Positions 1 through 64,000 of a stretch of 64,000 nt of DNA are shown here, in pieces (position 1 is the first letter of the stretch; each line of letters starts with the position of its first letter). The translations under genes and the position numbers were made by a program. Source of the DNA: Kangiella sp. TOML190 (lineage in GTDB: Bacteria > Pseudomonadota > Gammaproteobacteria > Enterobacterales > Kangiellaceae); the NCBI RefSeq assembly GCF_023706045.1, contig NZ_BQYL01000001.1, forward strand, positions 1,240,001 through 1,304,000, in the 5' to 3' direction. The notes under the pieces are model-generated. The model worked only from the letters and a program-made list of their open reading frames with translations. It was not told the origin of the DNA and made no database searches.

Positions 1-1335
1 TACGGTTTTGCCAAGCAGCTGATTGAAAAAGGTTTTGCTTACGTGGATGAATCTTCTGCCGAAGCAATGGCCAAAGCGCGTGGGAATTTCCAAACGCCGG
101 GCACCGAAAGTCCTTACCGTAATCGACCGATTGAGGAAAGTTTGCAGCTGTTTGAGAAAATGCGCGCGGGCGAGTTTGCTGACGGACAAATGGTATTGCG
201 CGCCAAAATCGACATGAGTCATCCCAATATGCTGATGCGCGATCCGGTGTTGTATCGAATCAAAAGAATGCATCATATTAAAACGGGGGATAAATGGTGT
301 ATTTATCCCATGTACGACTTTACCCACTGCATTTCTGATGCGCTGGAATCCATTACCCACTCGCTTTGTACCTTGGAGTTTGAGGTCAACCGTCCTTTGT
401 ATGACTGGGTGCTCGATCATTTAGACATACCAGCACGACCTTATCAGTATGAATTTTCGCGTTTAAATTTAGCTTATACCATTACTTCTAAGCGCAAGCT
501 GACCCAATTGGTTGATGAAAAACTGGTGGATGGGTGGGACGACCCTAGAATGCCAACCATTTCAGGGATGCGCCGTCGCGGTTATACGCCAGCTTCGATC
601 CGCAATTTCTGTAAAGCGGTGGGGATCTCGAAGGTCAATAGCGTGACTGATATGACCTTGCTCGAAGATAATGTGCGGCATGATTTGGATGCTACCGCTG
701 AGCGTCGAATGGCGGTGATGGATCCGATTAAGGTTATCATTACTAATTATCCAGAAGACAAGGAAGAAATGTTGACGGGCAAAAACCATCCAAAAAATGA
801 CGAGATGGGAACGCGAGTTTTACCCTTTAGTCGTGAGCTGTATATCGATCGTGCCGATTATCGGGAAGAAGCCAATAAGAAATATAAACGTCTAGTAAAA
901 GGCGGCGAAGTGCGTTTACGTAATGCTTATGTTATTCGTGCGGATGAGGCAATTTACGATGATAAGGGTGAAATTTTAGCGCTACATTGTACTTATGATG
1001 CGGATACTTTGGGCAAAAATCCCGAAGGGCGTAAAGTGCGCGGTGTTATTCATTGGGTGTCGGCGAAACACGCCAAGCCAGCCTTGATCCGCCTGTATGA
1101 TCGTTTGTTTAAGGTGGATAATCCTGGCGCTATGGATAATTTCTTAGAAGCTTTAAACGAAGATTCCTATAGCGAACAAACCGCAATGGTAGAAGCCAGT
1201 TTGCTCGAAGCGCAGCCGGAAACGCGTTTTCAATTTGAGCGGGAAGGTTATTTTACCGCTGATCGTTATGATCATTCATCCGATAAGCTAGTGTTTAATC
1301 GTACCGTGACTTTACGCAATTCATGGACGGATTAA
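1..1335 (+). CDS. glnS: Glutaminyl-tRNA synthetase, 5' part missing
   Basis: This class I aminoacyl-tRNA synthetase charges tRNA-Gln in the cytoplasm. The reading frame is open from base 1, so the gene begins outside the window and about 445 C-terminal codons are present. Visible family signatures are the tRNA-acceptor-binding stretch [16 protein letters not shown], the KMSKS-type loop ITSKRKL, and the segment [18 protein letters not shown]. The C-terminal beta-barrel anticodon-binding region follows and ends in TLRNSWTD. The HIGH motif lies upstream of the window. A strong hairpin terminator follows the stop codon. Assignment to GlnS rather than GltX rests on the long two-barrel C-terminus and the DDPRMPT block. 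Nothing odd is visible. Confidence 0.95.
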
Positions 1336-1374
1336 AGCCACCTTTTGAATTGTGCTTAAAGAGCGCAGACAAGA

Positions 1375-1402
1375 AAAAAGCCAATCAAACGATTGGCTTT
1401 TT
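1375..1402 (+). terminator. Rho-independent terminator of glnS
   Basis: The arms AAAAGCCAATC and GATTGGCTTTT surround an AAAC loop and end in a T run, about 40 bases after the glnS stop. Confidence 0.85.
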
Positions 1403-1576
1403 AGTAATTTACAAAACAAAAATCTTTTAGGTTTAGAAATCATGACTAGGGATTTCTAAAGCTTTAGTCAGCTATATTTTATAAAAGTTCACACAATACT
1501 GAAAAAATCTCGTTATGATAAGAAACTTAATGTTTTCGACATTATCTAATTTTTACCTTTCCCATGCGGAGTCATC

Positions 1577-3451
1577 ATGAAAAAACTGTTTAAATGGATT
1601 TTGGGTTTAGTGGCCCTTATCGTTTTAGCGCTAGTCATAACTGGCGGTATAGCTTTCTATTTGTTGGACAGCGATAACTTAAAATCGCGCTTAGTAGCTG
1701 CGGTTAAACAACAAACCAGCGCTGATTTGACTATCCAAGAGGATATTTCGCTAAGCTTCTTCCCTTGGCTCAAGGTTAATACTGGCGGTGTTAAGCTTTC
1801 CAATCCGCAAGGATTTTCCAATAAAACCAACCTCGCCGAAATTGATAAACTTTCTGCCAGTATCAAATTAATGCCGTTATTTAGTGGGCAAATCGAGGTT
1901 GGGGCGATTGAACTGCAAGGCAGTCAATTAAACCTGATCCGAGACCGGAAAGGGCGCTCAAATCTGGATCTAATGCTGACCAATGCGCAGAAATCCGCAC
2001 CGATTGAGCAAGATGACAAGACGAAAAAAGCAAAAGGTGATGAGCAATCGGCAGTCGATCTTAATAGCCTAAGCATAGAGCAGATCGCATTAAGCCGTTT
2101 CGAATTGAATCAATACGATGCGCGTGGAAACTTGACCCAGAATTTCTCACTGGAGAATTTTGCCATTGACCATTTCGCTTTTGACCAATGGACGCCGATC
2201 AGTGCTCAAGGCGTTTTTAATAGTGGTAGTGGCAAAACTAAGGCTAACTGGCAATTAGACACTGAGTTAAAAGTGGCGGCAGGCGCTAAGGCTTTCGAGC
2301 TTAAGAATTTATCAGCAGCCATGACCAATATGAGCAACAAGCTCGAAGAATTGCGCTTAACAGGTCAATCCAAGCTAACGCTAAATCAAAAGGACACTAA
2401 AGTTAGTCACCAAGGGCGTTTAAATCTTGCTGGACAGGATTTTGAGGTGGATCTAAATGCAACTTTTAGCACCTTCAAAGATGTTGCGTTAAGTCTTAAA
2501 ACCGGTGACTGGGATTTAACGCCTTGGTTAGTCGCTGGTGGTGATTCAGGCGCTGAGGCTAAGCCAAGCAGCCCACTAGATACCAAGCCGATAGCCGACT
2601 TTTTAAAGACGGCGAGGTTAAAAGGGCACCTTGAAGTTGCTAATTTGACGATTGATAAGCTCAAGCTTGCTAATGTTTCCGCTGATTTATCCAACAAGGG
2701 AGCGACCCTGTGGTTAAAACCCTTTAAAGCATCGGCATTTAAAGGCAGCTTATCCACTAACGCCAGCGTGAATTTTGCCAGCAAACCATTGGCCTTATCC
2801 TTACAGCCAGCGATGGAGAAGATCGAGATTGGCGATATGATTAGCCAGTTATTTGAGATCAACCGTTTGTCAGGGCTAGGCAGCTTAAATCTGAATATGA
2901 ACACTAAGGGTTTAGAGCTAAAACAAATGCTGGCGAACCTTAACGGTACTGGCTCGGTTAATCTATCCGATGGTGCTTTACTGGGTTTGGATTTGAATAA
3001 GTTGATCCAGTCCGGGATCAGTTTGGATCTATTAAAAGGCGCTAAAGCTTACGATGGCAAAACCAGCTTCGCTAGCTTAAACAGTGACATTAAGGCCAAT
3101 CAAGGCGTGATTGATCTAAACAATCTGGCGCTGACAACCCAGCTATTTGATTTAACTGGCAAAGCGTCCACCAATGCTAACACCGAGTCTATTTCGGGTA
3201 ATTTTAGCTTGCAGCTCAAAGGCAGTCTCAAGCAGTTACTTGAGCAAAAATACCCTCAATTAGCGGGCTCTGATTTACCCTTGGAGTTGAAGGGTAGCTG
3301 GACTGAGCCGCGTCCGAGTATTGACTTTGAGTCCTTGCTTAAGGCTAAATATAAGTCGCAAGTGGATGATAAGATTGAAAAAGAAAAGGACAAGCTTGAA
3401 GATAAACTCAAAGACAAGCTAAAAGATAAACTCAAATTGAAATTTGATTAA
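1577..3451 (+). CDS. AsmA family protein
   Basis: This 624-residue protein is anchored by one N-terminal membrane segment (about residues 6-30) and otherwise lies in the periplasm. AsmA-family proteins are long beta-groove proteins linked to phospholipid transport and outer-membrane homeostasis. The N-terminal AsmA signature (ADLTIQEDISLSFFPWLKVNTGG) is clear, and so is the C-terminal AsmA_2-like part with VNLSDGALLGLDLNKLI. The last 40 residues are unusual: a highly charged Lys/Glu/Asp stretch with repeated KDKL units, probably helical. It stands alone after glnS and has its own upstream space. The DUF4097 gene follows 60 bases later on the same strand and may be co-transcribed. The family call is secure; the exact substrate is unknown. 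Confidence 0.9.
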   Translation: MKKLFKWILGLVALIVLALVITGGIAFYLLDSDNLKSRLVAAVKQQTSADLTIQEDISLSFFPWLKVNTGGVKLSNPQGFSNKTNLAEIDKLSASIKLMPLFSGQIEVGAIELQGSQLNLIRDRKGRSNLDLMLTNAQKSAPIEQDDKTKKAKGDEQSAVDLNSLSIEQIALSRFELNQYDARGNLTQNFSLENFAIDHFAFDQWTPISAQGVFNSGSGKTKANWQLDTELKVAAGAKAFELKNLSAAMTNMSNKLEELRLTGQSKLTLNQKDTKVSHQGRLNLAGQDFEVDLNATFSTFKDVALSLKTGDWDLTPWLVAGGDSGAEAKPSSPLDTKPIADFLKTARLKGHLEVANLTIDKLKLANVSADLSNKGATLWLKPFKASAFKGSLSTNASVNFASKPLALSLQPAMEKIEIGDMISQLFEINRLSGLGSLNLNMNTKGLELKQMLANLNGTGSVNLSDGALLGLDLNKLIQSGISLDLLKGAKAYDGKTSFASLNSDIKANQGVIDLNNLALTTQLFDLTGKASTNANTESISGNFSLQLKGSLKQLLEQKYPQLAGSDLPLELKGSWTEPRPSIDFESLLKAKYKSQVDDKIEKEKDKLEDKLKDKLKDKLKLKFD

Positions 3452-3511
3452 ACCCTTTTTAGATCAGCAGCATCTTATAAGAAACCAATTTAAAACGATA
3501 CTGGATTGATT

Positions 3512-4294
3512 ATGAACAAGATACAACGATTAGGTCTGGGCTTGATTACGGCTAGCGTCTCGACTTTGATGCTGACGGAGGTCGCGTTAGCGGATGTGGA
3601 TGAAAATTTTTCTAAACGCTATCCCTTTGATAATAAAGGAGTTATTAGCGTCGAGAATATTAATGGTAAGATTGAAATCGAAGGTTGGGATGAGGATGAA
3701 ATTTTGCTGGAATACACCATTACGGCAGACGATAAGGATGGCTTAGAGCGGATTAACGTTGATGTGGATGTTTCAGATTCGCGTTTTTCGGTGGATGTGG
3801 ATTTTAGCAGCCAGAAAAAAGGCTGGTTTAGCTGGGGCGGCTCAAGCTCAGGTGAAGTGGAGTTCCGTTTAAAGGTGCCAAGCCAAGCTTTCTTGAAAGG
3901 CATTGATTCCGTCAATGGCAACATCAACATCGAAAAGGTGTTGGGTGAAATTAAAGCCGAAACGGTCAATGGACGGATTGTGATTGAAAATGCAGGCAGT
4001 GACGTATCCACTGATACGGTCAACGGCAATATTAAAATTGTGATGGATCGTTTTAGTGGCAGTCAGCGGATCAAAGGTGAAAGTGTTAATGGTGATATTG
4101 TGGTCTATCTGCCAGCCAATGGTGGCTTCCGTTTAAATGCTGAGACCTTAAATGGCGATTTGGCTAATGATTTTGGGATTGAAGTGGATGAGGGTGAATA
4201 CGTTGGTGCTGAAATGAGTGGGCGTTACAAAGACGGAGACGGTCGCTTAAGTTTCGATACGGTTAATGGTGATATCGAAGTTAAGCAACGTTAA
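3512..4294 (+). CDS. DUF4097-family secreted protein
   Basis: This is a 260-residue exported protein with a signal peptide (about residues 1-28, ending near VALA-DV) and a right-handed beta-helix-like body typical of DUF4097/DUF4098 proteins. The sequence is built on repeated VNGNI/VNGDI/LNGDL turns (SVNGNINI, TVNGRIVI, TVNGNIKI, SVNGDIVV, TLNGDLA, TVNGDIEV), which supports a solenoid. The first ATG at 3512 is preferred to the TTG two codons earlier. The Shine-Dalgarno signal is weak. No enzymatic role is known for the family, which has been described as adhesin-like or envelope-associated. A strong bidirectional terminator separates it from rpoD. Confidence 0.8.
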   Translation: MNKIQRLGLGLITASVSTLMLTEVALADVDENFSKRYPFDNKGVISVENINGKIEIEGWDEDEILLEYTITADDKDGLERINVDVDVSDSRFSVDVDFSSQKKGWFSWGGSSSGEVEFRLKVPSQAFLKGIDSVNGNINIEKVLGEIKAETVNGRIVIENAGSDVSTDTVNGNIKIVMDRFSGSQRIKGESVNGDIVVYLPANGGFRLNAETLNGDLANDFGIEVDEGEYVGAEMSGRYKDGDGRLSFDTVNGDIEVKQR

Positions 4295-4323
4295 GCAGAT
4301 AGCGCTACTGTTCAATACGAATA

Positions 4324-4353
4324 AAAAAGGCTTCCAGTTGGAAGCCTTTTTTT
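4324..4353. terminator. Bidirectional terminator between DUF4097 gene and rpoD
   Basis: The arms AAAGGCTTCC and GGAAGCCTTT enclose AGTT. An A run lies on one side and a T7 run on the other, so it can serve both converging genes. Confidence 0.88.
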
Positions 4354-4363
4354 GTGTTGCTCT

Positions 4364-6205
4364 TTATTCATCTAAGTAAGTGCGTAATTTTTCTGAGCGG
4401 CTGGGGTGGCGCAGTTTACGCAAGGCTTTAGCTTCGATTTGACGAATACGCTCACGCGTTACGTCGAACTGTTTGCCCACTTCTTCTAGCGTATGATCAG
4501 TATTCATATCAATACCAAAGCGCATTCTTAAAACCTTGGCTTCGCGCGCGGTTAGACCAGCTAAAATTTCGTCAGTTACTTCTTTTAAGCTTTCACCGGT
4601 AGCCGCATCCACTGGCGAATCAATGGTAGTGTCTTCGATAAAATCGCCTAAATGTGAATCTTCATCATCACCAATTGGCGTTTCCATCGAAATTGGCTCT
4701 TTGGCGATTTTCAATACTTTGCGGATCTTATCTTCCGGCATTTCCATACGCTCTGCCAATTCTTCAGGCTGTGCTTCGCGGCCCATTTCTTGCAACATTT
4801 GGCGCGAGATACGATTGAGTTTGTTAATGGTTTCGATCATGTGCACTGGAATACGGATAGTTCTGGCTTGATCCGCAATGGAGCGCGTGATGGCCTGACG
4901 GATCCACCAGGTAGCGTAAGTCGAGAATTTGTAACCGCGGCGGTATTCAAACTTATCCACCGCCTTCATCAAGCCGATATTACCTTCTTGGATCAAATCC
5001 AAGAACTGTAAACCACGGTTGGTGTATTTTTTGGCAATTGAGATCACCAAACGCAAGTTAGCTTCCACCATTTCTTTCTTGGCGCGGCGAGCTTTGGCTT
5101 CACCAATCGACATTTCGCGGTTAGCTTCTTTGATCTCCATCACCGAGAGGCGGCAGCTTTCTTCAATAAATTGTAATTTACGCTGAGCCTTGATGATATC
5201 TTCTTCGTATTCAGCAAGCGCTTCGCTGTACTTAGCTTTTTTCTTGATATGGCTAGTAACCCACTCAGGATTGGTTTCAGCACCCGAAAAGCTAGTAATA
5301 AAGGTTTTGCGAGGCATTCTAGAGCGGTTAACCGCCATTCTCATGATGGCTCTTTCTTGCTCACGAATACCTTCCATCTTCAAACGTAAGCTGATCACCA
5401 AGCGATCAAACATGATCGGCGCTAAACGAATTTGCAAGAACTGCTCTTTCATCGCATCCAATTGTTTGATGGCAGATTTGTGAGTGCGGCCATACTTCTC
5501 AACCGCTTTAACGGTTTTGTTGTATTGCTTTTTCAGTTCCTTGAAGCGCTCAGCGGCTTCTTCAGGATCAGGGCCAGTATCGACTTCGGCCTCTTCCTCT
5601 TCATCATCGTCGTCGTCATCGTCCGAGTTCTCTGCTTCGGCTAATTTGGCCGCTTCAGACTCTTCTTGTACAAATTCTTCTTCTTCGCCATCAGTAAAGC
5701 CGGTCAAAATATCGGTCAGGCGAGCTTCTTCATTCTCGTAATATTCGAATTCTTGCAGTAATAAGCGAATGGTGTCCGGATAGTTACCAATCGCCGATAA
5801 TACTTGCTTCAGACCTTCTTCAATACGTTTGGCGATATCGATCTCACCTTCACGAGTGAGCAGCTCAACCGTACCCATTTCGCGCATGTACATGCGCACA
5901 GGGTCGGTAGTGCGGCCAAATTCGCTATCAACGCTAGCTAAGGCCGCTGCCGCTTCTTCAGCAGCTTCTTCGTCGGTCACGGAATCATCATTAAGCACTA
6001 GCTCATCGGCATCAGGCGTGGACTCAAAAACTTGAATCCCCATGTCATTGATCATGCGAATAATGTCTTCAATTTGTTCCGGATCAACAATGTCTGGAGG
6101 TAAGTGATCGTTCACTTCCGCATAGGTCAAATAACCCTGCTCTTTGCCTCGAGCTATCAGTAATTTTAGCTGTGATTGTTGCGATTGAATTGAGTTGTCG
6201 GACAT
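4364..6205 (-). CDS. rpoD: RNA polymerase primary sigma factor RpoD (sigma-70)
   Basis: At 613 residues it matches the usual length of gammaproteobacterial sigma-70. Region 1.1 is at the N-terminus and region 1.2 contains [22 protein letters not shown] long non-conserved region holds an acidic tract ([11 protein letters not shown] near residue 200). Region 2 has [22 protein letters not shown]-type core residues, and region 4 ends in a helix-turn-helix ([22 protein letters not shown]). It recognises housekeeping -35/-10 promoters. It is the last gene of the leftward rpsU-yqeY-dnaG-rpoD cluster, 122 bases after dnaG. That gap is wide enough for an internal promoter, which is common for rpoD in relatives. 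Confidence 0.97.
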
Positions 6206-6327
6206 TAAAGTACCTGTACCTTAGTTTCAGTTATGATGATGTTTTCCTGCCCAAAATAAACTGGCGCAAACCCCTAATTATACAGACCTGGCGGGGCTTT
6301 CAGCAAGGATTAGTTGTTACTTTGGGC

Positions 6328-8139
6328 TCAATTATTCTGCCGCTTAGAAAGCAATAAAAGTTGTTGAAACTCGGCTTTTTCGGCAGCGGACAAACCCTCT
6401 TGGCTGGATTTTTGCTGCAAATGATCTAACCTTTGAGTTCGAGCTTCTTGTAACAATGCCTTAAAGCAATCCGCGATTTCTTGCGCTTCATTGCCACGAA
6501 TACGCTCTTCGCGCTCCGTTATGGCAAGCTCCGCTAGGCGCTGATAAAGCTTATCGTCACGCCAAAATTCCAGTAGGGCGCCACTGCTTAAGGTGGGGTT
6601 TTTGTGAATGATTTCAAGCAGTCGATGGAGAATCTTTGGGCCGGCTTGCTCAAGACTCAACAACCAATCAAACTGCTCAACAGCGAGCCCTAATTTAGGG
6701 CTTTGCAATAACAAAGTTATCGCTAACTGTATGCTTTTATTGATTTTTTTTCGACCACTTGCCGTTTTTTGATGTGGGTTAGTAGCATTTTGCGATTGAT
6801 TCGCAGCGCTTTTGTTGGTCGTTGTAGCGACCTGCTGCGGCGAGCCGAGTAGGCTTTCCAGCTTATCGCTATCCAGACCGCTGGTTTGTGCCAAAGCTTG
6901 GGAAAACAATTCCAAATAAATCGGATCGGTGATTTTTTCTAAATAGGGTTTGGCCAGATGCACCAATTGACCACGTCCTGAAACCGACTCCAGATCCACT
7001 TGGTCGCTTAAAAACTTGAGTAAAAAGTCGAAAATCGGCTGGGCAGCCTGAACCAATTGGTTAAATTGCTCTTGACCTACCTTGCGCACCATAGAATCCG
7101 GATCTTCACCATCAGGTAGGAACATCAACTTAATCTCACGACCTTCGCGTAATTGCGGCAAGCCATGCTCTAAGGCTTTCAGGGCGGCAGCACGACCAGC
7201 TTTGTCGCCATCGAAGCATAGGACTAGCTCGCGACTGGTGCGAAATAATTGCTGCAAGTGACTCGCGGTGGTGGCGGTGCCGAGGGTCGCCACCGCATTG
7301 GTAATCCCAAATTGAGCCAAAGCCACTACATCCATATAGCCTTCGACGATTAAAATTCGCGATAAATTTCGGTTGGCTTGACGCGCTTGATAAAGACCAT
7401 AAAGCTCATTGGATTTATGAAAAATAGGCGTTTCAGGCGAGTTTAAATACTTCGGTTCACCATCACCCATAACGCGGCCACCAAAAGCAATCACTCGCCC
7501 ACGTTTGTCTTTAATTGGAAACATGATCCGATCGCGAAACCGATCGTACACTCGCGAGCTGTCGCCTTCTTTTTGGATCAACATACCACAGTCGATTAAT
7601 TGCTGTTTAAGCTTAGGGTTGTTACTAAAGTTGCCAAATAGTTTTTCTAATGAGTCCCAAGCGTCAGGCACATAACCCAAGCCAAATTGTTTTGCGATTT
7701 CACCACTTAACCCCCTGTTTTTTAAGTAGTTTACCGCCTTTTGGCCATTGCTTGTTCGCAGCTGTTGCTGATAGAAGTTAGCGGTTTTAGCCATTAAATC
7801 ATACAATGAATTATCGATCTTAGGACGATTGTCATGGCCTTCTTCGCGCGGCACTTCAAGACCTAAACTGGATGCCAGTTCTTCTACTGCATCGGGAAAC
7901 TCTAAGCGGTCATACTCCATTAAAAAACTAATCGCATTGCCATTCATGCCGCAACCGAAACAATGATAAAACTGTTTGGTCTGGCTAACGTTAAATGAAG
8001 GTGTTTTTTCGCCATGAAAAGGACAGCAGGCTTTGTAATTAGCGCCAGCTTTTTTTAGTGGCACGCGCGAGTCGATCAGATCGACAATATCAATCCGGTT
8101 GAGCAAATCTTGAATAAAGTGTTGAGGGATTAAGCCCAT
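6328..8139 (-). CDS. dnaG: DNA primase DnaG
   Basis: This enzyme synthesises RNA primers for chromosome replication. The 603 residues show an N-terminal CHC2 zinc ribbon (CCPFHGEKTPSFNV followed by YHCFGCG) and the catalytic core. The TOPRIM domain has its invariant glutamate in ILIVEGYMDVVAL and its acidic pair in LVLCFDGDKAGRAA. The C-terminal helicase-binding domain follows. All catalytic residues are intact, which makes this protein a useful in-window reference for the two degenerate TOPRIM proteins at 58630-60228. It sits between yqeY and rpoD in the macromolecular synthesis operon. Confidence 0.97.
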   Translation of the reverse strand: MGLIPQHFIQDLLNRIDIVDLIDSRVPLKKAGANYKACCPFHGEKTPSFNVSQTKQFYHCFGCGMNGNAISFLMEYDRLEFPDAVEELASSLGLEVPREEGHDNRPKIDNSLYDLMAKTANFYQQQLRTSNGQKAVNYLKNRGLSGEIAKQFGLGYVPDAWDSLEKLFGNFSNNPKLKQQLIDCGMLIQKEGDSSRVYDRFRDRIMFPIKDKRGRVIAFGGRVMGDGEPKYLNSPETPIFHKSNELYGLYQARQANRNLSRILIVEGYMDVVALAQFGITNAVATLGTATTASHLQQLFRTSRELVLCFDGDKAGRAAALKALEHGLPQLREGREIKLMFLPDGEDPDSMVRKVGQEQFNQLVQAAQPIFDFLLKFLSDQVDLESVSGRGQLVHLAKPYLEKITDPIYLELFSQALAQTSGLDSDKLESLLGSPQQVATTTNKSAANQSQNATNPHQKTASGRKKINKSIQLAITLLLQSPKLGLAVEQFDWLLSLEQAGPKILHRLLEIIHKNPTLSSGALLEFWRDDKLYQRLAELAITEREERIRGNEAQEIADCFKALLQEARTQRLDHLQQKSSQEGLSAAEKAEFQQLLLLSKRQNN

Positions 8140-8265
8140 TAAAATTTATCTGGAAGTATGCGCGAACAACTTAAGTTGTGGCTATCATAGCAGAGACGGC
8201 TCATAGAGAGCTATTAGAAAAATACCAAATAAATAAGGTGAACGCTGTAGAGATTGGTGTTGATC

Positions 8266-8712
8266 TTAAGACAGACGTGCTTTGATTTTACCACTTACAG
8301 GGCCCATATCGGCACGGCCTTGCAGTTGCGGTTTAAGCATACCCATTACCTTGCCCATATCGCGGATTGATTCAGCGCCCGATTGGGCAATGGCATCGTC
8401 AATCAGTTTATCGATTTCGGCATCGGTTAAGGGTTGGGGGAGAAACTCTTGTAGGACCGCTATTTCTGCATGTTCCACATCCGCCAGCTCTTGGCGACCT
8501 GCTTCTTCATACATTTTTATCGATTCGCGACGCTGTTTAACCATTTTATCCAAAATGGCCAGAATCGCCGTATCATCCAATTCAATGCGTTTATCAACTT
8601 CCACCTGCTTAATTGCAGACAAAGCCAAACGAACGGTGGTCAAACGCGCTTTCTGTTTAGCACGCATGGCCTCTTTCATGGCATTGTTGATAGTCGCTTT
8701 TAGATCCGACAC
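8266..8712 (-). CDS. yqeY: GatB/YqeY domain protein
   Basis: This 148-residue cytoplasmic protein is related to the C-terminal tRNA-binding tail of GatB. The family is often found between rpsU and dnaG, as here, and its cellular role is unsettled. Recognisable features are the N-terminal helix with RAKQKARLTTVRLALSAIKQ, the centre AILDKMVKQRRESIKMYEEAGR, and the tail DMGKVMGMLKPQLQGRADMG. It lies 39 bases after rpsU and 126 bases before dnaG on the same strand, which supports co-transcription. Confidence 0.93.
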   Translation of the reverse strand: MSDLKATINNAMKEAMRAKQKARLTTVRLALSAIKQVEVDKRIELDDTAILAILDKMVKQRRESIKMYEEAGRQELADVEHAEIAVLQEFLPQPLTDAEIDKLIDDAIAQSGAESIRDMGKVMGMLKPQLQGRADMGPVSGKIKARLS

Positions 8713-8751
8713 GGCAATTCCTGCTAGCTTAAGCTATTGAAAAATAAGCTA

Positions 8752-8967
8752 TTAGTACAAGCGAATGCGACGAGCGTTTTCGCGAGACACTTTTTTCGCA
8801 GCACGCTTAACCGCAGCAGCTTTTTCACGCTTACGAACAGATGTTGGCTTCTCGTAGTATTCACGCTTACGAACTTCCGCCAAAATACCTGCTTTTTCAC
8901 ATGAACGCTTGAAGCGACGCAATGCAACGTCAAATGGCTCGTTGTCTTTTACTCTTACGCTTGGCAT
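8752..8967 (-). CDS. rpsU: 30S ribosomal protein S21
   Basis: This is a 71-residue basic ribosomal protein of the small subunit, close to the anti-Shine-Dalgarno end of 16S rRNA and needed for efficient initiation. The sequence is fully typical (starts [21 protein letters not shown], ends ARRIRLY). It is the first gene of the leftward macromolecular synthesis operon. The ATG is preceded by AGGTG at a workable distance. tsaD is divergent on the other side, as in many gammaproteobacteria. Confidence 0.97.
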
Positions 8968-9326
8968 TAAAAATCACCTAACCTTTAAATGTTTAAAATA
9001 AATACGTTTTTGATAATAAAATCAAACAGTTACTCTTGATGTATACTAGAGGCAAGCCATACTAAACCCGCTCCTAATACCAAGAGGGCGCAAATTTTAG
9101 CCATTTTTCGATCAAAAAGCAAAGGATCAATGGATAAAAGCCTATGAAATTCCTATTAATTTCATAAATGGCTAAATACTCGCTAAATATGGCTTTCTCT
9201 ATTAAAATCCTCACATCGTCATTCCCGCGTAGGCGGGAATCCTGTTAACTTCAGTGGTAAGCTTTTTAGATTCCCGTTTGCACGGGCGACCGTAGGAAGT
9301 GCCTGCGGTAAATGACGGAATGAATA
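8968..9326. other. rpsU/tsaD divergent intergenic region
   Basis: This 359-base space has no coding potential. It should hold the rpsU operon promoter reading left and the tsaD promoter reading right. A candidate leftward -10 (TATACA on the minus strand) lies at 9040-9045, with only a weak -35 (GGTTTA) 17 bases upstream. The half nearest tsaD is occupied by a palindromic repeat (9217-9317). Confidence 0.5.
9217..9317. repeat. REP/MITE-like palindromic element upstream of tsaD
   Basis: The outer ends are inverted (CGTCATT at the left, AATGACG at the right). Inside is a perfect hairpin, ATTCCCGC and GCGGGAAT around GTAG (9221-9240), and a second one, CCCGT and ACGGG (9273-9286). This is the common bacterial class of ATTCCC...GGGAAT extragenic palindromes. 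It ends 9 bases before the tsaD start codon, so the tsaD ribosome-binding region overlaps or directly abuts it. Confidence 0.7.
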
Positions 9327-10397
9327 ATGAAAATCCTTGGTATTGAAACTTCTTGTGATGAAACTGGCATCGCTATTTATGATAGCGAGCAGGGGATTAT
9401 TGCCGATGCGCTCTATTCGCAAGTGGAGCTGCACGAAGAGTATGGCGGGGTAGTGCCTGAATTGGCGTCACGCGATCATGTGCGCAAGGCTATCCCATTG
9501 ATCAAGCAGGTGTTAGCAGAAGCCAATTGTAGCAAAGATGATATTGATGCTATCGCCTACACCAAAGGGCCAGGATTAATTGGCGCCTTATTTGTTGGCG
9601 TCGGAGTAGGGCGAAGTCTTGCTTATGCTTGGGATATTCCAGCGATAGGCGTTCATCATATGGAGGGCCATTTATTAGCGCCTTTATTAGAAGACGACAA
9701 GCCAGAATACCCCTTTGTGGCATTGCTAGTTTCTGGCGGCCATACCTTATTAGTCGATGTGCAAGCGTTAGGTGAATACAAAATTTTAGGCGAATCGATT
9801 GATGACGCGGCAGGTGAAGCTTTTGATAAAACCGCTAAAATTATGGGCTTGGGCTATCCGGGAGGTCCCGCGATTGCCAAGTTAGCTTTGAATGGCAGAG
9901 CAGGGATTTATAAATTACCAAGACCTATGACCGATATACCGGGTTTAGATTTTAGTTTTTCAGGCTTAAAAACTGCGGTGGCTAATCTTTATATGAAATC
10001 GGATAAATCGGAACAGGCGCTCGCCGATATCGCTTATGCTTTTCAAGAAGCGGTAGTCGATACCATCTTTATCAAGTGCCGACGTGCGATTGAACAAGTG
10101 AGCGTTCAATCGTCATTGCGAGAAGGCGAAGTCGACGCGGCAATCTCGAAAAACAAACCTGCCCTAGTGGTCGCAGGTGGCGTTTCTGCCAATGTGTCTT
10201 TACGTCAAAAGCTTTCAGAATTACTCGAATCAAAAGGTGGCAAAGCCTATTACCCGAGACCAAAATTCTGCACTGACAATGGCGCCATGATCGCCTACGC
10301 AGGTTACGCTCGCTATCAAGCGGCACAAAATGGTAACGGTGAATTTGAAGAGCCAGCTATCAGAGCGAAACCTAGATGGCCGATTGAAGAGCTGTAG
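9327..10397 (+). CDS. tsaD: tRNA N6-threonylcarbamoyladenosine synthase subunit TsaD
   Basis: TsaD transfers the threonylcarbamoyl group from TC-AMP to A37 of ANN-decoding tRNAs, together with TsaB and TsaE. This 356-residue protein has the metal-binding HHMEGH motif (around residues 110-115), the glycine-rich nucleotide loops ([18 protein letters not shown]) and the terminal motif [13 protein letters not shown]. It is roughly 19 residues longer than the E. coli protein as I recall it. The extra residues (about 260-277) fall exactly where the DNA carries a palindromic repeat (10111-10148), just before VVAGGVSAN. The reading frame is preserved, so the protein is probably functional. The gene is divergent from rpsU. 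A membrane-protein gene follows 14 bases downstream. Confidence 0.95.
10111..10148. repeat. Palindromic repeat inserted in frame within tsaD
   Basis: The stretch begins CGTCATTGCGAGA and ends GCGGCAATCTCG. ATTGC pairs with GCAAT and CGAGA with TCTCG. It resembles the widespread bacterial extragenic palindrome with CATTGCGAG...GCAATCTC ends. It encodes part of a protein segment with no counterpart in ordinary TsaD. Confidence 0.65.
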
Positions 10398-10411
10398 TAA
10401 GGGAGTAAAAG

Positions 10412-10891
10412 TTGAATTTAGAGTTTGCAATAGATCTAAAATACTTGTGGTTACTAATAGATATTTTTTTTGTGATTTTATTTTTTAAGCAAAAGAACTA
10501 TATATTTTTAAATGTTGCAGTAGCTTCTCTAATTGACACTATTTTAGCCTCAATGATTTTTTTACCCCTGTATAACCATCATGATGCTATCTATCTTTGG
10601 TATACCGCCTGGATGTGGACAGGAGTATTTTTTACACTCCAAATAGTGCTATTTAGTGTTTACTGGTTAGGAATTACTAAGCGGTTGATTATTTATTTGG
10701 TAGTTATTACTTTAATTGGTCTTTTAGGTTGGTTACGTTTTATAGAAAGGCATTATTTTGATACGGAGTTTGTAATGCTGTTTTATCAGAATACTTATTT
10801 ATGGAGTATCGTCTGTATCGCGATTTTAACTTTAGAAGCATTTAATCCAGAAAAAAAGATCTTCTATCCGTATAAAAAAATTAGTACTTAA
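10412..10891 (+). CDS. Small multi-pass membrane protein, family A copy 1
   Basis: I do not recognise this 159-residue protein. It is very hydrophobic, with about four to five membrane segments (around residues 10-25, 32-52, 68-88, 92-112, 132-146). A conserved charged motif, FIERHYFDTEFV, lies between the last two. It shares that motif and overall layout with the protein at 14131-14601 (FFERHYTDSTVV, then ILTSEAF against ILTLEAF), so the two are paralogues. The TTG start is chosen because GGGAG lies six bases upstream. It follows tsaD by 14 bases and converges on the family B gene at 10908. Confidence 0.75.
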   Translation: MNLEFAIDLKYLWLLIDIFFVILFFKQKNYIFLNVAVASLIDTILASMIFLPLYNHHDAIYLWYTAWMWTGVFFTLQIVLFSVYWLGITKRLIIYLVVITLIGLLGWLRFIERHYFDTEFVMLFYQNTYLWSIVCIAILTLEAFNPEKKIFYPYKKIST

Positions 10892-10907
10892 AAGTCCAAC
10901 TATTTGA

Positions 10908-11213
10908 CTACTCTTCAAGTATCAAAGCCACTAGGTCGATTTGGTACTTTCTTCCTATAGCCGAGGTCTTTAACTGCCATCGCTGGAGTTGTCTTGTGTA
11001 TTCTTTCATATTCTTATTTTTTATAGCTTCAATGTCTTTAAGCTCTGACTTGAGTTGTTTAAGCGTTGAGTTAGGGACATTGTTAGCTTGTGTAAAAGGA
11101 GCTTCTTCTAAACGCTTTGCTCTTAAGTAAATTTTTAATACGGCAATAAAACATCCACATATTATTAGGAAACCTGTACTTATTGCCAGGGTATAAAATG
11201 TTAGTTTGTCCAT
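10908..11213 (-). CDS. Single-pass membrane protein, family B copy 1
   Basis: This 101-residue protein of unknown function has one N-terminal membrane helix (about residues 6-28), then a charged cytoplasmic or periplasmic part with the motif KEYTRQLQRWQLK. The same motif (KEYTRQMQRWQLK) occurs in the protein at 13766-14131, so the two are paralogues. The gene starts 4 bases after the nhaA stop and is probably co-transcribed with it. It converges with its family A partner at 10412-10891. Confidence 0.75.
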   Translation of the reverse strand: MDKLTFYTLAISTGFLIICGCFIAVLKIYLRAKRLEEAPFTQANNVPNSTLKQLKSELKDIEAIKNKNMKEYTRQLQRWQLKTSAIGRKYQIDLVALILEE

Positions 11214-11217
11214 GTAT

Positions 11218-12408
11218 TTAATTAGTAGATGTATCGTTCAAACTAAATTTTAATATTAAATATCCAGTAATCCCAGAAATAATTGATCCTGCAATAATTC
11301 CTAAACGTTCATCGAACAATAAATTAACGCCAGTTTCTTCGAAGGCCAAAGAGCCAATAAATAAACTCATGGTAAAGCCAACTCCGCAAAGTGCAGAGGT
11401 TCCTAAAAGGTGGGGCAGCCGCATGGACTTGGGTAATTCAACTAGCTTTAGCCGAATGGCTAGCCAGCAAAGACCAAAAATACCAATAATTTTACCGACA
11501 AATAAGCCTAAGGTGATTCCAACGGGAACTGGATGAGTTAGTTGTTCGAAGCTAATTCCAGTCAAGTTGAGGCCGGCATTGGCAAAGGCAAAGACGGGTA
11601 AAATAAAGAAAGCGACCACTTGATGTAAATCGTGTTCCATCGTTTTTAACGGGGATATGTCCGGTTCACTTTTGGAGCGCATCGGAATAAATAGCGCGAT
11701 AATTACTCCCGCTAAAGTAGCGTGGACGCCTGATTTTAGAGTGGCGACCCACATTAAAACCCCGATCAAAACATAAGGACTTTTGTGGGTTACGTTCGCT
11801 CTATTAAGTAGCCATAGGAAAGGAATGCAGGCGGCGGCAAATAATAAAGCACTAACGGAAACTTTAGACGTATAAAAGAGCGCTATGATGACTATGGCAC
11901 CAATGTCATCAAAGATGGCGAGTGAGGTTAAAAATACTTTCAGTGCTACCGGAACTCTAGAGCCCAGTAAGGATAAGATGCCTAGGGCAAAAGCAATATC
12001 GGTTGCCGCAGGAATTGCCCAGCCTTGAGCGGCTACGGGATCATCGCCATTAAAGTATAAATACACCATTGCTGGAACTAACATGCCGCCAACGGCGCCA
12101 ATAGCCGGCAACAAAATTTTTCGCGTATCTGAAAGCTCTCCTTCAAGAATTTCACGTTTCAGCTCGAGCCCAACCATCAAAAAGAAAACGGCCATTAATC
12201 CATCGTTAATCCACAACAGTAAAGGTTTGGCAATTTCTAGCGCACCAATACGAATTTCAACGGGCGTTGTTAACAATAGTTCGTAGAAACGGTTAAGAGG
12301 AGAGTTAGCAATTATGATCGCTAAGGCCGCTGAAAAGATTAAAACAATCCCACCAGCAGACTCTAACCTTAAAAATTTATTAATAAAATTACTCTTTATA
12401 GAATCCAT
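11218..12408 (-). CDS. nhaA: Na+/H+ antiporter NhaA
   Basis: NhaA exchanges external protons for internal sodium at the inner membrane, supporting pH and salt homeostasis. It has 396 residues and about twelve membrane segments. The paired aspartates of the ion-binding site lie in [19 protein letters not shown]. The N-terminal block [21 protein letters not shown] and the [10 protein letters not shown] region are typical. It has its own 161-base upstream region, where I saw no clear operator. Downstream it is tied to a family B membrane protein. A salt-stress role fits a marine bacterium. Confidence 0.95.
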
Positions 12409-12569
12409 TGGTTTTGAGTGACTATCAATTTTAGTTGCTTAATATTAAATAACTATAAGTGAAAAAAAGGTCAATTAAAACGGTAACTTATAAGAAGGTT
12501 TGAAAATTAGCGCAAGAATTGAAGAAAGTCGCAATAAATATTCTTCCGTACTCAAAACAAGGATAGAGG

Positions 12570-13769
12570 CTATGTCGCTCTAACCGCTTTTGGCTTAAGA
12601 AGTTGCGCTATCAAGACTCCGAGTAGCGATGCAAACATTAGAATGGCTAAGTTAAAAGGAGTGCCATCGCTAAGTGCGCTGAGGATGACGCCTGCAAAAG
12701 CGCCGCTTCCGAAGCGAAGCGTGCCTATTACTGCGGTAGCGGTTCCTGTTTGTTGTGGGAATTGGGTGAGTATTTGGCTGTCTGAGTTAACCGTAACTAA
12801 AGATAGCCCCGCGATAATCGGGAATAGCACTGCGACGGTATAATATAGCGTTAAATCGAGTTTGCTGATAAGTACAAAAAGACCAGCGCTAACCACGCCA
12901 AGCACTAAGCCAATAGTGAGCATGGTTTGCGAACCGAGTCTGACCACAAAGCGGCTATTGATGATATTGGCCAGTAGTAAAGCCAAAACGTTGATGCCGA
13001 ATAAAATACTAAAATGACTTTCGCTGACTTTAAAGAACTCGATATAGACAAAGGCGATAGCAGTTATGTAGCAAAAAAAGGCGAAGGAACCTAACATAGA
13101 GCTAACAATGTTCATCACAGAGCGAAGATCGCTAAACACGAGTTTGTAATTGGCAAAAAACTCGCCAAACCAATTGCGATCGCTTTTTTCCGGCATACAA
13201 CTGGGCAGCTTCCAGCTGACTAAAATTAAAATTAATAAAGCATAGGCAGCTAGAGTGAGGAAAATGGTTTGCCATCTGGAAATCTCTAAAATTAGACTAC
13301 CAATTGCTGGGGCGATCAGTGGCGCCACCATCATAATCATGCTGACGTAAGACAAGCCTTTAGAGGTATGTTCGCCATACAGATCTCGAATAATTCCTGC
13401 TACCACCACGGTAGCGCCGCTGCCTAGAACCGCTTGGGTAAAGCGTAAACCAAGAAAAACGTCAGCTTGTTCGGTGAAGGCGAGTAACACAGAGCAGATG
13501 ATAAAACCAATAAGGCCCGTAATGGAAACCTTGCGCCGGCCAAGCCGATCAGCTAAAGGGCCAAAAATAAGCATCCCTAACGCATAACCCGCCAAATAAA
13601 GGCTCAAAGAGACCTGAATGGCGCTATTGGTGGTTTGTAAGTCTTTGGCGATAACTGGCATAGCCGGCAAATACATATCGATTGCCAGTGGCGTAATAGC
13701 TACCATCGAAGCCAGCAACGGTAATAGTCGCAATGGATGCTTGCGAAAATCAGTTTTGGATCTTGTCAT
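12570..13769 (-). CDS. Bcr/CflA family multidrug MFS transporter
   Basis: This 399-residue, twelve-helix major facilitator exporter is of the drug:H+ antiporter type. The Bcr/CflA signature is at the start (LLASMVAITPLAIDMYLPAMPVIAKDL). The MFS loop motif A follows as GPLADRLGRRKVSI, and motif C-like glycines are in the fifth helix (GSGATVVVAGIIRD). Substrates cannot be told from sequence. The start codon overlaps by four bases the stop of the family B gene at 13766-14131, implying one leftward operon: plsY, family A, family B, exporter. Confidence 0.9.
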   Translation of the reverse strand: MTRSKTDFRKHPLRLLPLLASMVAITPLAIDMYLPAMPVIAKDLQTTNSAIQVSLSLYLAGYALGMLIFGPLADRLGRRKVSITGLIGFIICSVLLAFTEQADVFLGLRFTQAVLGSGATVVVAGIIRDLYGEHTSKGLSYVSMIMMVAPLIAPAIGSLILEISRWQTIFLTLAAYALLILILVSWKLPSCMPEKSDRNWFGEFFANYKLVFSDLRSVMNIVSSMLGSFAFFCYITAIAFVYIEFFKVSESHFSILFGINVLALLLANIINSRFVVRLGSQTMLTIGLVLGVVSAGLFVLISKLDLTLYYTVAVLFPIIAGLSLVTVNSDSQILTQFPQQTGTATAVIGTLRFGSGAFAGVILSALSDGTPFNLAILMFASLLGVLIAQLLKPKAVRAT

Positions 13770-14131
13770 GACTTGAGCACTCTATCTTGCTTATAGTGTT
13801 CAGTCTTAGCATACTCAAAGCTATCTGTTATTAGCTGGACCATATCTACATTATACTTTTTGCTGATGTTGCTAGCCTTTAACTGCCAGCGTTGCATTTG
13901 TCTCGTGTATTCTTTTCCGTTTTTGTATTTTATGGTTTGAATATCTTTATAGTCTGTTGCTAGCTCTTTATATAGATACTTAGGGATCTTATCACTTAGG
14001 TGCAGAGTGTTGTTGTGTTTATTAGATACAACATTGAGTTGGTAGTATTTATATAAAATAAAGCTGAAGGTTATAACTGATAAGAGTAAACCAAAAAGCA
14101 CTATAACAGTATAGAAAGTAAGTAAACTCAT
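13766..14131 (-). CDS. Single-pass membrane protein, family B copy 2
   Basis: This 121-residue paralogue of the 10908-11213 protein has one N-terminal membrane helix (about residues 5-29), then a charged part with DIQTIKYKNGKEYTRQMQRWQLK and YNVDMVQLI, which match DIEAIKNKN...RWQLK and YQIDLVALI in copy 1. The C-terminus is about 18 residues longer. Its start overlaps the stop of the family A gene by one base and its stop overlaps the exporter start by four, indicating translational coupling. Function unknown. Confidence 0.75.
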   Translation of the reverse strand: MSLLTFYTVIVLFGLLLSVITFSFILYKYYQLNVVSNKHNNTLHLSDKIPKYLYKELATDYKDIQTIKYKNGKEYTRQMQRWQLKASNISKKYNVDMVQLITDSFEYAKTEHYKQDRVLKS

Positions 14132-14601
14132 CAGTAAATATCCCGCGAGTTGTTCAAAGAACCGCTAAAGGCTTCGCTGGTCAAAATAGCCGCGATCAAA
14201 ATAACAGTAGTCACATCCCAATAAGGAAAAATAGATTTGACAACAGTACTATCGGTATAATGACGCTCAAAAAAGCGCAAGCCATAAAAAAGACTGTTTG
14301 AAAAGATAAGCATACTTAAAAAAACAACTGATAAGCTTATACGGTTATATTTGTATATGCTAAAACTGATAAAAAATAGAAAAGGTAAGTTATAGCCTAT
14401 CCAAAAAGGATACCAATGATATTGAGCGAAAGGATGTTCAAGTAGCGGGAAAAAATAGAATCTAGAGAGTCCGTGAGATAAAAATAAAATAAGCGTTAAA
14501 TGAAAATAAAACCCTCTATTTTGAATTTTAAATATAATTGTGAATGCTAGGTACAATAAGACATGTATTGTACCTAATGTGAAGCCTACGGTAATGTTCA
14601 T
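14131..14601 (-). CDS. Small multi-pass membrane protein, family A copy 2
   Basis: This 156-residue, four-to-five-helix membrane protein is paralogous to 10412-10891. They share the motif FFERHYTDSTVV, an aromatic-rich second loop (FPLLEHPFAQYHWYPFW against LPLYNHHDAIYLWYTAW) and the ending ILTSEAF. It overlaps plsY by four bases (ATGA-type junction) and is directly followed by its family B partner, so the two families travel together. Function unknown; no catalytic motif seen. Confidence 0.75.
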   Translation of the reverse strand: MNITVGFTLGTIHVLLYLAFTIIFKIQNRGFYFHLTLILFLSHGLSRFYFFPLLEHPFAQYHWYPFWIGYNLPFLFFISFSIYKYNRISLSVVFLSMLIFSNSLFYGLRFFERHYTDSTVVKSIFPYWDVTTVILIAAILTSEAFSGSLNNSRDIY

Positions 14602-15191
14602 TTATTTTTATCCGTTATTTTTCGTTCTGTTCCACGCCATAAATTCTTGATATTTTGTCGATGCCGCCATATCAGAATTAGCGACATGGCGAATAGCGGG
14701 AAAAAGTATTTTTTGTCGATATAAAAACCAAAAGCGGAAACTGCAACACTGGTCATAATCGAAGCAAGCGATGAGTAGCGGGTAAAAAACGCGGTGAGTA
14801 GCCAAGTGGCTAATCCGTAGAATAATAAAGCTGGAGATAGAGCTACTAGCACACCGAAGTAGGTGGCCATCCCTTTACCGCCTTTAAAATTAAAGTAAAG
14901 CGGATATAGATGTCCGATGAATGCCATAAAACCCACCCAACCAAGGTTACGGTTATGCAACGCTAAGGCGTAGCCAATCAAAATAGGAATAACCGCCTTG
15001 AGAATGTCACCTATTAGGGTAAAAATCGCCGCTTTTTTGCCGCCAAGGCGTAAAACGTTGGTTGCACCGGGGTTGTGCGAACCAAAATCCCGCGGATCGG
15101 GTAAATTCATGATACGGCAGACAATCACTGCACTGGAAATAGAGCCAGTCAGATAGGCTAATATCAGCAAGGCGATGGTTTCGATTGTCAC
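14598..15191 (-). CDS. plsY: Acyl-phosphate:glycerol-3-phosphate acyltransferase PlsY
   Basis: PlsY makes lysophosphatidic acid from acyl phosphate and glycerol-3-phosphate, the first step of phospholipid synthesis at the inner membrane. The 197 residues show the three family motifs: GSISSAVIVCRIMNLPDPR near the start, GSHNPGATNVLR, and GHLYPLYFNFKGGKGMAT in the middle. folB is divergent, 110 bases away, so this is the first gene of the leftward plsY-A-B-exporter operon. Confidence 0.95.
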   Translation of the reverse strand: MTIETIALLILAYLTGSISSAVIVCRIMNLPDPRDFGSHNPGATNVLRLGGKKAAIFTLIGDILKAVIPILIGYALALHNRNLGWVGFMAFIGHLYPLYFNFKGGKGMATYFGVLVALSPALLFYGLATWLLTAFFTRYSSLASIMTSVAVSAFGFYIDKKYFFPLFAMSLILIWRHRQNIKNLWRGTERKITDKNK

Positions 15192-15301
15192 GGCATTATT
15201 TTTAGGATTATTTAGACTCCTTTATAACAAATCTAGCCAGATTTGCTATCCTATGGCTCAAGAAATTAGCAATAACTATTCAAAAAACGTGTGAGAAAAA
15301 G

Positions 15302-15655
15302 GTGGATATAACTTTTATAGAAGATTTAAAAGTCGATACGGTCATTGGGATTTATGATTGGGAGCGGCAAATTCGGCAAACTATCAGTATCGATCTAGAA
15401 ATGGGGTGCGATATTAGTCAAGCGGCCAGCGAAGATACCATCGATCATTGTTTGGATTATAAGTCAGTCGCCAAGCGCATTATCGGCTTTGTCGAGGCGG
15501 CTGAATACCAAACGGTAGAAACTTTGGCTGAAAAAATAGCCGCCATTGTGCGCGAGGAATTTAATGTACCTTGGTTACGGCTCAGATTGAGTAAACCTGG
15601 CGCGGTGCGTGGCTCGAAAAACGTCGGCGTTTTGATTGAACGGGGCTCGAAATAG
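15302..15655 (+). CDS. folB: Dihydroneopterin aldolase FolB
   Basis: This 117-residue enzyme cleaves (and may epimerise) dihydroneopterin to hydroxymethyl-dihydropterin in folate synthesis. Family residues are visible: the start DITFIEDLKVDTVIGIYDWER, the conserved glutamate in VETLAEKIAA, and the late lysine in RLRLSKPGAVRGSKNVGV. The start is GTG at 15302, placed by alignment of the conserved DI.FI opening with the family. It is followed three bases later by folK, then folM, forming a pterin cluster. Confidence 0.93.
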   Translation: MDITFIEDLKVDTVIGIYDWERQIRQTISIDLEMGCDISQAASEDTIDHCLDYKSVAKRIIGFVEAAEYQTVETLAEKIAAIVREEFNVPWLRLRLSKPGAVRGSKNVGVLIERGSK

Positions 15656-15658
15656 TCC

Positions 15659-16156
15659 ATGGCGACGGTCTATATCAGTATCGGCTCGAATCAAAATGCC
15701 GAGGCGCAAATAAGGTATGGCGTGAAGCGTTTGCAGGAAATGTTCTCTAAGCTAGAGCTTTCCAGCGTTTACGAGTCGGAAGCGGTGGGCTTTAGCGGTG
15801 ATAACTTCTTAAATCTAGTCGCGAAAGCCCAAACGCAGCTAACCATTTCTCAGGCGGACCAAGCTTTCAAGCGTATCGAAGCCGCTGCTGGGCGTCGCCG
15901 TAACGTACCTAAATTTAGCGATAGAACCTTGGATATCGATTTGTTGCTGTATAACGATTTAGTCTGTGATAAACCGGTGTTACTACCGCGTACAGAAATT
16001 ACTCAGCATGCTTTTGTGTTATTGCCATTGGCAGAAATGGAGCCGACCAAGCTACACCCTATCGAAAAACGAAGCTATCATAGCTTGTGGCAACAATTTG
16101 ATAAAAAAGAGCAGCAAAAATTATGGTTAGTCGATTTTGATTGGGGGCAGGGCTAG
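15659..16156 (+). CDS. folK: 2-amino-4-hydroxy-6-hydroxymethyldihydropteridine pyrophosphokinase FolK
   Basis: FolK transfers pyrophosphate from ATP to 6-hydroxymethyl-dihydropterin, the step before dihydropteroate synthase. The 165 residues contain the opening VYISIGSN, the substrate region YESEAVGFSGDNFLNLV, the RRRNVPKFSDRTLDIDLLLY block with the metal-binding DIDLLLY, and LPRTEITQHAFVLLPLAEM. It lies three bases after folB and three bases before the folM-like gene. Confidence 0.95.
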   Translation: MATVYISIGSNQNAEAQIRYGVKRLQEMFSKLELSSVYESEAVGFSGDNFLNLVAKAQTQLTISQADQAFKRIEAAAGRRRNVPKFSDRTLDIDLLLYNDLVCDKPVLLPRTEITQHAFVLLPLAEMEPTKLHPIEKRSYHSLWQQFDKKEQQKLWLVDFDWGQG

Positions 16157-16159
16157 GTT

Positions 16160-16867
16160 ATGGCGCTAGCATTAGTTACTGGGGCAGCTATTCGTGTGGG
16201 TAGAGCTATTGCTTTGCAGTTGGCTCAAGATGGCTTTGATATTGCTTTGCATTATCATGGCTCTGAGCAAGCAGCGAAAGAAACCGCTAGCGAAATACAG
16301 CAGCTAGGAGTTAAAGCGCTATTGATACAATCCAATCTGGCACAAGCAGAAAACCTTAGCAGCCTTATACCGCAAGCCCAATCCTTTGGTGAACTGAAGG
16401 TTTTGGTTAATAGTGCGGCTATTTTCCCTAGCGATGACACCCTTGAAAATAGCCATGAGCACTGGGACAGAGTACTCAATGTAAACCTCAAAGCTCCGCT
16501 GATGTTATCGCAAGCATTCGCCCAATTGCAGCATAATAACGCTCATATAATCAATATTTTAGATGCCAGAATCAAAGCTCCTGCGGGTGATCATTTAGTT
16601 TATCGTTTGACTAAATCGGCCTTATGGCACTTGACCGAAAGCCTTGCCAAAGAGTTGGCACCAAAGGTTCAAGTTAATGGTCTTGCTCTGGGCGCGATTA
16701 TGGCTCCGCCAGGTGCTTCAGAAGATCACTTTAAGCGTATGGCGAACCAGATCCCGTTGCAGCGCACTGGCTCACCTGAAGCGGTAGCCGAAGCCGTTTC
16801 TTTTCTAGTGTCACAAAACTTTATTACTGGCGCGGTTTTACCGATCGACGGTGGTGAATTTCTTTGA
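16160..16867 (+). CDS. folM: Pteridine reductase / dihydromonapterin reductase-like SDR
   Basis: This 235-residue short-chain dehydrogenase has the glycine-rich cofactor loop VTGAAIRVGRAIA; the arginine near the loop fits NADPH use. It also has the NSAAIFPSDD segment and the YxxxK catalytic pair in YRLTKSALWHL. FolM-type enzymes reduce dihydromonapterin or dihydrofolate. Placement directly after folB and folK supports that role over a generic 3-oxoacyl reductase. The ending ITGAVLPIDGGEFL is typical of SDRs. Confidence 0.85.
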   Translation: MALALVTGAAIRVGRAIALQLAQDGFDIALHYHGSEQAAKETASEIQQLGVKALLIQSNLAQAENLSSLIPQAQSFGELKVLVNSAAIFPSDDTLENSHEHWDRVLNVNLKAPLMLSQAFAQLQHNNAHIINILDARIKAPAGDHLVYRLTKSALWHLTESLAKELAPKVQVNGLALGAIMAPPGASEDHFKRMANQIPLQRTGSPEAVAEAVSFLVSQNFITGAVLPIDGGEFL

Positions 16868-16894
16868 TGCCTTCAATAGAGTGTTAAAATTTGA

Positions 16895-18145
16895 ATGTTA
16901 ATGCCTAAGTTTTGTGCTTCCGAGGCGACTTACCAAGCCTATATCAAACAAGAGTTATCGCTACAAAGCTTGCCTTTTCCTGACTCTAAAGCCATAACGC
17001 TTAGTTTTGAGCTGACGCAAAAAATCGCCCAAAAAATACTTGAGCAAGGCGCGATGGATTTTGAGACCTTTATGCAAATGGCTTTGTATGAGCCTGCTTT
17101 AGGTTATTACGCGGCGGGTCAGCAAAAATTTGGTGCCGCTGGAGATTTCGTCACTGCGCCAGAAATTTCTCCTTTATTCGCGCAAACGTTTGCCCATCAG
17201 TTTGCCCAAGTATTTAAGCAAACGGACGCTAATCTCTTAGAGTTTGGTGCAGGCTCAGGGATATTCGCAGCAGACTGCTTATTAGAGCTTGAACGCTTGG
17301 GTGAAACAATAAATTCCTATTCAATTCTTGAAGTTTCTGCTGAGCTGCAGGCAAGGCAAGAAGCTACCTTGAAAAAACTAGCGCCGCATTTATTAGATAA
17401 AGTGCAGTGGTTAACAAGCTTACCTAAAAATTTCAGCGGGGTAATCTTTGCTAATGAGGTTGTGGATGCGATTCCTTGCCAATTGTTCCGAAAAAATAGA
17501 GCCAGCATTGAACGAGCTACCGTTAAGGTTAGCGATCAGGGTTTTCAGTGGCAATGGCAACCGCAGGATTTAGCTTCGCAAAGCTTAGGGCTTGATATCG
17601 ACTTGATTCACTCATGGCCAAACGATTATCAATTCGAAGTTCGACGCCAAGGGTCCGCTTGGCTAGGTGCGATGCTAGAAAGCTTACAGCAGGGGGTGGC
17701 TTTTATTGTGGATTACGGTTTTTCGCAGGCAGAGCTTTACTCAGCAACAAGAGCTCAAGGTGGTTTGCAGCAATATTACCGCCACCATAAAACTACCAAC
17801 CCCTTATCTCTAGTTGGGCTACAGGACATCACCAGCTCAGTAAATTTCACTCAATTAGCCTTAGCCGCTGATCTGGAGCAAGCGCAATTGTTAGGTTATA
17901 TTTCTCAGTCGATGTTTTTAATGGGTGCGGGAATTGAGGCGTTAGCAAAAAACGAATTAGCTCAACAAAAGATGGCGACTACTGACGCTTCTGATACAAT
18001 GCTCACCAACAAAATAGGCCAACAATTACGGCAACTTTTGATGCCCAATGAGATGGGTGAAAGTTGTAAGGTTTTAGCGATTGGTCAACAATTTCAAGGA
18101 GTCCTGAGTGGCTTTTCTTTGGATAATCAACTCTATAAATTATGA
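16895..18145 (+). CDS. MidA/NDUFAF7-like SAM-dependent methyltransferase
   Basis: This 416-residue protein belongs to the COG1565/DUF185 family, whose mitochondrial member methylates an arginine of a complex I subunit; bacterial targets are unclear. Family features are GAMDFETFMQMALYEPALGYY, GDFVTAPEISPLFAQTFAHQ, the SAM-binding loop LLEFGAGSGIFA, and FANEVVDAIP. A short C-terminal extension carries QLLMPNEMGESCKVLAIG. It starts 27 bases after folM and overlaps the next small gene by four bases. Confidence 0.88.
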   Translation: MLMPKFCASEATYQAYIKQELSLQSLPFPDSKAITLSFELTQKIAQKILEQGAMDFETFMQMALYEPALGYYAAGQQKFGAAGDFVTAPEISPLFAQTFAHQFAQVFKQTDANLLEFGAGSGIFAADCLLELERLGETINSYSILEVSAELQARQEATLKKLAPHLLDKVQWLTSLPKNFSGVIFANEVVDAIPCQLFRKNRASIERATVKVSDQGFQWQWQPQDLASQSLGLDIDLIHSWPNDYQFEVRRQGSAWLGAMLESLQQGVAFIVDYGFSQAELYSATRAQGGLQQYYRHHKTTNPLSLVGLQDITSSVNFTQLALAADLEQAQLLGYISQSMFLMGAGIEALAKNELAQQKMATTDASDTMLTNKIGQQLRQLLMPNEMGESCKVLAIGQQFQGVLSGFSLDNQLYKL

Positions 18146-18414
18146 ATAAAATCATTGTTTTAGCGATTGTTTTTATGGTTTTTTGGATGCCAAGTACCGC
18201 TTGGGCTGCGCAAGAGACACTGCCGTGGTGGGGAACTTTATTGTTAGTTAGTTCGATTTCAACCATCATTTCAGCTACTTTGGTTTGGCGAAATAAAAAA
18301 CTCGAAACCTTTACCGAGAAAGCCATGGGTTTTGGTGCTTGGTTTTGGTTTATTATTTTCTTGCAGGTCATGGTTTATGGTTTCTATATCGGCATCGAAA
18401 AGTACTTAACCTAG
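18142..18414 (+). CDS. Small membrane protein, unknown
   Basis: This 90-residue protein has a hydrophobic N-terminus (residues 1-23, possibly a signal peptide ending WAA), a second hydrophobic stretch (30-47) and a third (63-83). I do not recognise a family. It starts inside the stop codon of the MidA-like gene (four-base overlap) and is followed 24 bases later by uppP, so it is likely translated as part of that operon. Confidence 0.7.
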   Translation: MNKIIVLAIVFMVFWMPSTAWAAQETLPWWGTLLLVSSISTIISATLVWRNKKLETFTEKAMGFGAWFWFIIFLQVMVYGFYIGIEKYLT

Positions 18415-18438
18415 TAAAGAGGTTTAATAAAAAACAAA

Positions 18439-19260
18439 ATGGATTGGCTTCAAGCAATATTTTTGGCATTAGTTCAAGGCTTAACTGAGTTTCTACCAGT
18501 TTCAAGTTCGGCACACTTGATTTTAACTTCAAAAATTTTGGGTTGGCAGGATCAAGGCTTGGCTTTTGATGTGGCGGTTCATGTGGGAACTTTAACTGCA
18601 GTTCTGATCTATTTCAGGAAGGAAGTAGCGGATATGATTACCGCTTGGTTTGCCTCAACTTTTAAAGGAAACCATAGTCCTAATGCTCGATTAGCGTGGG
18701 CGGTAATTCTTGGCACTATTCCGGTAGGCTTATTCGGACTTTTCTTAGAAGCTTTTGATATTGTCGATAACTATTTGCGAGCCATCCCCGTGATCGCCAC
18801 TACCACCATCGTTTTTGGACTTTTATTAGCAGTTGCTGAAAAGAAATATAAAAATGCGGATGCAAAAAAATTCAAAGACGAATACCAATTATCATGGAAA
18901 GATGTGGCCATGATTGGTGGCGCGCAAGCTTTGGCCTTAATTCCTGGTACCTCAAGATCGGGTGTTACTATGACTGCCGCTGCGCTACTAGGCTTTACTC
19001 GAACCGCTGCCGCTCGCTATTCTTTCTTACTTTCCATTCCGGCAATCCTATTGCCTGGCGGCTTAAAAGGTTATCAATTAGTTAACGAAGGCGCGCACTT
19101 TGATTGGAGCTTCCTAATTCTAGGCGTTATGGTCTCCGCCATCAGCGCTTTTGCCTGTATCCATTTATTTCTAAAATGGCTCGAAAAAATCGGTTTTATG
19201 CCTTTTGTTTGGTATCGGTTGGTTTTGGGTATTGGGCTGTTTGTTTTATTTTTTCTTTGA
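18439..19260 (+). CDS. uppP: Undecaprenyl-diphosphatase UppP (BacA)
   Basis: UppP dephosphorylates undecaprenyl pyrophosphate to regenerate the lipid carrier for peptidoglycan and other envelope polymers. The 273-residue inner-membrane protein shows both conserved family regions: [20 protein letters not shown] near the start and [19 protein letters not shown] in the second half. The family length is about 265-275. Good match in all parts. Confidence 0.95.
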
Positions 19261-19317
19261 TCATGCACAAAAATAGCTCTTAGCTGACTCTTATAATTAA
19301 AACGACAATAAAAATTT

Positions 19318-19779
19318 ATGAGATTTAAGCGCTTAGGAGAGCTTTTCGAATCCTATCATCATCAGCTGTATTTAACAGCCATGGCCATCACCAAGAGTCG
19401 CGAACTGGCAGAAGATGCTGTTCATGAGGCTTTGATAGCGGTTTCGGAGTCTTCAACCGAACCTAAAAACTTAAAAGCTTGTGTATTCACTGCGGTGAGA
19501 AACAAAGCAGTAAAGTTATTGATTTATCGAAATAAACACATGGCTTTATCTGACTTTATTGAACCTTTTGAAGAGTTGTCAGAAGAAACTGTTGTGATGA
19601 AAAGCGTGTTTAAGCTGCTGGATGAATTAGACGGGACTCAGCAGCAAGTGATTATCATGAAAACTTTGGGCGATATGACATTTCAAGAAATTGCAGATTG
19701 CCTGGATAAATCGATTAATACAGTGTCTTCAAGTTACCGCCGAGGTATTGAGCGTATACAGGAAAAAATTAATGACTAG
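19318..19779 (+). CDS. ECF-type RNA polymerase sigma factor
   Basis: This is a 153-residue extracytoplasmic-function sigma factor. Region 2 is at the N-terminus (LFESYHHQLYLTAMAITKSRELAEDAVHEA) and region 4 at the C-terminus (LDELDGTQQQVIIMKTLGDMTFQEIADCLDKSINTVSSSYRRGIERI). The SSYRRG helix is the DNA-recognition end. It overlaps the next gene, a membrane protein, by eight bases. This is the usual arrangement for a sigma factor and its anti-sigma partner, so its target may include this cassette. Confidence 0.85.
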   Translation: MRFKRLGELFESYHHQLYLTAMAITKSRELAEDAVHEALIAVSESSTEPKNLKACVFTAVRNKAVKLLIYRNKHMALSDFIEPFEELSEETVVMKSVFKLLDELDGTQQQVIIMKTLGDMTFQEIADCLDKSINTVSSSYRRGIERIQEKIND

Positions 19780-20077
19780 AAAAAATGTTGAAGATTTGCT
19801 TAATAGCTATCAAATCAAACAAGCTTCGAGTGAATATACAACTAAAGCTTATGAAATTATTCATAAAAAACAAAAGCGAGATAAGGTGATTCGTTGGAAC
19901 TGGGCCTTAGCTAGCTTTCTTACCTTGTCACTGATGGGGAATATTTTTTTGTGGCGATCTTACCCAAAGCCAGAGTTAAATCATGCACAAAAATATGCCG
20001 TTAAATACTCTATAGAGCAGGGTGCAATAGTTCGTAGTGATAAAAAATATAATTTAACTGTAGTAATGGAGAGATGA
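19772..20077 (+). CDS. Putative anti-sigma factor, single-pass membrane protein
   Basis: This 101-residue protein has a short cytoplasmic N-terminal part (MTRKNVEDLLNSYQIKQ), one membrane segment (about residues 43-62) and a short outer tail. The ATG at 19772 overlaps the sigma-factor stop, which makes it a better start than the upstream in-frame codon. It has no recognisable anti-sigma zinc motif, so the role is inferred from topology and position. The next gene begins one base after its stop. Confidence 0.65.
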   Translation: MTRKNVEDLLNSYQIKQASSEYTTKAYEIIHKKQKRDKVIRWNWALASFLTLSLMGNIFLWRSYPKPELNHAQKYAVKYSIEQGAIVRSDKKYNLTVVMER

Positions 20078-20078
20078 A

Positions 20079-21005
20079 ATGAGACTGCTTTTTTTGATTC
20101 TTTTTATAGTTTTTTTTGTCAAAGCAAATGCTAATGAAAGTGAAGTTATTTATATAGAGGCGGTATTGAGCCACGTCAATCTAAAAAGTAATAGCGTTAA
20201 GGAATTAGCAAAGTTTAAGATGCAGCAAGGGGTTATGAGTGAAGTACACTCTAATAAAGAGTATCGCTTATTACCTGGCGGAGAGTGGGACTTAGAAATT
20301 AGAATGCCTAGTTCAGAAAAAATAACTGTGGATTTTGTACATAAGAATAATGCCCAGTTAGTACGTCATGATATCAATATTGTTCGTCGCAGGCCATCTT
20401 CTAAGATTATCTTTGCTTCAAAGTCCGAAGAATTGCGCTTAGATGTTTTTCCTAAAGCCGAAAAAACACTTGAGCCAATAGAAATGGCTTCTACAAGTTT
20501 TGGTCTGCGAGATTTATGCTTTAACAACACAGCGGTGATTATCGACGATAGTTTCTACTTGGGACGCTTTAGTGGTTTTGGAGAGCGACTATACTTTGGT
20601 ATTCCAGAGTTTTATAACATTGACTTATCATTAAAACCTCTTCGTGACTGGGAGCCTATTGGTGTTTTAGAAGATGGGATTATTAATATTGAACTGGAAA
20701 CTGGCGAGAATATTGAATTGTTGAATGTAGGGGTTGGACCTTCCGGATTTATTAGCCCTAGCCCTTTTATTGTTTATGGCAAAATTGAAGGTTCAACTGA
20801 CAGTAAAAAGGACACCTTAACTTTTCAAGAAAAAATATTAAAACAGTCCTATAGAGGGGAAAAGCTAAAAAGATTATTGATTGCTAAAAAGAACAACCCT
20901 TATGTATCATTGAGTCGGGGAACTATTGGTAATGATAATGAAGTTTCGCAACACCTAATCAAGCAAGTGGGTGGCATTTTTGAAGGGCATAGTTGCGGAA
21001 GTTAG
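20079..21005 (+). CDS. Secreted protein of the ECF sigma cassette, unknown
   Basis: This 308-residue protein has a signal peptide (about residues 1-19, ending ANA-NE) and no further membrane segments. I do not recognise a domain. Two cysteines in the mature part (in LRDLCFNN and near the C-terminus, EGHSCGS) could form a disulphide. It starts one base after the putative anti-sigma gene, so the three genes form one cassette. The stop overlaps the convergent cca stop by four bases, leaving no room for a terminator. Confidence 0.7.
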   Translation: MRLLFLILFIVFFVKANANESEVIYIEAVLSHVNLKSNSVKELAKFKMQQGVMSEVHSNKEYRLLPGGEWDLEIRMPSSEKITVDFVHKNNAQLVRHDINIVRRRPSSKIIFASKSEELRLDVFPKAEKTLEPIEMASTSFGLRDLCFNNTAVIIDDSFYLGRFSGFGERLYFGIPEFYNIDLSLKPLRDWEPIGVLEDGIINIELETGENIELLNVGVGPSGFISPSPFIVYGKIEGSTDSKKDTLTFQEKILKQSYRGEKLKRLLIAKKNNPYVSLSRGTIGNDNEVSQHLIKQVGGIFEGHSCGS

Positions 21006-22219
21006 TTTTTAATCAATTGCTTGATCGCCAGTAATCGTTGGCGATCAATCGCTTCGCCAAGCTTTTTGCCTTCATAGCCTTCTTCAATTAAAGCCTGCGT
21101 ATCCACGTCTTTAGATATTCCATAACATTGCCATAAATATTCACCTTGCGGATAAGGCTTGTCTTCGTTGTGTAAGCGTCCATTGAAATCCGCTTCGCAG
21201 GCGGTAATAAATTGTTTAAGAAAGTCAGGGTTACGATAGGCTTTAAGGCCTTTTAACACTTTTAAAATAGTATTAGGTCGAAGTTCAAACATCTTATGGC
21301 AGTGCAAATGATAACGGGAAACTTGGACTGCTAATTCTTGGTATTCTTTTGGCGTTTTGAGGCGGCGACAGGCATTGTTAATGACGGCTACGCCAGCGCC
21401 TTCATGGCCTTTATGGTGTGGCCATTGTTCGACAGGTGTTTCACCTTTACCTAGGTCATGAAACAAGGCCGCAAATCGCACCACTGGGTCTTGAGTTTTT
21501 TTAGCGGCTTGTTCGAGCACCATCATGGTATGCACACCGGTATCAATTTCAGGGTGCCACTTTTCGGGGTTGGGGATGCCCCAAAGCTTGTCTAGTTCAG
21601 GAATTAATAGCTTTAAAGCACCGCATTGGCGCAATACTTCAAAATAGATCCACGGCGAATCAGTTAAGAGTGCTCTGTACGTTTCTTGCCATGCCCGCTC
21701 GGCAGTAAGCTCCGAGACTTCGGTTTTTGACAGTTGTGTCATTAACGCTAAAGTTTCGTCGGCAATGGTAAAACCTAGATGATGAAAACGGGCAGCAAAG
21801 CGCGCCACGCGCAAGACTCGTAAAGGGTCTTCGGCAAAGGCTGGCGATATATGGCGGAGCAGTTTGTTATCGAGATCATTTTGCCCGCCATAGGGATCGA
21901 TAAGACTGCCATCATCGGCTTGTGCTATTGCGTTGATGGTTAAATCTCGGCGGATCAGATCTTGCTCGATGCTAATATCAGAGGAGAAGTCCACACTAAA
22001 CCCTTTGTAGCCTTTGCCGGATTTACGCTCAGTTCGAGCCAAGGCATATTCTTCGAAAGTGTTCGGATGTAAAAATACCGGAAAGTCTTGCCCCACTTCT
22101 TTAAAGCCAGCGTCAAGCATGGCTTTTGGCGTTGCGCCAACTACCAGAAAATCTCTATCTTTAACTTCAAGGCCTAATAAAGCGTCTCGAACCGCGCCGC
22201 CAACTAAATATATTTTCAT
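21002..22219 (-). CDS. cca: Multifunctional CCA-adding tRNA nucleotidyltransferase
   Basis: This enzyme adds or repairs the 3' CCA end of tRNAs. The 405 residues begin with the class II nucleotidyltransferase motif KIYLVGGAVRDALLGLEVKDRDFLVVG, with both catalytic aspartates (KDRDF). The RRDLTINAIA and DPLRVLRVARFAARF blocks follow, then an HD phosphohydrolase domain (ALFHDLGKGETP). The HD domain marks the multifunctional gammaproteobacterial type. It converges on the sigma-factor cassette. Confidence 0.95.
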   Translation of the reverse strand: MKIYLVGGAVRDALLGLEVKDRDFLVVGATPKAMLDAGFKEVGQDFPVFLHPNTFEEYALARTERKSGKGYKGFSVDFSSDISIEQDLIRRDLTINAIAQADDGSLIDPYGGQNDLDNKLLRHISPAFAEDPLRVLRVARFAARFHHLGFTIADETLALMTQLSKTEVSELTAERAWQETYRALLTDSPWIYFEVLRQCGALKLLIPELDKLWGIPNPEKWHPEIDTGVHTMMVLEQAAKKTQDPVVRFAALFHDLGKGETPVEQWPHHKGHEGAGVAVINNACRRLKTPKEYQELAVQVSRYHLHCHKMFELRPNTILKVLKGLKAYRNPDFLKQFITACEADFNGRLHNEDKPYPQGEYLWQCYGISKDVDTQALIEEGYEGKKLGEAIDRQRLLAIKQLIKN

Positions 22220-22324
22220 ACTTTGGTTAAATTAAATGACAAACTTATGCTTACTCTATTATGGCTTTTGCACTTGTGAATAAGATAAACCATAATAGGC
22301 ATAGAAAAACAGAATTTAAGCCTA

Positions 22325-23995
22325 ATGTACAACGATTTTTTTGGTCTAAAAGAAACGCCATTTACCATTTCACCCGATCCACGCTATCTATTTATGAGCG
22401 AACGTCATCGGGATGCCTTGGCGCACCTGCTGTATGGAATAGGCGAGGGCGGTGGTTTCGTTTTATTGACAGGAGAGGTAGGCACTGGAAAAACTACTGT
22501 TTGTCGTTGTTTGCTTGAGCAGCTTCCTGACAATGTTCGTTTAGCCTATATTCTCAACCCTAAGCTAAACTCGGTTGAGCTGATGGCGACCATGTGCGAT
22601 GAGCTTGGCATTAGCTATGATAAAGGTGAGAAAAGTTTAAAGGCTTTTACGGATTTGTTAAGCAATTATCTTTTGCAGTCTGAAGAGAAGGGACTTAATA
22701 CGGTTTTGATGATTGATGAGGCGCAAAATTTAAGCGTCGATGTTTTAGAGCAAATCCGTTTATTAACTAACCTAGAAACTAATAAAAAGAAACTGCTGCA
22801 GATTATTTTAATTGGTCAGCCGGAATTACAAGAGTTGCTGGCCAAAAAGGAGCTGCGTCAACTCGCACAAAGGATCACCGCTCGTTATCATCTACGCCCT
22901 TTGTCGTTGGCCGAAACTAAAGCTTATATCGAGCACCGCTTGAAAATTGCTGGTGTGACAAGACCTATCTTTACTAAGAAGGCCATTGGTCAAATCCATA
23001 AGTCGAGCCAAGGAGTGCCGCGACTGATTAATGTGATTAGTGATAGAGCCATGCTCGGAGCTTTTGCAGAGCATCAACATCGAGTCAAGGATAAGATAGT
23101 TAACAAAGCAGTTAATGAGGTATTGGGCAAAAATAACAAACCGCAATTGGAAAAAGAAACTTCCTCCTCTGTTGGTTATTGGAAGCTGCTTGCTTCAGCC
23201 GTCGCTTTGGCATTGTTAATCACTTTAGGTTGGTATCTTTTTCAAGATTACCAACAAACTCAAGCCGATGAACGTGATAAGTTTGTCATGGAACAAGAGC
23301 GCCAACGACTAAAGCTAGAGCAGCAATTGGTTTCGACCCAGCAGGCTTTAGCCAAAGCTTCCTTGGAAAAGGATTCGCAACCCCTAGCTGAGCAGTTTTG
23401 GGGCAAACAAAGTTGGGATAGGCAGGGTGATTTAGCGGCTCAAAACCTTTTTGCGCTATGGGGGCTGGAGTATTTGCCCTTTCAATCTGCGCAAGCGTGC
23501 GAATTTGCTAGGCAGTACAGTTTGGAGTGTGACAACGGAGTAGCAGATTGGGCCTTCGTTGAGCAGCTGAATCGTCCAGTAAACCTTAAATTTCAATCGG
23601 CTACGGATGGTTTCTACTGGGGCTTATTGGTAAGTCTTGACGGAGATAAGGTGAGCTTACAATTTGGTAATAATAAAGTGGAAACTAACAAAAGTAAGCT
23701 TAATCCCATTTGGACTGGAGAGTATCGGTTGTTCTGGAAAAAGCCCCTAGGCATGAGAGAAGCAATCAAGCTTGGTGAAAGAGGCCCTCATATTAGCTGG
23801 TTGCTCGATTCAATACGGCAGGTCGATGGCAATGCGATAGCAGCAAGTCGTTATAACCAAGAGGTTAAAAGCTGGGTAGAAGGTTTTCAAAAGACCGCCG
23901 GGTTAGTCGCGGACGGTGTCGTTGGAAAACATACGGTGATTTTACTGAATAACCAAGTCTCGCCGGAAATACCAAAATTAAAGGTTGGTGGTTAA
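22325..23995 (+). CDS. gspA: GspA/ExeA-like AAA ATPase with peptidoglycan-binding domain
   Basis: This is a 556-residue inner-membrane ATPase. The N-terminal AAA domain has Walker A (LLTGEVGTGKTT) and Walker B (VLMIDEAQNLS). A single membrane segment lies near residues 283-302. The periplasmic part ends in a PG_binding_1-type domain (GERGPHISWLLDSIRQ...VAGLVADGVVGKHT-like). In type II secretion, GspA/ExeA with GspB/ExeB helps the secretin assemble through the cell wall. gspB follows directly. No gsp structural genes are in the window, although a CsgG-like secretion gene lies just beyond. Confidence 0.9.
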   Translation: MYNDFFGLKETPFTISPDPRYLFMSERHRDALAHLLYGIGEGGGFVLLTGEVGTGKTTVCRCLLEQLPDNVRLAYILNPKLNSVELMATMCDELGISYDKGEKSLKAFTDLLSNYLLQSEEKGLNTVLMIDEAQNLSVDVLEQIRLLTNLETNKKKLLQIILIGQPELQELLAKKELRQLAQRITARYHLRPLSLAETKAYIEHRLKIAGVTRPIFTKKAIGQIHKSSQGVPRLINVISDRAMLGAFAEHQHRVKDKIVNKAVNEVLGKNNKPQLEKETSSSVGYWKLLASAVALALLITLGWYLFQDYQQTQADERDKFVMEQERQRLKLEQQLVSTQQALAKASLEKDSQPLAEQFWGKQSWDRQGDLAAQNLFALWGLEYLPFQSAQACEFARQYSLECDNGVADWAFVEQLNRPVNLKFQSATDGFYWGLLVSLDGDKVSLQFGNNKVETNKSKLNPIWTGEYRLFWKKPLGMREAIKLGERGPHISWLLDSIRQVDGNAIAASRYNQEVKSWVEGFQKTAGLVADGVVGKHTVILLNNQVSPEIPKLKVGG

Positions 23996-24018
23996 ATGGT
24001 ATTGGGCAGCAATTAGTT

Positions 24019-24744
24019 ATGTCTTATATTTTAGATGCACTCAAAAAGAAAGATACCGATAGCGACAAGCCGGTGCCCGACCTCGCCAGTCAACATTATG
24101 CTGCGGAGTTGGATGAGGAGCCGGCCTTCAATAAACGGTTGCTGATACTGCTTATCTGTTTTTTGCTAGTGGCGGTTGCTCTGCTCAGTTACTTTCTGCT
24201 TATAAAATCGGATCTTAAGCGTGAGATTTCTCAAAAAGTATCGGATGAACCCCAAGACGTAGCTACTAAACCAGTAGCAGAATTAAGCGCGGATTCTGGC
24301 AGCCAAAAGAAAACCAAAGATCTTGCTAGTCCGCTGGAGCCGACTGCTGAGATTGCCATTAAAGAAGAGCCATTGGTGTTACAAAAAACGATTCTTAAAA
24401 AAGTGGAAGTGCAATCACAGACACCGCTCAAGACCAGCGCTAAAACGGTAATATCAGAAAGTGAAGATAAAGCCCCTGCGGCTTCAACAGCGGGTGTTAG
24501 CAAACCTGTAGCTGAGTCCGAGTTACAGCATGACTTTAGCCAATTGCCTTCAATTAAATACAGCGCGCACGTTTATGCGGATAAGGCTAAGGATCGTTTT
24601 GTGATGTTAAATGGTAAAGGTTTGAGCATTGGAGACGCTTTACCTAATGGCATTAGGGTGGAAGATATTCTTGAAAATGAGCTATTGGTGAAATATAAAG
24701 GGGAGCTTTATAAGCTCCCCTCGTTAACTGATATTAACCGCTAA
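24019..24744 (+). CDS. gspB: GspB/ExeB-like secretin assembly protein
   Basis: This 241-residue protein opens with the family signature MSYILDALKKKD, followed by one membrane segment (about residues 42-63) and a long Pro/Ala/Ser/Lys-rich linker. The C-terminal GspB domain has LPSIKYSAHVYADKAKDRFVMLNG and ends GIRVEDILENELLVKYKGELYKL. It partners GspA in secretin localisation. It starts 23 bases after gspA. A 10-bp-arm palindrome lies in its last codons (24699-24721). Confidence 0.88.
   Translation: MSYILDALKKKDTDSDKPVPDLASQHYAAELDEEPAFNKRLLILLICFLLVAVALLSYFLLIKSDLKREISQKVSDEPQDVATKPVAELSADSGSQKKTKDLASPLEPTAEIAIKEEPLVLQKTILKKVEVQSQTPLKTSAKTVISESEDKAPAASTAGVSKPVAESELQHDFSQLPSIKYSAHVYADKAKDRFVMLNGKGLSIGDALPNGIRVEDILENELLVKYKGELYKLPSLTDINR
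24699..24721. repeat. Palindrome at the end of gspB
   Basis: Ten-base arms AGGGGAGCTT and AAGCTCCCCT surround TAT, inside the last codons of gspB. There is no T run, so a role as terminator is doubtful. Confidence 0.4.
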
Positions 24745-24766
24745 TTTTGCTAGCTAATAGATTAGG

Positions 24767-26134
24767 TTAATAAGCCCAGCGCGCATTTTTTCGCACCGGA
24801 GCATGCAGCCACAGAGCTAAATACATGTTCGAACCGTAGATGTCATCGCTAGAATCTAGCACTCCGTTTTGTACAAATTTTCCGTATAAATCATCTAGAA
24901 CCGCTCGATCATTCATATTGTGATAGTAAGCGACGTTCTTTTGGAATAATTTGCCAAGCCCTTCCACCAATTGTCTTTTGCTTGGGAATTGCACTTGGAA
25001 CTGCTTGCCAGTTTGCTGGTTAGTGAGCGTCACAGGGTTGTTATCGATCGGTCTTCTAACATGTTGTCGTGTCTTATCTTCGACATATTCCGCATATTCG
25101 AAATTAGCTTTAACCGCCATCATTAGATCGCGATCCCTTTTGTCATAAAGGGTTTTATCGTTGCGAACCACTGGAGCTTCAGTTGGATCTTCTTGAAATT
25201 GTAAGTCGGTAAAATTAATCACATCACCGCCACCAACAAAGTCTTTAAACTTAGTAAATTGTTGGTTATTAGAGCTAGGTAGGCACTTCCAGTAAGGCAC
25301 ATATTCATACTTGCCTAGAGTTTCAATGAGTCCCCACTCGACTAATAGTCTTAGTGCCTTATGACGTGCATCAACGATAGAGTGCGAGATAGCATAGCCT
25401 AGAGAATTACCATCAACGCTAATACCAAAGCTTTGATCATAACCTTGTTGGTACAGATCAATGGTATTGGTGGCGCTACTATGGTTAACAATATCGCCGA
25501 CAAAACCATGCGCCGTATAAAAATCCATGGTCATACGCGCGGTATTTTTATCACTGGAATTATTATACTCAAGCTCGGTTTCACCAGAGCCGCCGCCCAC
25601 TTCAAAGGAAGCGTCGCGGGTGCGTCTTTTATTTTTGATGAAACGATCGTACTCGGTTAAGGCACCATAAATTTGAATGGTGTCGGCGCGATAGTGGCTC
25701 GCTGCATAATTGTTAAAAAATGGGGTCTTCTTGCCTGGAGTTGCGCCATATTGGTAAGAAATAACCACTTCTTCTTCTTTTGGGATATGGACTAAGCGCA
25801 CTGGACCGCCTATTTTCGCTGCGACACTTAGAGCCATTTCAGTGAAGTCGTTAGGGATTTCACTGTTAGGGTATTGCACCGTAGAGATAGCCGTTTTATC
25901 GCGTACCGAAACAACAGCAATGCGTAAGGGGTCAATTTTTCCGTTACCAGAAGCAAAGCGGTATTCGCTAAGCATATCACCAAAGCAACCAATATGATCG
26001 GTCAGAGCCGTTTTAGTGGCTTTGGGAAATTCGAGTTTTTCGGAAAACCGGCTAGAGCTTTTTTGATAAGAACAACCGTTAATGAGCGCCGCAGTGGCAA
26101 CACACAAAAGTCCTTTTTTTACAATTGATTCCAT
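24767..26134 (-). CDS. CsgG/HfaB-like outer-membrane lipoprotein
   Basis: This 455-residue lipoprotein (lipobox AALINGC, lipidated at Cys21) has a CsgG-type core: LRIAVVSVRDKTA, QIYGALTEYDRF, and the late region SISHSIVDARHKALRLLVEWGLIETLG-like. CsgG proteins form the nonameric outer-membrane channel that exports curli subunits; HfaB is the relative used for holdfast attachment. It is longer than E. coli CsgG (about 277 residues). The extra roughly 150 C-terminal residues have no obvious domain. It is the last gene of a leftward four-gene operon, behind two repeat-bearing secreted proteins and a small exported protein, so it is the likely exporter for them. Confidence 0.75.
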   Translation of the reverse strand: MESIVKKGLLCVATAALINGCSYQKSSSRFSEKLEFPKATKTALTDHIGCFGDMLSEYRFASGNGKIDPLRIAVVSVRDKTAISTVQYPNSEIPNDFTEMALSVAAKIGGPVRLVHIPKEEEVVISYQYGATPGKKTPFFNNYAASHYRADTIQIYGALTEYDRFIKNKRRTRDASFEVGGGSGETELEYNNSSDKNTARMTMDFYTAHGFVGDIVNHSSATNTIDLYQQGYDQSFGISVDGNSLGYAISHSIVDARHKALRLLVEWGLIETLGKYEYVPYWKCLPSSNNQQFTKFKDFVGGGDVINFTDLQFQEDPTEAPVVRNDKTLYDKRDRDLMMAVKANFEYAEYVEDKTRQHVRRPIDNNPVTLTNQQTGKQFQVQFPSKRQLVEGLGKLFQKNVAYYHNMNDRAVLDDLYGKFVQNGVLDSSDDIYGSNMYLALWLHAPVRKNARWAY

Positions 26135-26167
26135 AATATTTTCACTATATCCAGATTTACCAATAAC

Positions 26168-26563
26168 TTATCGTCTGATTGCTATTGGGTTGCCTGAGGC
26201 ATCATTAATAATCGTTAATTCGTCAGCATCAACACCAGGCAAAACAAATACACTGCCGCTGGCGTTGGTAACTATATAATCGTCGAGTTCACCTAACACA
26301 TCGCGCCCTTCACGCATGGCCTTTTTAACTTGGCCGATAATGTCAGCTCGAATGTACTTCCAGTTGACCAGATCCGCACCATAGCGTCCGTAAAATTTTA
26401 CCGATGGTTGGTTGTAACTTTTAGGTTTGTATCTTTCTGGACCCGCTTGTGCTGCAGGTGCAATAAATAAAAATGCATGAAAAGCAGCCAGCAGACCTAA
26501 CGACCTCAAAGTCGTCTTAACAGTTCTTCGTCCATAAAGAGGAAAGTGATTTTGATTAGCCAT
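26168..26563 (-). CDS. Exported accessory protein of the CsgG-like locus
   Basis: This 131-residue protein is counted from the ATG at 26563, chosen because AGGAGG lies six bases upstream. A signal peptide covers about residues 1-35 (hydrophobic SLGLLAAFHAFLFIA, cleavage after AAQA). The mature part is short and mixed in charge, with DYIVTNASGSVFVLPGVDADELTIINDASGNPIAI. I do not recognise a family. By position it could be an assembly factor or chaperone (a CsgE/CsgF or HfaD-like role), but sequence alone does not prove this. It lies 33 bases ahead of the CsgG-like gene. Confidence 0.65.
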   Translation of the reverse strand: MANQNHFPLYGRRTVKTTLRSLGLLAAFHAFLFIAPAAQAGPERYKPKSYNQPSVKFYGRYGADLVNWKYIRADIIGQVKKAMREGRDVLGELDDYIVTNASGSVFVLPGVDADELTIINDASGNPIAIRR

Positions 26564-26608
26564 GTTAAACCTCCTGTCTGTTTTCATGCTCTGGTAGTGA
26601 CCAGTGAA

Positions 26609-26637
26609 TATCAGCTACCGGGAATCGGTAGCTGATA
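26609..26637 (-). other. Intercistronic hairpin in the CsgG-like operon
   Basis: This is a perfect 12-bp stem (TATCAGCTACCG and CGGTAGCTGATA) with a five-base loop, 8 bases after the stop of the second repeat protein. There is no T run. It may stabilise the upstream mRNA or reduce read-through so that subunits exceed export proteins. Confidence 0.6.
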
Positions 26638-26644
26638 CTATTTC

Positions 26645-26986
26645 CTAGTAGCTGTGCGCGTTTAGCACAATAGAACCAGCGTTAGCTGCTCCGATGGCTA
26701 AAGCGTTACGGCTTTTGTTTTTCAAAATGGTTTTCTTGCGGCATGGGCAACCATTTACCACAACAGAACCGGCATTAGCTCTATAACCAGCCATTTGTAG
26801 GTAAGACATGCTACCTCCAAACCAGTCGTAAGAACCTTCGGCAGCGACTAATTCACCACCAACAGCAGTAGCATCCTTTGAATCGTTGTGTACGATTAGC
26901 TTACCGCCACCGCGATGACCTGCATCGGCTGCAAAGCTAGCAACTGCTAACGTTGAGATAACTGCTAAACTTGTAATTAACTTCAT
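26645..26986 (-). CDS. Secreted amyloid-like repeat protein, copy 2
   Basis: This 113-residue exported protein has a signal peptide at about residues 1-22. The mature part has two pairs of short repeats. Type A is N-D/K-S-K/R-D/N-A-x-A-V/I-G (NDSKDATAVG near 34 and NKSRNALAIG near 90). Type B is ANAGSVVVN near 70 and ANAGSIVLN near 101. A CPC pair and basic RKK separate the halves. Asn/Ser/Gly/Ala-rich short beta repeats are what curlin-like subunits show. It is paralogous to the adjacent 27021-27359 protein. AAGGAG lies six bases before the ATG. Confidence 0.7.
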   Translation of the reverse strand: MKLITSLAVISTLAVASFAADAGHRGGGKLIVHNDSKDATAVGGELVAAEGSYDWFGGSMSYLQMAGYRANAGSVVVNGCPCRKKTILKNKSRNALAIGAANAGSIVLNAHSY

Positions 26987-27020
26987 AATTTTCTCCTTGT
27001 TTACCTAACAAATCCGTTTA

Positions 27021-27359
27021 TTAATAACCAGTGTTTAAAACAATAGAACCCGCGTTAGCTGCACCAAGTGCCATAGCGTTGCGGCTTTTATTTTTTAAGA
27101 TGGTTTTTTTACGGCATGGACAGCCATTTACCACAACAGAACCGGCATTTGCTCTATAGCCAGCCATATACAGGTAAGAACCACCAGAGCCGAATACGTT
27201 GTCGTAGGCACTTTCTGCGACTAATTCGCCACCAACAGCAGTAGCATTTCTTGAATCGTTATCAACGATTAATTTGCCACTACTACGGTAACCTGCATCA
27301 GCTGCGAAAGATGCTGTCGCTAGAACTGCGACGGCAGTTAGACCAGTTAAAATTTTCAT
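27021..27359 (-). CDS. Secreted amyloid-like repeat protein, copy 1
   Basis: This 112-residue exported protein is the first gene of the CsgG-like operon, with AGGAGG just before the ATG. A signal peptide covers about 1-22, followed by repeats NDSRNATAVG, ANAGSVVVN, CPC, NKSRNAMALG and ANAGSIVLN. From the second repeat block to the C-terminus it is nearly identical to the neighbouring copy. The middle loop (about 48-64) differs in sequence and is glycine/serine rich. By context it is a subunit exported by the CsgG-like channel. It may polymerise, and the cysteine pair could cross-link or bind metal. Confidence 0.7.
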   Translation of the reverse strand: MKILTGLTAVAVLATASFAADAGYRSSGKLIVDNDSRNATAVGGELVAESAYDNVFGSGGSYLYMAGYRANAGSVVVNGCPCRKKTILKNKSRNAMALGAANAGSIVLNTGY

Positions 27360-27791
27360 AGTATCCTCCTAACGGGATGATCAATTTCCATTTATGCCCG
27401 ACTAGTAGGATTCAATAAAGAATTCTGACTAAGCCAGACGTTTCATCTAGAAAAGCCTAAATCTAAATAACAAAGGGTTTTAGAGATAAGCGTCCTTTTT
27501 CACCACCAGGTGCAGCTCAAACTTTTTTATTCCATTTAAGATTGAAGCTACGGCATTAAAATTAGCAAAAAAAATACAAAAATCAAACAGTCAGGAAAAC
27601 TTACATAAGAGCTTGGCAAGGGATAATGCCAATAAAAACAATGGGTTATTTATGCTTTCCCTATATGGAATGTGACTTAATTAACAATATGGTTGTGAAG
27701 TTAAATAGTGAAAGTGCGCTAACTTATTGAAATTACTGTTGGAATTGACAAATTCTGTCATTCTGACAGATAATTTTACACTATTTTACAG
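27360..27791. promoter_or_regulatory. Upstream region of the CsgG-like operon
   Basis: This is 432 bases without coding potential. The operon promoter should lie here, reading left. I see a strong ribosome site but no convincing -35/-10 pair. The part next to rsmF contains the hairpin at 27755-27769 and, on the plus strand, a good sigma-70-like pair: TTGACA (27745-27750), an 18-base spacer, then GATAAT (27769-27774). That pair would read into rsmF in antisense. Confidence 0.4.
27755..27769. other. Short hairpin after rsmF
   Basis: CTGTCA and TGACAG around TTC, 22 bases past the rsmF stop. It is a weak terminator candidate because the T run is poor. Confidence 0.35.
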
Positions 27792-29237
27792 TCAGTCTAG
27801 GCGAGCAAAGCTGGCATCTCGTACTAAATCGCGTGGTAATTTATTTTTTATTCGATTATTGACCTTTTTACCGAGCCCAATTGGTGCACTTTGGTAAGTT
27901 AGCAAGATTTCTGAAGATAAGTTATCAGTAGCAGTTTCGGGAAAAATATCCCTCCCTTGGTAAAAAGAGCGGGTTTCTGATGCGGTTAGTCCAAGTCGGT
28001 TGGCACGAAAATCTTGGCCAAATGCTATAGCTGCTTGGTGTTCTAACTGAAAGCCTTTTTTATGAGCTTCAGCCAGCTTAACCCCCATCCGATCCATTTT
28101 GATCTTGCCAATTAGATTGTCAATACCATTGGGGAAGTACCAGATTTCATTTTTTCGTTGCCATAAATTATCAGCCAGTTGAGAAATATCCCAAGCAAAG
28201 TGTTCGGCATAAGCCGTAAAATTCTGCAGATTTTGGTTATCAATCTTGCTAAACGGGAAACGCAACTGTGCTTGAGTTGGTAATTGCGTCTCAGGATCAG
28301 AGTTGGTTGTACCGGATTTTTTAAAGCAAGCGACAAAAAAACCTTCGCTATCAAATATTTGTGGAAATATATGCAGATAACCTTCTTCCGTGAGCGCTTT
28401 GTGGGCGCCATCAAACAAGCTAGCTAGCGAAAATACGCTGACTTGCTCAGGATAGCTATCCAGTAAGTGTTGGCACACCTGTTGGTTTTCCTCTTTGGAT
28501 AAGGTGCAGGTGGAATAAACTAAAGTGCCGCCAGGTTTTAGCGCCATAAAAGCTGAGCTAATCAGTGCTTTTTGTAATTGTGACATGGCAATAACGGAGT
28601 TGAGATCCCAATCTTTTAAAGCCTCGGGATCTTTTCGGACAGTGCCTTCGCCACCACAGGGCGCGTCCAGCAAAATAGCATCAAAGGTTTCGGGAGTCTT
28701 GTTGCCAAACACTTGTCCATCGGCATGGGTCAAACAAACGTTACTAACACCACAGCGCTGTATATTCGAAAACAAACCTTTTAGTCGCGAGGATGATAAT
28801 TCGTTAGCAACAATTAGACCTTGATTATTCATCATTGCCGCCAGTTGGGTGGTTTTTGAACCGGGTGCGGCGGCCATGTCCAAAACTATTTTAGGATTAG
28901 GGCAGGCGGCAAATAAAGCGCTAACGGGCAGCATCGAACTGGCTTCTTGAATATAAAACTGACCTTGTTGGTGAGCTATGTAATTGCCAAGTCCAGCAGG
29001 TAACGATTTTACTGTTTGGTCAAACCAATAAGCATTGGCTGCCCACGGGATCGGCTCGAATTGAAAGCCAGCTTCTAGCCAAGGCTCTAATGTTGTTTGG
29101 TCATTAGAAATCAGGCTGTTTAAGCGAATACTGCGGCGTAAAGGTTGTTGGCAATAATCAATAAAGGCTGCTAGCTCATCAGTAGCTAAACCTTGCTCAG
29201 AGATGTGCTGAATAAAATGTTCAGAAATAGTGGCCAT
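27792..29237 (-). CDS. rsmF: 16S rRNA m5C1407 methyltransferase RsmF
   Basis: RsmF methylates C1407 of 16S rRNA. The 481-residue protein has the RsmB/RsmF-type SAM fold with DMAAAPGSKTTQLAAMM, the first catalytic region DAPCGGEGTVRKD (PC motif), and the second, VYSTCTLSKEENQQV (TC motif). A C-terminal PUA-like extension distinguishes RsmF/YebU from RsmB. The CsgG-like operon lies downstream, separated by 432 bases. Confidence 0.92.
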   Translation of the reverse strand: MATISEHFIQHISEQGLATDELAAFIDYCQQPLRRSIRLNSLISNDQTTLEPWLEAGFQFEPIPWAANAYWFDQTVKSLPAGLGNYIAHQQGQFYIQEASSMLPVSALFAACPNPKIVLDMAAAPGSKTTQLAAMMNNQGLIVANELSSSRLKGLFSNIQRCGVSNVCLTHADGQVFGNKTPETFDAILLDAPCGGEGTVRKDPEALKDWDLNSVIAMSQLQKALISSAFMALKPGGTLVYSTCTLSKEENQQVCQHLLDSYPEQVSVFSLASLFDGAHKALTEEGYLHIFPQIFDSEGFFVACFKKSGTTNSDPETQLPTQAQLRFPFSKIDNQNLQNFTAYAEHFAWDISQLADNLWQRKNEIWYFPNGIDNLIGKIKMDRMGVKLAEAHKKGFQLEHQAAIAFGQDFRANRLGLTASETRSFYQGRDIFPETATDNLSSEILLTYQSAPIGLGKKVNNRIKNKLPRDLVRDASFARLD

Positions 29238-29281
29238 AGTTTTTTTAAGGTAAAACGCCGCGTAAGAAAAGCTATTCTATA

Positions 29282-29317
29282 AACAAGGCGCTAGTGAAAC
29301 CACTAACGCCTTGTTTT
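29282..29317 (-). terminator. Rho-independent terminator of putA
   Basis: A 15-bp stem with one mismatch (AACAAGGCG/CGCCTTGTT plus TAGTG/CACTA) and a four-base loop, 15 bases past the putA stop. T runs are present on both strands. Confidence 0.75.
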
Positions 29318-29331
29318 AGTTTAGCTTAAGC

Positions 29332-32300
29332 CTATTGGTCATCACCTAAGGATAGCAAGGTGGCGTTACCACCAATAGCCGCGGTGTTATTGGTGCGAGT
29401 ATGTTCGGTCGCGAAGCGGTGCAAATAGTGTGGACCACCAGCTTTTGGCCCTGTGCCGGAAAGCCCTTGACCACCAAAGGGTTGCACTCCAACAGTAGCT
29501 CCAATCATGTTACGGTTGATATAAACGTTGCCGACTCGAACGCGCTTATCAATGTAAGTTGCGGTTTTCTCATTGCGCGAATGAATGCCCAGAGTCAGGC
29601 CGTAGCCATAGTTATTGATCTGCGCAATAACCTTATCCAATTCTTTGGCTTTGTATGTGACTAGGTGCAAAACTGGCCCAAACCATTCTTGCGTTAGATC
29701 ATTAATGGAGCCGATTTTAAAGGCCGTCGGCGCAATAAAGTGTCCATCCGCTAGGTCGCTAGGCATTGGCGTTTCGGCAATCAATTTGCCCGCGGCTTTA
29801 AGTTCCTGTACATGAGACAGTAACTCTTCCTTAGCTGCTTGGTCAATAACTGGCCCCAGATCGGTTTTTAGCTTGGTGGGGTCGCCAATTTTGAGTTCCT
29901 GCATAGCGCCTGATAGCACCTCGATAATGCGGGGTGCAATATCTTCTTGCACATATAGCAGGCGCAAAGCTGAACAGCGTTGACCGGCGCTGGTAAAGGC
30001 TGAATGAATCACATCTTCGATCACCTGCTCAGGCAGTGCCGAACTATCCACGATCATGGCGTTTTGACCACCGGTTTCGGCGATTAACGGCGCTATCACG
30101 CTATCACGCGCCGCTAGGGTGCGATTGATGGTATGAGCAGTATCGGTGGAACCGGTAAAGGCAACTCCAGCAATACGAGGATCGGATAATACGGTTTTAC
30201 CAAAAGTCGAGCCGCGACAAGGCACAAATTGTAATACCCCTTTAGGAATTCCTGCTTGATGCATCAGTTGAATCGCCCGATAAGCCACTAGCGTGGTTTG
30301 ATCGGCAGGTTTTGCTAATACTGTGTTGCCCGCCACCAGCGCTGCTACCACTTGGCCGGTGAAAATCGCTAGCGGGAAATTCCAAGGGCTGATACAGGCG
30401 AAAACGCCACGGCCTTGTAAATACAAATCGTTGGATTCACCCGTAGGGCCTGGCAGTGAAGTTTCTTGCGCGAAATCTTGCCGCGCACGATTAGCATAAT
30501 AGCGACAAAAATCTACCGCTTCACGAACTTCATCGATGCTATCTTGCATGGTTTTTCCACCATCGCGGCTACATAAGGCAATCAACTCATGTTTATGCTG
30601 CTCGAATAAATCGGCAATGGTATCAAGAACTTCGGCCCGTTTTTCCGCCGGTGTCATGTCCCAAGCGATAAAGCTTTTCTGTGCGACGGCTAGTGCCTCA
30701 AGCGCTTGTTTTTCATCGGCTTTATGCTTAGTGCCAATTTGATGGCTCTGATCATAAGGACAGTAAATATTTTCTTGTGTGCTGCTAAGTTCTTTGCCAT
30801 TGATAATCGGCTTGGCATGCCATTGTTCATTCAAATGGCTCGCTACTTTTTGCATAAAAGGTTCAATTTCGCTATTGATATGCAAGTTGGTTCCAGCCGA
30901 ATTTAGGCGGGGACGAACACCTTCCTGAGCGTAAATTTCTGGCGGCAGAGGAATGCGATTATTATGCAACGTTGGATAGGCTTTAAGCACAATTGAAGGA
31001 TGCTCGACTAAATCAATCACAGGCGTGTTTTTATCCACCAGCTGGTGAACGAACGAAGTGTTGGCGCCATTTTCCAGTAGGCGTCGAACGAGGTAAGGTA
31101 ATAAGTCTTTATGGTTACCCACGGGAGCATAAATACGGCAGCGTAAGCCTGGATATTGCTTTAAAATTAGATCGTAGAGGACTTCGCCCATGCCGTGTAA
31201 ACGTTGGAATTCAAAGTCGCGGCGCTCACCCGCCATTTGCATAATGCTAAAAACCGTTTGCGCATTATGAGTGGCAAATTGCGGATAAAAACTTGATTCG
31301 GTATTTAAGATAAATTTAGCGCAGGCTAAATAAGAAACGTCGGTGGCGGCTTTGCGAGTAAAAACTGGATAGCTTGCAAGGCCAGCTTGTTGTGACCATT
31401 TGATTTCAGAATCCCAGTAGGCGCCTTTAACCAGACGCAACGGAATCCGGCGCTGATGCTTTTTCGAAAGCGCATCAAGCCAGCCTAATACCGGCAAGGC
31501 GCGTTTAGAGTAGGCCTGAACTACCATGCCAAAGCCATCCCAACCACGGCAAATATCCGAATCGAAGACCGCTTCGAAAATGTCTAAAGATAGTTCCAAA
31601 CGATCCGCTTCTTCAGCATCGATTGTAATGGCGACGTCTAGTTCGCGGGCTTGTTTTGCTAAGGTTTTGACCACGCTCACCATTTCCGTCAATACGCGAT
31701 CTTTTTGTGCCACTTCGTAGCGCGGGTGCAAGGCCGACAACTTGATCGAAATGCTTGGCGCTAACTGACCATCTTGGGTTTTAGCTGAGCCAATTTCGTT
31801 AATGGCTTTGGAGTAGGCTTCAAAATATTTACGTGCATCATCGGCCGTAAAAGCCGCTTCACCCAACATATCGAAGGAATGGGTATAACCTTTTTCAACG
31901 CTTTTTTGGCCGCGTTGCATGGCTTCTTCGATGTTACGACCTAACACGAATTGTCGCCCCATGATTTTCATTGCTTGGTTCATGGCGTTACGAATCACCG
32001 GCTCGCCAAATTTTGAAACCAATCCACCCAGCATGGTATCGGGCTTACCATCGCCATCTTGATCCACATCAACGATTTTACCGGTTAACATCAAGCCCCA
32101 AGTCGAAGCGTTTACCAACATCGACTCGCTCTCGCCGGCGTGTTTTTTCCAGTCGGCTTCGCTGAGTTTGTCGCGGATCAAGGAGTTAGCTACTTTCGAG
32201 TCCGGGATCCGTAGTAAGGCCTCGGCCAAACACATTAAGATCACACCTTCTTTGGTGCTCAAGCTGTATTGTTGTAAAAAGGCTTCAACCCCTTCTTTGG

Positions 32301-32502
32301 ATTTGCCACTGCCACGAATTTCTTCCACCAGTTGCGATGCCTGTTTGGTAATGGTATTGATGGTGCCTTGATCGGGGGTGGCAAGTTCAAGTAGCTCTTC
32401 AAGATAAGCCGACTCATCCACTTGGTAGTTGTTAGTGATGACCTGTTGCCACTGCTCAAGATCTAGCGGAGCTTGAGCAAGAATTTGACTAGCTTTAAAC
32501 AT
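29332..32502 (-). CDS. putA: Bifunctional proline dehydrogenase / L-glutamate-5-semialdehyde dehydrogenase PutA
   Basis: PutA oxidises proline to glutamate in two steps, passing electrons to FAD/quinone and then NAD+. It has 1056 residues. The N-terminal helical region is followed by the PRODH barrel (ISIKLSALHPRYEVAQ, RLVKGAYWDSEIK, RIYAPVGNHKDLLPYLVRRLLENG). The aldehyde dehydrogenase domain has SPWNFPLAIFTGQ, the catalytic glutamate in AETGGQNAMIV and the catalytic cysteine in SAGQRCSALRLL. It begins directly with the helical arm and lacks the ribbon-helix-helix repressor domain of E. coli PutA (1320 residues), so it should not regulate its own transcription that way. A terminator follows. 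Confidence 0.95.
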   Translation of the reverse strand: MFKASQILAQAPLDLEQWQQVITNNYQVDESAYLEELLELATPDQGTINTITKQASQLVEEIRGSGKSKEGVEAFLQQYSLSTKEGVILMCLAEALLRIPDSKVANSLIRDKLSEADWKKHAGESESMLVNASTWGLMLTGKIVDVDQDGDGKPDTMLGGLVSKFGEPVIRNAMNQAMKIMGRQFVLGRNIEEAMQRGQKSVEKGYTHSFDMLGEAAFTADDARKYFEAYSKAINEIGSAKTQDGQLAPSISIKLSALHPRYEVAQKDRVLTEMVSVVKTLAKQARELDVAITIDAEEADRLELSLDIFEAVFDSDICRGWDGFGMVVQAYSKRALPVLGWLDALSKKHQRRIPLRLVKGAYWDSEIKWSQQAGLASYPVFTRKAATDVSYLACAKFILNTESSFYPQFATHNAQTVFSIMQMAGERRDFEFQRLHGMGEVLYDLILKQYPGLRCRIYAPVGNHKDLLPYLVRRLLENGANTSFVHQLVDKNTPVIDLVEHPSIVLKAYPTLHNNRIPLPPEIYAQEGVRPRLNSAGTNLHINSEIEPFMQKVASHLNEQWHAKPIINGKELSSTQENIYCPYDQSHQIGTKHKADEKQALEALAVAQKSFIAWDMTPAEKRAEVLDTIADLFEQHKHELIALCSRDGGKTMQDSIDEVREAVDFCRYYANRARQDFAQETSLPGPTGESNDLYLQGRGVFACISPWNFPLAIFTGQVVAALVAGNTVLAKPADQTTLVAYRAIQLMHQAGIPKGVLQFVPCRGSTFGKTVLSDPRIAGVAFTGSTDTAHTINRTLAARDSVIAPLIAETGGQNAMIVDSSALPEQVIEDVIHSAFTSAGQRCSALRLLYVQEDIAPRIIEVLSGAMQELKIGDPTKLKTDLGPVIDQAAKEELLSHVQELKAAGKLIAETPMPSDLADGHFIAPTAFKIGSINDLTQEWFGPVLHLVTYKAKELDKVIAQINNYGYGLTLGIHSRNEKTATYIDKRVRVGNVYINRNMIGATVGVQPFGGQGLSGTGPKAGGPHYLHRFATEHTRTNNTAAIGGNATLLSLGDDQ

Positions 32503-32533
32503 TGTTCGGGACTCTTAACAAAAAAGTAAAAAA

Positions 32534-33112
32534 TTAACGCCAGCCAGAGCGCTGACGGCGGCCATAGGCGGTGCGCGTAATAAGCCAGGCAATAAACATG
32601 CTGACTAAAACGGTTAGCGCGCCGGCATAAAAGACATCTTTTCGGAAGCGAGATTTTTGGAGATCAGCTTGTTGGCTTAGTTGATCCACTTGATTTTCCA
32701 GCTCCGAAACTTTCAATTGTAGTTCTTCGTTTTGCTCGACGATAGTCTTTTTATCGCTGAGTTGTTGCTCAAAGTTTTGTAGCTGTTGTTTGAGTTGATT
32801 GGTTTCGTTTTGCAACCCTTGATATTGGGAAAGCACCGTTTCTTTACTACTGACGTATTCGCTTTTGATCCAGCCTGTAGTTTTGCCGTCTTTGGTTCGG
32901 ACTTGACTGGATTTATTGGTTGCGTCGTTTTGTAATACGGTAATGGAGGTGCCGGCGCGTAAACTACCAATCACTCGATAACGATTGGTCGGGCCGCTGC
33001 GTAAGGTAACGCCGATTTCATCGGAAACGTACGATTCTGCAGCTCCAACTGCCGGAGTAAAACCGAAGTTAAGACCTATCGCTAGACAGATCATGGATAT
33101 CAATCTTGACAT
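32534..33112 (-). CDS. YgiM-like SH3 domain and coiled-coil membrane protein
   Basis: This 192-residue protein has a signal peptide (1-24), then a bacterial SH3 domain (YVSDEIGVTLRSGPTNRYRVIGSLRAG...GWIKSEYVSS). A long glutamine/leucine coiled coil (about 92-150) follows, then a single C-terminal membrane segment (about 160-182) and a basic tail. This is the TIGR04211 architecture. Relatives often lie near the CYTH-CHAD (YgiF) and glnE genes, both of which are in this window. A cell-envelope role is likely; the ligand is unknown. Confidence 0.85.
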   Translation of the reverse strand: MSRLISMICLAIGLNFGFTPAVGAAESYVSDEIGVTLRSGPTNRYRVIGSLRAGTSITVLQNDATNKSSQVRTKDGKTTGWIKSEYVSSKETVLSQYQGLQNETNQLKQQLQNFEQQLSDKKTIVEQNEELQLKVSELENQVDQLSQQADLQKSRFRKDVFYAGALTVLVSMFIAWLITRTAYGRRQRSGWR

Positions 33113-33244
33113 AAAAATTCCTTGGCTTGGCCAGCTTTAGGGTACGTTAGCCTTGCTATCGTCCTTTTAGAGCTAATCAGGTGTGCTGGCGCTGCTAATG
33201 AAAATAAAGGCTCGATTATAGAGCAGGGGACTGGTGTGTGGAAG

Positions 33245-33274
33245 AGGTGGTCAAGCTTGACTGACCACCTTTTT
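33245..33274. terminator. Hairpin between the pit and YgiM-like genes
   Basis: Arms AGGTGGTCA and TGACCACCT with an eight-base loop, followed by T5 on the plus strand. No plus-strand gene ends here, so its use is uncertain. A second hairpin at 33304-33334 (arms TTTCCACAAGAG and CTCTTGCGGAAA) lies 14 bases past the pit stop but lacks a T run. Confidence 0.45.
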
Positions 33275-33347
33275 GAACCAGTTGACGATTCAATACTCGT
33301 CATTTTCCACAAGAGACTAATTCTCTTGCGGAAATCTTAACAAAGCA

Positions 33348-34625
33348 CTAGCTAAAAAGTGCTTTGAAAATGTAGAAGAATACTATCGACAAGAAGGCAC
33401 CGGCTGGTAGCGTGACCACCCAAGAGACGAAAATGTTTCTAACCACGCCCAAGTTAAGCGCGGCGATACCGCGTGCCATACCAACCCCTAAGACCGCACC
33501 AACTAGGGTCTGAGTGGTGGAAATCGGCAGGCCAGCTCCGGATGCGATGATCACGGTCGAAGCGGCAGCAAGCTCGGCGGCAAAGCCACGACTTGGCGTT
33601 AGGTGAGTGATTTTAGTGCCAATGGTTTTCATTACGCGACTGCCTAAAACAATCAGGCCGATCACAATACCAATCGCACCAATCAATAGAACATAGTTTG
33701 GAACCCCAGACTTGCTCATGATTTCGCCTTCGTTTTGGATAATGCTCACCACTGCCGCCAAGGGACCAATAGCGTTGGCTACGTCATTCGAGCCGTGGGC
33801 AAAGGCCATGCCACAAGCGGTAACGATCATCAAGACGGCAAAAACCTTTTCCACCGAAGCAAAGTGATAATCCTTGTCTTCCTTCTTATCGACTTTAATA
33901 CGGCTGATCACCGCGGCGCCAATAACGGCAATAATAATCCCGACTAAAGCTGCGTAGCCGTAGGTTTCCAGCATGGATAAGGTAATCCCTTCGTCTTTAA
34001 ACAAATGCTTAAGACCTTTCATGATGGTAACCAGCGAAATTACAAAGCCGGCTAGGAACATATAAAAGGGCACATAACGCTTGGCATTTTTAAAAGGTTC
34101 GGACGTGTTGAGGATCAGCTTTTGTACGCTCATGACCAAAATAAAGGAGATCACACCTGCAAGCATAGGAGTCACTACCCAGCTACCGACAATCGAGCCA
34201 ACTTTGCCCCAACTAACCGCTTCGTAACTAACCCCTACGGCGGCGAAACCGACGATGGCGCCAACGATAGAGTGGGTGGTCGATACTGGCCAGCCCATCC
34301 GCGAAGCAATTAATAGCCAGATACCAGCGGCCAACAGCGCTGCCATCATGCCATAAACCATCAGCTCAGGAGTTCCTGCGAAAAAGTCCGGATCGATAAT
34401 GCCTTTGCGTACCGTTTTGGTGACTTCGCCACCGGCTAGGTAGGCGCCAGCAAACTCGAAAATGGCAGCCACGATAATCGCTTGCTTTAAGGTTAGCGCC
34501 TTAGCACCAACCGAGGTGCCCATCGCATTGGCTACGTCATTCGCACCAATACCAAACGCCATTAAAAAACCGAATGCAACCGCGATCCAGATAATGGTAT
34601 CAGCGTTTTGAATTAAAAATTCCAT
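33348..34625 (-). CDS. pit: Pit-family inorganic phosphate transporter
   Basis: This 425-residue inner-membrane carrier takes up phosphate as a metal-phosphate complex with protons. The family duplication is clear: GANDVANAMGTSVGAKAL in the N-terminal half and AHGSNDVANAIGPLAAV in the C-terminal half, each followed by VSTTHSIVGAIVG or ISTTQTLVGAVLG. It lies 10 bases after a DUF47 protein gene, the usual Pit accessory partner. Confidence 0.93.
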   Translation of the reverse strand: MEFLIQNADTIIWIAVAFGFLMAFGIGANDVANAMGTSVGAKALTLKQAIIVAAIFEFAGAYLAGGEVTKTVRKGIIDPDFFAGTPELMVYGMMAALLAAGIWLLIASRMGWPVSTTHSIVGAIVGFAAVGVSYEAVSWGKVGSIVGSWVVTPMLAGVISFILVMSVQKLILNTSEPFKNAKRYVPFYMFLAGFVISLVTIMKGLKHLFKDEGITLSMLETYGYAALVGIIIAVIGAAVISRIKVDKKEDKDYHFASVEKVFAVLMIVTACGMAFAHGSNDVANAIGPLAAVVSIIQNEGEIMSKSGVPNYVLLIGAIGIVIGLIVLGSRVMKTIGTKITHLTPSRGFAAELAAASTVIIASGAGLPISTTQTLVGAVLGVGMARGIAALNLGVVRNIFVSWVVTLPAGAFLSIVFFYIFKALFS

Positions 34626-34635
34626 ACTGGCCCCC

Positions 34636-35310
34636 TTAGCGCGCTATCGTCATTTCAAGACGAGAGCCGACTTGCTGTGCGCAGTCTGCTAGATCGCCAA
34701 CTTGTTTAACTACTTGATACATAAAGATAACTTTTACCGGCGGTAAATCATCTTCTTGCTCGAAAATTAGGTTTAGAACTTTTCTTTGCAAATCATCAGT
34801 ATCGTTTTCGATTTCATCGAGTTTATCAATCATGTCCGAAACTAAGCTTGCTTCTCGTCCTCTAAAGCCCGTTGCTAGCAGCTCATCCAGCTCGCTAATG
34901 GCTTTGAATGCTTGTTTAGAAGCGTCCAGACAGCGATTAACCAGCTCCATTAGCGGTTGATGTACATTGGTAGGAAATTCCATTTTACGAGCAAATGCTA
35001 GCCCTGCGATGTCGCGAGCAATGTTAGCAATTTTGTCTTGCTTACTTAATAACGCCAATAAATCCGTACGGGCTACTGGTAAAAACAAGCCTTTGGGCAG
35101 GTGGGTTCTGAGTTCATGCTTTAAATCGTCGGCTTCGTTTTCCAGCTTACGAATTGCTTCCTTGCTAATTTCTGCCGATTGCCAGTCTTGTTTCAGTAGT
35201 GCGGTGAAAAAGTCTTTTAAAAGAAATGCGCACTCGTTTGCTTTCGCCATGTGATCCTGCATCGGTCGGATTGGCGAGGAGGCAAACATATCGAGTATCG
35301 AATTAGCCAT
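34636..35310 (-). CDS. DUF47 (TIGR00153) phosphate-transport accessory protein
   Basis: This 224-residue, all-helical cytoplasmic protein is of the PhoU-like DUF47 family, which is almost always encoded beside pit. Family residues include MFASSPIRPMQDHM at the start, IRKLENEADDLKHELR, RTDLLALLSKQDKIANIARDIAGL, and DEIENDTDDLQRKV. It probably modulates the adjacent transporter. A 172-base space separates it from the divergent CYTH-CHAD gene. Confidence 0.9.
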   Translation of the reverse strand: MANSILDMFASSPIRPMQDHMAKANECAFLLKDFFTALLKQDWQSAEISKEAIRKLENEADDLKHELRTHLPKGLFLPVARTDLLALLSKQDKIANIARDIAGLAFARKMEFPTNVHQPLMELVNRCLDASKQAFKAISELDELLATGFRGREASLVSDMIDKLDEIENDTDDLQRKVLNLIFEQEDDLPPVKVIFMYQVVKQVGDLADCAQQVGSRLEMTIAR

Positions 35311-35482
35311 AGTGTCCCCAAATTAGTCATATTGAAAAAGCGGCTTAGCAAGGCAAGCCTTAAAACTGACTTATTTTAGCCGCAGTCGAGGTTTAAGGCT
35401 ACTGATAATTAAAGTGGTAACATCTTGATTTGCAAGGTAAACTGCCAAGAGATGTGGTCGATGTGAGTGACATTAATCAAAA

Positions 35483-36979
35483 ATGCCAATCGAATTAGAA
35501 ATGAAACTCGCTGCCCAGCCAGAGAAAATTAATCAAATAAAACAATGGCTTAGCCAGGAGTTGGGGCAAACCATTGAATGGCAAACAAGCGAGCTCGTCA
35601 ACACTTATTATGATACGGAAAGCCATAAGCTACGCGAGCTAAAAATTGGCTTGCGGGTGCGTCGTGATGGTGAAAACTACGTTCAATCGGTCAAATCCGA
35701 AGGTCGAGTAGTCGGCGGCCTTTATCAAAGAAACGAATCTGAAACTCAAATCCCTAACGCTAACCTCGACTTGGCAGTAGTGGAAGATCCTTATCTGCAA
35801 ATATTGCTTGAAGAGGCGCAGGAAGAAGACGGTGCTTTGCGCGCTCTATTCCGTACCGACTTTGAGCGTCAAGCAGCCATGATTCAATACCAAGATTCTG
35901 AAATCGAGGTGGCGTTAGATACGGGTGAAATTTCCCATCGAGGTCATAAAAGCCCGATATGCGAACTGGAGTTGGAACTAAAATCTGGTGAAGCTGGAGC
36001 CATTTTTTCATTGGGACAACAGCTGGTGGACAATTTTTCACTGGTGTTATCCGCCGAAAGCAAAGCTGAGCGTGGTTACCGTCTAAGTTCTGAGCATCAG
36101 GTTTATTTGCGCCGGTTGGACGTGGTGCCACTTACCGCTAAGTCGCCTGCCGAAGGCTCTTTTGAAACCATTGCCCATTACGGTTTAGCCCATTGGCAAC
36201 ATTACATAAAGCTGATCAAGCGTGAGCTTAGAATTGAGTATTTTTTGCAGCTCAACCGAGCTTTACTTTACATGCAGCATTTGTACTCAGTCTTTGCTCC
36301 TTTGATCCCGCGCCACTCTTTGTCGGAAGTACGAGCAGACTGGATAGAGGTCACGCAAAACTTTAGTAAAGTACAGCAATACGCACTACAGCTGAATTGG
36401 TTAGAAAATGCCAAGCTTTATGGCTTTGGCTATGATGCTTTGGCTGAGCATGAAAATGAGCTTAGACGTAAGTTTGAATTAGAAGGACAAAATTTCATAC
36501 AGTACCTAAGCAGCCCTAATTACAACTTAAAACTATTGCACTTTAGTCGCTGGCTCTATCTTAAAGAGTGGACTATCGAATTAAAGGACTCCGCGAAACA
36601 AAGATTGCAAAAAGAAATTTTCCCTTTTGCGATTAAACAGTTGCAACACCAGATGGTCGATGTCACCCGTCATTTGAAAATTAAAGAAGAATTGCAGGAG
36701 AAAGATTATTTAAGTTATCTGCCTAAACTGTATCGAACGCTCGATATTGGACTCTTTTTTGGTAGCCTTTTTGACAGCAAAAAACGGGTTAGTTTTCGTC
36801 AGAACTGGGTGGATCTAGTGGCGAATATTGAGCTTTTTAAGCAGCTAGAGTACATTCGAAAGGTTTTAATGGAGCATGAAACCCGAGATCCACGATTAGA
36901 AGAAACGGAAAGTGAAATTTTGCAAACCTTATTAGAGTTGAGAACTGAAGCATTTACTCAAAACCCCTATTGGAATTAG
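35483..36979 (+). CDS. CYTH-CHAD domain protein (YgiF-like inorganic triphosphatase)
   Basis: This 498-residue cytoplasmic protein opens with the CYTH signature IELEMKLA (ExExK). Further tunnel residues include VNTYYDTESHKLRELKIGLRVRR, CELELELKSGE and AESKAERGYRL. The second half is a CHAD helical domain, which binds polyphosphate; its histidines are seen in LAHWQHYIKLIKRELR and MQHLYSVFAPLIPRHSL. E. coli YgiF hydrolyses inorganic triphosphate. Its place near pit and glnE matches the ygiF-glnE neighbourhood in enterobacteria, here with other genes in between. Confidence 0.9.
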   Translation: MPIELEMKLAAQPEKINQIKQWLSQELGQTIEWQTSELVNTYYDTESHKLRELKIGLRVRRDGENYVQSVKSEGRVVGGLYQRNESETQIPNANLDLAVVEDPYLQILLEEAQEEDGALRALFRTDFERQAAMIQYQDSEIEVALDTGEISHRGHKSPICELELELKSGEAGAIFSLGQQLVDNFSLVLSAESKAERGYRLSSEHQVYLRRLDVVPLTAKSPAEGSFETIAHYGLAHWQHYIKLIKRELRIEYFLQLNRALLYMQHLYSVFAPLIPRHSLSEVRADWIEVTQNFSKVQQYALQLNWLENAKLYGFGYDALAEHENELRRKFELEGQNFIQYLSSPNYNLKLLHFSRWLYLKEWTIELKDSAKQRLQKEIFPFAIKQLQHQMVDVTRHLKIKEELQEKDYLSYLPKLYRTLDIGLFFGSLFDSKKRVSFRQNWVDLVANIELFKQLEYIRKVLMEHETRDPRLEETESEILQTLLELRTEAFTQNPYWN

Positions 36980-37100
36980 AGTATGCCATAAGATAATAGA
37001 AAGGAATTAGAGAATATTAAAGGATTAAACAAGTGAGGCAAGCATTAAAGCATTAATCACCAAAGCGTTAGATAAAATTTTAACAGTCTCTCGTTGTAAC

Positions 37101-38948
37101 ATGAGCACTGATGAATTTCCTGCGTCTAGGATCTTGCAGGTACAGGTGGTTTTTCTATTTATCTTGGGTGGTTTGTTTTTTTCCGCTAGTTTCGCGGTTA
37201 TCTATTTTTTCTTAGAGATGTATCCCACTACCTTGGTGCTGCTGAGCAGTATCCTGATTGGGATCTTTTGCTTATGGCTATTGCGCCGTTATCAAAAAAG
37301 TGAATCCGTAGCGCATATAGTCTTAACGCTGTTTTTTTCCATTATTATTGCTGCGAATCTGGAGTTAGGAGGCTTTGACAACCCCAATGATGCTTGGTTT
37401 ATGGTCATTGTTATGGTTAGCGGACTCTTATTAACCCATCGTTCCGTTTGGGTTTATGCAGGTTTGGTATTAATGGTCAGTATCGCCTTTTACGTTTTTA
37501 AATATTTGGGTATGGAATTCCCTAAAAGGCTTTCTCAAGACAAACTTGACTTGCTCAATTTGTTCAATCGAATTGGCGCGGTGACCACTACCGTATTTTT
37601 AATCATTTTATTTCGTTATGAACGCAATATGCGTGAGCAAGGTCTGAATGAAAAAGAACAAAAGCTGTACCAATTAGCAAATTATGATCAATTAACCCAG
37701 TTATTTAACCGCACTTATTTCGCACAAGCCTTTGAGCAAAGAATTGAAGATAACACAAACCAAAGGCAAGCTTTACTCTTTGTGGATTTAGATGCTTTTA
37801 AAGTGGTTAACGATACTTTCGGGCATAACATTGGCGATGAGTTGCTAAAGGAAGTGGGCAAGCGTTTTAAGACTCAACTTAACGGCGATGATCTTATTTG
37901 CCGGCATGGTGGTGATGAGTTCTTAGTCATGCCTAGTAGCAGTTATTCGGAAGAGCAGGTGGAGAACTTTGCTAATAATTTGATCAGAGCCTTGAATAAA
38001 CCTTTCCATATCAACGAGCAAAAGATTCACATTGGTTGCAGTGTGGGTATTGCTTTCTATCCACGTCACGGTAATGGCTATATGGAGTTATTAAGAGCTT
38101 CGGATATTGCCATGTATCGAGCTAAAGAGCGCGGCACGGAGCAATTTCAAGTCTACAGCGATAATTTGGCCAAAGAAATTCATAATAAAAATCAAATGGC
38201 GCTTGATTTGCGCCGGGCGATTGATAAAGGGCAATTAAGTCTGGTCTATCAGCCTAAGGTGAACCTAAAAACAAAAGAGATCTCTGGCTACGAAGCTCTA
38301 GTACGTTGGACTAATGAACAAAATGAGGTTATGGAGCCAAGCATTTTTGTGGCGATTGCTGAAGAGTTTTCTTTGGTCAATAAATTAGGCGAGTGGTTGA
38401 TTAATACCGTCTGTAAACAAATCAAGGAATGGCAAAACCAAGGCGAGGCCATAAAGAAAATTGCTATCAACGTTTCGGCAAAGCAACTATTGCGCTCTGA
38501 TTTTGTCACCGAAATTATTCGTGCAACAAATTATTTTCAGTTAGACGCCAGTTTAATTGAGCTAGAGCTAACCGAAAGCGTTTTTATTGAATCATCCCAT
38601 GAAACCTTGCGCAAGCTGAACAAGCTGAGCGACTTGGGATACAGTTTAGTGATTGATGACTATGGCACCGGCTATGCTTCTTTGGGTTATTTAAAGCGTT
38701 TTCCGGTATCGGCATTAAAAATTGATAAGTCTTTTATCGACGAAATCTTGCTGAGCGAGCAAGATCAAACCATTGTGGGCTCTACCATAGAATTAGCTCA
38801 TCAGTTAGGGCTGGAAGTTATCGCCGAAGGGGTAGAAAATGATGAGCAACTTCAGGTTTTGAAAAATCTAGGTTGCGATTTAATCCAAGGCTATTATTTT
38901 TCAAGGCCGCTTAGCGCCGAACAAGTCTTTAAGCAACAGCTTAAGTAA
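37101..38948 (+). CDS. GGDEF-EAL cyclic-di-GMP protein with membrane sensor region
   Basis: This 615-residue inner-membrane protein has five to six hydrophobic segments in the first 175 residues as a membrane sensor. A diguanylate cyclase domain follows with an intact active loop, RHGGDEFLVM. A c-di-GMP phosphodiesterase domain carries intact YEALVRW (EAL motif), IELTES, IDDYGTGYASLGYL and VIAEGVEN. Both halves look catalytically competent, so net activity must depend on the signal. It stands as a single gene between CYTH-CHAD and the convergent M48 gene. Confidence 0.93.
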   Translation: MSTDEFPASRILQVQVVFLFILGGLFFSASFAVIYFFLEMYPTTLVLLSSILIGIFCLWLLRRYQKSESVAHIVLTLFFSIIIAANLELGGFDNPNDAWFMVIVMVSGLLLTHRSVWVYAGLVLMVSIAFYVFKYLGMEFPKRLSQDKLDLLNLFNRIGAVTTTVFLIILFRYERNMREQGLNEKEQKLYQLANYDQLTQLFNRTYFAQAFEQRIEDNTNQRQALLFVDLDAFKVVNDTFGHNIGDELLKEVGKRFKTQLNGDDLICRHGGDEFLVMPSSSYSEEQVENFANNLIRALNKPFHINEQKIHIGCSVGIAFYPRHGNGYMELLRASDIAMYRAKERGTEQFQVYSDNLAKEIHNKNQMALDLRRAIDKGQLSLVYQPKVNLKTKEISGYEALVRWTNEQNEVMEPSIFVAIAEEFSLVNKLGEWLINTVCKQIKEWQNQGEAIKKIAINVSAKQLLRSDFVTEIIRATNYFQLDASLIELELTESVFIESSHETLRKLNKLSDLGYSLVIDDYGTGYASLGYLKRFPVSALKIDKSFIDEILLSEQDQTIVGSTIELAHQLGLEVIAEGVENDEQLQVLKNLGCDLIQGYYFSRPLSAEQVFKQQLK

Positions 38949-38983
38949 TTATTAGACCTCAAGTTTTAAACCACTACAATCTG

Positions 38984-40966
38984 CTAATGCTGATGAATTT
39001 TTTCGGCTAATTCTTGACTGTAATTTTGTACAAAAGGTGGCAGCGGGCAATCCAAGCATTCGGCTACAGCTCTTAATAGCTCAACTTCTTCAACATTAAT
39101 TACTCCATCGTCTTTTATCGCTTCCTCAAAGGCATTGAGTAGTGGCTTTTTTAACATAGGCGTTAACTGATTCAGTTTTAATAAAGCCAGATGAAAAGAC
39201 TCAGCCTCAAACTGATTAGGCAGTAAAGGAAAATCCTTGCTCGTAAAACCGCTCATTAGGTTTTTAAACAGTTGTGATTTTTTATCTTCTTGATTGCCGC
39301 TGGCATCAACCATGGCTGATAAAATCAATTGGATTTCTTTTTCTACCTTGTTAAAACGATTGATTTTACGGCTCTGTTTGGCGGTAGCTGATTGCAGGCT
39401 TTTTCTAACCAAAGAGTAAAGTACGTATTCAAATTGAGTAACGGATTTGTCCAAGTGAATAATCTGTTTTAGCAAGTTTAAAAAATTCGTTCTCTCAGTT
39501 TTGGAAAGACGACGCAGGCTAGGAATAGCAATATCAATAATCGCTAGCCGTAAATAGCGTTTATCTTTAGTGATGTAAGTTGCAAGCTCGATGACTGCTT
39601 GACGGCTATCTTCACCATAGGCATCGGATATCAAGTCGAGTGCTTGCGTTTCTTGCTGATCATCATCGCAAATTAACAGCGCAAATACTAAATACATGGC
39701 ATGGCTTGAAGCATGATGATTATGCGCTGCGGTACGCAGTACTTCTGGCATGGCCATCAATAGAGCATTGGCGGCGTGCAGATGCAAGGTAGTGGGGTTT
39801 CCTACCGTATCAATCAAGGCTCCCATGCCTGCTAACACATTAGTACCGCCAAATTTTTCAAAACCTTGCTTGGATTCTTGTGCCTGACGACGTTCTTCTG
39901 CAGCGATTTCTCGCTGTTGGATACGTTCGGCTTTACGCTCTTGCTGGTGCTGAAAGTCTTGCCATTCTGGCATAATGGCGTCTAAACGCTCATGCAAAGG
40001 TGGATGGGTAGCGAGTCCTGAGAAGTTAAGTTTTATTGGCTGAGCGATACACATATGGCTGGTTTCCTCAGCATAGCGATTTTCCAATAAAGATGATTGA
40101 GCGCCAATTTTGATAAAGGCGCCGGCTAAACCTTGATTATCTCGAGCATATTGCACTGCAGAAGCATCGGCCAAAAATTCACGCTGACGTGAGATAGCAG
40201 CTTTAATCAAGCGCCCAAAAAATAAACCGATAGAGCCAATAATATACATGGAAATACCGACAACGATGACCACTGCGATTAAGCCACCGCCTTCTTTATT
40301 ATTACTGCTGCGAACATTGCCATAGCGCAAGCTGCGCATCACAAAATATCCTGCTTGTCCTAAAATTAGAATGCCAGCAAGGATACTAATAAGACGCACA
40401 TTAATTTTCATGTCGGCATTAAAAATATGGCTAAACTCGTGCGCCACGACGCCTTGCAATTCTTGGCGGGTGAGTTGCTCTAAAGCCCCGCGAGTAACCA
40501 CCATGATGGTATCAGAAGATTCCTGACCTGCGACAAACGCATTAATGGCTTCTTCTTCATCCATAATAAACAGTGTCGGCACCGGCATTCCAGAAGCGAT
40601 GGCCATTTCTTCGACCACGTTAATAAAGCGTCGCTCGAGGCGATCATTAGTATCGGGTAAGACTTCACGCGCACCAACCATCCGAGCCAGTGATTTACCG
40701 CCACCACGCAATTGAAACCAACGAAAAAGACTGCCTAATCCAATTAAGCCAAGAGTGGCCAAAGTGATGTAAGCAAAGGCGGGCTGCTTGGGCCATTGAG
40801 CTAACGATGGAGGCTGCGCCACCGAGCTGGTGCTGGAGACGCCGGAGAGCACCAAAAAAGCGACTAGGTTAAGCGCTGTAACGATCAAAATAACGGCAAC
40901 TGTAAAGTAAAAAACCAATAGTTTGGTTTTTCGCCGAGCTGCCTCTTGGTGCTCGAAAAAATCCAT
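38984..40966 (-). CDS. M48-family (HtpX-like) membrane metalloprotease with C-terminal extension
   Basis: This 660-residue protein has two N-terminal membrane segments (about residues 17-40 and 65-85). The zinc protease domain has VVAHEFSHIFNADM (HExxH) and the downstream glutamate region REFLADASAVQYAR. Two further membrane segments lie near 190-255. A long cytoplasmic helical extension of about 300 residues ends in a TerB-like stretch (DDGVINVEEVELLRAVAECLDCP). Family members degrade damaged membrane proteins. It lies 22 bases after lemA, a pairing seen widely. Confidence 0.9.
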   Translation of the reverse strand: MDFFEHQEAARRKTKLLVFYFTVAVILIVTALNLVAFLVLSGVSSTSSVAQPPSLAQWPKQPAFAYITLATLGLIGLGSLFRWFQLRGGGKSLARMVGAREVLPDTNDRLERRFINVVEEMAIASGMPVPTLFIMDEEEAINAFVAGQESSDTIMVVTRGALEQLTRQELQGVVAHEFSHIFNADMKINVRLISILAGILILGQAGYFVMRSLRYGNVRSSNNKEGGGLIAVVIVVGISMYIIGSIGLFFGRLIKAAISRQREFLADASAVQYARDNQGLAGAFIKIGAQSSLLENRYAEETSHMCIAQPIKLNFSGLATHPPLHERLDAIMPEWQDFQHQQERKAERIQQREIAAEERRQAQESKQGFEKFGGTNVLAGMGALIDTVGNPTTLHLHAANALLMAMPEVLRTAAHNHHASSHAMYLVFALLICDDDQQETQALDLISDAYGEDSRQAVIELATYITKDKRYLRLAIIDIAIPSLRRLSKTERTNFLNLLKQIIHLDKSVTQFEYVLYSLVRKSLQSATAKQSRKINRFNKVEKEIQLILSAMVDASGNQEDKKSQLFKNLMSGFTSKDFPLLPNQFEAESFHLALLKLNQLTPMLKKPLLNAFEEAIKDDGVINVEEVELLRAVAECLDCPLPPFVQNYSQELAEKIHQH

Positions 40967-40988
40967 AAAGTTTAGAAACTAAAGCAAA

Positions 40989-41582
40989 TTAATTATCAAA
41001 AGAAACGTCAACTGGCTTGCGCGCTTCTTCCTCATCAACTTCATACATTTCCGCTTTTTGATGACCACCGAAGAAGTTGACCACCAGATTGTTGGGGAAC
41101 TGATCTTGATAAACGTTATATTGCATTACCGCATCATTATAAGCTTGGCGCGAGAAAGATATTTTATTCTCAGTGGTCGCTAGCTCTTCCATTAACTGTT
41201 CCATGGTTTGGTTGGCCTTTAGATCCGGATAAGCTTCAGCTAAAGCAAATAAACGTCCCAGGGCTCCTGTTAATTGGCCTTCCGCCGCCATGAGGTTTTT
41301 AACCGCATCCGGGTCGGTCGGATCGGCTGCCGCCGCTTGTCCTGCACTAACCGCACTGTTGCGAGCGTTAATAACCGCTTCCAAGGTATCTTTTTCGTGC
41401 GCCATATAGCCTTTGGCAGTTTCCACTAAGTTTGGAATTAGGTCATAGCGACGTTGCAGTTGTACGTCGATCTGTGCCCAGGCATTAGCGACTCGCTCTT
41501 TTAATGCGATTAATTTGTTGTAGATCGCAATAAAGAAAAAAGCGATGGCGGCTAGAATGCCTAAAAATATCAAGAACCCCAT
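40989..41582 (-). CDS. lemA: LemA family protein
   Basis: This 197-residue membrane-anchored helical protein has an N-terminal membrane segment (1-22) followed by the LemA signature YNKLIALKERVANAWAQIDVQLQRRYDLIPNLVETAKGY-like block. It also has QTMEQLMEELATTENKISFSRQAYNDAV, and the tail NNLVVNFFGGHQKAEMYEV. The function is poorly defined. Frequent linkage with M48 proteases, as here, suggests a shared membrane-quality role. ATG with a GGAG-type site. Confidence 0.93.
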   Translation of the reverse strand: MGFLIFLGILAAIAFFFIAIYNKLIALKERVANAWAQIDVQLQRRYDLIPNLVETAKGYMAHEKDTLEAVINARNSAVSAGQAAAADPTDPDAVKNLMAAEGQLTGALGRLFALAEAYPDLKANQTMEQLMEELATTENKISFSRQAYNDAVMQYNVYQDQFPNNLVVNFFGGHQKAEMYEVDEEEARKPVDVSFDN

Positions 41583-41855
41583 GATGATCTCCTTCTTTTG
41601 TCTTCACTTTATCCTAGAACTAAATCTCAAAAGATACAAATTATTATTTGTAAACATCTGTAATTATCATAAAAGAATCAATGATTTAGTAGAACTATTA
41701 AAGATTTTGTAGAGTTTAGATTTAGTCGCAGCTATGCCATAATCCAAGCAAATCACTTTTAGTTCAAAGTCATTATCAAAACATCAATTCCAAGCTTATT
41801 AGAGCGGAAAGCACAGGCAAGGTTTGAAGATTGGCAACAGCAGTCTGAGCAGCCA

Positions 41856-44630
41856 GTGGCGGATGGCTTGGCGAGTTTAGGCAGACAGTTATTGTTGGCC
41901 AGCGATTATGCTTATGAATGGCTGCTAAAGAAACCTGCTTGGTTGCCCGAGATTTATCAACTCCGTCAGCAAGATATCGAATCACTAGCAGCAATACTTA
42001 AGCAGCAGCTTGATGAGATAGATACTGACGCGCCAGAGTTTGAGTTAAAACAACAGTTGCGTCATTTGCGCCACTTCTGGTCAATCATTTGTATCGCTTT
42101 AGATCTAGAAGAAATCGCCAACATTCGGCAAATTACCCGTTTGCAATCGCAATTAGCCATTGGCTTGATCCAACAAGCTTACCGCTGGTGCTTTAAGCAA
42201 TATCAACAGCAGTATGGAACGCCGATGGATGTTCAGGGTAACAAACAGCAGTTGGCGATTTTAGCAATGGGCAAATTGGGCGGTATGGAGCTTAACTTTT
42301 CTTCCGATGTGGATCTGATTTTTTGTTACCCGAGCGAGGGCGAAACCGATACAAGCCAGTTGGCTCGAACGCCGATAGAAAACAGCAAATTTTTTACCCG
42401 TCTAGGACAAAAACTGGTGGCGTTACTGCATGAAACTAACGCTGACGGATTTGTTCATCGAGTAGACATGCGGCTAAGACCCTATGGCGAAAGCGGTGCG
42501 CTGGCTTTATCATTTGATGCAATGGCGGATTATTATTTGGAGCAAGGGCGCGAGTGGGAGCGATTTGCCATGATCAAAGCGCAAGTCTTGTGCGATGACC
42601 TTGCGGCGAAAAAACAACTGGAATCGATTATAAAGCCCTTTAGTTTTAGACGTTATATCGATTTTAGTGTGCTTGAAGCGATTCGTCAGCTAAAGCTTAA
42701 AATTAGCGCCGAGATGCGTAATCGCAATTTGCATAACAATATCAAGCTAGGCTTTGGCGGCATTCGAGAATTAGAATTTATCGTGCAGAGTTTGCAGTTG
42801 ATCAGCGGCGGACGATTTCCAGAATTGCAAGCCAAAAACTGGTGGCAGTCGTTAGAGCAATTAATTCAGCGACAACTGATCCCAGCTAACAAGGCACAAG
42901 CCTTGCAACAAGCATACCAATTTTTAAGAAGGTTAGAAAATAGATTGCAGTTTCGAGCCAATGCGCAAACTCAAGATTTACCTGATGATGAAATAGAACA
43001 ACAAATCATTGCTTGGCTGATGGATTTCAACACTTGGTCTGAGTTTGCACAAGCGTTTGAAGCACATAAGCAAAGGGTGGAAACCTTCTTTAACGACTTG
43101 TTTCATGATCCCAATTCCAGCTCGCAAGAAAATAGTAAGGTTCAGCTAATCACTAAAAGATTGTTCGCTTTAGAGCTTACAGAGAACGAGCAAAAACAGC
43201 TTTCTGAGTTACAGATTGAGTCAGTTTTGATCGAGCGATTGCAGCAGTTTCGGCGTCAATTTGTGGATGAAAAACTGGCGGCAAGAGGGCGTAAACGGCT
43301 TAATCAACTACTACCGAATTTATTGTTGAACCTAACTCGCTACCCTAAGCCGCAAGCTTTGTTAGAAGCTTGTTTATCCATTTTGCAGTCTATTGGTCGG
43401 CGTACCGCCTATTTTGAATTGTTAGCTGAAAACCCACCCTTATTAGAACATCTGGTGGAATTAGCCAGCCGTTCCAAGTGGTTGGTGGAGCAGTTAAAAC
43501 AATATCCGTCTTTGTTGGACGAGCTCTTATTTCCTTCCAATTTTGGAAAAATATTATCCAAAGCCGACTTTCAAGATTTACTCAAACAGGCACTATTGCG
43601 AATTGAACCTGAAGAAGTCGAAGAGCAGTTATTAGCCATTGGTCGCTTTAAAGTAGCTAGTCAATTCAAAGTGGCGGCAGGCTTTTTAAGTCAACGCTTT
43701 AGTATCGAACAAGTTACTCGTCAGCTAACCGATATTGCCGAAATTATTTTACAAGCTTTGCTACAACTGGCCTGGCGCGATTTGGCGCTAAAGTTTGGAA
43801 CTCCGGAAGGGGCAAGCCCTGAAATGGCGAGTAATTTTGCGGTAATTGGTTATGGCAAGCTTGGTGGGCATGAGCTGGGTTTTGATTCGGATCTAGATCT
43901 AGTGTTTTTATATCAGGGTGAACCGCAAGCCTACACCAATGGTAAAAAGTCGATAGAAGTTTCACAATTTTATACCCGTTTGACGCAGCGTTTGGTGCAC
44001 TATCTGAATGCGCGAACGGCGCAGGGTATCATGTATGAAGTGGATACTCGGCTACGACCTTCGGGGCGCTCAGGCTTATTGGTTAGTGAGCTGAGAGCCT
44101 TTTGTGAGTATCAAAAAAATGAGGCTTGGACTTGGGAAAAACAAGCTTTGGTACGAGCGCGAGCAGTGGCAGGCGACTCCAGTTTAATCCAGGCGTATCA
44201 GAGTTTAAGAAGTTCTTTATTGGTTTCTAATGCGGATCTAACTGAAGAAGTGGCTGCCATGCGACAAAAAATGAAACACAATCTTGATCGCAGTAACGAT
44301 CAGGTTTGGGATATTAAGCAAGGTGTTGGCGGCTTAGTAGACTTAGAGTTTTTAGTGCAATTTTGGGTGCTAAAAGCAGCGCAACAGGGTACAAGCTTGC
44401 CTGATATATACAGTAATGATTATTGGCTCGACTGGTTACTCGAGAAGAATATAATTAGTCAGCAACAACAGGCTCAATTCAAAAGCCTTTACGCTTCTTA
44501 TCAAGATCTCATTAATCATCAGCGACTGCAAATGCAGCCAGCAACCATTGCCTATGAGGCAGTTCCGCAAGAGCGGCAAATCATTATCGATACTTGGGAT
44601 TCGACTTTTGGGTCGAGCACGCTACAATAG
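41856..44630 (+). CDS. glnE: Bifunctional glutamine synthetase adenylyltransferase/deadenylase GlnE
   Basis: GlnE adenylylates and deadenylylates glutamine synthetase in response to PII and nitrogen status. Both nucleotidyltransferase sites are intact: MGKLGGMELNFSSDVDLIF in the N-terminal half and YGKLGGHELGFDSDLDLVFLY in the C-terminal half. GFGGIRELEFIVQ and GVGGLVDLEFLVQF follow the respective sites. The coordinates use the first conventional start, a GTG at 41856, giving 924 residues. The frame remains open back to 41763, and residues upstream of the GTG (PSLLERKAQARFEDWQQQ) look like GlnE N-terminal sequence. Translation may therefore begin at a rare ATT (41772 or 41787). Confidence 0.9.
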   Translation: MADGLASLGRQLLLASDYAYEWLLKKPAWLPEIYQLRQQDIESLAAILKQQLDEIDTDAPEFELKQQLRHLRHFWSIICIALDLEEIANIRQITRLQSQLAIGLIQQAYRWCFKQYQQQYGTPMDVQGNKQQLAILAMGKLGGMELNFSSDVDLIFCYPSEGETDTSQLARTPIENSKFFTRLGQKLVALLHETNADGFVHRVDMRLRPYGESGALALSFDAMADYYLEQGREWERFAMIKAQVLCDDLAAKKQLESIIKPFSFRRYIDFSVLEAIRQLKLKISAEMRNRNLHNNIKLGFGGIRELEFIVQSLQLISGGRFPELQAKNWWQSLEQLIQRQLIPANKAQALQQAYQFLRRLENRLQFRANAQTQDLPDDEIEQQIIAWLMDFNTWSEFAQAFEAHKQRVETFFNDLFHDPNSSSQENSKVQLITKRLFALELTENEQKQLSELQIESVLIERLQQFRRQFVDEKLAARGRKRLNQLLPNLLLNLTRYPKPQALLEACLSILQSIGRRTAYFELLAENPPLLEHLVELASRSKWLVEQLKQYPSLLDELLFPSNFGKILSKADFQDLLKQALLRIEPEEVEEQLLAIGRFKVASQFKVAAGFLSQRFSIEQVTRQLTDIAEIILQALLQLAWRDLALKFGTPEGASPEMASNFAVIGYGKLGGHELGFDSDLDLVFLYQGEPQAYTNGKKSIEVSQFYTRLTQRLVHYLNARTAQGIMYEVDTRLRPSGRSGLLVSELRAFCEYQKNEAWTWEKQALVRARAVAGDSSLIQAYQSLRSSLLVSNADLTEEVAAMRQKMKHNLDRSNDQVWDIKQGVGGLVDLEFLVQFWVLKAAQQGTSLPDIYSNDYWLDWLLEKNIISQQQQAQFKSLYASYQDLINHQRLQMQPATIAYEAVPQERQIIIDTWDSTFGSSTLQ

Positions 44631-44659
44631 CTAAAAAGGAGCAGCTTTAGTTAGCAATT

Positions 44660-44866
44660 ATGGCAACTGATTCATCAACAAAAACCACTAGAACCATCGG
44701 CCAAGCGGACTTACCGCTAAGTTGCCCGATGCCCGATGAGGCTTTGTGGAACCAACATCCCCGAGTCTATATTCCGCTGGATAAACAAGGCCGTGGAGCC
44801 TGCCCCTATTGCGGCAACCAATTTCAACTTAAAAGCGCTGTTGATAGCATAGATGGGGAATCATAA
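44660..44866 (+). CDS. zf-CHCC zinc-finger protein
   Basis: This is a 68-residue protein with the CHCC-type zinc-finger pattern: CPMPDEALWNQHPRVYIPLD, then CPYCGNQF. It is related to the small subunit NDUFS6 of mitochondrial complex I; bacterial members are usually stand-alone and of unknown function. It lies 29 bases after glnE and two bases before the aspartokinase gene, so it is probably co-transcribed with both. Confidence 0.85.
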   Translation: MATDSSTKTTRTIGQADLPLSCPMPDEALWNQHPRVYIPLDKQGRGACPYCGNQFQLKSAVDSIDGES

Positions 44867-44868
44867 AT

Positions 44869-46254
44869 ATGTCTGCGGGAACTAAATGGCGGGTCCTAAA
44901 ATTTGGTGGCTCCAGTGTTTCCAGTTTAAAAGATTGGCAGAATATTACGACCATTGTTGCTGAACATTTAGCCCAAGGCTTTAAAGTGGTGGTGATCCAT
45001 TCGGCTTTTAAAAATGTCACTAATCAGTTAGAGCAATTAGCGCAAGCAGCTCTTAAAGCAGAGCATCAGCCTATCTTCGATGAACTAGTAGAACAACATT
45101 ACAAACTGGCGGATGAACTGGATTTAGCGCGAGCTATTGTTGAGCCTTGGTTTGAAAGCCTAGGGAGTACTTTGTCTAGTATTGCGGCTAAAGAAAATCT
45201 GTCGCCTTGCGATCGAGCAGAGTTAGTCGCACATGGCGAACTCTTATCCTCGAGTTTAGGCGAAGCCTATCTAGCGAAAAATTTAACTCAAAAAACCTTA
45301 TGGCTTGATGCTCGAAAGGTGTTAACTGCGGTAGATGATACGCCCAAAAATGTTAATGAATATTTTTTAAATGCGGTCTGTCACCCGCGCCCTGATAAGG
45401 GCTTAAGTCAAGAATGGGCAGAGCAGGCCGAGGTGGTTTTAAGTCAAGGCTTTATTGCCAGTAATAGTAACGGCCAAACGGTGCTACTCGGGCGCGAAGG
45501 CTCGGACACTTCGGCAGCTTATTTCGCCGTTTTGACTTCGGCGGAATCACTACAAGTTTGGACCGATGTGGATGGGATCTACTCTTGCGATCCAAATAAG
45601 GTTAACTCTGCGATAAAAATCGATCACTTGAGTTATAACCAAGCTTTTGATTTAGCTCAAGCTGGGGCTAAAGTATTGCACCCGCGCTGCTTGAGTGCGA
45701 TAGCGCCACAAAGAATACCGGTAGAAATTCGCTCGACCAAGCAACCGGAAGTTGAAGGAACTCGCGTGGATGAAAACCACCAAGATTCTAAATGGATTAA
45801 AGCGATAGCGCTCAAGCAACAAGTACCAGTGATTACTTTATTATTGGGGCGTCGTGGACAGCAGCCGGATATTCTGCAAAAAGTTTTCGCCATTATTAAT
45901 GAGTTTGGTTTAACCAGCGAACTGCTGGCTTCGACTAAAGAATCTTTGGTATTGGAAATCGACAACACCAATAGCATCTATACCGAGCAGGTACTTAACG
46001 AATTGTCCGCCAAGTTGGCGGAAGTGTGTATGAGCGTCTTCTTGTCGCACAGCGCCATTATCACCCTCGTCGGTTGCCAAGCGAGTCAAGCCCTTTGGCA
46101 TCTACTGCAAATCGAACAGCAACACTTGCCAGAGCAATGGCTACTGCTCAGCCATACTTCCAGCGACCATCACTTATCCTTTTTAGTGAATGACGAAGAA
46201 GCCGAGCAGATAGTTAATTTATTGCATGATAGTTTGATTAAAGGTTCAGGCTAA
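44869..46254 (+). CDS. Aspartate kinase
   Basis: This 461-residue enzyme phosphorylates aspartate, the entry to the lysine, threonine, methionine and diaminopimelate branch. The kinase domain opens with VLKFGGSSVSSLKDW and contains LLGREGSDTSAAYFAV and WTDVDGIYSCDPNKV. AQAGAKVLHPRCLSAI precedes two C-terminal ACT-type regulatory segments (VITLLLGRRGQQPDILQKVFAIINEFGL and SAIITLVGC). It could be the lysine-sensitive form, but feedback specificity cannot be read with confidence, so no symbol is given. It closes the glnE, zinc-finger, aspartokinase run. Confidence 0.9.
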   Translation: MSAGTKWRVLKFGGSSVSSLKDWQNITTIVAEHLAQGFKVVVIHSAFKNVTNQLEQLAQAALKAEHQPIFDELVEQHYKLADELDLARAIVEPWFESLGSTLSSIAAKENLSPCDRAELVAHGELLSSSLGEAYLAKNLTQKTLWLDARKVLTAVDDTPKNVNEYFLNAVCHPRPDKGLSQEWAEQAEVVLSQGFIASNSNGQTVLLGREGSDTSAAYFAVLTSAESLQVWTDVDGIYSCDPNKVNSAIKIDHLSYNQAFDLAQAGAKVLHPRCLSAIAPQRIPVEIRSTKQPEVEGTRVDENHQDSKWIKAIALKQQVPVITLLLGRRGQQPDILQKVFAIINEFGLTSELLASTKESLVLEIDNTNSIYTEQVLNELSAKLAEVCMSVFLSHSAIITLVGCQASQALWHLLQIEQQHLPEQWLLLSHTSSDHHLSFLVNDEEAEQIVNLLHDSLIKGSG

Positions 46255-46280
46255 GCTAAAGGAGGGTGTTAAACGCCTTG

Positions 46281-46679
46281 TTAGCTGCCATTACTCCTTC
46301 GTTGCTTCCAAGACAACACGATAAAAGCTAAGCCACATAAAGAAGCACTGTAAATATAAAAATTAGAAAGGAAACCCGAAAATTGATAGAGTTCATGATC
46401 TGAAAGCCTGAAATGCAGCATGCCATGCACAACTAAAAAGCTTGCAATAACAAATCTGAAAGTCTCTCTTACCCTGCCATTTTTATGATGTCCAAAATAA
46501 AAGAATGCGAAAAACAAAGGAAAATGAAGTGCCACAAATATAGAACTAGCTTCCGGATCTGGTAGCGTGCGCAAATAAAATAATAAGCGCCATTCCATAT
46601 TTAAAACGGCATCAAGTTCATGAGTAAAAAGGGCCGCGATCGCCAGATAGTAGAGTGATGTTTTCATGGAGCCTAGCAT
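46281..46679 (-). CDS. DUF6713-like small membrane protein
   Basis: This 132-residue protein has four hydrophobic segments (about 6-20, 46-62, 73-88, 103-122). The early motif THELDAVLNMEWRLL is characteristic of a small uncharacterised family I believe is DUF6713. The start is not certain: ATG at 46679, or the fourth-codon-later ATG (MKTSLYY), which is closer to an AGG. It converges on the aspartokinase gene. Confidence 0.65.
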   Translation of the reverse strand: MLGSMKTSLYYLAIAALFTHELDAVLNMEWRLLFYLRTLPDPEASSIFVALHFPLFFAFFYFGHHKNGRVRETFRFVIASFLVVHGMLHFRLSDHELYQFSGFLSNFYIYSASLCGLAFIVLSWKQRRSNGS

Positions 46680-46778
46680 AAGAATACCTGTATTCGGCTG
46701 TAAACCGCTGCTTTATTTTATAAGGTCACTCTATATTTTTGTTGGATTAATAGCAAAGTTTTCAACTTCTTCGGTGCT

Positions 46779-47126
46779 TTAGGGGCACTTATAAGCCTTG
46801 CCATAAAAGCTATAAAAATCGAGGCTATGGGTGCGCTTGGGATTGGTGCGGGTGATCCATAAGCTGTTGGCGCCTAAAGCTAGCGCTTGATTACGAATAT
46901 CGTTTTTTGCGCCTGAAATTAATTCCTCGTCTTTGGTAAATGGTCCAGTAACAATATTACCTTGAGTACCATAAACTTCGCCTAATAATTGACAACCTTG
47001 CGGTTCCGTATCTAATAGGCGGATCTGAGCCGCTTCGACTTTAATCGGTTGGCCGACACAAGCGGTTAGAAAAGCAGCCAAAAGTGTGACTAAAAGAGCA
47101 AATGAGAAGATAGTTAATAAGCGCAT
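46779..47126 (-). CDS. DUF4156-family lipoprotein
   Basis: This is a 115-residue lipoprotein with lipobox FLTAC (lipidated Cys23). The mature part has VRLL-type sequence RLLDTEPQGCQLLGEVYGTQGN, then AKNDIRNQALALGANSLWIT, which is the DUF4156 pattern, with two cysteines (QGCQ and the C-terminal YKCP) likely in a disulphide. Envelope-located, function unknown. A palindromic repeat lies between it and nfuA. Confidence 0.8.
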   Translation of the reverse strand: MRLLTIFSFALLVTLLAAFLTACVGQPIKVEAAQIRLLDTEPQGCQLLGEVYGTQGNIVTGPFTKDEELISGAKNDIRNQALALGANSLWITRTNPKRTHSLDFYSFYGKAYKCP

Positions 47127-47141
47127 ATTTTAGGTTGTGTT

Positions 47142-47211
47142 ATCCCAGCAAAAGCTGGGATCTCATACAGATGTAGCGATTCTAATAGAAGATCCTGACT
47201 TGCGTCAGGAT
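47142..47211. repeat. REP-like palindromes between DUF4156 gene and nfuA
   Basis: There are two hairpins: ATCCCAGC and GCTGGGAT around AAAA (47142-47161), and ATCCTGA and TCAGGAT around six bases (47192-47211). The first is a very common class of bacterial extragenic palindrome (CCCAGC...GCTGGG). Confidence 0.6.
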
Positions 47212-47231
47212 GTCACTAAGTGATAGCGGTT

Positions 47232-47810
47232 TTAATAATAAGGATTTTCACCCGCGGCGTGTTCGGTTACGTCTTTAACGCCAGTGACTTCTGGAATTTT
47301 CTCAATCAGGGTTTTCTCGATACCTTCTTTTAAGGTGACATCAACCATACCGCAACCTTGGCAACCGCCACCAAATTGCAATACTGCAATGCCGTCTTTG
47401 GTAAATTCGGTCAGGCTGACTTGGCCACCATGATTAGCCAGTTCGGGATTGATTTCTGATTCCAAAATGTACTTGATGCGATCTTCTGCAGGCGCATCGT
47501 TGTCCACCTTACGCGCTTTGGCATTGGGTGCTTTAAGCGTTAGTTGGCCGCCGGTTTGTTCTTTTTGGTAGTCAATTTCTGCTTCCTCAAGATACGGAGC
47601 GCTATCAGCATCCACGAAAGCTGAAAATCCTTGAAATGCTAATTCGGTATCATTGTCTTCGACCGCATCCGGCGGGCAATAGGAAACGCCACATTCGGCA
47701 TGCGAAGTACCTGGGTTAACCACAAAAACACGAATACCCGTTTCCGGTTCTTCTTGGCCTGCTAACAGGCGGCGAAAATGCTCTTGAGCAGCTTCTGAAA
47801 TGTTAATCAT
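47232..47810 (-). CDS. nfuA: Fe-S cluster carrier protein NfuA
   Basis: NfuA carries a 4Fe-4S cluster and delivers it to target apoproteins, especially under iron or oxidative stress. The 192 residues combine a degenerate A-type (IscA-like) N-terminal domain with a C-terminal Nfu domain. The latter has the cluster-binding CxxC motif in [20 protein letters not shown]. The ending is ENPYY, close to the E. coli protein. Single gene; the divergent protease gene starts 109 bases away. Confidence 0.95.
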
Positions 47811-47919
47811 AAGATAACTAATGTTAGGAACGTTACTGAATTATACTCTATCTTTGGGCTTGCGGTGAAGATTGCAAGCGTTAGAATGAGGTAAATCACA
47901 AAAATTGAACTAATACCAA

Positions 47920-50478
47920 ATGCCCCTAAAAAATATAAGGTTATTGCTTGCTGCGATGATAAGTCTGCTGGTTGGCACAAGTTTAACCGTTACGGCTGAT
48001 GACAAAGATCAACTGGATTATTATTTTAATCAAACTATCGACTATGATCCTGCCGTTCACAAACCCAGTGATAGCTTGGGATATGCCATTGGCGATTGGC
48101 ACTTAAGACCCGATCAGTCTTTAGCTTATTTTAAAGCTTTAGCCGCTTCCAGTGATAAAGTAATATTGCAGGCTACCGGCTATAGCCATCAACAACGGCC
48201 GCTAATTGCTGCGTTTATTTCATCAGCAGCCAATCTTGCCAAACTCAATCAGATCCAAGTCTCCAGAGAGCAGTTGCAAACTGAAGATACGCCAAATGTG
48301 GTTTATTTGGGGTATTCGGTACACGGCAACGAAGCCAGCGGTGCTAATGCAGCGCCCTTGGTAGCCTATCGCTTAGCAGCTTCTCAGGAATCTTGGGTGC
48401 AAGAATTATTAGCCAATAACATCGTGATCATCGATCCGATGCTTAATCCTGATGGAATGGATCGTTTTGCCAATTGGGTTAATCGCTATAAGGGGATGAA
48501 TTTAGTCGCCGATCCAGCTTCGGCCGAACATAATGAAGCTTGGCCAAGCGGCAGAACTAACCATTATTGGTTTGATCTCAATCGGGATTGGTTGTTATTA
48601 CAGCACCCAGAAAGCCGGGCAAGAGTAAAACTGTTTTATCAGTGGCGACCAAATATAGTGGGTGATTTCCATGAAATGGGCACCAATGCCACCTACTTTT
48701 TCCAGCCTGGTGTGCCCAGCCGACAAAATCCGCTAACGCCTAACAGGAACTTCGAGCTAACGAATGAGATTGCCAAATATCATGCCAAGGCATTGGATAC
48801 TTTGAATGTGCCTTATTACAGCAAGGAAAGCTTTGACGATTTTTACTATGGTAAAGGTTCAACCTTTCCGGACATTAATGGCGGAGTTGGAATTTTATTT
48901 GAGCAGGCCAGTGCGCGAGGCCATTTGCAAGAATCGATTAATGGTGATTTAAGTTTTCCGTTTGCTATTCGCAATCAAGTAGCCACCTCTTTTTCCACCC
49001 TTGAAGCTGCAAATAGCCTACAAACCGAGTTAAAAAATTATCAGAAAAATTTTTTTCACGAGCAGAAAAATAAAGCGGCTATCGATAGTCAGAAAAGTAT
49101 TATTTTTTCCAGTAACGATCCAGCGCGACTGGACGAGTTTATTGAGATCCTGCGTCAACACCAAATTGAGGTGAGTCAAGTAACGCAAGAAGCAGTGTTT
49201 AATCGACATAAGTTTCCACCAAATCGTAGCTATCTAGTTAAGCTTGGACAAACTCAGTATGGTTTGATTAGAGCCATGTTTGAAACTAGAACCGAGTTTC
49301 AGGACAACACCTTTTATGACGTTTCGGCTTGGACTTTGCCGCTAGCGTTTAACTTAGATTATAGATTCCTTAACCAAACCGAAACCGCTTCCGTGACGTC
49401 GGCAGCTATTGAGGCAAACCAAGGCCAGTGGCTGGTGGCAGAGCAAGATATTACGCTAGCATTTTCGACGGATAATTTTTATGCCCTAAAATTTGCCAAT
49501 CAATTGCTAAAAAAGGGCATTGGCGTCAAGACTGCACTCAAACCTTTCAACAATCAGGTTCAAGGAAAAACGCTTGAGTTTCCTGCAGGGACCCTGTTGG
49601 TAGTAAATCAGCCGGATAAAAAATCTCAACTCCAAGAGCTATGGCTGCAATATGGTCAGCCTCACGGTATTGACATCAAGGGTTTAAGTACCGGCTTTAG
49701 TCAGGCCGGAATTGATTTAGGCAGTCCAAATGTTAGAAATTTAAAGTCGCCCAAACCGTTGCTTTTGATCGGCAAAGGGGTGTCTTCTTATGAAGCTGGT
49801 GAGGTGTGGCATTTGTTGGATAAACGCTTTGGGATTGGCGTCTCAATGCAAGCCGCCAGTAAACTAAAAAACATAGATTTAAGTGGCTATAGTCACCTAA
49901 TTATGGTGGCAGGGCGTTATCCGAAGCTGGAGCAAGAAGAATTAAAACCCTTAAAAGCGTGGATCACGAATGGTGGCCATCTAATTGCCAGTCGCAGCGC
50001 TATTGAGTGGCTTAGTAAGCATGAAATTATTTCGCAAAAGTTACTGCAAGAAGGCAAAAAAGATACTGACGATGCGGTTAATAAAGTACCCAGTAAACGT
50101 CCTTTTAGCGATAGAAGTAAAGCTTTTGCCGAGCGCTTGATCGGCGGTGCTATTTTTAAAACGGAGCTGGATCTAACCCATCCATTAACTTTTGGAATTA
50201 ATCGCCAAGCATTGCCTGTGACTAAAGCAGGGGTGCAAGTTCTTGCGCCCATCGATGAAGATTTTAAAACGGTGGCTCATTATGCCAAAGCTGCGTTAAT
50301 GGCCGGTTATGCATCAGAAGACAATCTTGAAAAAATTGCGCAAACCCCAGCGGTTGTGGCTTATAGCCAAGAGCGCGGATCAATAATCTTGTTTAACGAT
50401 AATCCATTGTTCCGAGGTTATTGGCTCGGTAGTGCGCGTTTGTTTATTAACGGTTTGTTTTATAACGATGCTTTTTAA
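47920..50478 (+). CDS. M14-family zinc carboxypeptidase, exported
   Basis: This 852-residue protein has a signal peptide (about 1-27). The M14 peptidase domain has its zinc ligands in YSVHGNEASGANAAP (HxxE) and a following histidine, probably in GDFHEMGTN. The substrate-arginine region is DLNRDWLLLQHPESR. A large C-terminal part (about 380-852) resembles a glutamine-amidotransferase-like fold, as in related long M14 peptidases. It is likely a periplasmic or secreted scavenging peptidase. The next protease gene starts 28 bases downstream, so the two are probably co-expressed. Confidence 0.85.
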   Translation: MPLKNIRLLLAAMISLLVGTSLTVTADDKDQLDYYFNQTIDYDPAVHKPSDSLGYAIGDWHLRPDQSLAYFKALAASSDKVILQATGYSHQQRPLIAAFISSAANLAKLNQIQVSREQLQTEDTPNVVYLGYSVHGNEASGANAAPLVAYRLAASQESWVQELLANNIVIIDPMLNPDGMDRFANWVNRYKGMNLVADPASAEHNEAWPSGRTNHYWFDLNRDWLLLQHPESRARVKLFYQWRPNIVGDFHEMGTNATYFFQPGVPSRQNPLTPNRNFELTNEIAKYHAKALDTLNVPYYSKESFDDFYYGKGSTFPDINGGVGILFEQASARGHLQESINGDLSFPFAIRNQVATSFSTLEAANSLQTELKNYQKNFFHEQKNKAAIDSQKSIIFSSNDPARLDEFIEILRQHQIEVSQVTQEAVFNRHKFPPNRSYLVKLGQTQYGLIRAMFETRTEFQDNTFYDVSAWTLPLAFNLDYRFLNQTETASVTSAAIEANQGQWLVAEQDITLAFSTDNFYALKFANQLLKKGIGVKTALKPFNNQVQGKTLEFPAGTLLVVNQPDKKSQLQELWLQYGQPHGIDIKGLSTGFSQAGIDLGSPNVRNLKSPKPLLLIGKGVSSYEAGEVWHLLDKRFGIGVSMQAASKLKNIDLSGYSHLIMVAGRYPKLEQEELKPLKAWITNGGHLIASRSAIEWLSKHEIISQKLLQEGKKDTDDAVNKVPSKRPFSDRSKAFAERLIGGAIFKTELDLTHPLTFGINRQALPVTKAGVQVLAPIDEDFKTVAHYAKAALMAGYASEDNLEKIAQTPAVVAYSQERGSIILFNDNPLFRGYWLGSARLFINGLFYNDAF

Positions 50479-50506
50479 GCGTCAAAAAAAGAAATAGGAA
50501 TATAAA

Positions 50507-52909
50507 ATGAAAGCGAAATTTTCATTAGGGTTTTTGCCATTAATGGCAGTGATATTATGCTTATTGGCAGAAACGGCTACGGCCAAAAGTTGGGCTGATA
50601 TTGAAGCCAAGAGCCGTAAAGTGAATGGTTTCATGCCCTATTATTTGAGCAAAAGCCAAGGCAAAGTCTGGTTGGAAGTCAGCAATTTTAATCAACCGTT
50701 TATTTATTACAGTGGCTTGCCTTATGGCATTGGCTCGAATGATATTGGGCTTGATCGAGGACAGCTTGGACAGAGTCGTTTGGTGCAGTTTGAGCGCTAT
50801 GGCAATAAGGTTTTGCTCAAACAACTTAACACCGACTATCGGGCCGATACCGATAATAAGGCGGAAAAGAATTCGATTGCCCAAGCATTTGCCAGTTCGG
50901 TATTGGCTGGGTTTGAAGTACAAGCAAGCCGTTCCAATAAGGTATTAATTGAATTAACGCAGTATTTATTAAAAGATTTGCATGGCGTTTCTGCGCGTCT
51001 TAAAGCGCGTAAGCAAGGGACTTATTCAGTGGATACTTCGCGTTCGGCGTTAGTTACTGAAAAAGTTAAAAACTTCCCCAGAAACATCATTTTTGAAAGT
51101 TTATTGACCTTTAAGGGTAGTGGCGCTGGCGAGTTTGTACGCCAAGTAACCCCCTCGCCGAATGAGATTACCGTACAGCAACATTTGTCGTTCGTTGCTT
51201 TGCCCGATGATGCTTATCAGCCACGCGCTTTTCATCCCCACTCAGGTTTTTTTGAACTTTCGTATAAAGACTACGCCACTCCGATCACCGCGCCCATTGA
51301 TAAGAAATTAATTTATCGTCACCGCATAGAGCGCAACCAAGAGGGTAAGATAAAGCCGATTGTGTATTATCTCGATCCGGGTGTGCCTGAGCCTGTGCGA
51401 GGCGCTTTGTTGGATGGCGCTCGTTGGTGGCAACAAGCCTTTGACGCGATTGGCCTAGAAGGCGCTTATCAAGTGGAGATGTTGCCTGAAGATGCCGATC
51501 CTTTGGATGTACGTTACAACGTGATCCAGTGGGTGCATCGTGCAACGCGCGGCTGGTCTTACGGTTTTTCGGTTTCAGATCCGCGCACCGGTGAAATCCT
51601 CAAAGGTCATGTCACCTTGGGTTCGCTTCGGGTACGCCAGGATTTACTAATAGCTAACGCCCTGACCGCGATCTATGGCGGTGAGAATGCGGACGCAAAA
51701 TCCAAAGCTGCTAAGGAAATGGCGTTAGCGCGAATTCGCCAGTTATCGGCGCACGAAGTAGGGCACACGCTCGGGATCGCGCATAATTTTGCAGCTAGTC
51801 CCGATAACCGCGCGTCTGTGATGGACTACCCGCATCCATTGGCGGAGTTCATTGATGGCCAGATCAGCCTTGAAAATGCCTATGCCAAAGGAATTGGCAA
51901 GTGGGATATCGAGACGGTGCGCTACGGTTATTCTGAGTTTGCTGATAAAGCTGCGGAACAAGCAGGTCTGGCTAAGATCGTCAAAGATATGCAAGCGCAA
52001 GGCTTAGGTTTTATTTCCGATCCCGACGCCCGTCCCCAAGGCGGTGCTCACCCTGTAGCCCATCTTTGGGATAATGGTCAAGATCCGGCGCAAGAACTAA
52101 CCCGAGTATTGGCCATCCGCGTTAAAGCACTAGAAAACTTTGGTCATCATAATCTAGCCAAAGGAATGCCTTATTCCGAGCTGGCGGAAACGTTGGTTCC
52201 TTTGTACTTATTCCATCGTTATCAAACCGAGGCAGCGGTGAAATTAGTTGGTGGCGTGGAGTACGAATACAGCGTTAAAGGCGATAGTTTTAAACCAGTG
52301 GCGTTTGTTGAAAAGAGCACGCAAGAAGCGGCGTTACAAGCCTTGCTGAGCAGTTTGTCATTAGAGGTATTGCAAGTTCCAGAGTCGATTTTAAGCCTGA
52401 TCCCGCCCAAGGCGTATGGTTATTATCGCAACCGAGAAAGCTTTCCGAGTAAAACGGGTTTAACGCTCGATCCGGTATCTATGGCCGATACTGCCGCGCA
52501 GCATAGCTTAACTTTGCTGTTGAATCCGCAACGTCTGGCGCGTCTGTTACAACAAAAAGCGATGGATCCAGAGCAATTGGGCTTAAGTGAAACGATTAAC
52601 CAGTTGTTGGATGCGACTTTAATGGCAAATCAGCAACAAGGCTTGAATGGTTTAATTCAACAGCGGCTGGATTATTTAACGCTAAGTCAAATGATCAAAA
52701 CTGCTGAATCTGCCCAAGCTTCTCCAGAGGTCAAAGCACACCTTTATAACGAGCTAGGGAAAATTAATGGTTGGCTACAAACCCAAGCTAATCGCAATCC
52801 AGTGCGTTTTATGTGGCTAAAAGCTTTAATGGAAAAATACTTTAATGGCGACTTAACCATCGAAACCTTACCTAAAGTAACTATGCCGCCAGGTTCGCCG
52901 ATTGGTTAA
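50507..52909 (+). CDS. DUF5117-type zinc-dependent metalloprotease, exported
   Basis: This 800-residue protein has a signal peptide (1-26, ending ATA-KS) and a metzincin-like zinc site [18 protein letters not shown] (HExxHxxGxxHN). It is followed by SVMDYPHPL, the Met-turn. This is the architecture of DUF5117/DUF5118 proteases. It follows the M14 gene with a short spacer and ends at a strong terminator, so the two genes form a proteolysis operon. Confidence 0.88.
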
Positions 52910-52923
52910 ATACTAATTTGCTA

Positions 52924-52954
52924 TAAAAAAACACTGCTTTGGCAGTGTTTTTTT
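52924..52954 (+). terminator. Rho-independent terminator of the protease operon
   Basis: AACACTGC and GCAGTGTT around TTTG, with flanking A and T runs, 15 bases after the stop. Confidence 0.88.
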
Positions 52955-52987
52955 AAGGGTGCCCATCCATGAGCGGGAGGATAAAAT

Positions 52988-53058
52988 GCTAACAGAAGTT
53001 TGGGGTTCGGTTGATTGAGGTCGTTTGGGGCATAAGATCAAACCGGACTTCTGTTAGC
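52988..53058. repeat. 71-bp inverted repeat next to the His/Arg-rich gene
   Basis: Perfect 12-base arms (GCTAACAGAAGT and ACTTCTGTTAGC) flank an inner, imperfectly paired pair (CGGTTGAT and ATCAAACCG). It lies 15 bases past the stop of the leftward gene at 53073. On that strand a short ATTTTA follows, so it may act as its terminator. Confidence 0.6.
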
Positions 53059-53072
53059 TTAAAATCGTTCGG

Positions 53073-53705
53073 TTACCAGCCAAGCACTGAGCCTAAGACG
53101 ATACCGACGGCTAGCGGCTCCCAATAGCGGTGGTGACAGTGGCGACTGTGGACATGACCGCGAGGGAAAGGGTGGTAAGCATTGCCATAGTAGAACCAAT
53201 CCTGACCTAGGTAATAAACCGACGTTGGGTAATAGTCATAACGTGGGTAGTAGTGACGGTAGCCGTAGTAATGTCTATGACGCGGTTTATAGTGGTTACG
53301 ATAGTGTCTATCATGACGGTAGCGATCACTATGGCGATGACCGTGACGACGATCGTAATGGCGATCATGACGTCTATCGTGACGGTTATAATGGCGATTA
53401 TTGTGTCGATTATGGCTACGGCCGCTGACACGATGCTTGCCACCATTGGCACGATGATTGTTACGATAAGCGTCGTGGGTACGTGCGGAACTTCTATTGC
53501 TCGAGCGACTCGAATGACGATTAGCATCGTGCTTAATGCCGCGCTGACTTGAGCGATAGTTAGAACCAGAACGATGGCTCTGCGCTTTGCCACTGGATTT
53601 GTAAGCATTTGATTTGCTAGGGCCATGATGCTCTTTAGCAACCGACACTTGCGACAAACCTAAGCTTAGCGTTAGCGCAACAATTGGGGTGATGATTTTC
53701 TTCAT
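53073..53705 (-). CDS. Secreted His/Arg/Tyr-rich protein
   Basis: This 210-residue exported protein has a signal peptide (1-23, VSVA-KE). The mature N-terminal half is Ser/Arg/Asn/His rich. The core is dominated by R-H/D-R-H and RHYR units (about 95-145), then Tyr/Pro/His-rich sequence (about 146-190). The end is hydrophobic and glycine-rich (LAVGIVLGSVLGW). Such composition can bind metals, nucleic acid or anionic polymers, but no function is recognised. The repetitive DNA produces long open frames in other phases; signal peptide, SD and codon pattern support this one. Confidence 0.75.
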   Translation of the reverse strand: MKKIITPIVALTLSLGLSQVSVAKEHHGPSKSNAYKSSGKAQSHRSGSNYRSSQRGIKHDANRHSSRSSNRSSARTHDAYRNNHRANGGKHRVSGRSHNRHNNRHYNRHDRRHDRHYDRRHGHRHSDRYRHDRHYRNHYKPRHRHYYGYRHYYPRYDYYPTSVYYLGQDWFYYGNAYHPFPRGHVHSRHCHHRYWEPLAVGIVLGSVLGW

Positions 53706-53850
53706 GGCTTTCTCCTATGAAACTAAACAGTCTCCACAAATCTATGTAAAATAGCTTCTGTGGATGATGGTTCCTACTTTAGTCTAGGTAAACTGAATTT
53801 TTCCTGAATATGCGACAAAATCTAAAAACTTATGGTGAAAGGTATATCAA

Positions 53851-54321
53851 TTGCAGATTAAATTATGTGAAATCAATGATTTAGAAAGCTTAACTCCCTT
53901 GTTTGATGATTATCGGCAGCACTTTAAACAAAGCTCCGATCCAGCGGCAGTCAAGGCCTATTTACAGCAGCGAATTGAAGCTAACGAAGCGATTATTTAT
54001 TTGGCTCATAGTGGGGATGAGATCCATGGCTTTGTAATGTTGTATCCATCCTTTTCCAGTATTGGTTTGGCGCCCATTTGGATTTTAAACGATATGTACC
54101 TCAAATCGGGCAGCAACAAAAGGCTAATGGCGCTTCAGTTATTGGATCAGATTGTAGAAGACTGCAAAGCTGCTGGCGCAATTCGGATCGAAGTCACTAC
54201 CCGCAAAGAAAATCATAAGCTGCATAAACTCTACAAAGACTATGGGTTTGAAAAGGACTACAAATACGACTACTACTTTCTGCAAGTAACGCAAGCCGCA
54301 GCGGCCGATATGCTAAAGTGA
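53851..54321 (+). CDS. GNAT-family N-acetyltransferase
   Basis: This 156-residue acetyl-CoA-dependent acetyltransferase has the core beta-strand/alpha pattern. The acetyl-CoA pyrophosphate loop region lies near LKSGSNKRLMALQLLDQIVEDC, followed by IRIEVTTRKENHKLHKLYKDYGFEK. The start is TTG at 53851, supported by GAAAGG eight bases upstream and the early QIKLCEINDLESL sequence typical of the fold. Substrate unknown. Confidence 0.82.
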   Translation: MQIKLCEINDLESLTPLFDDYRQHFKQSSDPAAVKAYLQQRIEANEAIIYLAHSGDEIHGFVMLYPSFSSIGLAPIWILNDMYLKSGSNKRLMALQLLDQIVEDCKAAGAIRIEVTTRKENHKLHKLYKDYGFEKDYKYDYYFLQVTQAAAADMLK

Positions 54322-54498
54322 TAAAAGCGTGTCTTGCTAAGGATGTATATATCACGCTAACTTTACCACCAGAACGCTACTCCGTTACCACTCTGCTGGC
54401 GCTGGACTATTCCCCAGCCTGTATTGCAATAATGTCCCAATCAAAACCAAAAAGCTATCCAAGCCTTCGCTGATTAAGGTCCCAAATATCAGGCAATA

Positions 54499-54525
54499 AA
54501 AAAGCCTCCGAAGAGGCTTTGTTTT
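54499..54525 (-). terminator. Terminator of the RHS toxin/immunity pair
   Basis: AAAGCCTC and GAGGCTTT around TTCG (minus strand), with a T run, 17 bases past the lipoprotein stop. The 177 bases from here back to the GNAT stop show no recognisable feature. Confidence 0.85.
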
Positions 54526-54541
54526 ACTCGCAAAGCGTTGA

Positions 54542-55198
54542 TTATTCTAAATTCACTGTAAAGGTTAGTGACGGGTGTAATCCTACTTCAGCTTGAGATA
54601 TAAGCTCATCCCAGTTCTTACCTAAATAGCTACGCTGAAAAGCAATTGGGAGTGTTCCGACTTTATTTTTTAAGCATTGATACTCTAGTCTACTAGCTAT
54701 TTCACAAGTTCTTTCAACCAAGATTCCATCTAATAAACTACTTCTCATTATTTTCGTTAACTGCTTGTCTTTATTGATTACTTTTCCATCTTTGTTTTTT
54801 AAGCTCTCCTTTATCTTACCAACTACAAAGTTAAAAGTAGATGGGTCAGCACTCAAGTCATAAACAACTTTATTTATACGCTCATATTCGTTTTCTTCCA
54901 AAAACTGCAATATTGCATAAAATGCCTCTTCATAAATATTAAGACTTGGTTCGCCACTTTTATTAATAGTTTCTGCACCTGAGCCATTGTTAAATTGAAG
55001 AATCCACTTGTTTGCCAATTTTAAGTTTTTATATGTAATGCTCCTTATCTCATTTCCAGAGGACCCTACTACATGGATTTTATAACTATCCTTGTCTGTT
55101 TTATTTATTGTTACCTTGTAATCCTTATCCTGGTTAGCACATGCAGATGTACTGACCAGAAGGGTTAATAAAATAAATATTATTTTCAAATTTTTCAT
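54542..55198 (-). CDS. Lipoprotein, putative immunity protein to the Tae4-like toxin
   Basis: This 218-residue protein is counted from ATG 55198 (GAGG six bases upstream; the upstream TTG is less likely). It has a lipoprotein signal peptide (LLVSTSAC). The mature protein is charged, with no recognised domain and several cysteines (ERTCEIASRLEYQCLKN). It starts 20 bases after the stop of the RHS-Tae4 tip and ends at a terminator, the standard place for an immunity gene. Periplasmic or outer-membrane placement suits neutralising a peptidoglycan amidase. It does not resemble the small Tai4 immunity proteins I know, so the role is inferred from position. Confidence 0.6.
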   Translation of the reverse strand: MKNLKIIFILLTLLVSTSACANQDKDYKVTINKTDKDSYKIHVVGSSGNEIRSITYKNLKLANKWILQFNNGSGAETINKSGEPSLNIYEEAFYAILQFLEENEYERINKVVYDLSADPSTFNFVVGKIKESLKNKDGKVINKDKQLTKIMRSSLLDGILVERTCEIASRLEYQCLKNKVGTLPIAFQRSYLGKNWDELISQAEVGLHPSLTFTVNLE

Positions 55199-55218
55199 TG
55201 TTTGCCTCAAGTTTTAAT

Positions 55219-55860
55219 CTAGCAAGAACAACCGCCACTGGTCGGTAAAAACCAAACATCGCCAGTCCAAACATAATTATCCATATGTGAAGCAGAAATG
55301 ACAGCTGTATGTCCACTTGAAGATACAATGGCTGCTCCGCCCGATCTACTTACAATAAATGATGCTCGTAAAGCCTCAGCTCCACCATTTCCATTTAACG
55401 ACATAGCTGGCGCCCCATAAGTATCTCGAAGATACCTATTCATATTTGAGGCACTAATAATATATCTGCCATCAGACCCACCTTGATTTCGGTTTGTCTG
55501 ATGTGCTGGACTTGATGGTATTTCAGCTCCGCTATTATTTAAGGCATGGCTTACTCTTGCTGCACAGGAGTCTTCCGCTCCATTTTCAGAACCTCTTCCA
55601 TAAGCATCATTAAGTGAGCCGCCTATTAAGTCCCATACATCACCACTTGATTGATAATCATTATAGTCAGGATAGTTACTCATAAACGTTTGCGAGTTCG
55701 GTAAACAAGCACATAGTCCCATAGGGTCGAATAATCTAACAGGATTCGCACCAACATATGCATAAGTATTAACTCCAGCAGCCAATCCAATCGGATCAGA
55801 TTGAATGTATCGCCCCGTGCTTGGGTCGTAATCCCTAAAGTAGTTATAAACTAATTGCAT
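55219..55860 (-). pseudogene. RHS C-terminal tip with Tae4-like amidase toxin, core missing
   Basis: The 213 residues begin inside the RHS core ([22 protein letters not shown], then [19 protein letters not shown]), the conserved end where polymorphic toxins attach. The variable domain resembles Tae4 peptidoglycan amidases, which cut gamma-D-Glu-mDAP bonds. It has WDLIGG, the catalytic cysteine in [14 protein letters not shown] (Cys99), [20 protein letters not shown], and a probable catalytic histidine in SSGHTAVIS (His184). The RHS core and any secretion signals upstream of 55860 are absent; in-frame stops lie just before the ATG. It may be an orphan tip available for recombination, or the remnant of an element insertion. 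Confidence 0.78.
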
Positions 55861-55861
55861 T

Positions 55862-55875
55862 TACGACCCATACTA
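55862..55875 (+). repeat. Left terminal inverted repeat candidate
   Basis: TACGAC, CC, A, TACTA reading inward. It matches 63411-63425 in inverted orientation with one mismatch and one gap. Confidence 0.5.
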
Positions 55876-55904
55876 TCCGACATAGTTAACAACCACCACT
55901 ACCA

Positions 55905-56807
55905 TTATTCCAAGCCCAATATCTTAGTGAGTTCTTCTAACTGATACTGGTACTGGCTCAAATCTTTATTTTTAAATTTTTGCAGGTTTAATAACTTCCA
56001 TTTTATAGATGGAAAATCTTTAAAATCATAATGGCTCCAATCTGGTTCTAGTTGATTGAAGATTAAAATAAACTGCTTGTCCAGTTCTGTAAGAGTAGCA
56101 TTAACCAATTCAATTAACTCTTCTCTTGTGTTCTCATAATCTTGATAACTAAAATCAATTTCACTCATGCCTACAAACTGTTGCTCAAAAGCTGAGGTTT
56201 GATCTTGTCGATTAGGGTTAAGGAGCTCATGAGTTGGGCGATTACTACACAATAAACTAAATATAAAACCTTGCTTGATCTGATCATTAATAGCTTCATT
56301 GTCTAGCATGAGCCGAACGTCAAATAAATCTCTCGGATGCTGTCTATCTAATGCCGCACAAATCTTTCCGCCATAAAGCTGCCCAGTTGGAACTACAGGC
56401 ATAATGCAAAATGAGTCAAACTTATCTTGAGCTTCCTCACATAACTGAAGCTGTTGTGGCTCTCCCAATAAACCTCGCCCAACCATATTAACTTCAACTT
56501 TAATGGATACCCCAGCTTTTTCGATATGCAATTTACCTTTACGAGAATCATGCTGGACATCAATCGTAGGATTAAGCAAATTAATTCTTGCCTGTATGCG
56601 TGATAAACCTTCATTCATTCCAACTAAAAACTCATCGCGCTCGACTAGATCAACAAAGGTTAAATCGATATCAACGGATAACCTTGGCAAGTCTCTCACA
56701 AATAAATTAATTGCAGTACCACCGTGCATGACAAACGATTCTTCCTTTGCCACCTCAGGTAGTACTTCCAATAACAGTTGTACTTGATTTTTATAAACTG
56801 GGATCAT
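55905..56807 (-). CDS. abiEii: AbiEii-family nucleotidyltransferase toxin
   Basis: This is a 300-residue DUF1814 protein, the toxin half of a type IV toxin-antitoxin/abortive-infection pair. The nucleotidyltransferase signature is intact: MHGGTAINLF near residue 28, then LSVDIDLTF near 43, with the catalytic acidic pair. GKICAALDRQHPRDLFDVRLML follows in the centre. Members use nucleotides as cofactor and arrest growth, and some modify tRNA. The start overlaps the antitoxin stop by four bases. It ends about 30 bases from the proposed left end of the element. Confidence 0.88.
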   Translation of the reverse strand: MIPVYKNQVQLLLEVLPEVAKEESFVMHGGTAINLFVRDLPRLSVDIDLTFVDLVERDEFLVGMNEGLSRIQARINLLNPTIDVQHDSRKGKLHIEKAGVSIKVEVNMVGRGLLGEPQQLQLCEEAQDKFDSFCIMPVVPTGQLYGGKICAALDRQHPRDLFDVRLMLDNEAINDQIKQGFIFSLLCSNRPTHELLNPNRQDQTSAFEQQFVGMSEIDFSYQDYENTREELIELVNATLTELDKQFILIFNQLEPDWSHYDFKDFPSIKWKLLNLQKFKNKDLSQYQYQLEELTKILGLE

Positions 56808-57574
56808 GATAATCCTTCTAACTCTTTAGGTACCACTAGCTGGTAATCTGATATGTAAGTACCGTCAGAAACAATACTACGTTTTCCTTTTCCCAAATCT
56901 ACTTTGTCTAAATTGATTAACGGTAACCAACTGTGTCTAGCTTTATCGGCCATATATAGAAATAAGCGCTTCACTTTAACCGAAGTACAATTTTCTAAAA
57001 GCTCTTGAACGGTTTTAGGCCTTAAATTATTCAAGCCTTCCATTAACTCATAAACCTCTAACAATGGCTGACTCTTTGGAGCCAAATACAAGCATTCCAT
57101 TATCGCCCTAGCAGGATTGGAAACTTTTACTTCAAAATTCCTACTTTCATAATTAACAAGGCCTAAATCAGGTGGCAAAAAATCCGTATATTTACAACTC
57201 CATTTTATTGGCCAATCATACTTTTTATACCAGGCTGGTAATTTTTCGTTTCGCGTACTGAACAATTGCACTCGTTTAGGTGCTAGCTCCAAATAATGAG
57301 ACTTCCCAAGCAAAGCTAGAGCCGTTTTTGCCGCAGGATGTACCGATAAACCCAACTGAGACTGAAGCGCATAGATGCCCCCTAGATAACCCACACTATC
57401 GCCATGGCGTATGTGAGCCCCTCTACCTATGGAGCTTAACCAATTATTTTTCACATACTTCCGCAGCAAATCATAGCTGTAGCCGTGCTCGGACAACCAA
57501 GCAGAGGTTAAAACCACTCCCGCAGGTTGCAAGTTAAGCAATTGGTTTATTTTTGTTTCATTTACAGTACTCAT
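56804..57574 (-). CDS. abiEi: AbiEi-family antitoxin / transcriptional repressor
   Basis: This 256-residue protein has an N-terminal winged-helix region (GVVLTSAWLSEHGYSYDLLRKYVKNNWLSSIGRGAHIR, about 18-57) and an AbiEi C-terminal domain (KVSNPARAIMECLYLAPKSQ). Some AbiEi proteins bind two inverted repeats in their own promoter. Two matching sites, GTACT-NNN-AGTAC, occur here, one over the start codon and one 72 bases upstream. No Shine-Dalgarno sequence precedes the ATG, and the best -10 lies only seven bases upstream, so the mRNA may be leaderless. Confidence 0.85.
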   Translation of the reverse strand: MSTVNETKINQLLNLQPAGVVLTSAWLSEHGYSYDLLRKYVKNNWLSSIGRGAHIRHGDSVGYLGGIYALQSQLGLSVHPAAKTALALLGKSHYLELAPKRVQLFSTRNEKLPAWYKKYDWPIKWSCKYTDFLPPDLGLVNYESRNFEVKVSNPARAIMECLYLAPKSQPLLEVYELMEGLNNLRPKTVQELLENCTSVKVKRLFLYMADKARHSWLPLINLDKVDLGKGKRSIVSDGTYISDYQLVVPKELEGLS

Positions 57575-57579
57575 AGTAC
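57567..57579. promoter_or_regulatory. Candidate AbiEi operator 1, over the start codon
   Basis: GTACT and AGTAC around CAT, where CAT is the complement of the abiEi start codon. It has the same half-sites and 3-base spacer as the site at 57639-57651. Confidence 0.5.
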
Positions 57580-57581
57580 GG

Positions 57582-57609
57582 ATATTACATCATTTTTAAA
57601 CCAAATCAA
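57582..57609 (-). promoter_or_regulatory. Candidate abiE promoter
   Basis: Reading left: TTGATT (57604-57609), a 16-base spacer, then TAATAT (57582-57587). The -10 ends seven bases before the ATG, which would give a leaderless or nearly leaderless transcript. Confidence 0.4.
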
Positions 57610-57633
57610 GTTTGAAGTTTAATTTTGAACGTG

Positions 57634-57656
57634 TTAGCGTACTATAAGTACGCTAA
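57634..57656. promoter_or_regulatory. Candidate AbiEi operator 2, 23-bp perfect palindrome
   Basis: Ten-base arms TTAGCGTACT and AGTACGCTAA surround ATA. It lies between the recombinase stop and the abiE promoter. It contains the same GTACT-NNN-AGTAC core as operator 1, centred 72 bases away (close to seven helical turns). Confidence 0.6.
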
Positions 57657-57665
57657 TCCATACAT

Positions 57666-58625
57666 TTATAAACCTTGTCTGGGAGCGCTATTGGCTGCTG
57701 GATGATACTGGTTATAAGCCTTACTTAAGTCTTTAGCGGTTAAGTGGGTATAGATTTGAGTGCTTTTCATATCTTGGTGTCCCAAAAGCTCTTGAACAAA
57801 GCGAGTGTCAGCACCGCCGCGTACCATATGTGTGGCGGTAGCGTGTCTGAAGATATGACAAGCTCCTTGCTTACCAATCCCTGAGCGAGCAACATAGTAA
57901 CTCGCCAGCTCAGTAAGCGCCGACAGCTTTAATGGTTTACCGTTATGGCCTAATAGCAACGCATCACCTGAATCAATATTGGCAAGTTTTGGCCGTAGTT
58001 CCTTTAAATATTTTTTAAGCCAAAATTTTACTCTTTCAGCTAATGGAGCAACTCGATCCAAGGAACCTTTACCTTTACGGATAATGACTAAATTATTTTT
58101 AAAGTCGAGGTGATTCACTTGCACCCTGGCAACCTCACAACGCCTCATGCCTGTCCCATACAAGAACTCTAAATAAGCACGATCTCTGAGCATCATGGCT
58201 CCAGCCGTTTCAGTTTGCTTAAAAATCAGCTCAATCTCTTCAAAATCGGGTATATCTTTGGGAAACTTCTGCGGAACTTTAGGCAGAGTAAATTTCTTAT
58301 AGAAGGTTGAGTCCATCAACTCATAATGATCTAAGAATTTCAAAAAGCCCGTAACGGCCATCAATCGCAGTCGCTGAGTCGAAAGCTGCAAAGGCTTACC
58401 ATCAGGCTTACGGTAGCGATATAAATGCTTACGAAAGTTTTCAAGAACCTCAATCGATAAATCACCAATAACGCTTATGTTTTGAGAGCTACACCAGTTG
58501 ATAAAAAGATTCAGTGCTCTCTCCTTCGTATAAGCCGTTTGATCTGATAAACCTTTCGCGAGCACATCTTCAATATGATGAGGCACAAGCTCTGCTAATG
58601 TTTTAATTCTTTGTAGGTTAGTCAT
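57666..58625 (-). CDS. Tyrosine recombinase (Xer/integrase type)
   Basis: This 319-residue site-specific recombinase has a SAM-like N-terminal core-binding domain (about 10-105) and a complete catalytic domain. Visible catalytic residues are Arg161 in GTGMRRCEVARVQ, a beta-hairpin lysine in RKGKGS, HIFRH (His257, Arg260), His283 in LLGHQDMKS, and Tyr292 in QIYTHLT. It is the last gene of the istAB operon, starting four bases after the TOPRIM-like gene, with GGAG in the preceding stop region. It may resolve cointegrates or integrate/excise the element. Its target site is not evident. Confidence 0.92.
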   Translation of the reverse strand: MTNLQRIKTLAELVPHHIEDVLAKGLSDQTAYTKERALNLFINWCSSQNISVIGDLSIEVLENFRKHLYRYRKPDGKPLQLSTQRLRLMAVTGFLKFLDHYELMDSTFYKKFTLPKVPQKFPKDIPDFEEIELIFKQTETAGAMMLRDRAYLEFLYGTGMRRCEVARVQVNHLDFKNNLVIIRKGKGSLDRVAPLAERVKFWLKKYLKELRPKLANIDSGDALLLGHNGKPLKLSALTELASYYVARSGIGKQGACHIFRHATATHMVRGGADTRFVQELLGHQDMKSTQIYTHLTAKDLSKAYNQYHPAANSAPRQGL

Positions 58626-58629
58626 CGCG

Positions 58630-59463
58630 TTACTCCAGAATGTAAGGTTGAGAAAGAGACTGCATTAATCCCTTGTATGGGTTAGAAAGCGTTAATGCGT
58701 AATCAGAAGTCGCAAGGCCTTGTGGGGATATCAATATTTTAGTTTCAATACCAAGATTGGTATTCAATCGAATAATTTTGCGAGAATAAACAAGCGCTTC
58801 TCGGCTACCGCCAAAAGCCAGTAATACTTTATTGATATGGTATGAATCAAAGATAAGCGCATGTTGGTTGAGATAGTTTCTGGCTCCCATCAAAGCAATA
58901 ACGTTTGAGAAGCCATGGCATAACCACACCAACGCATCCAACGGATTCTTACATAAAATAATCTCGCTATGGTGATTTAAAGCGCCAAGATTAAAAAAGG
59001 TCGTTGCATCGGTTAGCCAATGAACATGATAAGGCGTACCCGAACGCAGCTTAGGACAAATACGCCGACCATAGGCACCGACAATTTGTTCGTCCAGACT
59101 ATAAAATGGCACAGTAATAGCGCCCCGAAGTACTTCATGTCCCGATGATTTAATCAAACCCACTCGTTGCATAGAGCCACGAAAGGCTTGTTCATCCCAC
59201 TTCGATAAGGCTCTCAATTTTTTACCTAAACTTCTATCGCAATAACCAATCCCCAATTGATCCAATAACTCTAAGTTTTTAATCCCCCTAGCAAAAAGAA
59301 ACTGTTGGGCTTTATCGCTACTCAAAAAACGTTCTTGGTAATAGTTAAATGTTTCTTGAGTAGCGCGCTCATCCTTTGATATTCCAACAAACTGGCTCTC
59401 TATAAACACTGGCAAGCTTCTTGAAATATCAACGGTATTGGATGAACGGGTTAGTTGCTTCAT
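58630..59463 (-). CDS. DnaG-like protein with degenerate TOPRIM domain, second copy
   Basis: This 277-residue protein follows the DnaG catalytic-core layout: YYQERFLSSDKAQQFLFARGI, LGIGYCDRS, VLRGAITVPFYSLDEQIVGAYGRR (DnaG: RIMFPIKDKRGRVIAFGGR), then a TOPRIM-like fold. Where DnaG has IVEGYMD it has LCKNPLD (Lys172 in place of the catalytic Glu). Where DnaG has CFDGDKAG it has AFGGSREA, so both acidic metal sites are gone. There is no zinc ribbon. It is paralogous to the upstream gene. Priming activity is unlikely; a structural or DNA-binding role in transposition is plausible. Confidence 0.75.
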   Translation of the reverse strand: MKQLTRSSNTVDISRSLPVFIESQFVGISKDERATQETFNYYQERFLSSDKAQQFLFARGIKNLELLDQLGIGYCDRSLGKKLRALSKWDEQAFRGSMQRVGLIKSSGHEVLRGAITVPFYSLDEQIVGAYGRRICPKLRSGTPYHVHWLTDATTFFNLGALNHHSEIILCKNPLDALVWLCHGFSNVIALMGARNYLNQHALIFDSYHINKVLLAFGGSREALVYSRKIIRLNTNLGIETKILISPQGLATSDYALTLSNPYKGLMQSLSQPYILE

Positions 59464-59472
59464 AAAAAGCTC

Positions 59473-60228
59473 TTAAGCATTGAAGTAAAAAGCACAATCG
59501 ATATTTAGAAGCCTCATAGCTTCTGTGATTTGATCTGCCCAATACTGCCCGTAACGATCACCATTAGAGATAATGCGAATGGATTGAGTCGGCATATGCT
59601 TGAAGAGCTGACGAAACTGCTCCACCGTATCACCGTTGCCCATAGCAGCAATGACATTTTCATGACCACGCTCAATCAACTGGCAAGCAATCACAGGGTT
59701 CTGACATACAATTAAGTCAGAAAAGGCGTTAAACGCATCCAAGTTAAATACGCCTACTGCATCTTGGTTCCACAACCGCAATAAGTCAGACTCAACGCCT
59801 TCCTTTGGCTCTAGCCAATAACCATAAACCCCAACAGGGATATAATAGATCCCATTGTATAGGGGAAATATCATGCATCCCTCAAGTACTTCTTGCTTAG
59901 TACTATCTAATAGCCCTAAACGACCGAGTGAGGCGCTAATAGGAGTCAGATCTTCTCCTCGATATCTAGAGTAGCGTCTTAAAAAACTGTTATCGGCATA
60001 ACCCAAATGAAACTGCTCAATCAGATCATAATTTGAAAGCTCAAAAGCCTTAAGCTTTTCGGTAGCGTCCAAGTCTTGGGCTAACATCAAATGTTGCTCC
60101 TCGACATACTCATTACCGATTGTTTGATCTAGCCGAGAAACCCCTTGCTGCTGCCTTAGAATGTCACCAGACTCGCTGCAAATGGGCGTGTAGTAGCTGT
60201 TACCGCTTTCACTGTTTAAAACCATCAT
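59473..60228 (-). CDS. DnaG-like protein with degenerate TOPRIM domain, first copy
   Basis: This 251-residue paralogue of the next gene shares FHLGYADNSFLRRY, RLGLLDSTKQEVLEGCMIFPLYN (against RVGLIKSSGHEVLRGAITVPFYS) and a TOPRIM-like C-terminal half. The catalytic glutamate position reads VCQNPVI (Gln176). The FDGD position reads SNGD (221-224), so the metal-binding set is incomplete. There is no zinc ribbon. A good Shine-Dalgarno (AGGAG) follows the istB stop, 11 bases before the ATG. Recognised by comparison with the DnaG protein in this window. Confidence 0.7.
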   Translation of the reverse strand: MMVLNSESGNSYYTPICSESGDILRQQQGVSRLDQTIGNEYVEEQHLMLAQDLDATEKLKAFELSNYDLIEQFHLGYADNSFLRRYSRYRGEDLTPISASLGRLGLLDSTKQEVLEGCMIFPLYNGIYYIPVGVYGYWLEPKEGVESDLLRLWNQDAVGVFNLDAFNAFSDLIVCQNPVIACQLIERGHENVIAAMGNGDTVEQFRQLFKHMPTQSIRIISNGDRYGQYWADQITEAMRLLNIDCAFYFNA

Positions 60229-60239
60229 AATAATCTCCT

Positions 60240-60974
60240 TTAGTGTTTAGTATCTCGGCGCATTGACTCACCTTGAATCTCAATAATATGTGCTTTATGA
60301 ATTAGTCGATCGAGAATGGCGTCTGCAATTGCTGGATCGCCAATGTATTGATGCCATTTTTCAACTGGCATTTGACTAGTAATTAAGATTGAGCCCGTCC
60401 CTGTTTTATCTTCAATAATTTCCAGCAAGTCTCTACGGCTTGGGGCTGTTAATTTGGCAAGGCCAAAATCATCAATTATAAGAATGGGGAAGCGGGCTAT
60501 TTTTTTGCGATACTGTAAAGACTCGCCTTCATTTCTGGCTTGCTCAAGCTCATCAATGAGTGTCGATAAGCGCTTAAATGCGACTCGATAACCTTGTTTG
60601 ATAGCTTCAATGCCAAGCCAAGAAACAATATGAGTTTTACCTACGCCAGTAAGACCTATAACCACCACGTTCTGATGAAACTTAACCCATTCGCATAGAG
60701 CTAAAGGCAGCAAAACATTACGATCTAAATTACGTCTACTATCAAAAATAATGTTTTCCGTAACCGCTGTGGTGTATTTGATTTTGGATGCTTTTAAGTC
60801 GCGCTCAAATTTAGTGCGCTTGCGATGCACCAGCTCAGCTTCAAGCAATTGAAATATCACCTCATTAGTAGGTATGCGATGATAGTCAGGAGAGCGAACT
60901 AACAACTTATAGTGCTCTTTGGCGGCAGGCATCTTTGCTTCTGCGAACTGTGCTTCAATGTCATTAGAGTTCAT
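60240..60974 (-). CDS. istB: IstB-like AAA+ ATPase, transposition helper
   Basis: This 244-residue AAA+ protein is of the IstB/DnaC class. An N-terminal helical region is followed by Walker A GLTGVGKTH (107-115), Walker B ILIIDDFG (164-171), sensor region SILITSQMPVEKWHQYIGD, and arginine-rich LDRLIHKAHIIEIQGESMRR. In IS21, IstB multimers bind target DNA and recruit IstA. The start overlaps the istA stop in a TAATG junction, with GGAGG inside istA. All ATPase motifs are intact. Confidence 0.92.
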   Translation of the reverse strand: MNSNDIEAQFAEAKMPAAKEHYKLLVRSPDYHRIPTNEVIFQLLEAELVHRKRTKFERDLKASKIKYTTAVTENIIFDSRRNLDRNVLLPLALCEWVKFHQNVVVIGLTGVGKTHIVSWLGIEAIKQGYRVAFKRLSTLIDELEQARNEGESLQYRKKIARFPILIIDDFGLAKLTAPSRRDLLEIIEDKTGTGSILITSQMPVEKWHQYIGDPAIADAILDRLIHKAHIIEIQGESMRRDTKH

Positions 60975-62518
60975 TAATGTAACCCTCCGTTTGTATAGGC
61001 CTCAGCTCCTCGAATATTGTCATGCTGAGGAATAAAGTCATCGTCTCGCTCATCGAGCCATGGCTTAGTTTTCATAAGGCGCTCAATATTAGTGGCAAAC
61101 AATGGTCGAGACTTTTTCAAAGAGAATTGGCAAGCTAGTTCAAAATCGTTTTTGTCAGAGCTGCTCTCATAAAGCTTTCTTAAATAGCTGCAAGCATCAC
61201 GGGGGATTTTTGAGTAGTCCTGATAGCCGTCAAAATGTTGATTGACGACTTGAGTGGTGTATTTGCCAACACCCAATGCCCACTCAAGATAGTCTTGCTT
61301 GAGATACCCATAGATCTGATGATTTACAGGTTGATGCTTCTTATTCATCGTAAAGTCACCTTTGACTGAACTACGTTTGTGCGATGCTACGCACAAGCCT
61401 TTGTGGTAAAACTCAACCTTTTTATGATTGTATTTGGTTTCCACATACTCGTTCCGAAGCGTGTAAGGAACTGAGTAGTCGTGACCTTCAACTCGCAGTA
61501 AGAATTGTCTAGGGACTTTGCGCTCTGGGATCCACTCGAAGTATTCGAACAACTGCTCAGGAGTTGGTCTTAGCATGGGTCTATCAAACTCCTCAAACAG
61601 CTCACGGCGAGACATACCGCCTTTAAATGGCATGTTATTCACTACTTCCAAAAGAACTCTTATCGCATCGTTGATTTCCTCGATGTTATAGAAAGTTCTT
61701 GATCGAAGTTTGTAGATAATTTTATAAGTAACCTTTTTGACGGCGGCCTCAGCGCAAGCATTGTCTTGTGGGTGCCCAGCACGAGCAGGAATAATGACGC
61801 TATTACAATGAGCAGCCCATTCTGCGTAAATTCGATTTACCTTAGCTGGGTATTTACCTTTTGCTCTATCAATAGCAGGTCGAAGGTTATCGCAAGTCAC
61901 GACCTCACTAACGCCACCATAATATTTGATCATTTCATTATGAACGGCTATCCAAACGCTGCGTTTTTGACTGGGACAAGCCTCCATATAGATCAAGCAT
62001 GATATGCCTATTGCCGACACAAACACCTGAGCATAATGCTTCTTGTTTGTTTTTCTATCAAAGTAAGGGATCGTTAAGCCCGCAAAATCCACATTGGTTA
62101 TTTCGCCTGGATAACGGCGGATCTTCATTGAGATGTCATTCTTAACTTTGTAGAGTCGATAGTAGTAAGTGAAGCTACTAAAGGAATAGGCCGTCGCTGG
62201 GTCTTCATCATAGTAGGCTTCCCAAATATTTCTTTGGTTAGCTCCTTTGTTTCTAAGTTCGACTTCGACTTTTTTATAGTCTGCCATCCGCTTACTAAGG
62301 TCACGCTCACGCTTTTTTATGAAAAGAGCTTTTCTATCGTCATGGTTCAGCAGTTTTAACTGTAACCAAGAGTATTTTTGGGCAATGATAATCTTACGGT
62401 ACCGACCAACAGTGTTATGAGAGTAACCCGATAGTTCACCAATTTTTCGGTTCGACAAATTAGTATCGCAAATCAATCGAAGCATTAATTCATGGTCGTG
62501 TAATTTACTCCGAACCAT
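60974..62518 (-). CDS. istA: IstA-like DDE transposase (IS21-related)
   Basis: This 514-residue transposase has an N-terminal helix-turn-helix (about 12-42, LSNRKIGELSGYSHNTVGRY) and a second DNA-binding part. The RNase H-like core has the catalytic triad visible as Asp144 (NVDFAGL), Asp210 (VTCDNLRPAI) and Glu257 (DNACAEAAVKKV). A C-terminal beta domain (RVEGHDYSVPYTLRNEYVETKYN) follows. The ATG lies 14 bases inside the stop end of the upstream HTH gene, suggesting translational coupling. The triad is intact, so activity is plausible. Confidence 0.92.
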   Translation of the reverse strand: MVRSKLHDHELMLRLICDTNLSNRKIGELSGYSHNTVGRYRKIIIAQKYSWLQLKLLNHDDRKALFIKKRERDLSKRMADYKKVEVELRNKGANQRNIWEAYYDEDPATAYSFSSFTYYYRLYKVKNDISMKIRRYPGEITNVDFAGLTIPYFDRKTNKKHYAQVFVSAIGISCLIYMEACPSQKRSVWIAVHNEMIKYYGGVSEVVTCDNLRPAIDRAKGKYPAKVNRIYAEWAAHCNSVIIPARAGHPQDNACAEAAVKKVTYKIIYKLRSRTFYNIEEINDAIRVLLEVVNNMPFKGGMSRRELFEEFDRPMLRPTPEQLFEYFEWIPERKVPRQFLLRVEGHDYSVPYTLRNEYVETKYNHKKVEFYHKGLCVASHKRSSVKGDFTMNKKHQPVNHQIYGYLKQDYLEWALGVGKYTTQVVNQHFDGYQDYSKIPRDACSYLRKLYESSSDKNDFELACQFSLKKSRPLFATNIERLMKTKPWLDERDDDFIPQHDNIRGAEAYTNGGLH

Positions 62519-62894
62519 TTTTTAACTCTCTTTGATATTCACTTACAAAATGACTAAATGAGATGGCCGTCTTAGGGTATTTGTCATGATAAGTTTCCCA
62601 TAGCCTTCTTAAGCTGGTATTACTATTTTTTAGGTCTTCTTTGATCTGCTCAAAGTTAGGGAGGCGCTTAAAAATACTCTTTGCCCGTCTCTTACTAAAA
62701 AGCGCTTGTATCTCGTTACGACTCATTGATTTTAAATAAGACCAGGAGTACTTTTTGTCAGTGATAATTTTTCTGTATAGACCAACTGTTCGATTAGAAC
62801 AGCCCGACATCGCGCCAATTTTTCTATTAGACCAATTGGTTGAGCAGATTAATTCTGCAATTATTTTAGAAACGCATGATTTTTTTCGATTCAT
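62505..62894 (-). CDS. Stand-alone paralogue of the IstA N-terminal DNA-binding region
   Basis: This 129-residue protein matches the first 125 residues of the adjacent IstA in the same register. WSNRKIGAMSGCSNRTVG pairs with LSNRKIGELSGYSHNTVG, and YRKII...KYSW, KKRxR, LRxLWExYxDxxP and SFSxF follow. By eye, 21 of 31 residues are identical over residues 21-51. It lacks a catalytic core. It overlaps istA by 14 bases. It is not a broken istA 5' end, because IstA has its own complete N-terminus. It could bind the same ends as a regulator or accessory factor. Confidence 0.82.
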   Translation of the reverse strand: MNRKKSCVSKIIAELICSTNWSNRKIGAMSGCSNRTVGLYRKIITDKKYSWSYLKSMSRNEIQALFSKRRAKSIFKRLPNFEQIKEDLKNSNTSLRRLWETYHDKYPKTAISFSHFVSEYQRELKNGSE

Positions 62895-63109
62895 TTTTGC
62901 TATCTCTCCGTTATACGAGTTATCAGCAGCTATAACTAGCCGCTACAAACTCAAGTTTTTTAGGGTGAGAGATAGCCTTCAACCAACTTGACAGGGTATC
63001 TAGTGATATGGAAAGATAGAAATGTCTGGGGCGAACCTAAGACAAATCTGATTAGCCGCATTGAACCACATATTCAAAGCGGCTTTTCCTTATCTGGGAC
63101 TCACCTAGT
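62895..63109. promoter_or_regulatory. Control region upstream of the HTH-istAB operon
   Basis: These 215 bases have no gene. They contain a 10-base inverted repeat (GCTATCTCTC at 62899-62908 and GAGAGATAGC at 62967-62976). Nested between these is AGTTAT...ATAACT. A GC-rich hairpin (AGCCGC...GCGGCT, 63054-63084) lies behind the excisionase-like gene. The inner copy of the long repeat overlaps the HTH gene ribosome site (GGAGAG). This suggests autoregulation or an mRNA structure blocking initiation. No convincing -35/-10 pair was found. Confidence 0.45.
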
Positions 63110-63340
63110 TCATTCTGCTGTTAACCTCTGTTTAAATAACCACTGGGCTACATCTTTTGCTAAAGCAAACTTGCCACGACGGTTTTCGATATTAAAAATT
63201 TTTATGGGCACCTTCTTTCGACTAATAGCCTGTCTAAATGCCCCCATCGTCTTAAAACCTAATAATGCTGATAAGTCTTCATTACCAATGACATATCCAT
63301 GAAGTTTAATTATGTCTTTTTCGATATCTTTTGCTGTCAT
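63110..63340 (-). CDS. Excisionase-like small DNA-binding protein
   Basis: This 76-residue protein is counted from the ATG at 63340, chosen because GGAG lies nine bases upstream and the 20 residues before it look unlike coding sequence. The sequence IKLHGYVIGNEDLSALLGFKTMGAFRQAISRKKVPIKIFNIENRRGKFALAKDVAQWL-type shows a MerR/excisionase-like winged helix: helix, turn, helix (LSALLGFKTMGAFRQAI), then a basic wing (ENRRGKFALAKD). It is the first gene of the element and would be a natural directionality factor for the tyrosine recombinase. Confidence 0.65.
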   Translation of the reverse strand: MTAKDIEKDIIKLHGYVIGNEDLSALLGFKTMGAFRQAISRKKVPIKIFNIENRRGKFALAKDVAQWLFKQRLTAE

Positions 63341-63410
63341 TAGCAATACTCCACACAACATTAAAATTCGGAAAACGTGACTTGATAGTATAAAAAACAA
63401 TCAACGTTTG

Positions 63411-63425
63411 TAGTACGGTGTCGTA
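63411..63425 (-). repeat. Right terminal inverted repeat candidate
   Basis: TACGAC, A, CC, G, TACTA on the minus strand reading inward. It pairs with 55862-55875. Confidence 0.5.
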
Positions 63426-63463
63426 TGAGGTAACAAAAAGACACTCGTTTGAATTAAAATATT

Positions 63464-64000
63464 ATGGAAAATCAAGAGCTTATACACGGCGATGTTACTC
63501 CAAAGGATGGAGAGTGCAGATTTACAGAGCTTGAGAGGGTTGAAAAATTTAAAATTAAACTTTGGGTGGAATACCTAAAAGAAGCATTAAACTATAAATC
63601 TATTTATGCTCTACAAAAACACTTTTCTGGTGACGATAAATTCATACATAAAACAGAAGGCACAACTCACCCAACAGATTGGAATAAGTACTTTAACGGT
63701 ACTAGAATTCCTTCACTAAAAACCTTGGATAAGGCGTACAAAGAAGTTCCATCATCTGAATATATCTACAACATGCCTTTTTGGAGATTAGTAACGGAGA
63801 GAGTTAGTAAAGAGTACATCAATGACGCTCTATCAGCGACGAGCCCTGATATTAAGAAAATTTTATTCAACCCTACTGGAATTAGTGGACTAGACTGGAA
63901 AAGAAAAGATTTAAGAAAAAATGATCGTATACGTTTATTTTTGAGGCGTAAGGGTACCATTGATGCTTTGAATGTGATCATGTTGCTTATGGCGGAAGAT
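63464..64000 (+). CDS. Hypothetical protein, 3' end outside window
   Basis: The frame is open from the ATG at 63464 to the last base, giving 179 codons without a stop. The translation begins MENQELIHGDVTPKDGECRF. It contains aromatic, lysine-rich sequence (LWVEYLKEALNYKSIYALQKHFSG, DWNKYFNGTRIPSLKTLDKAYKEVPSSEYIYNMPFW), soluble in character. The middle (ALQKHF...WNKYFNGTRIPSLKTLDKAY) resembles a helix-turn-helix of the kind that selects operators, but I do not recognise a family. It lies just outside the proposed right end of the mobile element. No Shine-Dalgarno is evident. Confidence 0.6.
   Translation, partial: MENQELIHGDVTPKDGECRFTELERVEKFKIKLWVEYLKEALNYKSIYALQKHFSGDDKFIHKTEGTTHPTDWNKYFNGTRIPSLKTLDKAYKEVPSSEYIYNMPFWRLVTERVSKEYINDALSATSPDIKKILFNPTGISGLDWKRKDLRKNDRIRLFLRRKGTIDALNVIMLLMAED

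Follow-up and report, generated by a model that had tools for sequence, protein, structure and literature searches.

The locus studied here resembles several described systems in part. Transposons of the Tn5053/Tn402 type (tniABQR) encode a DDE transposase, an ATPase, a serine resolvase and TniQ, and members of the IS21 family carry overlapping istA and istB genes, with a DDE triad in IstA and a helper ATPase in IstB. In integrons, cassettes enter at one site by means of a tyrosine recombinase, and older ones are displaced. Elements with a recombinase of the PRK01287/NF002331 type, called sister elements below, encode an HTH regulator and a CHC2/Toprim/P-loop protein of about 1000 aa that keeps its catalytic Glu; they lack IstAB and lie, in E. 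coli, after a toxin tip and its immunity gene. Finally, the arrays formed by C-terminal displacement in RHS genes consist of a main RHS gene, its tip and an immunity gene, followed by orphan tips in line. In the accessible text of two papers (PMC5361080, PMC5727410), the change of tips and the orphans are ascribed to homologous or illegitimate recombination. Within those portions, the former, which already likens effector arrays to integrons, states that there is no evidence for an integrase, and the latter notes integrase-like genes near rhs and leaves the question open.

The window, which is the whole 64,000-nucleotide stretch analysed from Kangiella sp. TOML190 (contig NZ_BQYL01000001.1), contains copy 1 of three modules in this genome. 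The module has the istAB pair of IS21; however, it adds pseudo-Toprim genes and a tyrosine recombinase, and its right end is tied to a site in the RHS core. With Tn5053/Tn402 it shares the combination of a DDE transposase, an ATPase and a site-specific recombinase, whereas neither tniQ nor a serine resolvase was found among the window's ORFs and families. It differs from integrons in that its cassette has a recombinase of its own, the site lies within coding sequence, no attC array was noticed, and the recombinase falls below the profile cut-off for integron integrases (TIGR02249, 118.9 bits against a cut-off of 265). A related recombinase, a related DnaG-like protein and the same kind of position, as seen in E. 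coli behind tip and immunity gene, link it to the sister elements, although the site of the latter in E. coli falls at other RHS-core codons. In contrast to the published route for RHS arrays, the breakpoint and the recombinase found here point to site-specific exchange.

Six closely packed genes on the minus strand form the core of the module: an IstA N-terminal paralogue with an HTH (62505..62894; 44% identity to IstA residues 9-127; within the genome in copy 1 only), istA (60974..62518), istB (60240..60974), the genes of DnaG-like pseudo-Toprim proteins 1 (59473..60228) and 2 (58630..59463), and the recombinase gene (57666..58625). The HTH gene and istA overlap by 14 bp and istA and istB by 1 bp, and the following spacers are 11, 9 and 4 bp. 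The original prediction had seven tightly packed leftward genes; the leftward run from the HTH gene to the recombinase was recovered, and the number becomes six because the excisionase-like gene, on the upstream side, is separated from the HTH gene by 215 bp. This gene (63110..63400, minus strand, ATG start at 63343), recognised from its ORF and relatives, encodes a putative small DNA-binding protein. Relatives with 42-76% identity occupy the same position in eight other loci (copy 2, L028, L029, L097, L117, L118, L119 and L120), and none was found in copy 3, L059 or L098; the one in L028 is weakly similar to the pyocin activator PrtN (PyocinActivator; E 0.0021, below cut-off). On the upstream side of the element, a divergent gene for 326 aa (63464..64000, plus strand) extends beyond the window, as far as genome position 1304444. 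It has no Pfam or NCBIfam match and no family was assigned, and relatives stand in the same position in copy 2 (28%) and L028 (36%). The divergent genes at this place in L097, L118, L119 and L120 (Pseudomonas, Oleiphilaceae) are mutually related, with no detectable relation to that of the window.

Downstream of the recombinase, profile matches identify an AbiEi antitoxin (56804..57574) and an AbiEii toxin (55905..56807), both on the minus strand, as cargo. Then follow, on the same strand, the candidate recombination site with the right end (55823..55869; left arm GGGTCGTAA at 55861-55869, and TTAGTTTAT|AACTACTTTAGGGATTACGACCC at 55823-55854), a displaced RHS-core fragment with a Tae4-like toxin tip, identified by homology and profile (55219..55849, in an ORF at 55219-55860), and a lipoprotein-like putative immunity gene for this tip, assigned by its position only (54542..55210). 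The AbiEi/AbiEii toxin-antitoxin pair lies inside the interval of the original prediction, whose reasoning does not mention it, and the RHS-core homology with the toxin tip starts at 55849, just beyond the edge of that interval.

IstB matched IstB_IS21 (1.4e-59) and the profile of the IS21 helper ATPase (219 bits), and IstA scored 161 bits with the transpos_IS21 profile against a cut-off of 160. In agreement with the view that the catalytic residues look intact, D144, D210 and E257 of IstA were invariant across 19 aligned IstA proteins, and R161, K186, R260, H283 and Y292 of the recombinase were invariant across 31 aligned rows. The His of the recombinase HxxR motif is present in the window protein and is replaced by Asn in copy 3 and L028. 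The recombinase matched Phage_integrase (4.6e-37), and its score with NF002331 (PRK01287) was 297 bits, below the curated cut-off of 371, so that it is only NF002331/PRK01287-like. In the class-genome search, 10 of the 15 recombinase places exceeded 371, and none of these 10 belongs to the clade with IS21 genes.

In neither DnaG-like protein of the window are the Glu of the Toprim domain and the first Asp of its DxD motif kept: in protein 1, Glu is replaced by Gln and the first Asp by Asn, and in protein 2, Glu is replaced by Lys and DxD is lost. Among 14 aligned short DnaG-like proteins, the Glu is replaced by K, Q, S or A in 12, which also lack the first Asp and sometimes keep the second, and the other two (L059, L098) are without the Toprim domain. 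The aligned CHC2-type proteins kept the Glu in 6/6 cases and DxD in 5/6, L071 having NRD. The dnaG profile matched protein 2 with 6.7e-06 over residues 34-250 and protein 1 with only 0.073. The predicted structure of protein 2 (pLDDT 75.6) found DnaG as its best PDB matches (E 2.9e-13, TM 0.70), and by this model the protein has the fold of the DnaG RNA-polymerase domain. The catalytic acids are not kept, and an active primase was rejected. No relative of the pseudo-Toprim protein was found in viral contigs, nor in an initial scan of genome contigs for which the single protein served as query.

The module or its Toprim-recombinase part was found in 14 distinct loci, three of them in this genome, and IstAB was seen in 12. 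The three modules contain all 3 IS21 IstA genes of the genome. In the tree, the 12 recombinases associated with IS21 genes form one clade (support 99/98). Because the module or its part recurs in 14 loci and these recombinases form a single clade, chance adjacency is ruled out, and the gene set is, by these comparisons, a real recurring mobile module. The idea of one unit that joins a tyrosine recombinase to the DDE transposase pair was borne out in many genomes. The Toprim-recombinase part stands without adjacent istAB in G005, which belongs to the same clade, and in L121, which was left out of the tree.

In 11 of the 14 loci, the region downstream of the recombinase contains an orphan RHS toxin tip, and the same homologous RHS-core codon is its start in each. 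For seven of them this was established by aligning the DNA with an RHS gene (copies 1-3, L028, L029, L059, L073) and for four by the common right-end motif and the encoded core (L097, L117, L118, L121). The motif, TTAGTTTAy|AACTACTT, was present in 7/14 loci, and direct copies of the recombination site flank copies 1-3, L028 and L029. From the aligned sequences, the right end of the element is an exact breakpoint within RHS toxin genes. The stretches examined of L097, L118 and L059 showed no upstream RHS main gene, and the tip is therefore not attached to a delivery gene there. L098 has an RHS gene upstream and no orphan tip within the stretch examined, L119 retains only a decayed fragment, and the contig of L120 ends too early. 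The comparison of empty and occupied sites proposed in the original prediction yielded no empty site of the IS21 type in the genus: the orphan tip of copy 1 is absent from 19 other genomes, and that of copy 3 has a 49% partial match in one genome only.

In the sister group, related recombinases occur with the large CHC2/Toprim protein in place of IstAB. For this group, the same comparison gave two natural pairs of occupied and empty E. coli loci, in which the insertion interrupts the RHS core at an exact point, supplies a new tip and displaces the previous one. Between CREC-2 and Ec-U9-1, the right flank is 99.8% identical over 4881 bp from the exact break and the left flank 99.4% over 5330 bp; between JNE120442 and 21F61, the right flank is identical over 7942/7942 bp from the exact break and the left flank 99.2% over 4041 bp. 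Alternatively, the empty sites could have arisen by RecA deletion between core repeats of 77-80 bp. For a third E. coli tip, which has 56 records, the 40 rows that were listed included no empty locus. Circular records with sister-type units were seen in Shigella (8758 bp) and Lonsdalea (11,289 bp), possibly as assembly artefacts of tandem units, and no circular form of the IS21 type was seen. Related recombinases are also located after a haemagglutinin-type giant gene and after an invasin-like one.

The exact RHS breakpoint and the recombinase relatives without IstAB point to site-specific integration that swaps toxin tips. We therefore consider it probable that the module serves as mobility unit for integrative toxin-tip cassettes, with a recombinase that inserts such cassettes into the RHS core from a circular form. 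The model builds on the recurring gene set, the exact common breakpoint, the family tree and the sister-type E. coli loci, and it extends from these to exchange by the recombinase, a circular form and roles for IstAB and the pseudo-Toprim proteins. The recombinase would mediate exchange between the circular cassette and the 3' RHS core, at a site common to both, which in the core occupies the codons right before the R.YDP..GR motif. The cassette would comprise a remnant of the core, a new toxin tip with its immunity gene, the genes of the module (excisionase-like, istAB, one or two for pseudo-Toprim proteins, and recombinase), cargo in the form of toxin-antitoxin or defence genes, and the right end. 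On integration, the RHS gene would gain a new toxic end, and the old tip with its immunity gene would be pushed downstream as an orphan; excision would be the reverse. The pseudo-Toprim protein, a degenerate relative of the sister elements' CHC2/Toprim protein, is probably a DNA-binding accessory, and IstA/IstB may add a second mode, in which the whole unit would transpose to new locations.

If true, this model would explain how bacteria build up reserves of spare toxin ends. Given the recombinase clade, the exact site and the E. coli loci before and after sister-type insertion, the integrase question can be put to a direct test. In addition, it is unusual for one recurring unit to combine a DDE transposase with a tyrosine recombinase, and the module offers an example of a primase fold whose catalytic residues have been lost and which accompanies a recombination system. 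More tentatively, and with somewhat more doubt than belief, we suggest a widespread class of mobile elements inside polymorphic-toxin genes, in which a tyrosine recombinase and a primase-like partner would insert circular cassettes into the conserved core of the toxin, swap the C-terminus and immunity gene and build arrays of spare tips by site-specific recombination, possibly serving several delivery systems, with an IS21 branch whose acquired DDE transposase would also let such units jump onto plasmids and into new loci.

An IS21-type transposon with a built-in tyrosine resolvase, by analogy with Tn5053/Tn402, in which IstAB would form cointegrates resolved at an internal site and RHS would be only a preferred target, is in our analysis unlikely. 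It draws on plasmid pPUV-9 (Pseudomonas), where istAB lies within a 24,684-bp (24.7-kb) unit that is absent from pPUV-4. The unit ends in 5'-TGTAGGG...CCCTACA-3', with subterminal repeats and the target duplication AGGGGG (8 bp CAAGGGGG shared), and istA is its only annotated transposase gene. These TG...CA ends and the short duplication are as in IS21, and the alternative modes of movement envisaged earlier thus stand as a possible dual pathway. However, no convincing pair of IS21-type terminal inverted repeats was found around the window copies, in the 36-kb region of this genome, nor in L024, L028, L029 and L059. An anchored search of the examined loci for the pPUV-9 end motif (up to 6 mismatches) found only the two ends of pPUV-9, the stretches of L117-L120 possibly stopping short of the ends. 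Moreover, the related recombinases of the sister elements operate without IstAB, and the site coincides with the exact RHS breakpoint instead of merely being internal to the element. On these grounds, the earlier scheme of IS21-centred transposition followed by resolution is not supported. An ordinary IS21 was rejected, since the module has more genes than istA and istB, and TG...CA ends with a target duplication were not found at the window element. A shorter pPUV-9 repeat motif is also present once in L119.

It is improbable, in our judgement, that the RHS arrays arose by homologous or illegitimate recombination with the recombinase modules as passengers of a hot spot. This is the published view in the available parts of PMC5361080 and PMC5727410, and some orphans fit it through absence of the module or through longer cores. 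L104:6101, an orphan in E. coli, has the same first base and lacks the usual right end. Against this, in several lineages whose tips differ, the breakpoints coincide to the base or homologous codon and adjoin conserved ends of the element. In addition, the recombinase family is rare (11/369 class genomes at E 1e-80), yet all IS21-clade places from the recombinase searches lie beside an RHS core; counted as an RHS-core match on the same contig, these are 7/7, compared to 5/15 for the other recombinases. The remaining 10/15 had no RHS-core match on contigs that are often short, and none was found anywhere in genomes G337 and G168. The rough chance of three out of three adjacencies in this genome, hot spots ignored, is 3e-7.

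No described element with exactly this gene set was recognised in the literature searched, which covered titles and abstract openings, subscription papers being mostly outside its scope. Hardly any credence is left for the chance neighbourhood of an ordinary IS21 and an unrelated integrase operon, which the original prediction had named as its refutation: nothing was found in its favour, the genome has no solitary IS21, and the neighbourhood comparison found the order istA-istB-Toprim-recombinase complete in 11 loci, in which the sequences of the module partners co-vary (r 0.69-0.95).

The genes of the original prediction were all confirmed at their positions in the window, but the closely packed run was found to comprise six genes, with the small excisionase-like gene lying 215 bp upstream. 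The six leftward genes, extending from 62894 down to 57666 and overlapping or 4-11 bp apart, encode an HTH protein paralogous to the IstA N-terminus, IstA, IstB, two DnaG-like proteins, and a tyrosine recombinase, in that order. Pfam and NCBIfam profiles backed the IstA, IstB, and recombinase assignments. The intactness predicted for both enzymes was borne out, D144, D210, and E257 of IstA being kept in a 19-row alignment, and R161, K186, R260, H283, and Y292 of the recombinase in a 31-row alignment; the His of HxxR, present in the window recombinase, is Asn in copy 3 of this genome and in L028. The interval originally assigned to the element (55862-63425) also takes in an AbiEi/AbiEii pair.

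Comparison of neighbourhoods for the co-occurrence foreseen in the original prediction demonstrated that the module is real and recurrent. The three IS21 IstA genes of the Kangiella sp. TOML190 genome all belong to such modules (copy 1 in the window, copies 2 and 3 elsewhere), and two genomes of the same genus, G026 and G024, carry one module each (L028 and L029). Further modules were found in a genome of the same order (L059), on the P. aeruginosa plasmid pPUV-9 (L097) and two further plasmids, on an Alteromonas plasmid (L098), and in Pseudomonas and Oleiphilaceae genomes (L117-L120; the L120 contig stops within the pseudo-Toprim gene). The Toprim-recombinase part occurs without adjacent istAB in a Kangiellaceae MAG, G005 (L025/L073, spread across two contigs), in which other genes lie upstream of the Toprim gene, and in Marinobacterium (L121), in which another transposase fragment precedes it. 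In total, 14 distinct loci were obtained, with IstAB seen in 12 and istA, istB, Toprim, and recombinase genes all complete in 11; of the 13 other loci, 8 have a relative of the excisionase-like gene at the equivalent position.

In the 31-row recombinase tree, the 12 rows of the IS21-associated branch, which include G005 (L120 and L121 were left out), formed one group with a support of 99/98; 17 rows of the CHC2 type, whose elements have a related recombinase and a large CHC2/Toprim protein without IstAB, fell outside it, and host XerC/XerD were separate. Across 11 loci, IstA, IstB, pseudo-Toprim, and recombinase vary together in pairwise identity (r 0.69-0.95). A branch with a support of 92/91 separated the 11 module IstA proteins from eight ordinary ones, and the IstB tree resolved no single clade of module IstB. 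In the IstA tree, copies 1 and 2 clustered with L029 and copy 3, and L028 with Pseudomonas IstA; in the recombinase tree, however, copies 1 and 2 clustered with Pseudomonas recombinases. Since the two trees disagree in places, the module appears to have been reshuffled as two halves, IstAB and Toprim-recombinase, although three long branches are flagged in the IstA tree.

RHS-core profile matches and DNA alignments revealed that the recombinase gene is followed, in the same orientation, by an orphan RHS tip, a displaced core fragment with its toxic C-terminus, 58-4018 bp from the recombinase stop in the loci measured. In 11 of the 14 loci, the orphan core begins at one homologous codon, reading YNYFRDYDP in copies 1 and 2, L073, L097, L117, L118, and L121, HMNGR.YD in copy 3, L028, and L029, and YMQARYYDP in L059. 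The first base of homology was set by alignment to an RHS gene in seven of these (L029 to the RHS genes of L028 and copy 3), and for L097, L117, L118, and L121 the start was placed from the end motif they share together with the core they encode. As for the other three, L119 retains only the right-end motif and a degraded remnant, L098 has an RHS gene upstream and no orphan tip within the stretch read, and the L120 contig is too short to reach the position. The conserved element end (TTAGTTTAy/AACTACTT) was present in seven loci of the IS21-associated branch and in the CHC2-type contig L066; in copies 1 and 2, the RHS arm is repeated within this end in inverted orientation (GGGTCGTAA versus TTACGACCC). 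Five modules (copies 1-3, L028, and L029) have the site again further upstream, within a longer RHS core; no RHS main gene was found upstream within the stretches read of L097, L118, and L059. Among places from two recombinase searches, an RHS-core match on the same contig accompanied 7/7 IS21-branch recombinases versus 5/15 others. A rough estimate of the chance that all three modules of this genome fall no more than 4 kb from an RHS core on their own strand was 3e-7, ignoring RHS arrays as possible general hot spots. At the copy 1 junction (window 55849-55860), the element end contributes an in-frame ATG to the orphan tip (MQLVYNYF...), which may allow translation of the tip on its own.

Sister-type units comprise a related recombinase, an HTH regulator, and a CHC2/Toprim protein of ~1000 aa. 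Some sit behind RHS tips, one behind a haemagglutinin-type gene (L100), and one behind an invasin-like gene (L099); in G337 and G168, two sister-type genomes, the RHS-core profile had no match anywhere in the genome. In L100 (1-14665, a P. aeruginosa plasmid), the CHC2-recombinase unit comes after the haemagglutinin TpsA2 gene, and its first part then recurs in a near-identical copy that runs into an IS66-type element. Two circular records contain sister-type units: L101 (8758 bp) has a single unit, and the Lonsdalea record L103 (11,289 bp) has one unit plus a portion of another. Both fit excised cassettes, but false circles can also be assembled from tandem units.

The recombinase gene was found in 53 of 5426 E. 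coli genomes, at 186 chromosomal places. In five sites, four in E. coli chromosomes and one in a Shigella record, the sister-type unit stops at the same base of the RHS core (GTACCGGATCGTCCCGAT/GACCCGATAGGG, slightly varied); at L104:6101, an E. coli orphan tip has the same start base but lacks the usual right end of the element in front of it. The comparison of occupied and empty sites foreseen in the original prediction was achieved in two E. coli pairs, for the sister type only. CREC-2 carries 16.6 kb at the break, and in Ec-U9-1, the same locus without the insert, the RHS gene continues directly into the tip that is orphan in CREC-2 (99.4% identity over 5330 bp on the left, 99.8% over 4881 bp on the right from the exact break). 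Likewise, JNE120442 carries 7.9 kb and 21F61 is empty (left 99.2% over 4041 bp; right 7942/7942 bases identical). Among the best 60 of 122 records matching the CREC-2 tip, three start exactly at the break, including MEI003, where the tip is part of a second and shorter RHS gene; among the best 40 of 59 for JNE120442, one starts at the break and spans the tip. No empty locus for a third tip was seen among the best 40 of 56 records. The empty loci could also stem from deletion by RecA between the core repeats (77-80 bp), but such deletion leaves unexplained why all five sites have the conserved right end directly against one and the same base. The most likely function of the module recombinase is to exchange RHS toxin tips through site-specific recombination. 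The role of integrases is left open in an excerpt of PMC5727410, and the authors of PMC5361080, likewise in an excerpt, saw no evidence for one.

The two modes of movement originally proposed were partly retained: the recombinase most likely serves tip swapping, and IstAB probably adds transposition. In pPUV-9, the module lies within a 24,684-bp insertion missing from pPUV-4, with ends 5'-TGTAGGG...CCCTACA-3', subterminal repeats, and a target duplication of 6 bp (AGGGGG) or, by alignment count, 8 bp (CAAGGGGG). Its sole annotated transposase is istA in an incomplete plasmid gene table, and the insertion is consistent with the entire unit, with its tip, having moved by IS21-type transposition. 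Since searches found no such ends at the Kangiella-type copies or in the stretches of L117-L120 examined, transposition is a lead from one case.

The second DnaG-like protein of the window matches the dnaG profile over residues 34-250, and the first only at E 0.073. A structure model of the second, built from seven aligned sequences (pLDDT 75.6), best matched DnaG RNA-polymerase domains (E 2.9e-13, TM 0.70). The Glu motif (ILCES or VLCES) is retained in 6/6 aligned CHC2-type proteins and DxD in 5/6 (NRD in L071). In 12 of 14 short DnaG-like proteins, the Glu is replaced by K, Q, S, or A and the first Asp is absent, the second being kept in some; the other two (L059 and L098) lack the entire Toprim part. 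The short proteins seem to be degenerate relatives of the CHC2/Toprim protein rather than primases, and an active primase was rejected.

Between copy 1 and an RHS tip, a cluster (G000:C1 1304993-1308284; L022:4993-8284) was read from sequence as DNA-glycosylase-like, nitroreductase-like, QueC-like, and PfkB/deoxyribosyltransferase-like genes, and looks like a putative defence or nucleoside-modification system. Copy 2 carries a KAP-family P-loop NTPase of 1119 aa, weakly QatA-like (L022:11560-14919), and copy 3 a DUF1778-like/GNAT-like pair, TacAT-like by eye (L024:12783-13549). Other modules carry different toxin-antitoxin-like cargo, such as the Fic gene in L097. A large predicted metalloprotease-like protein, with its motif identified by eye, is encoded at window 50507-52909.
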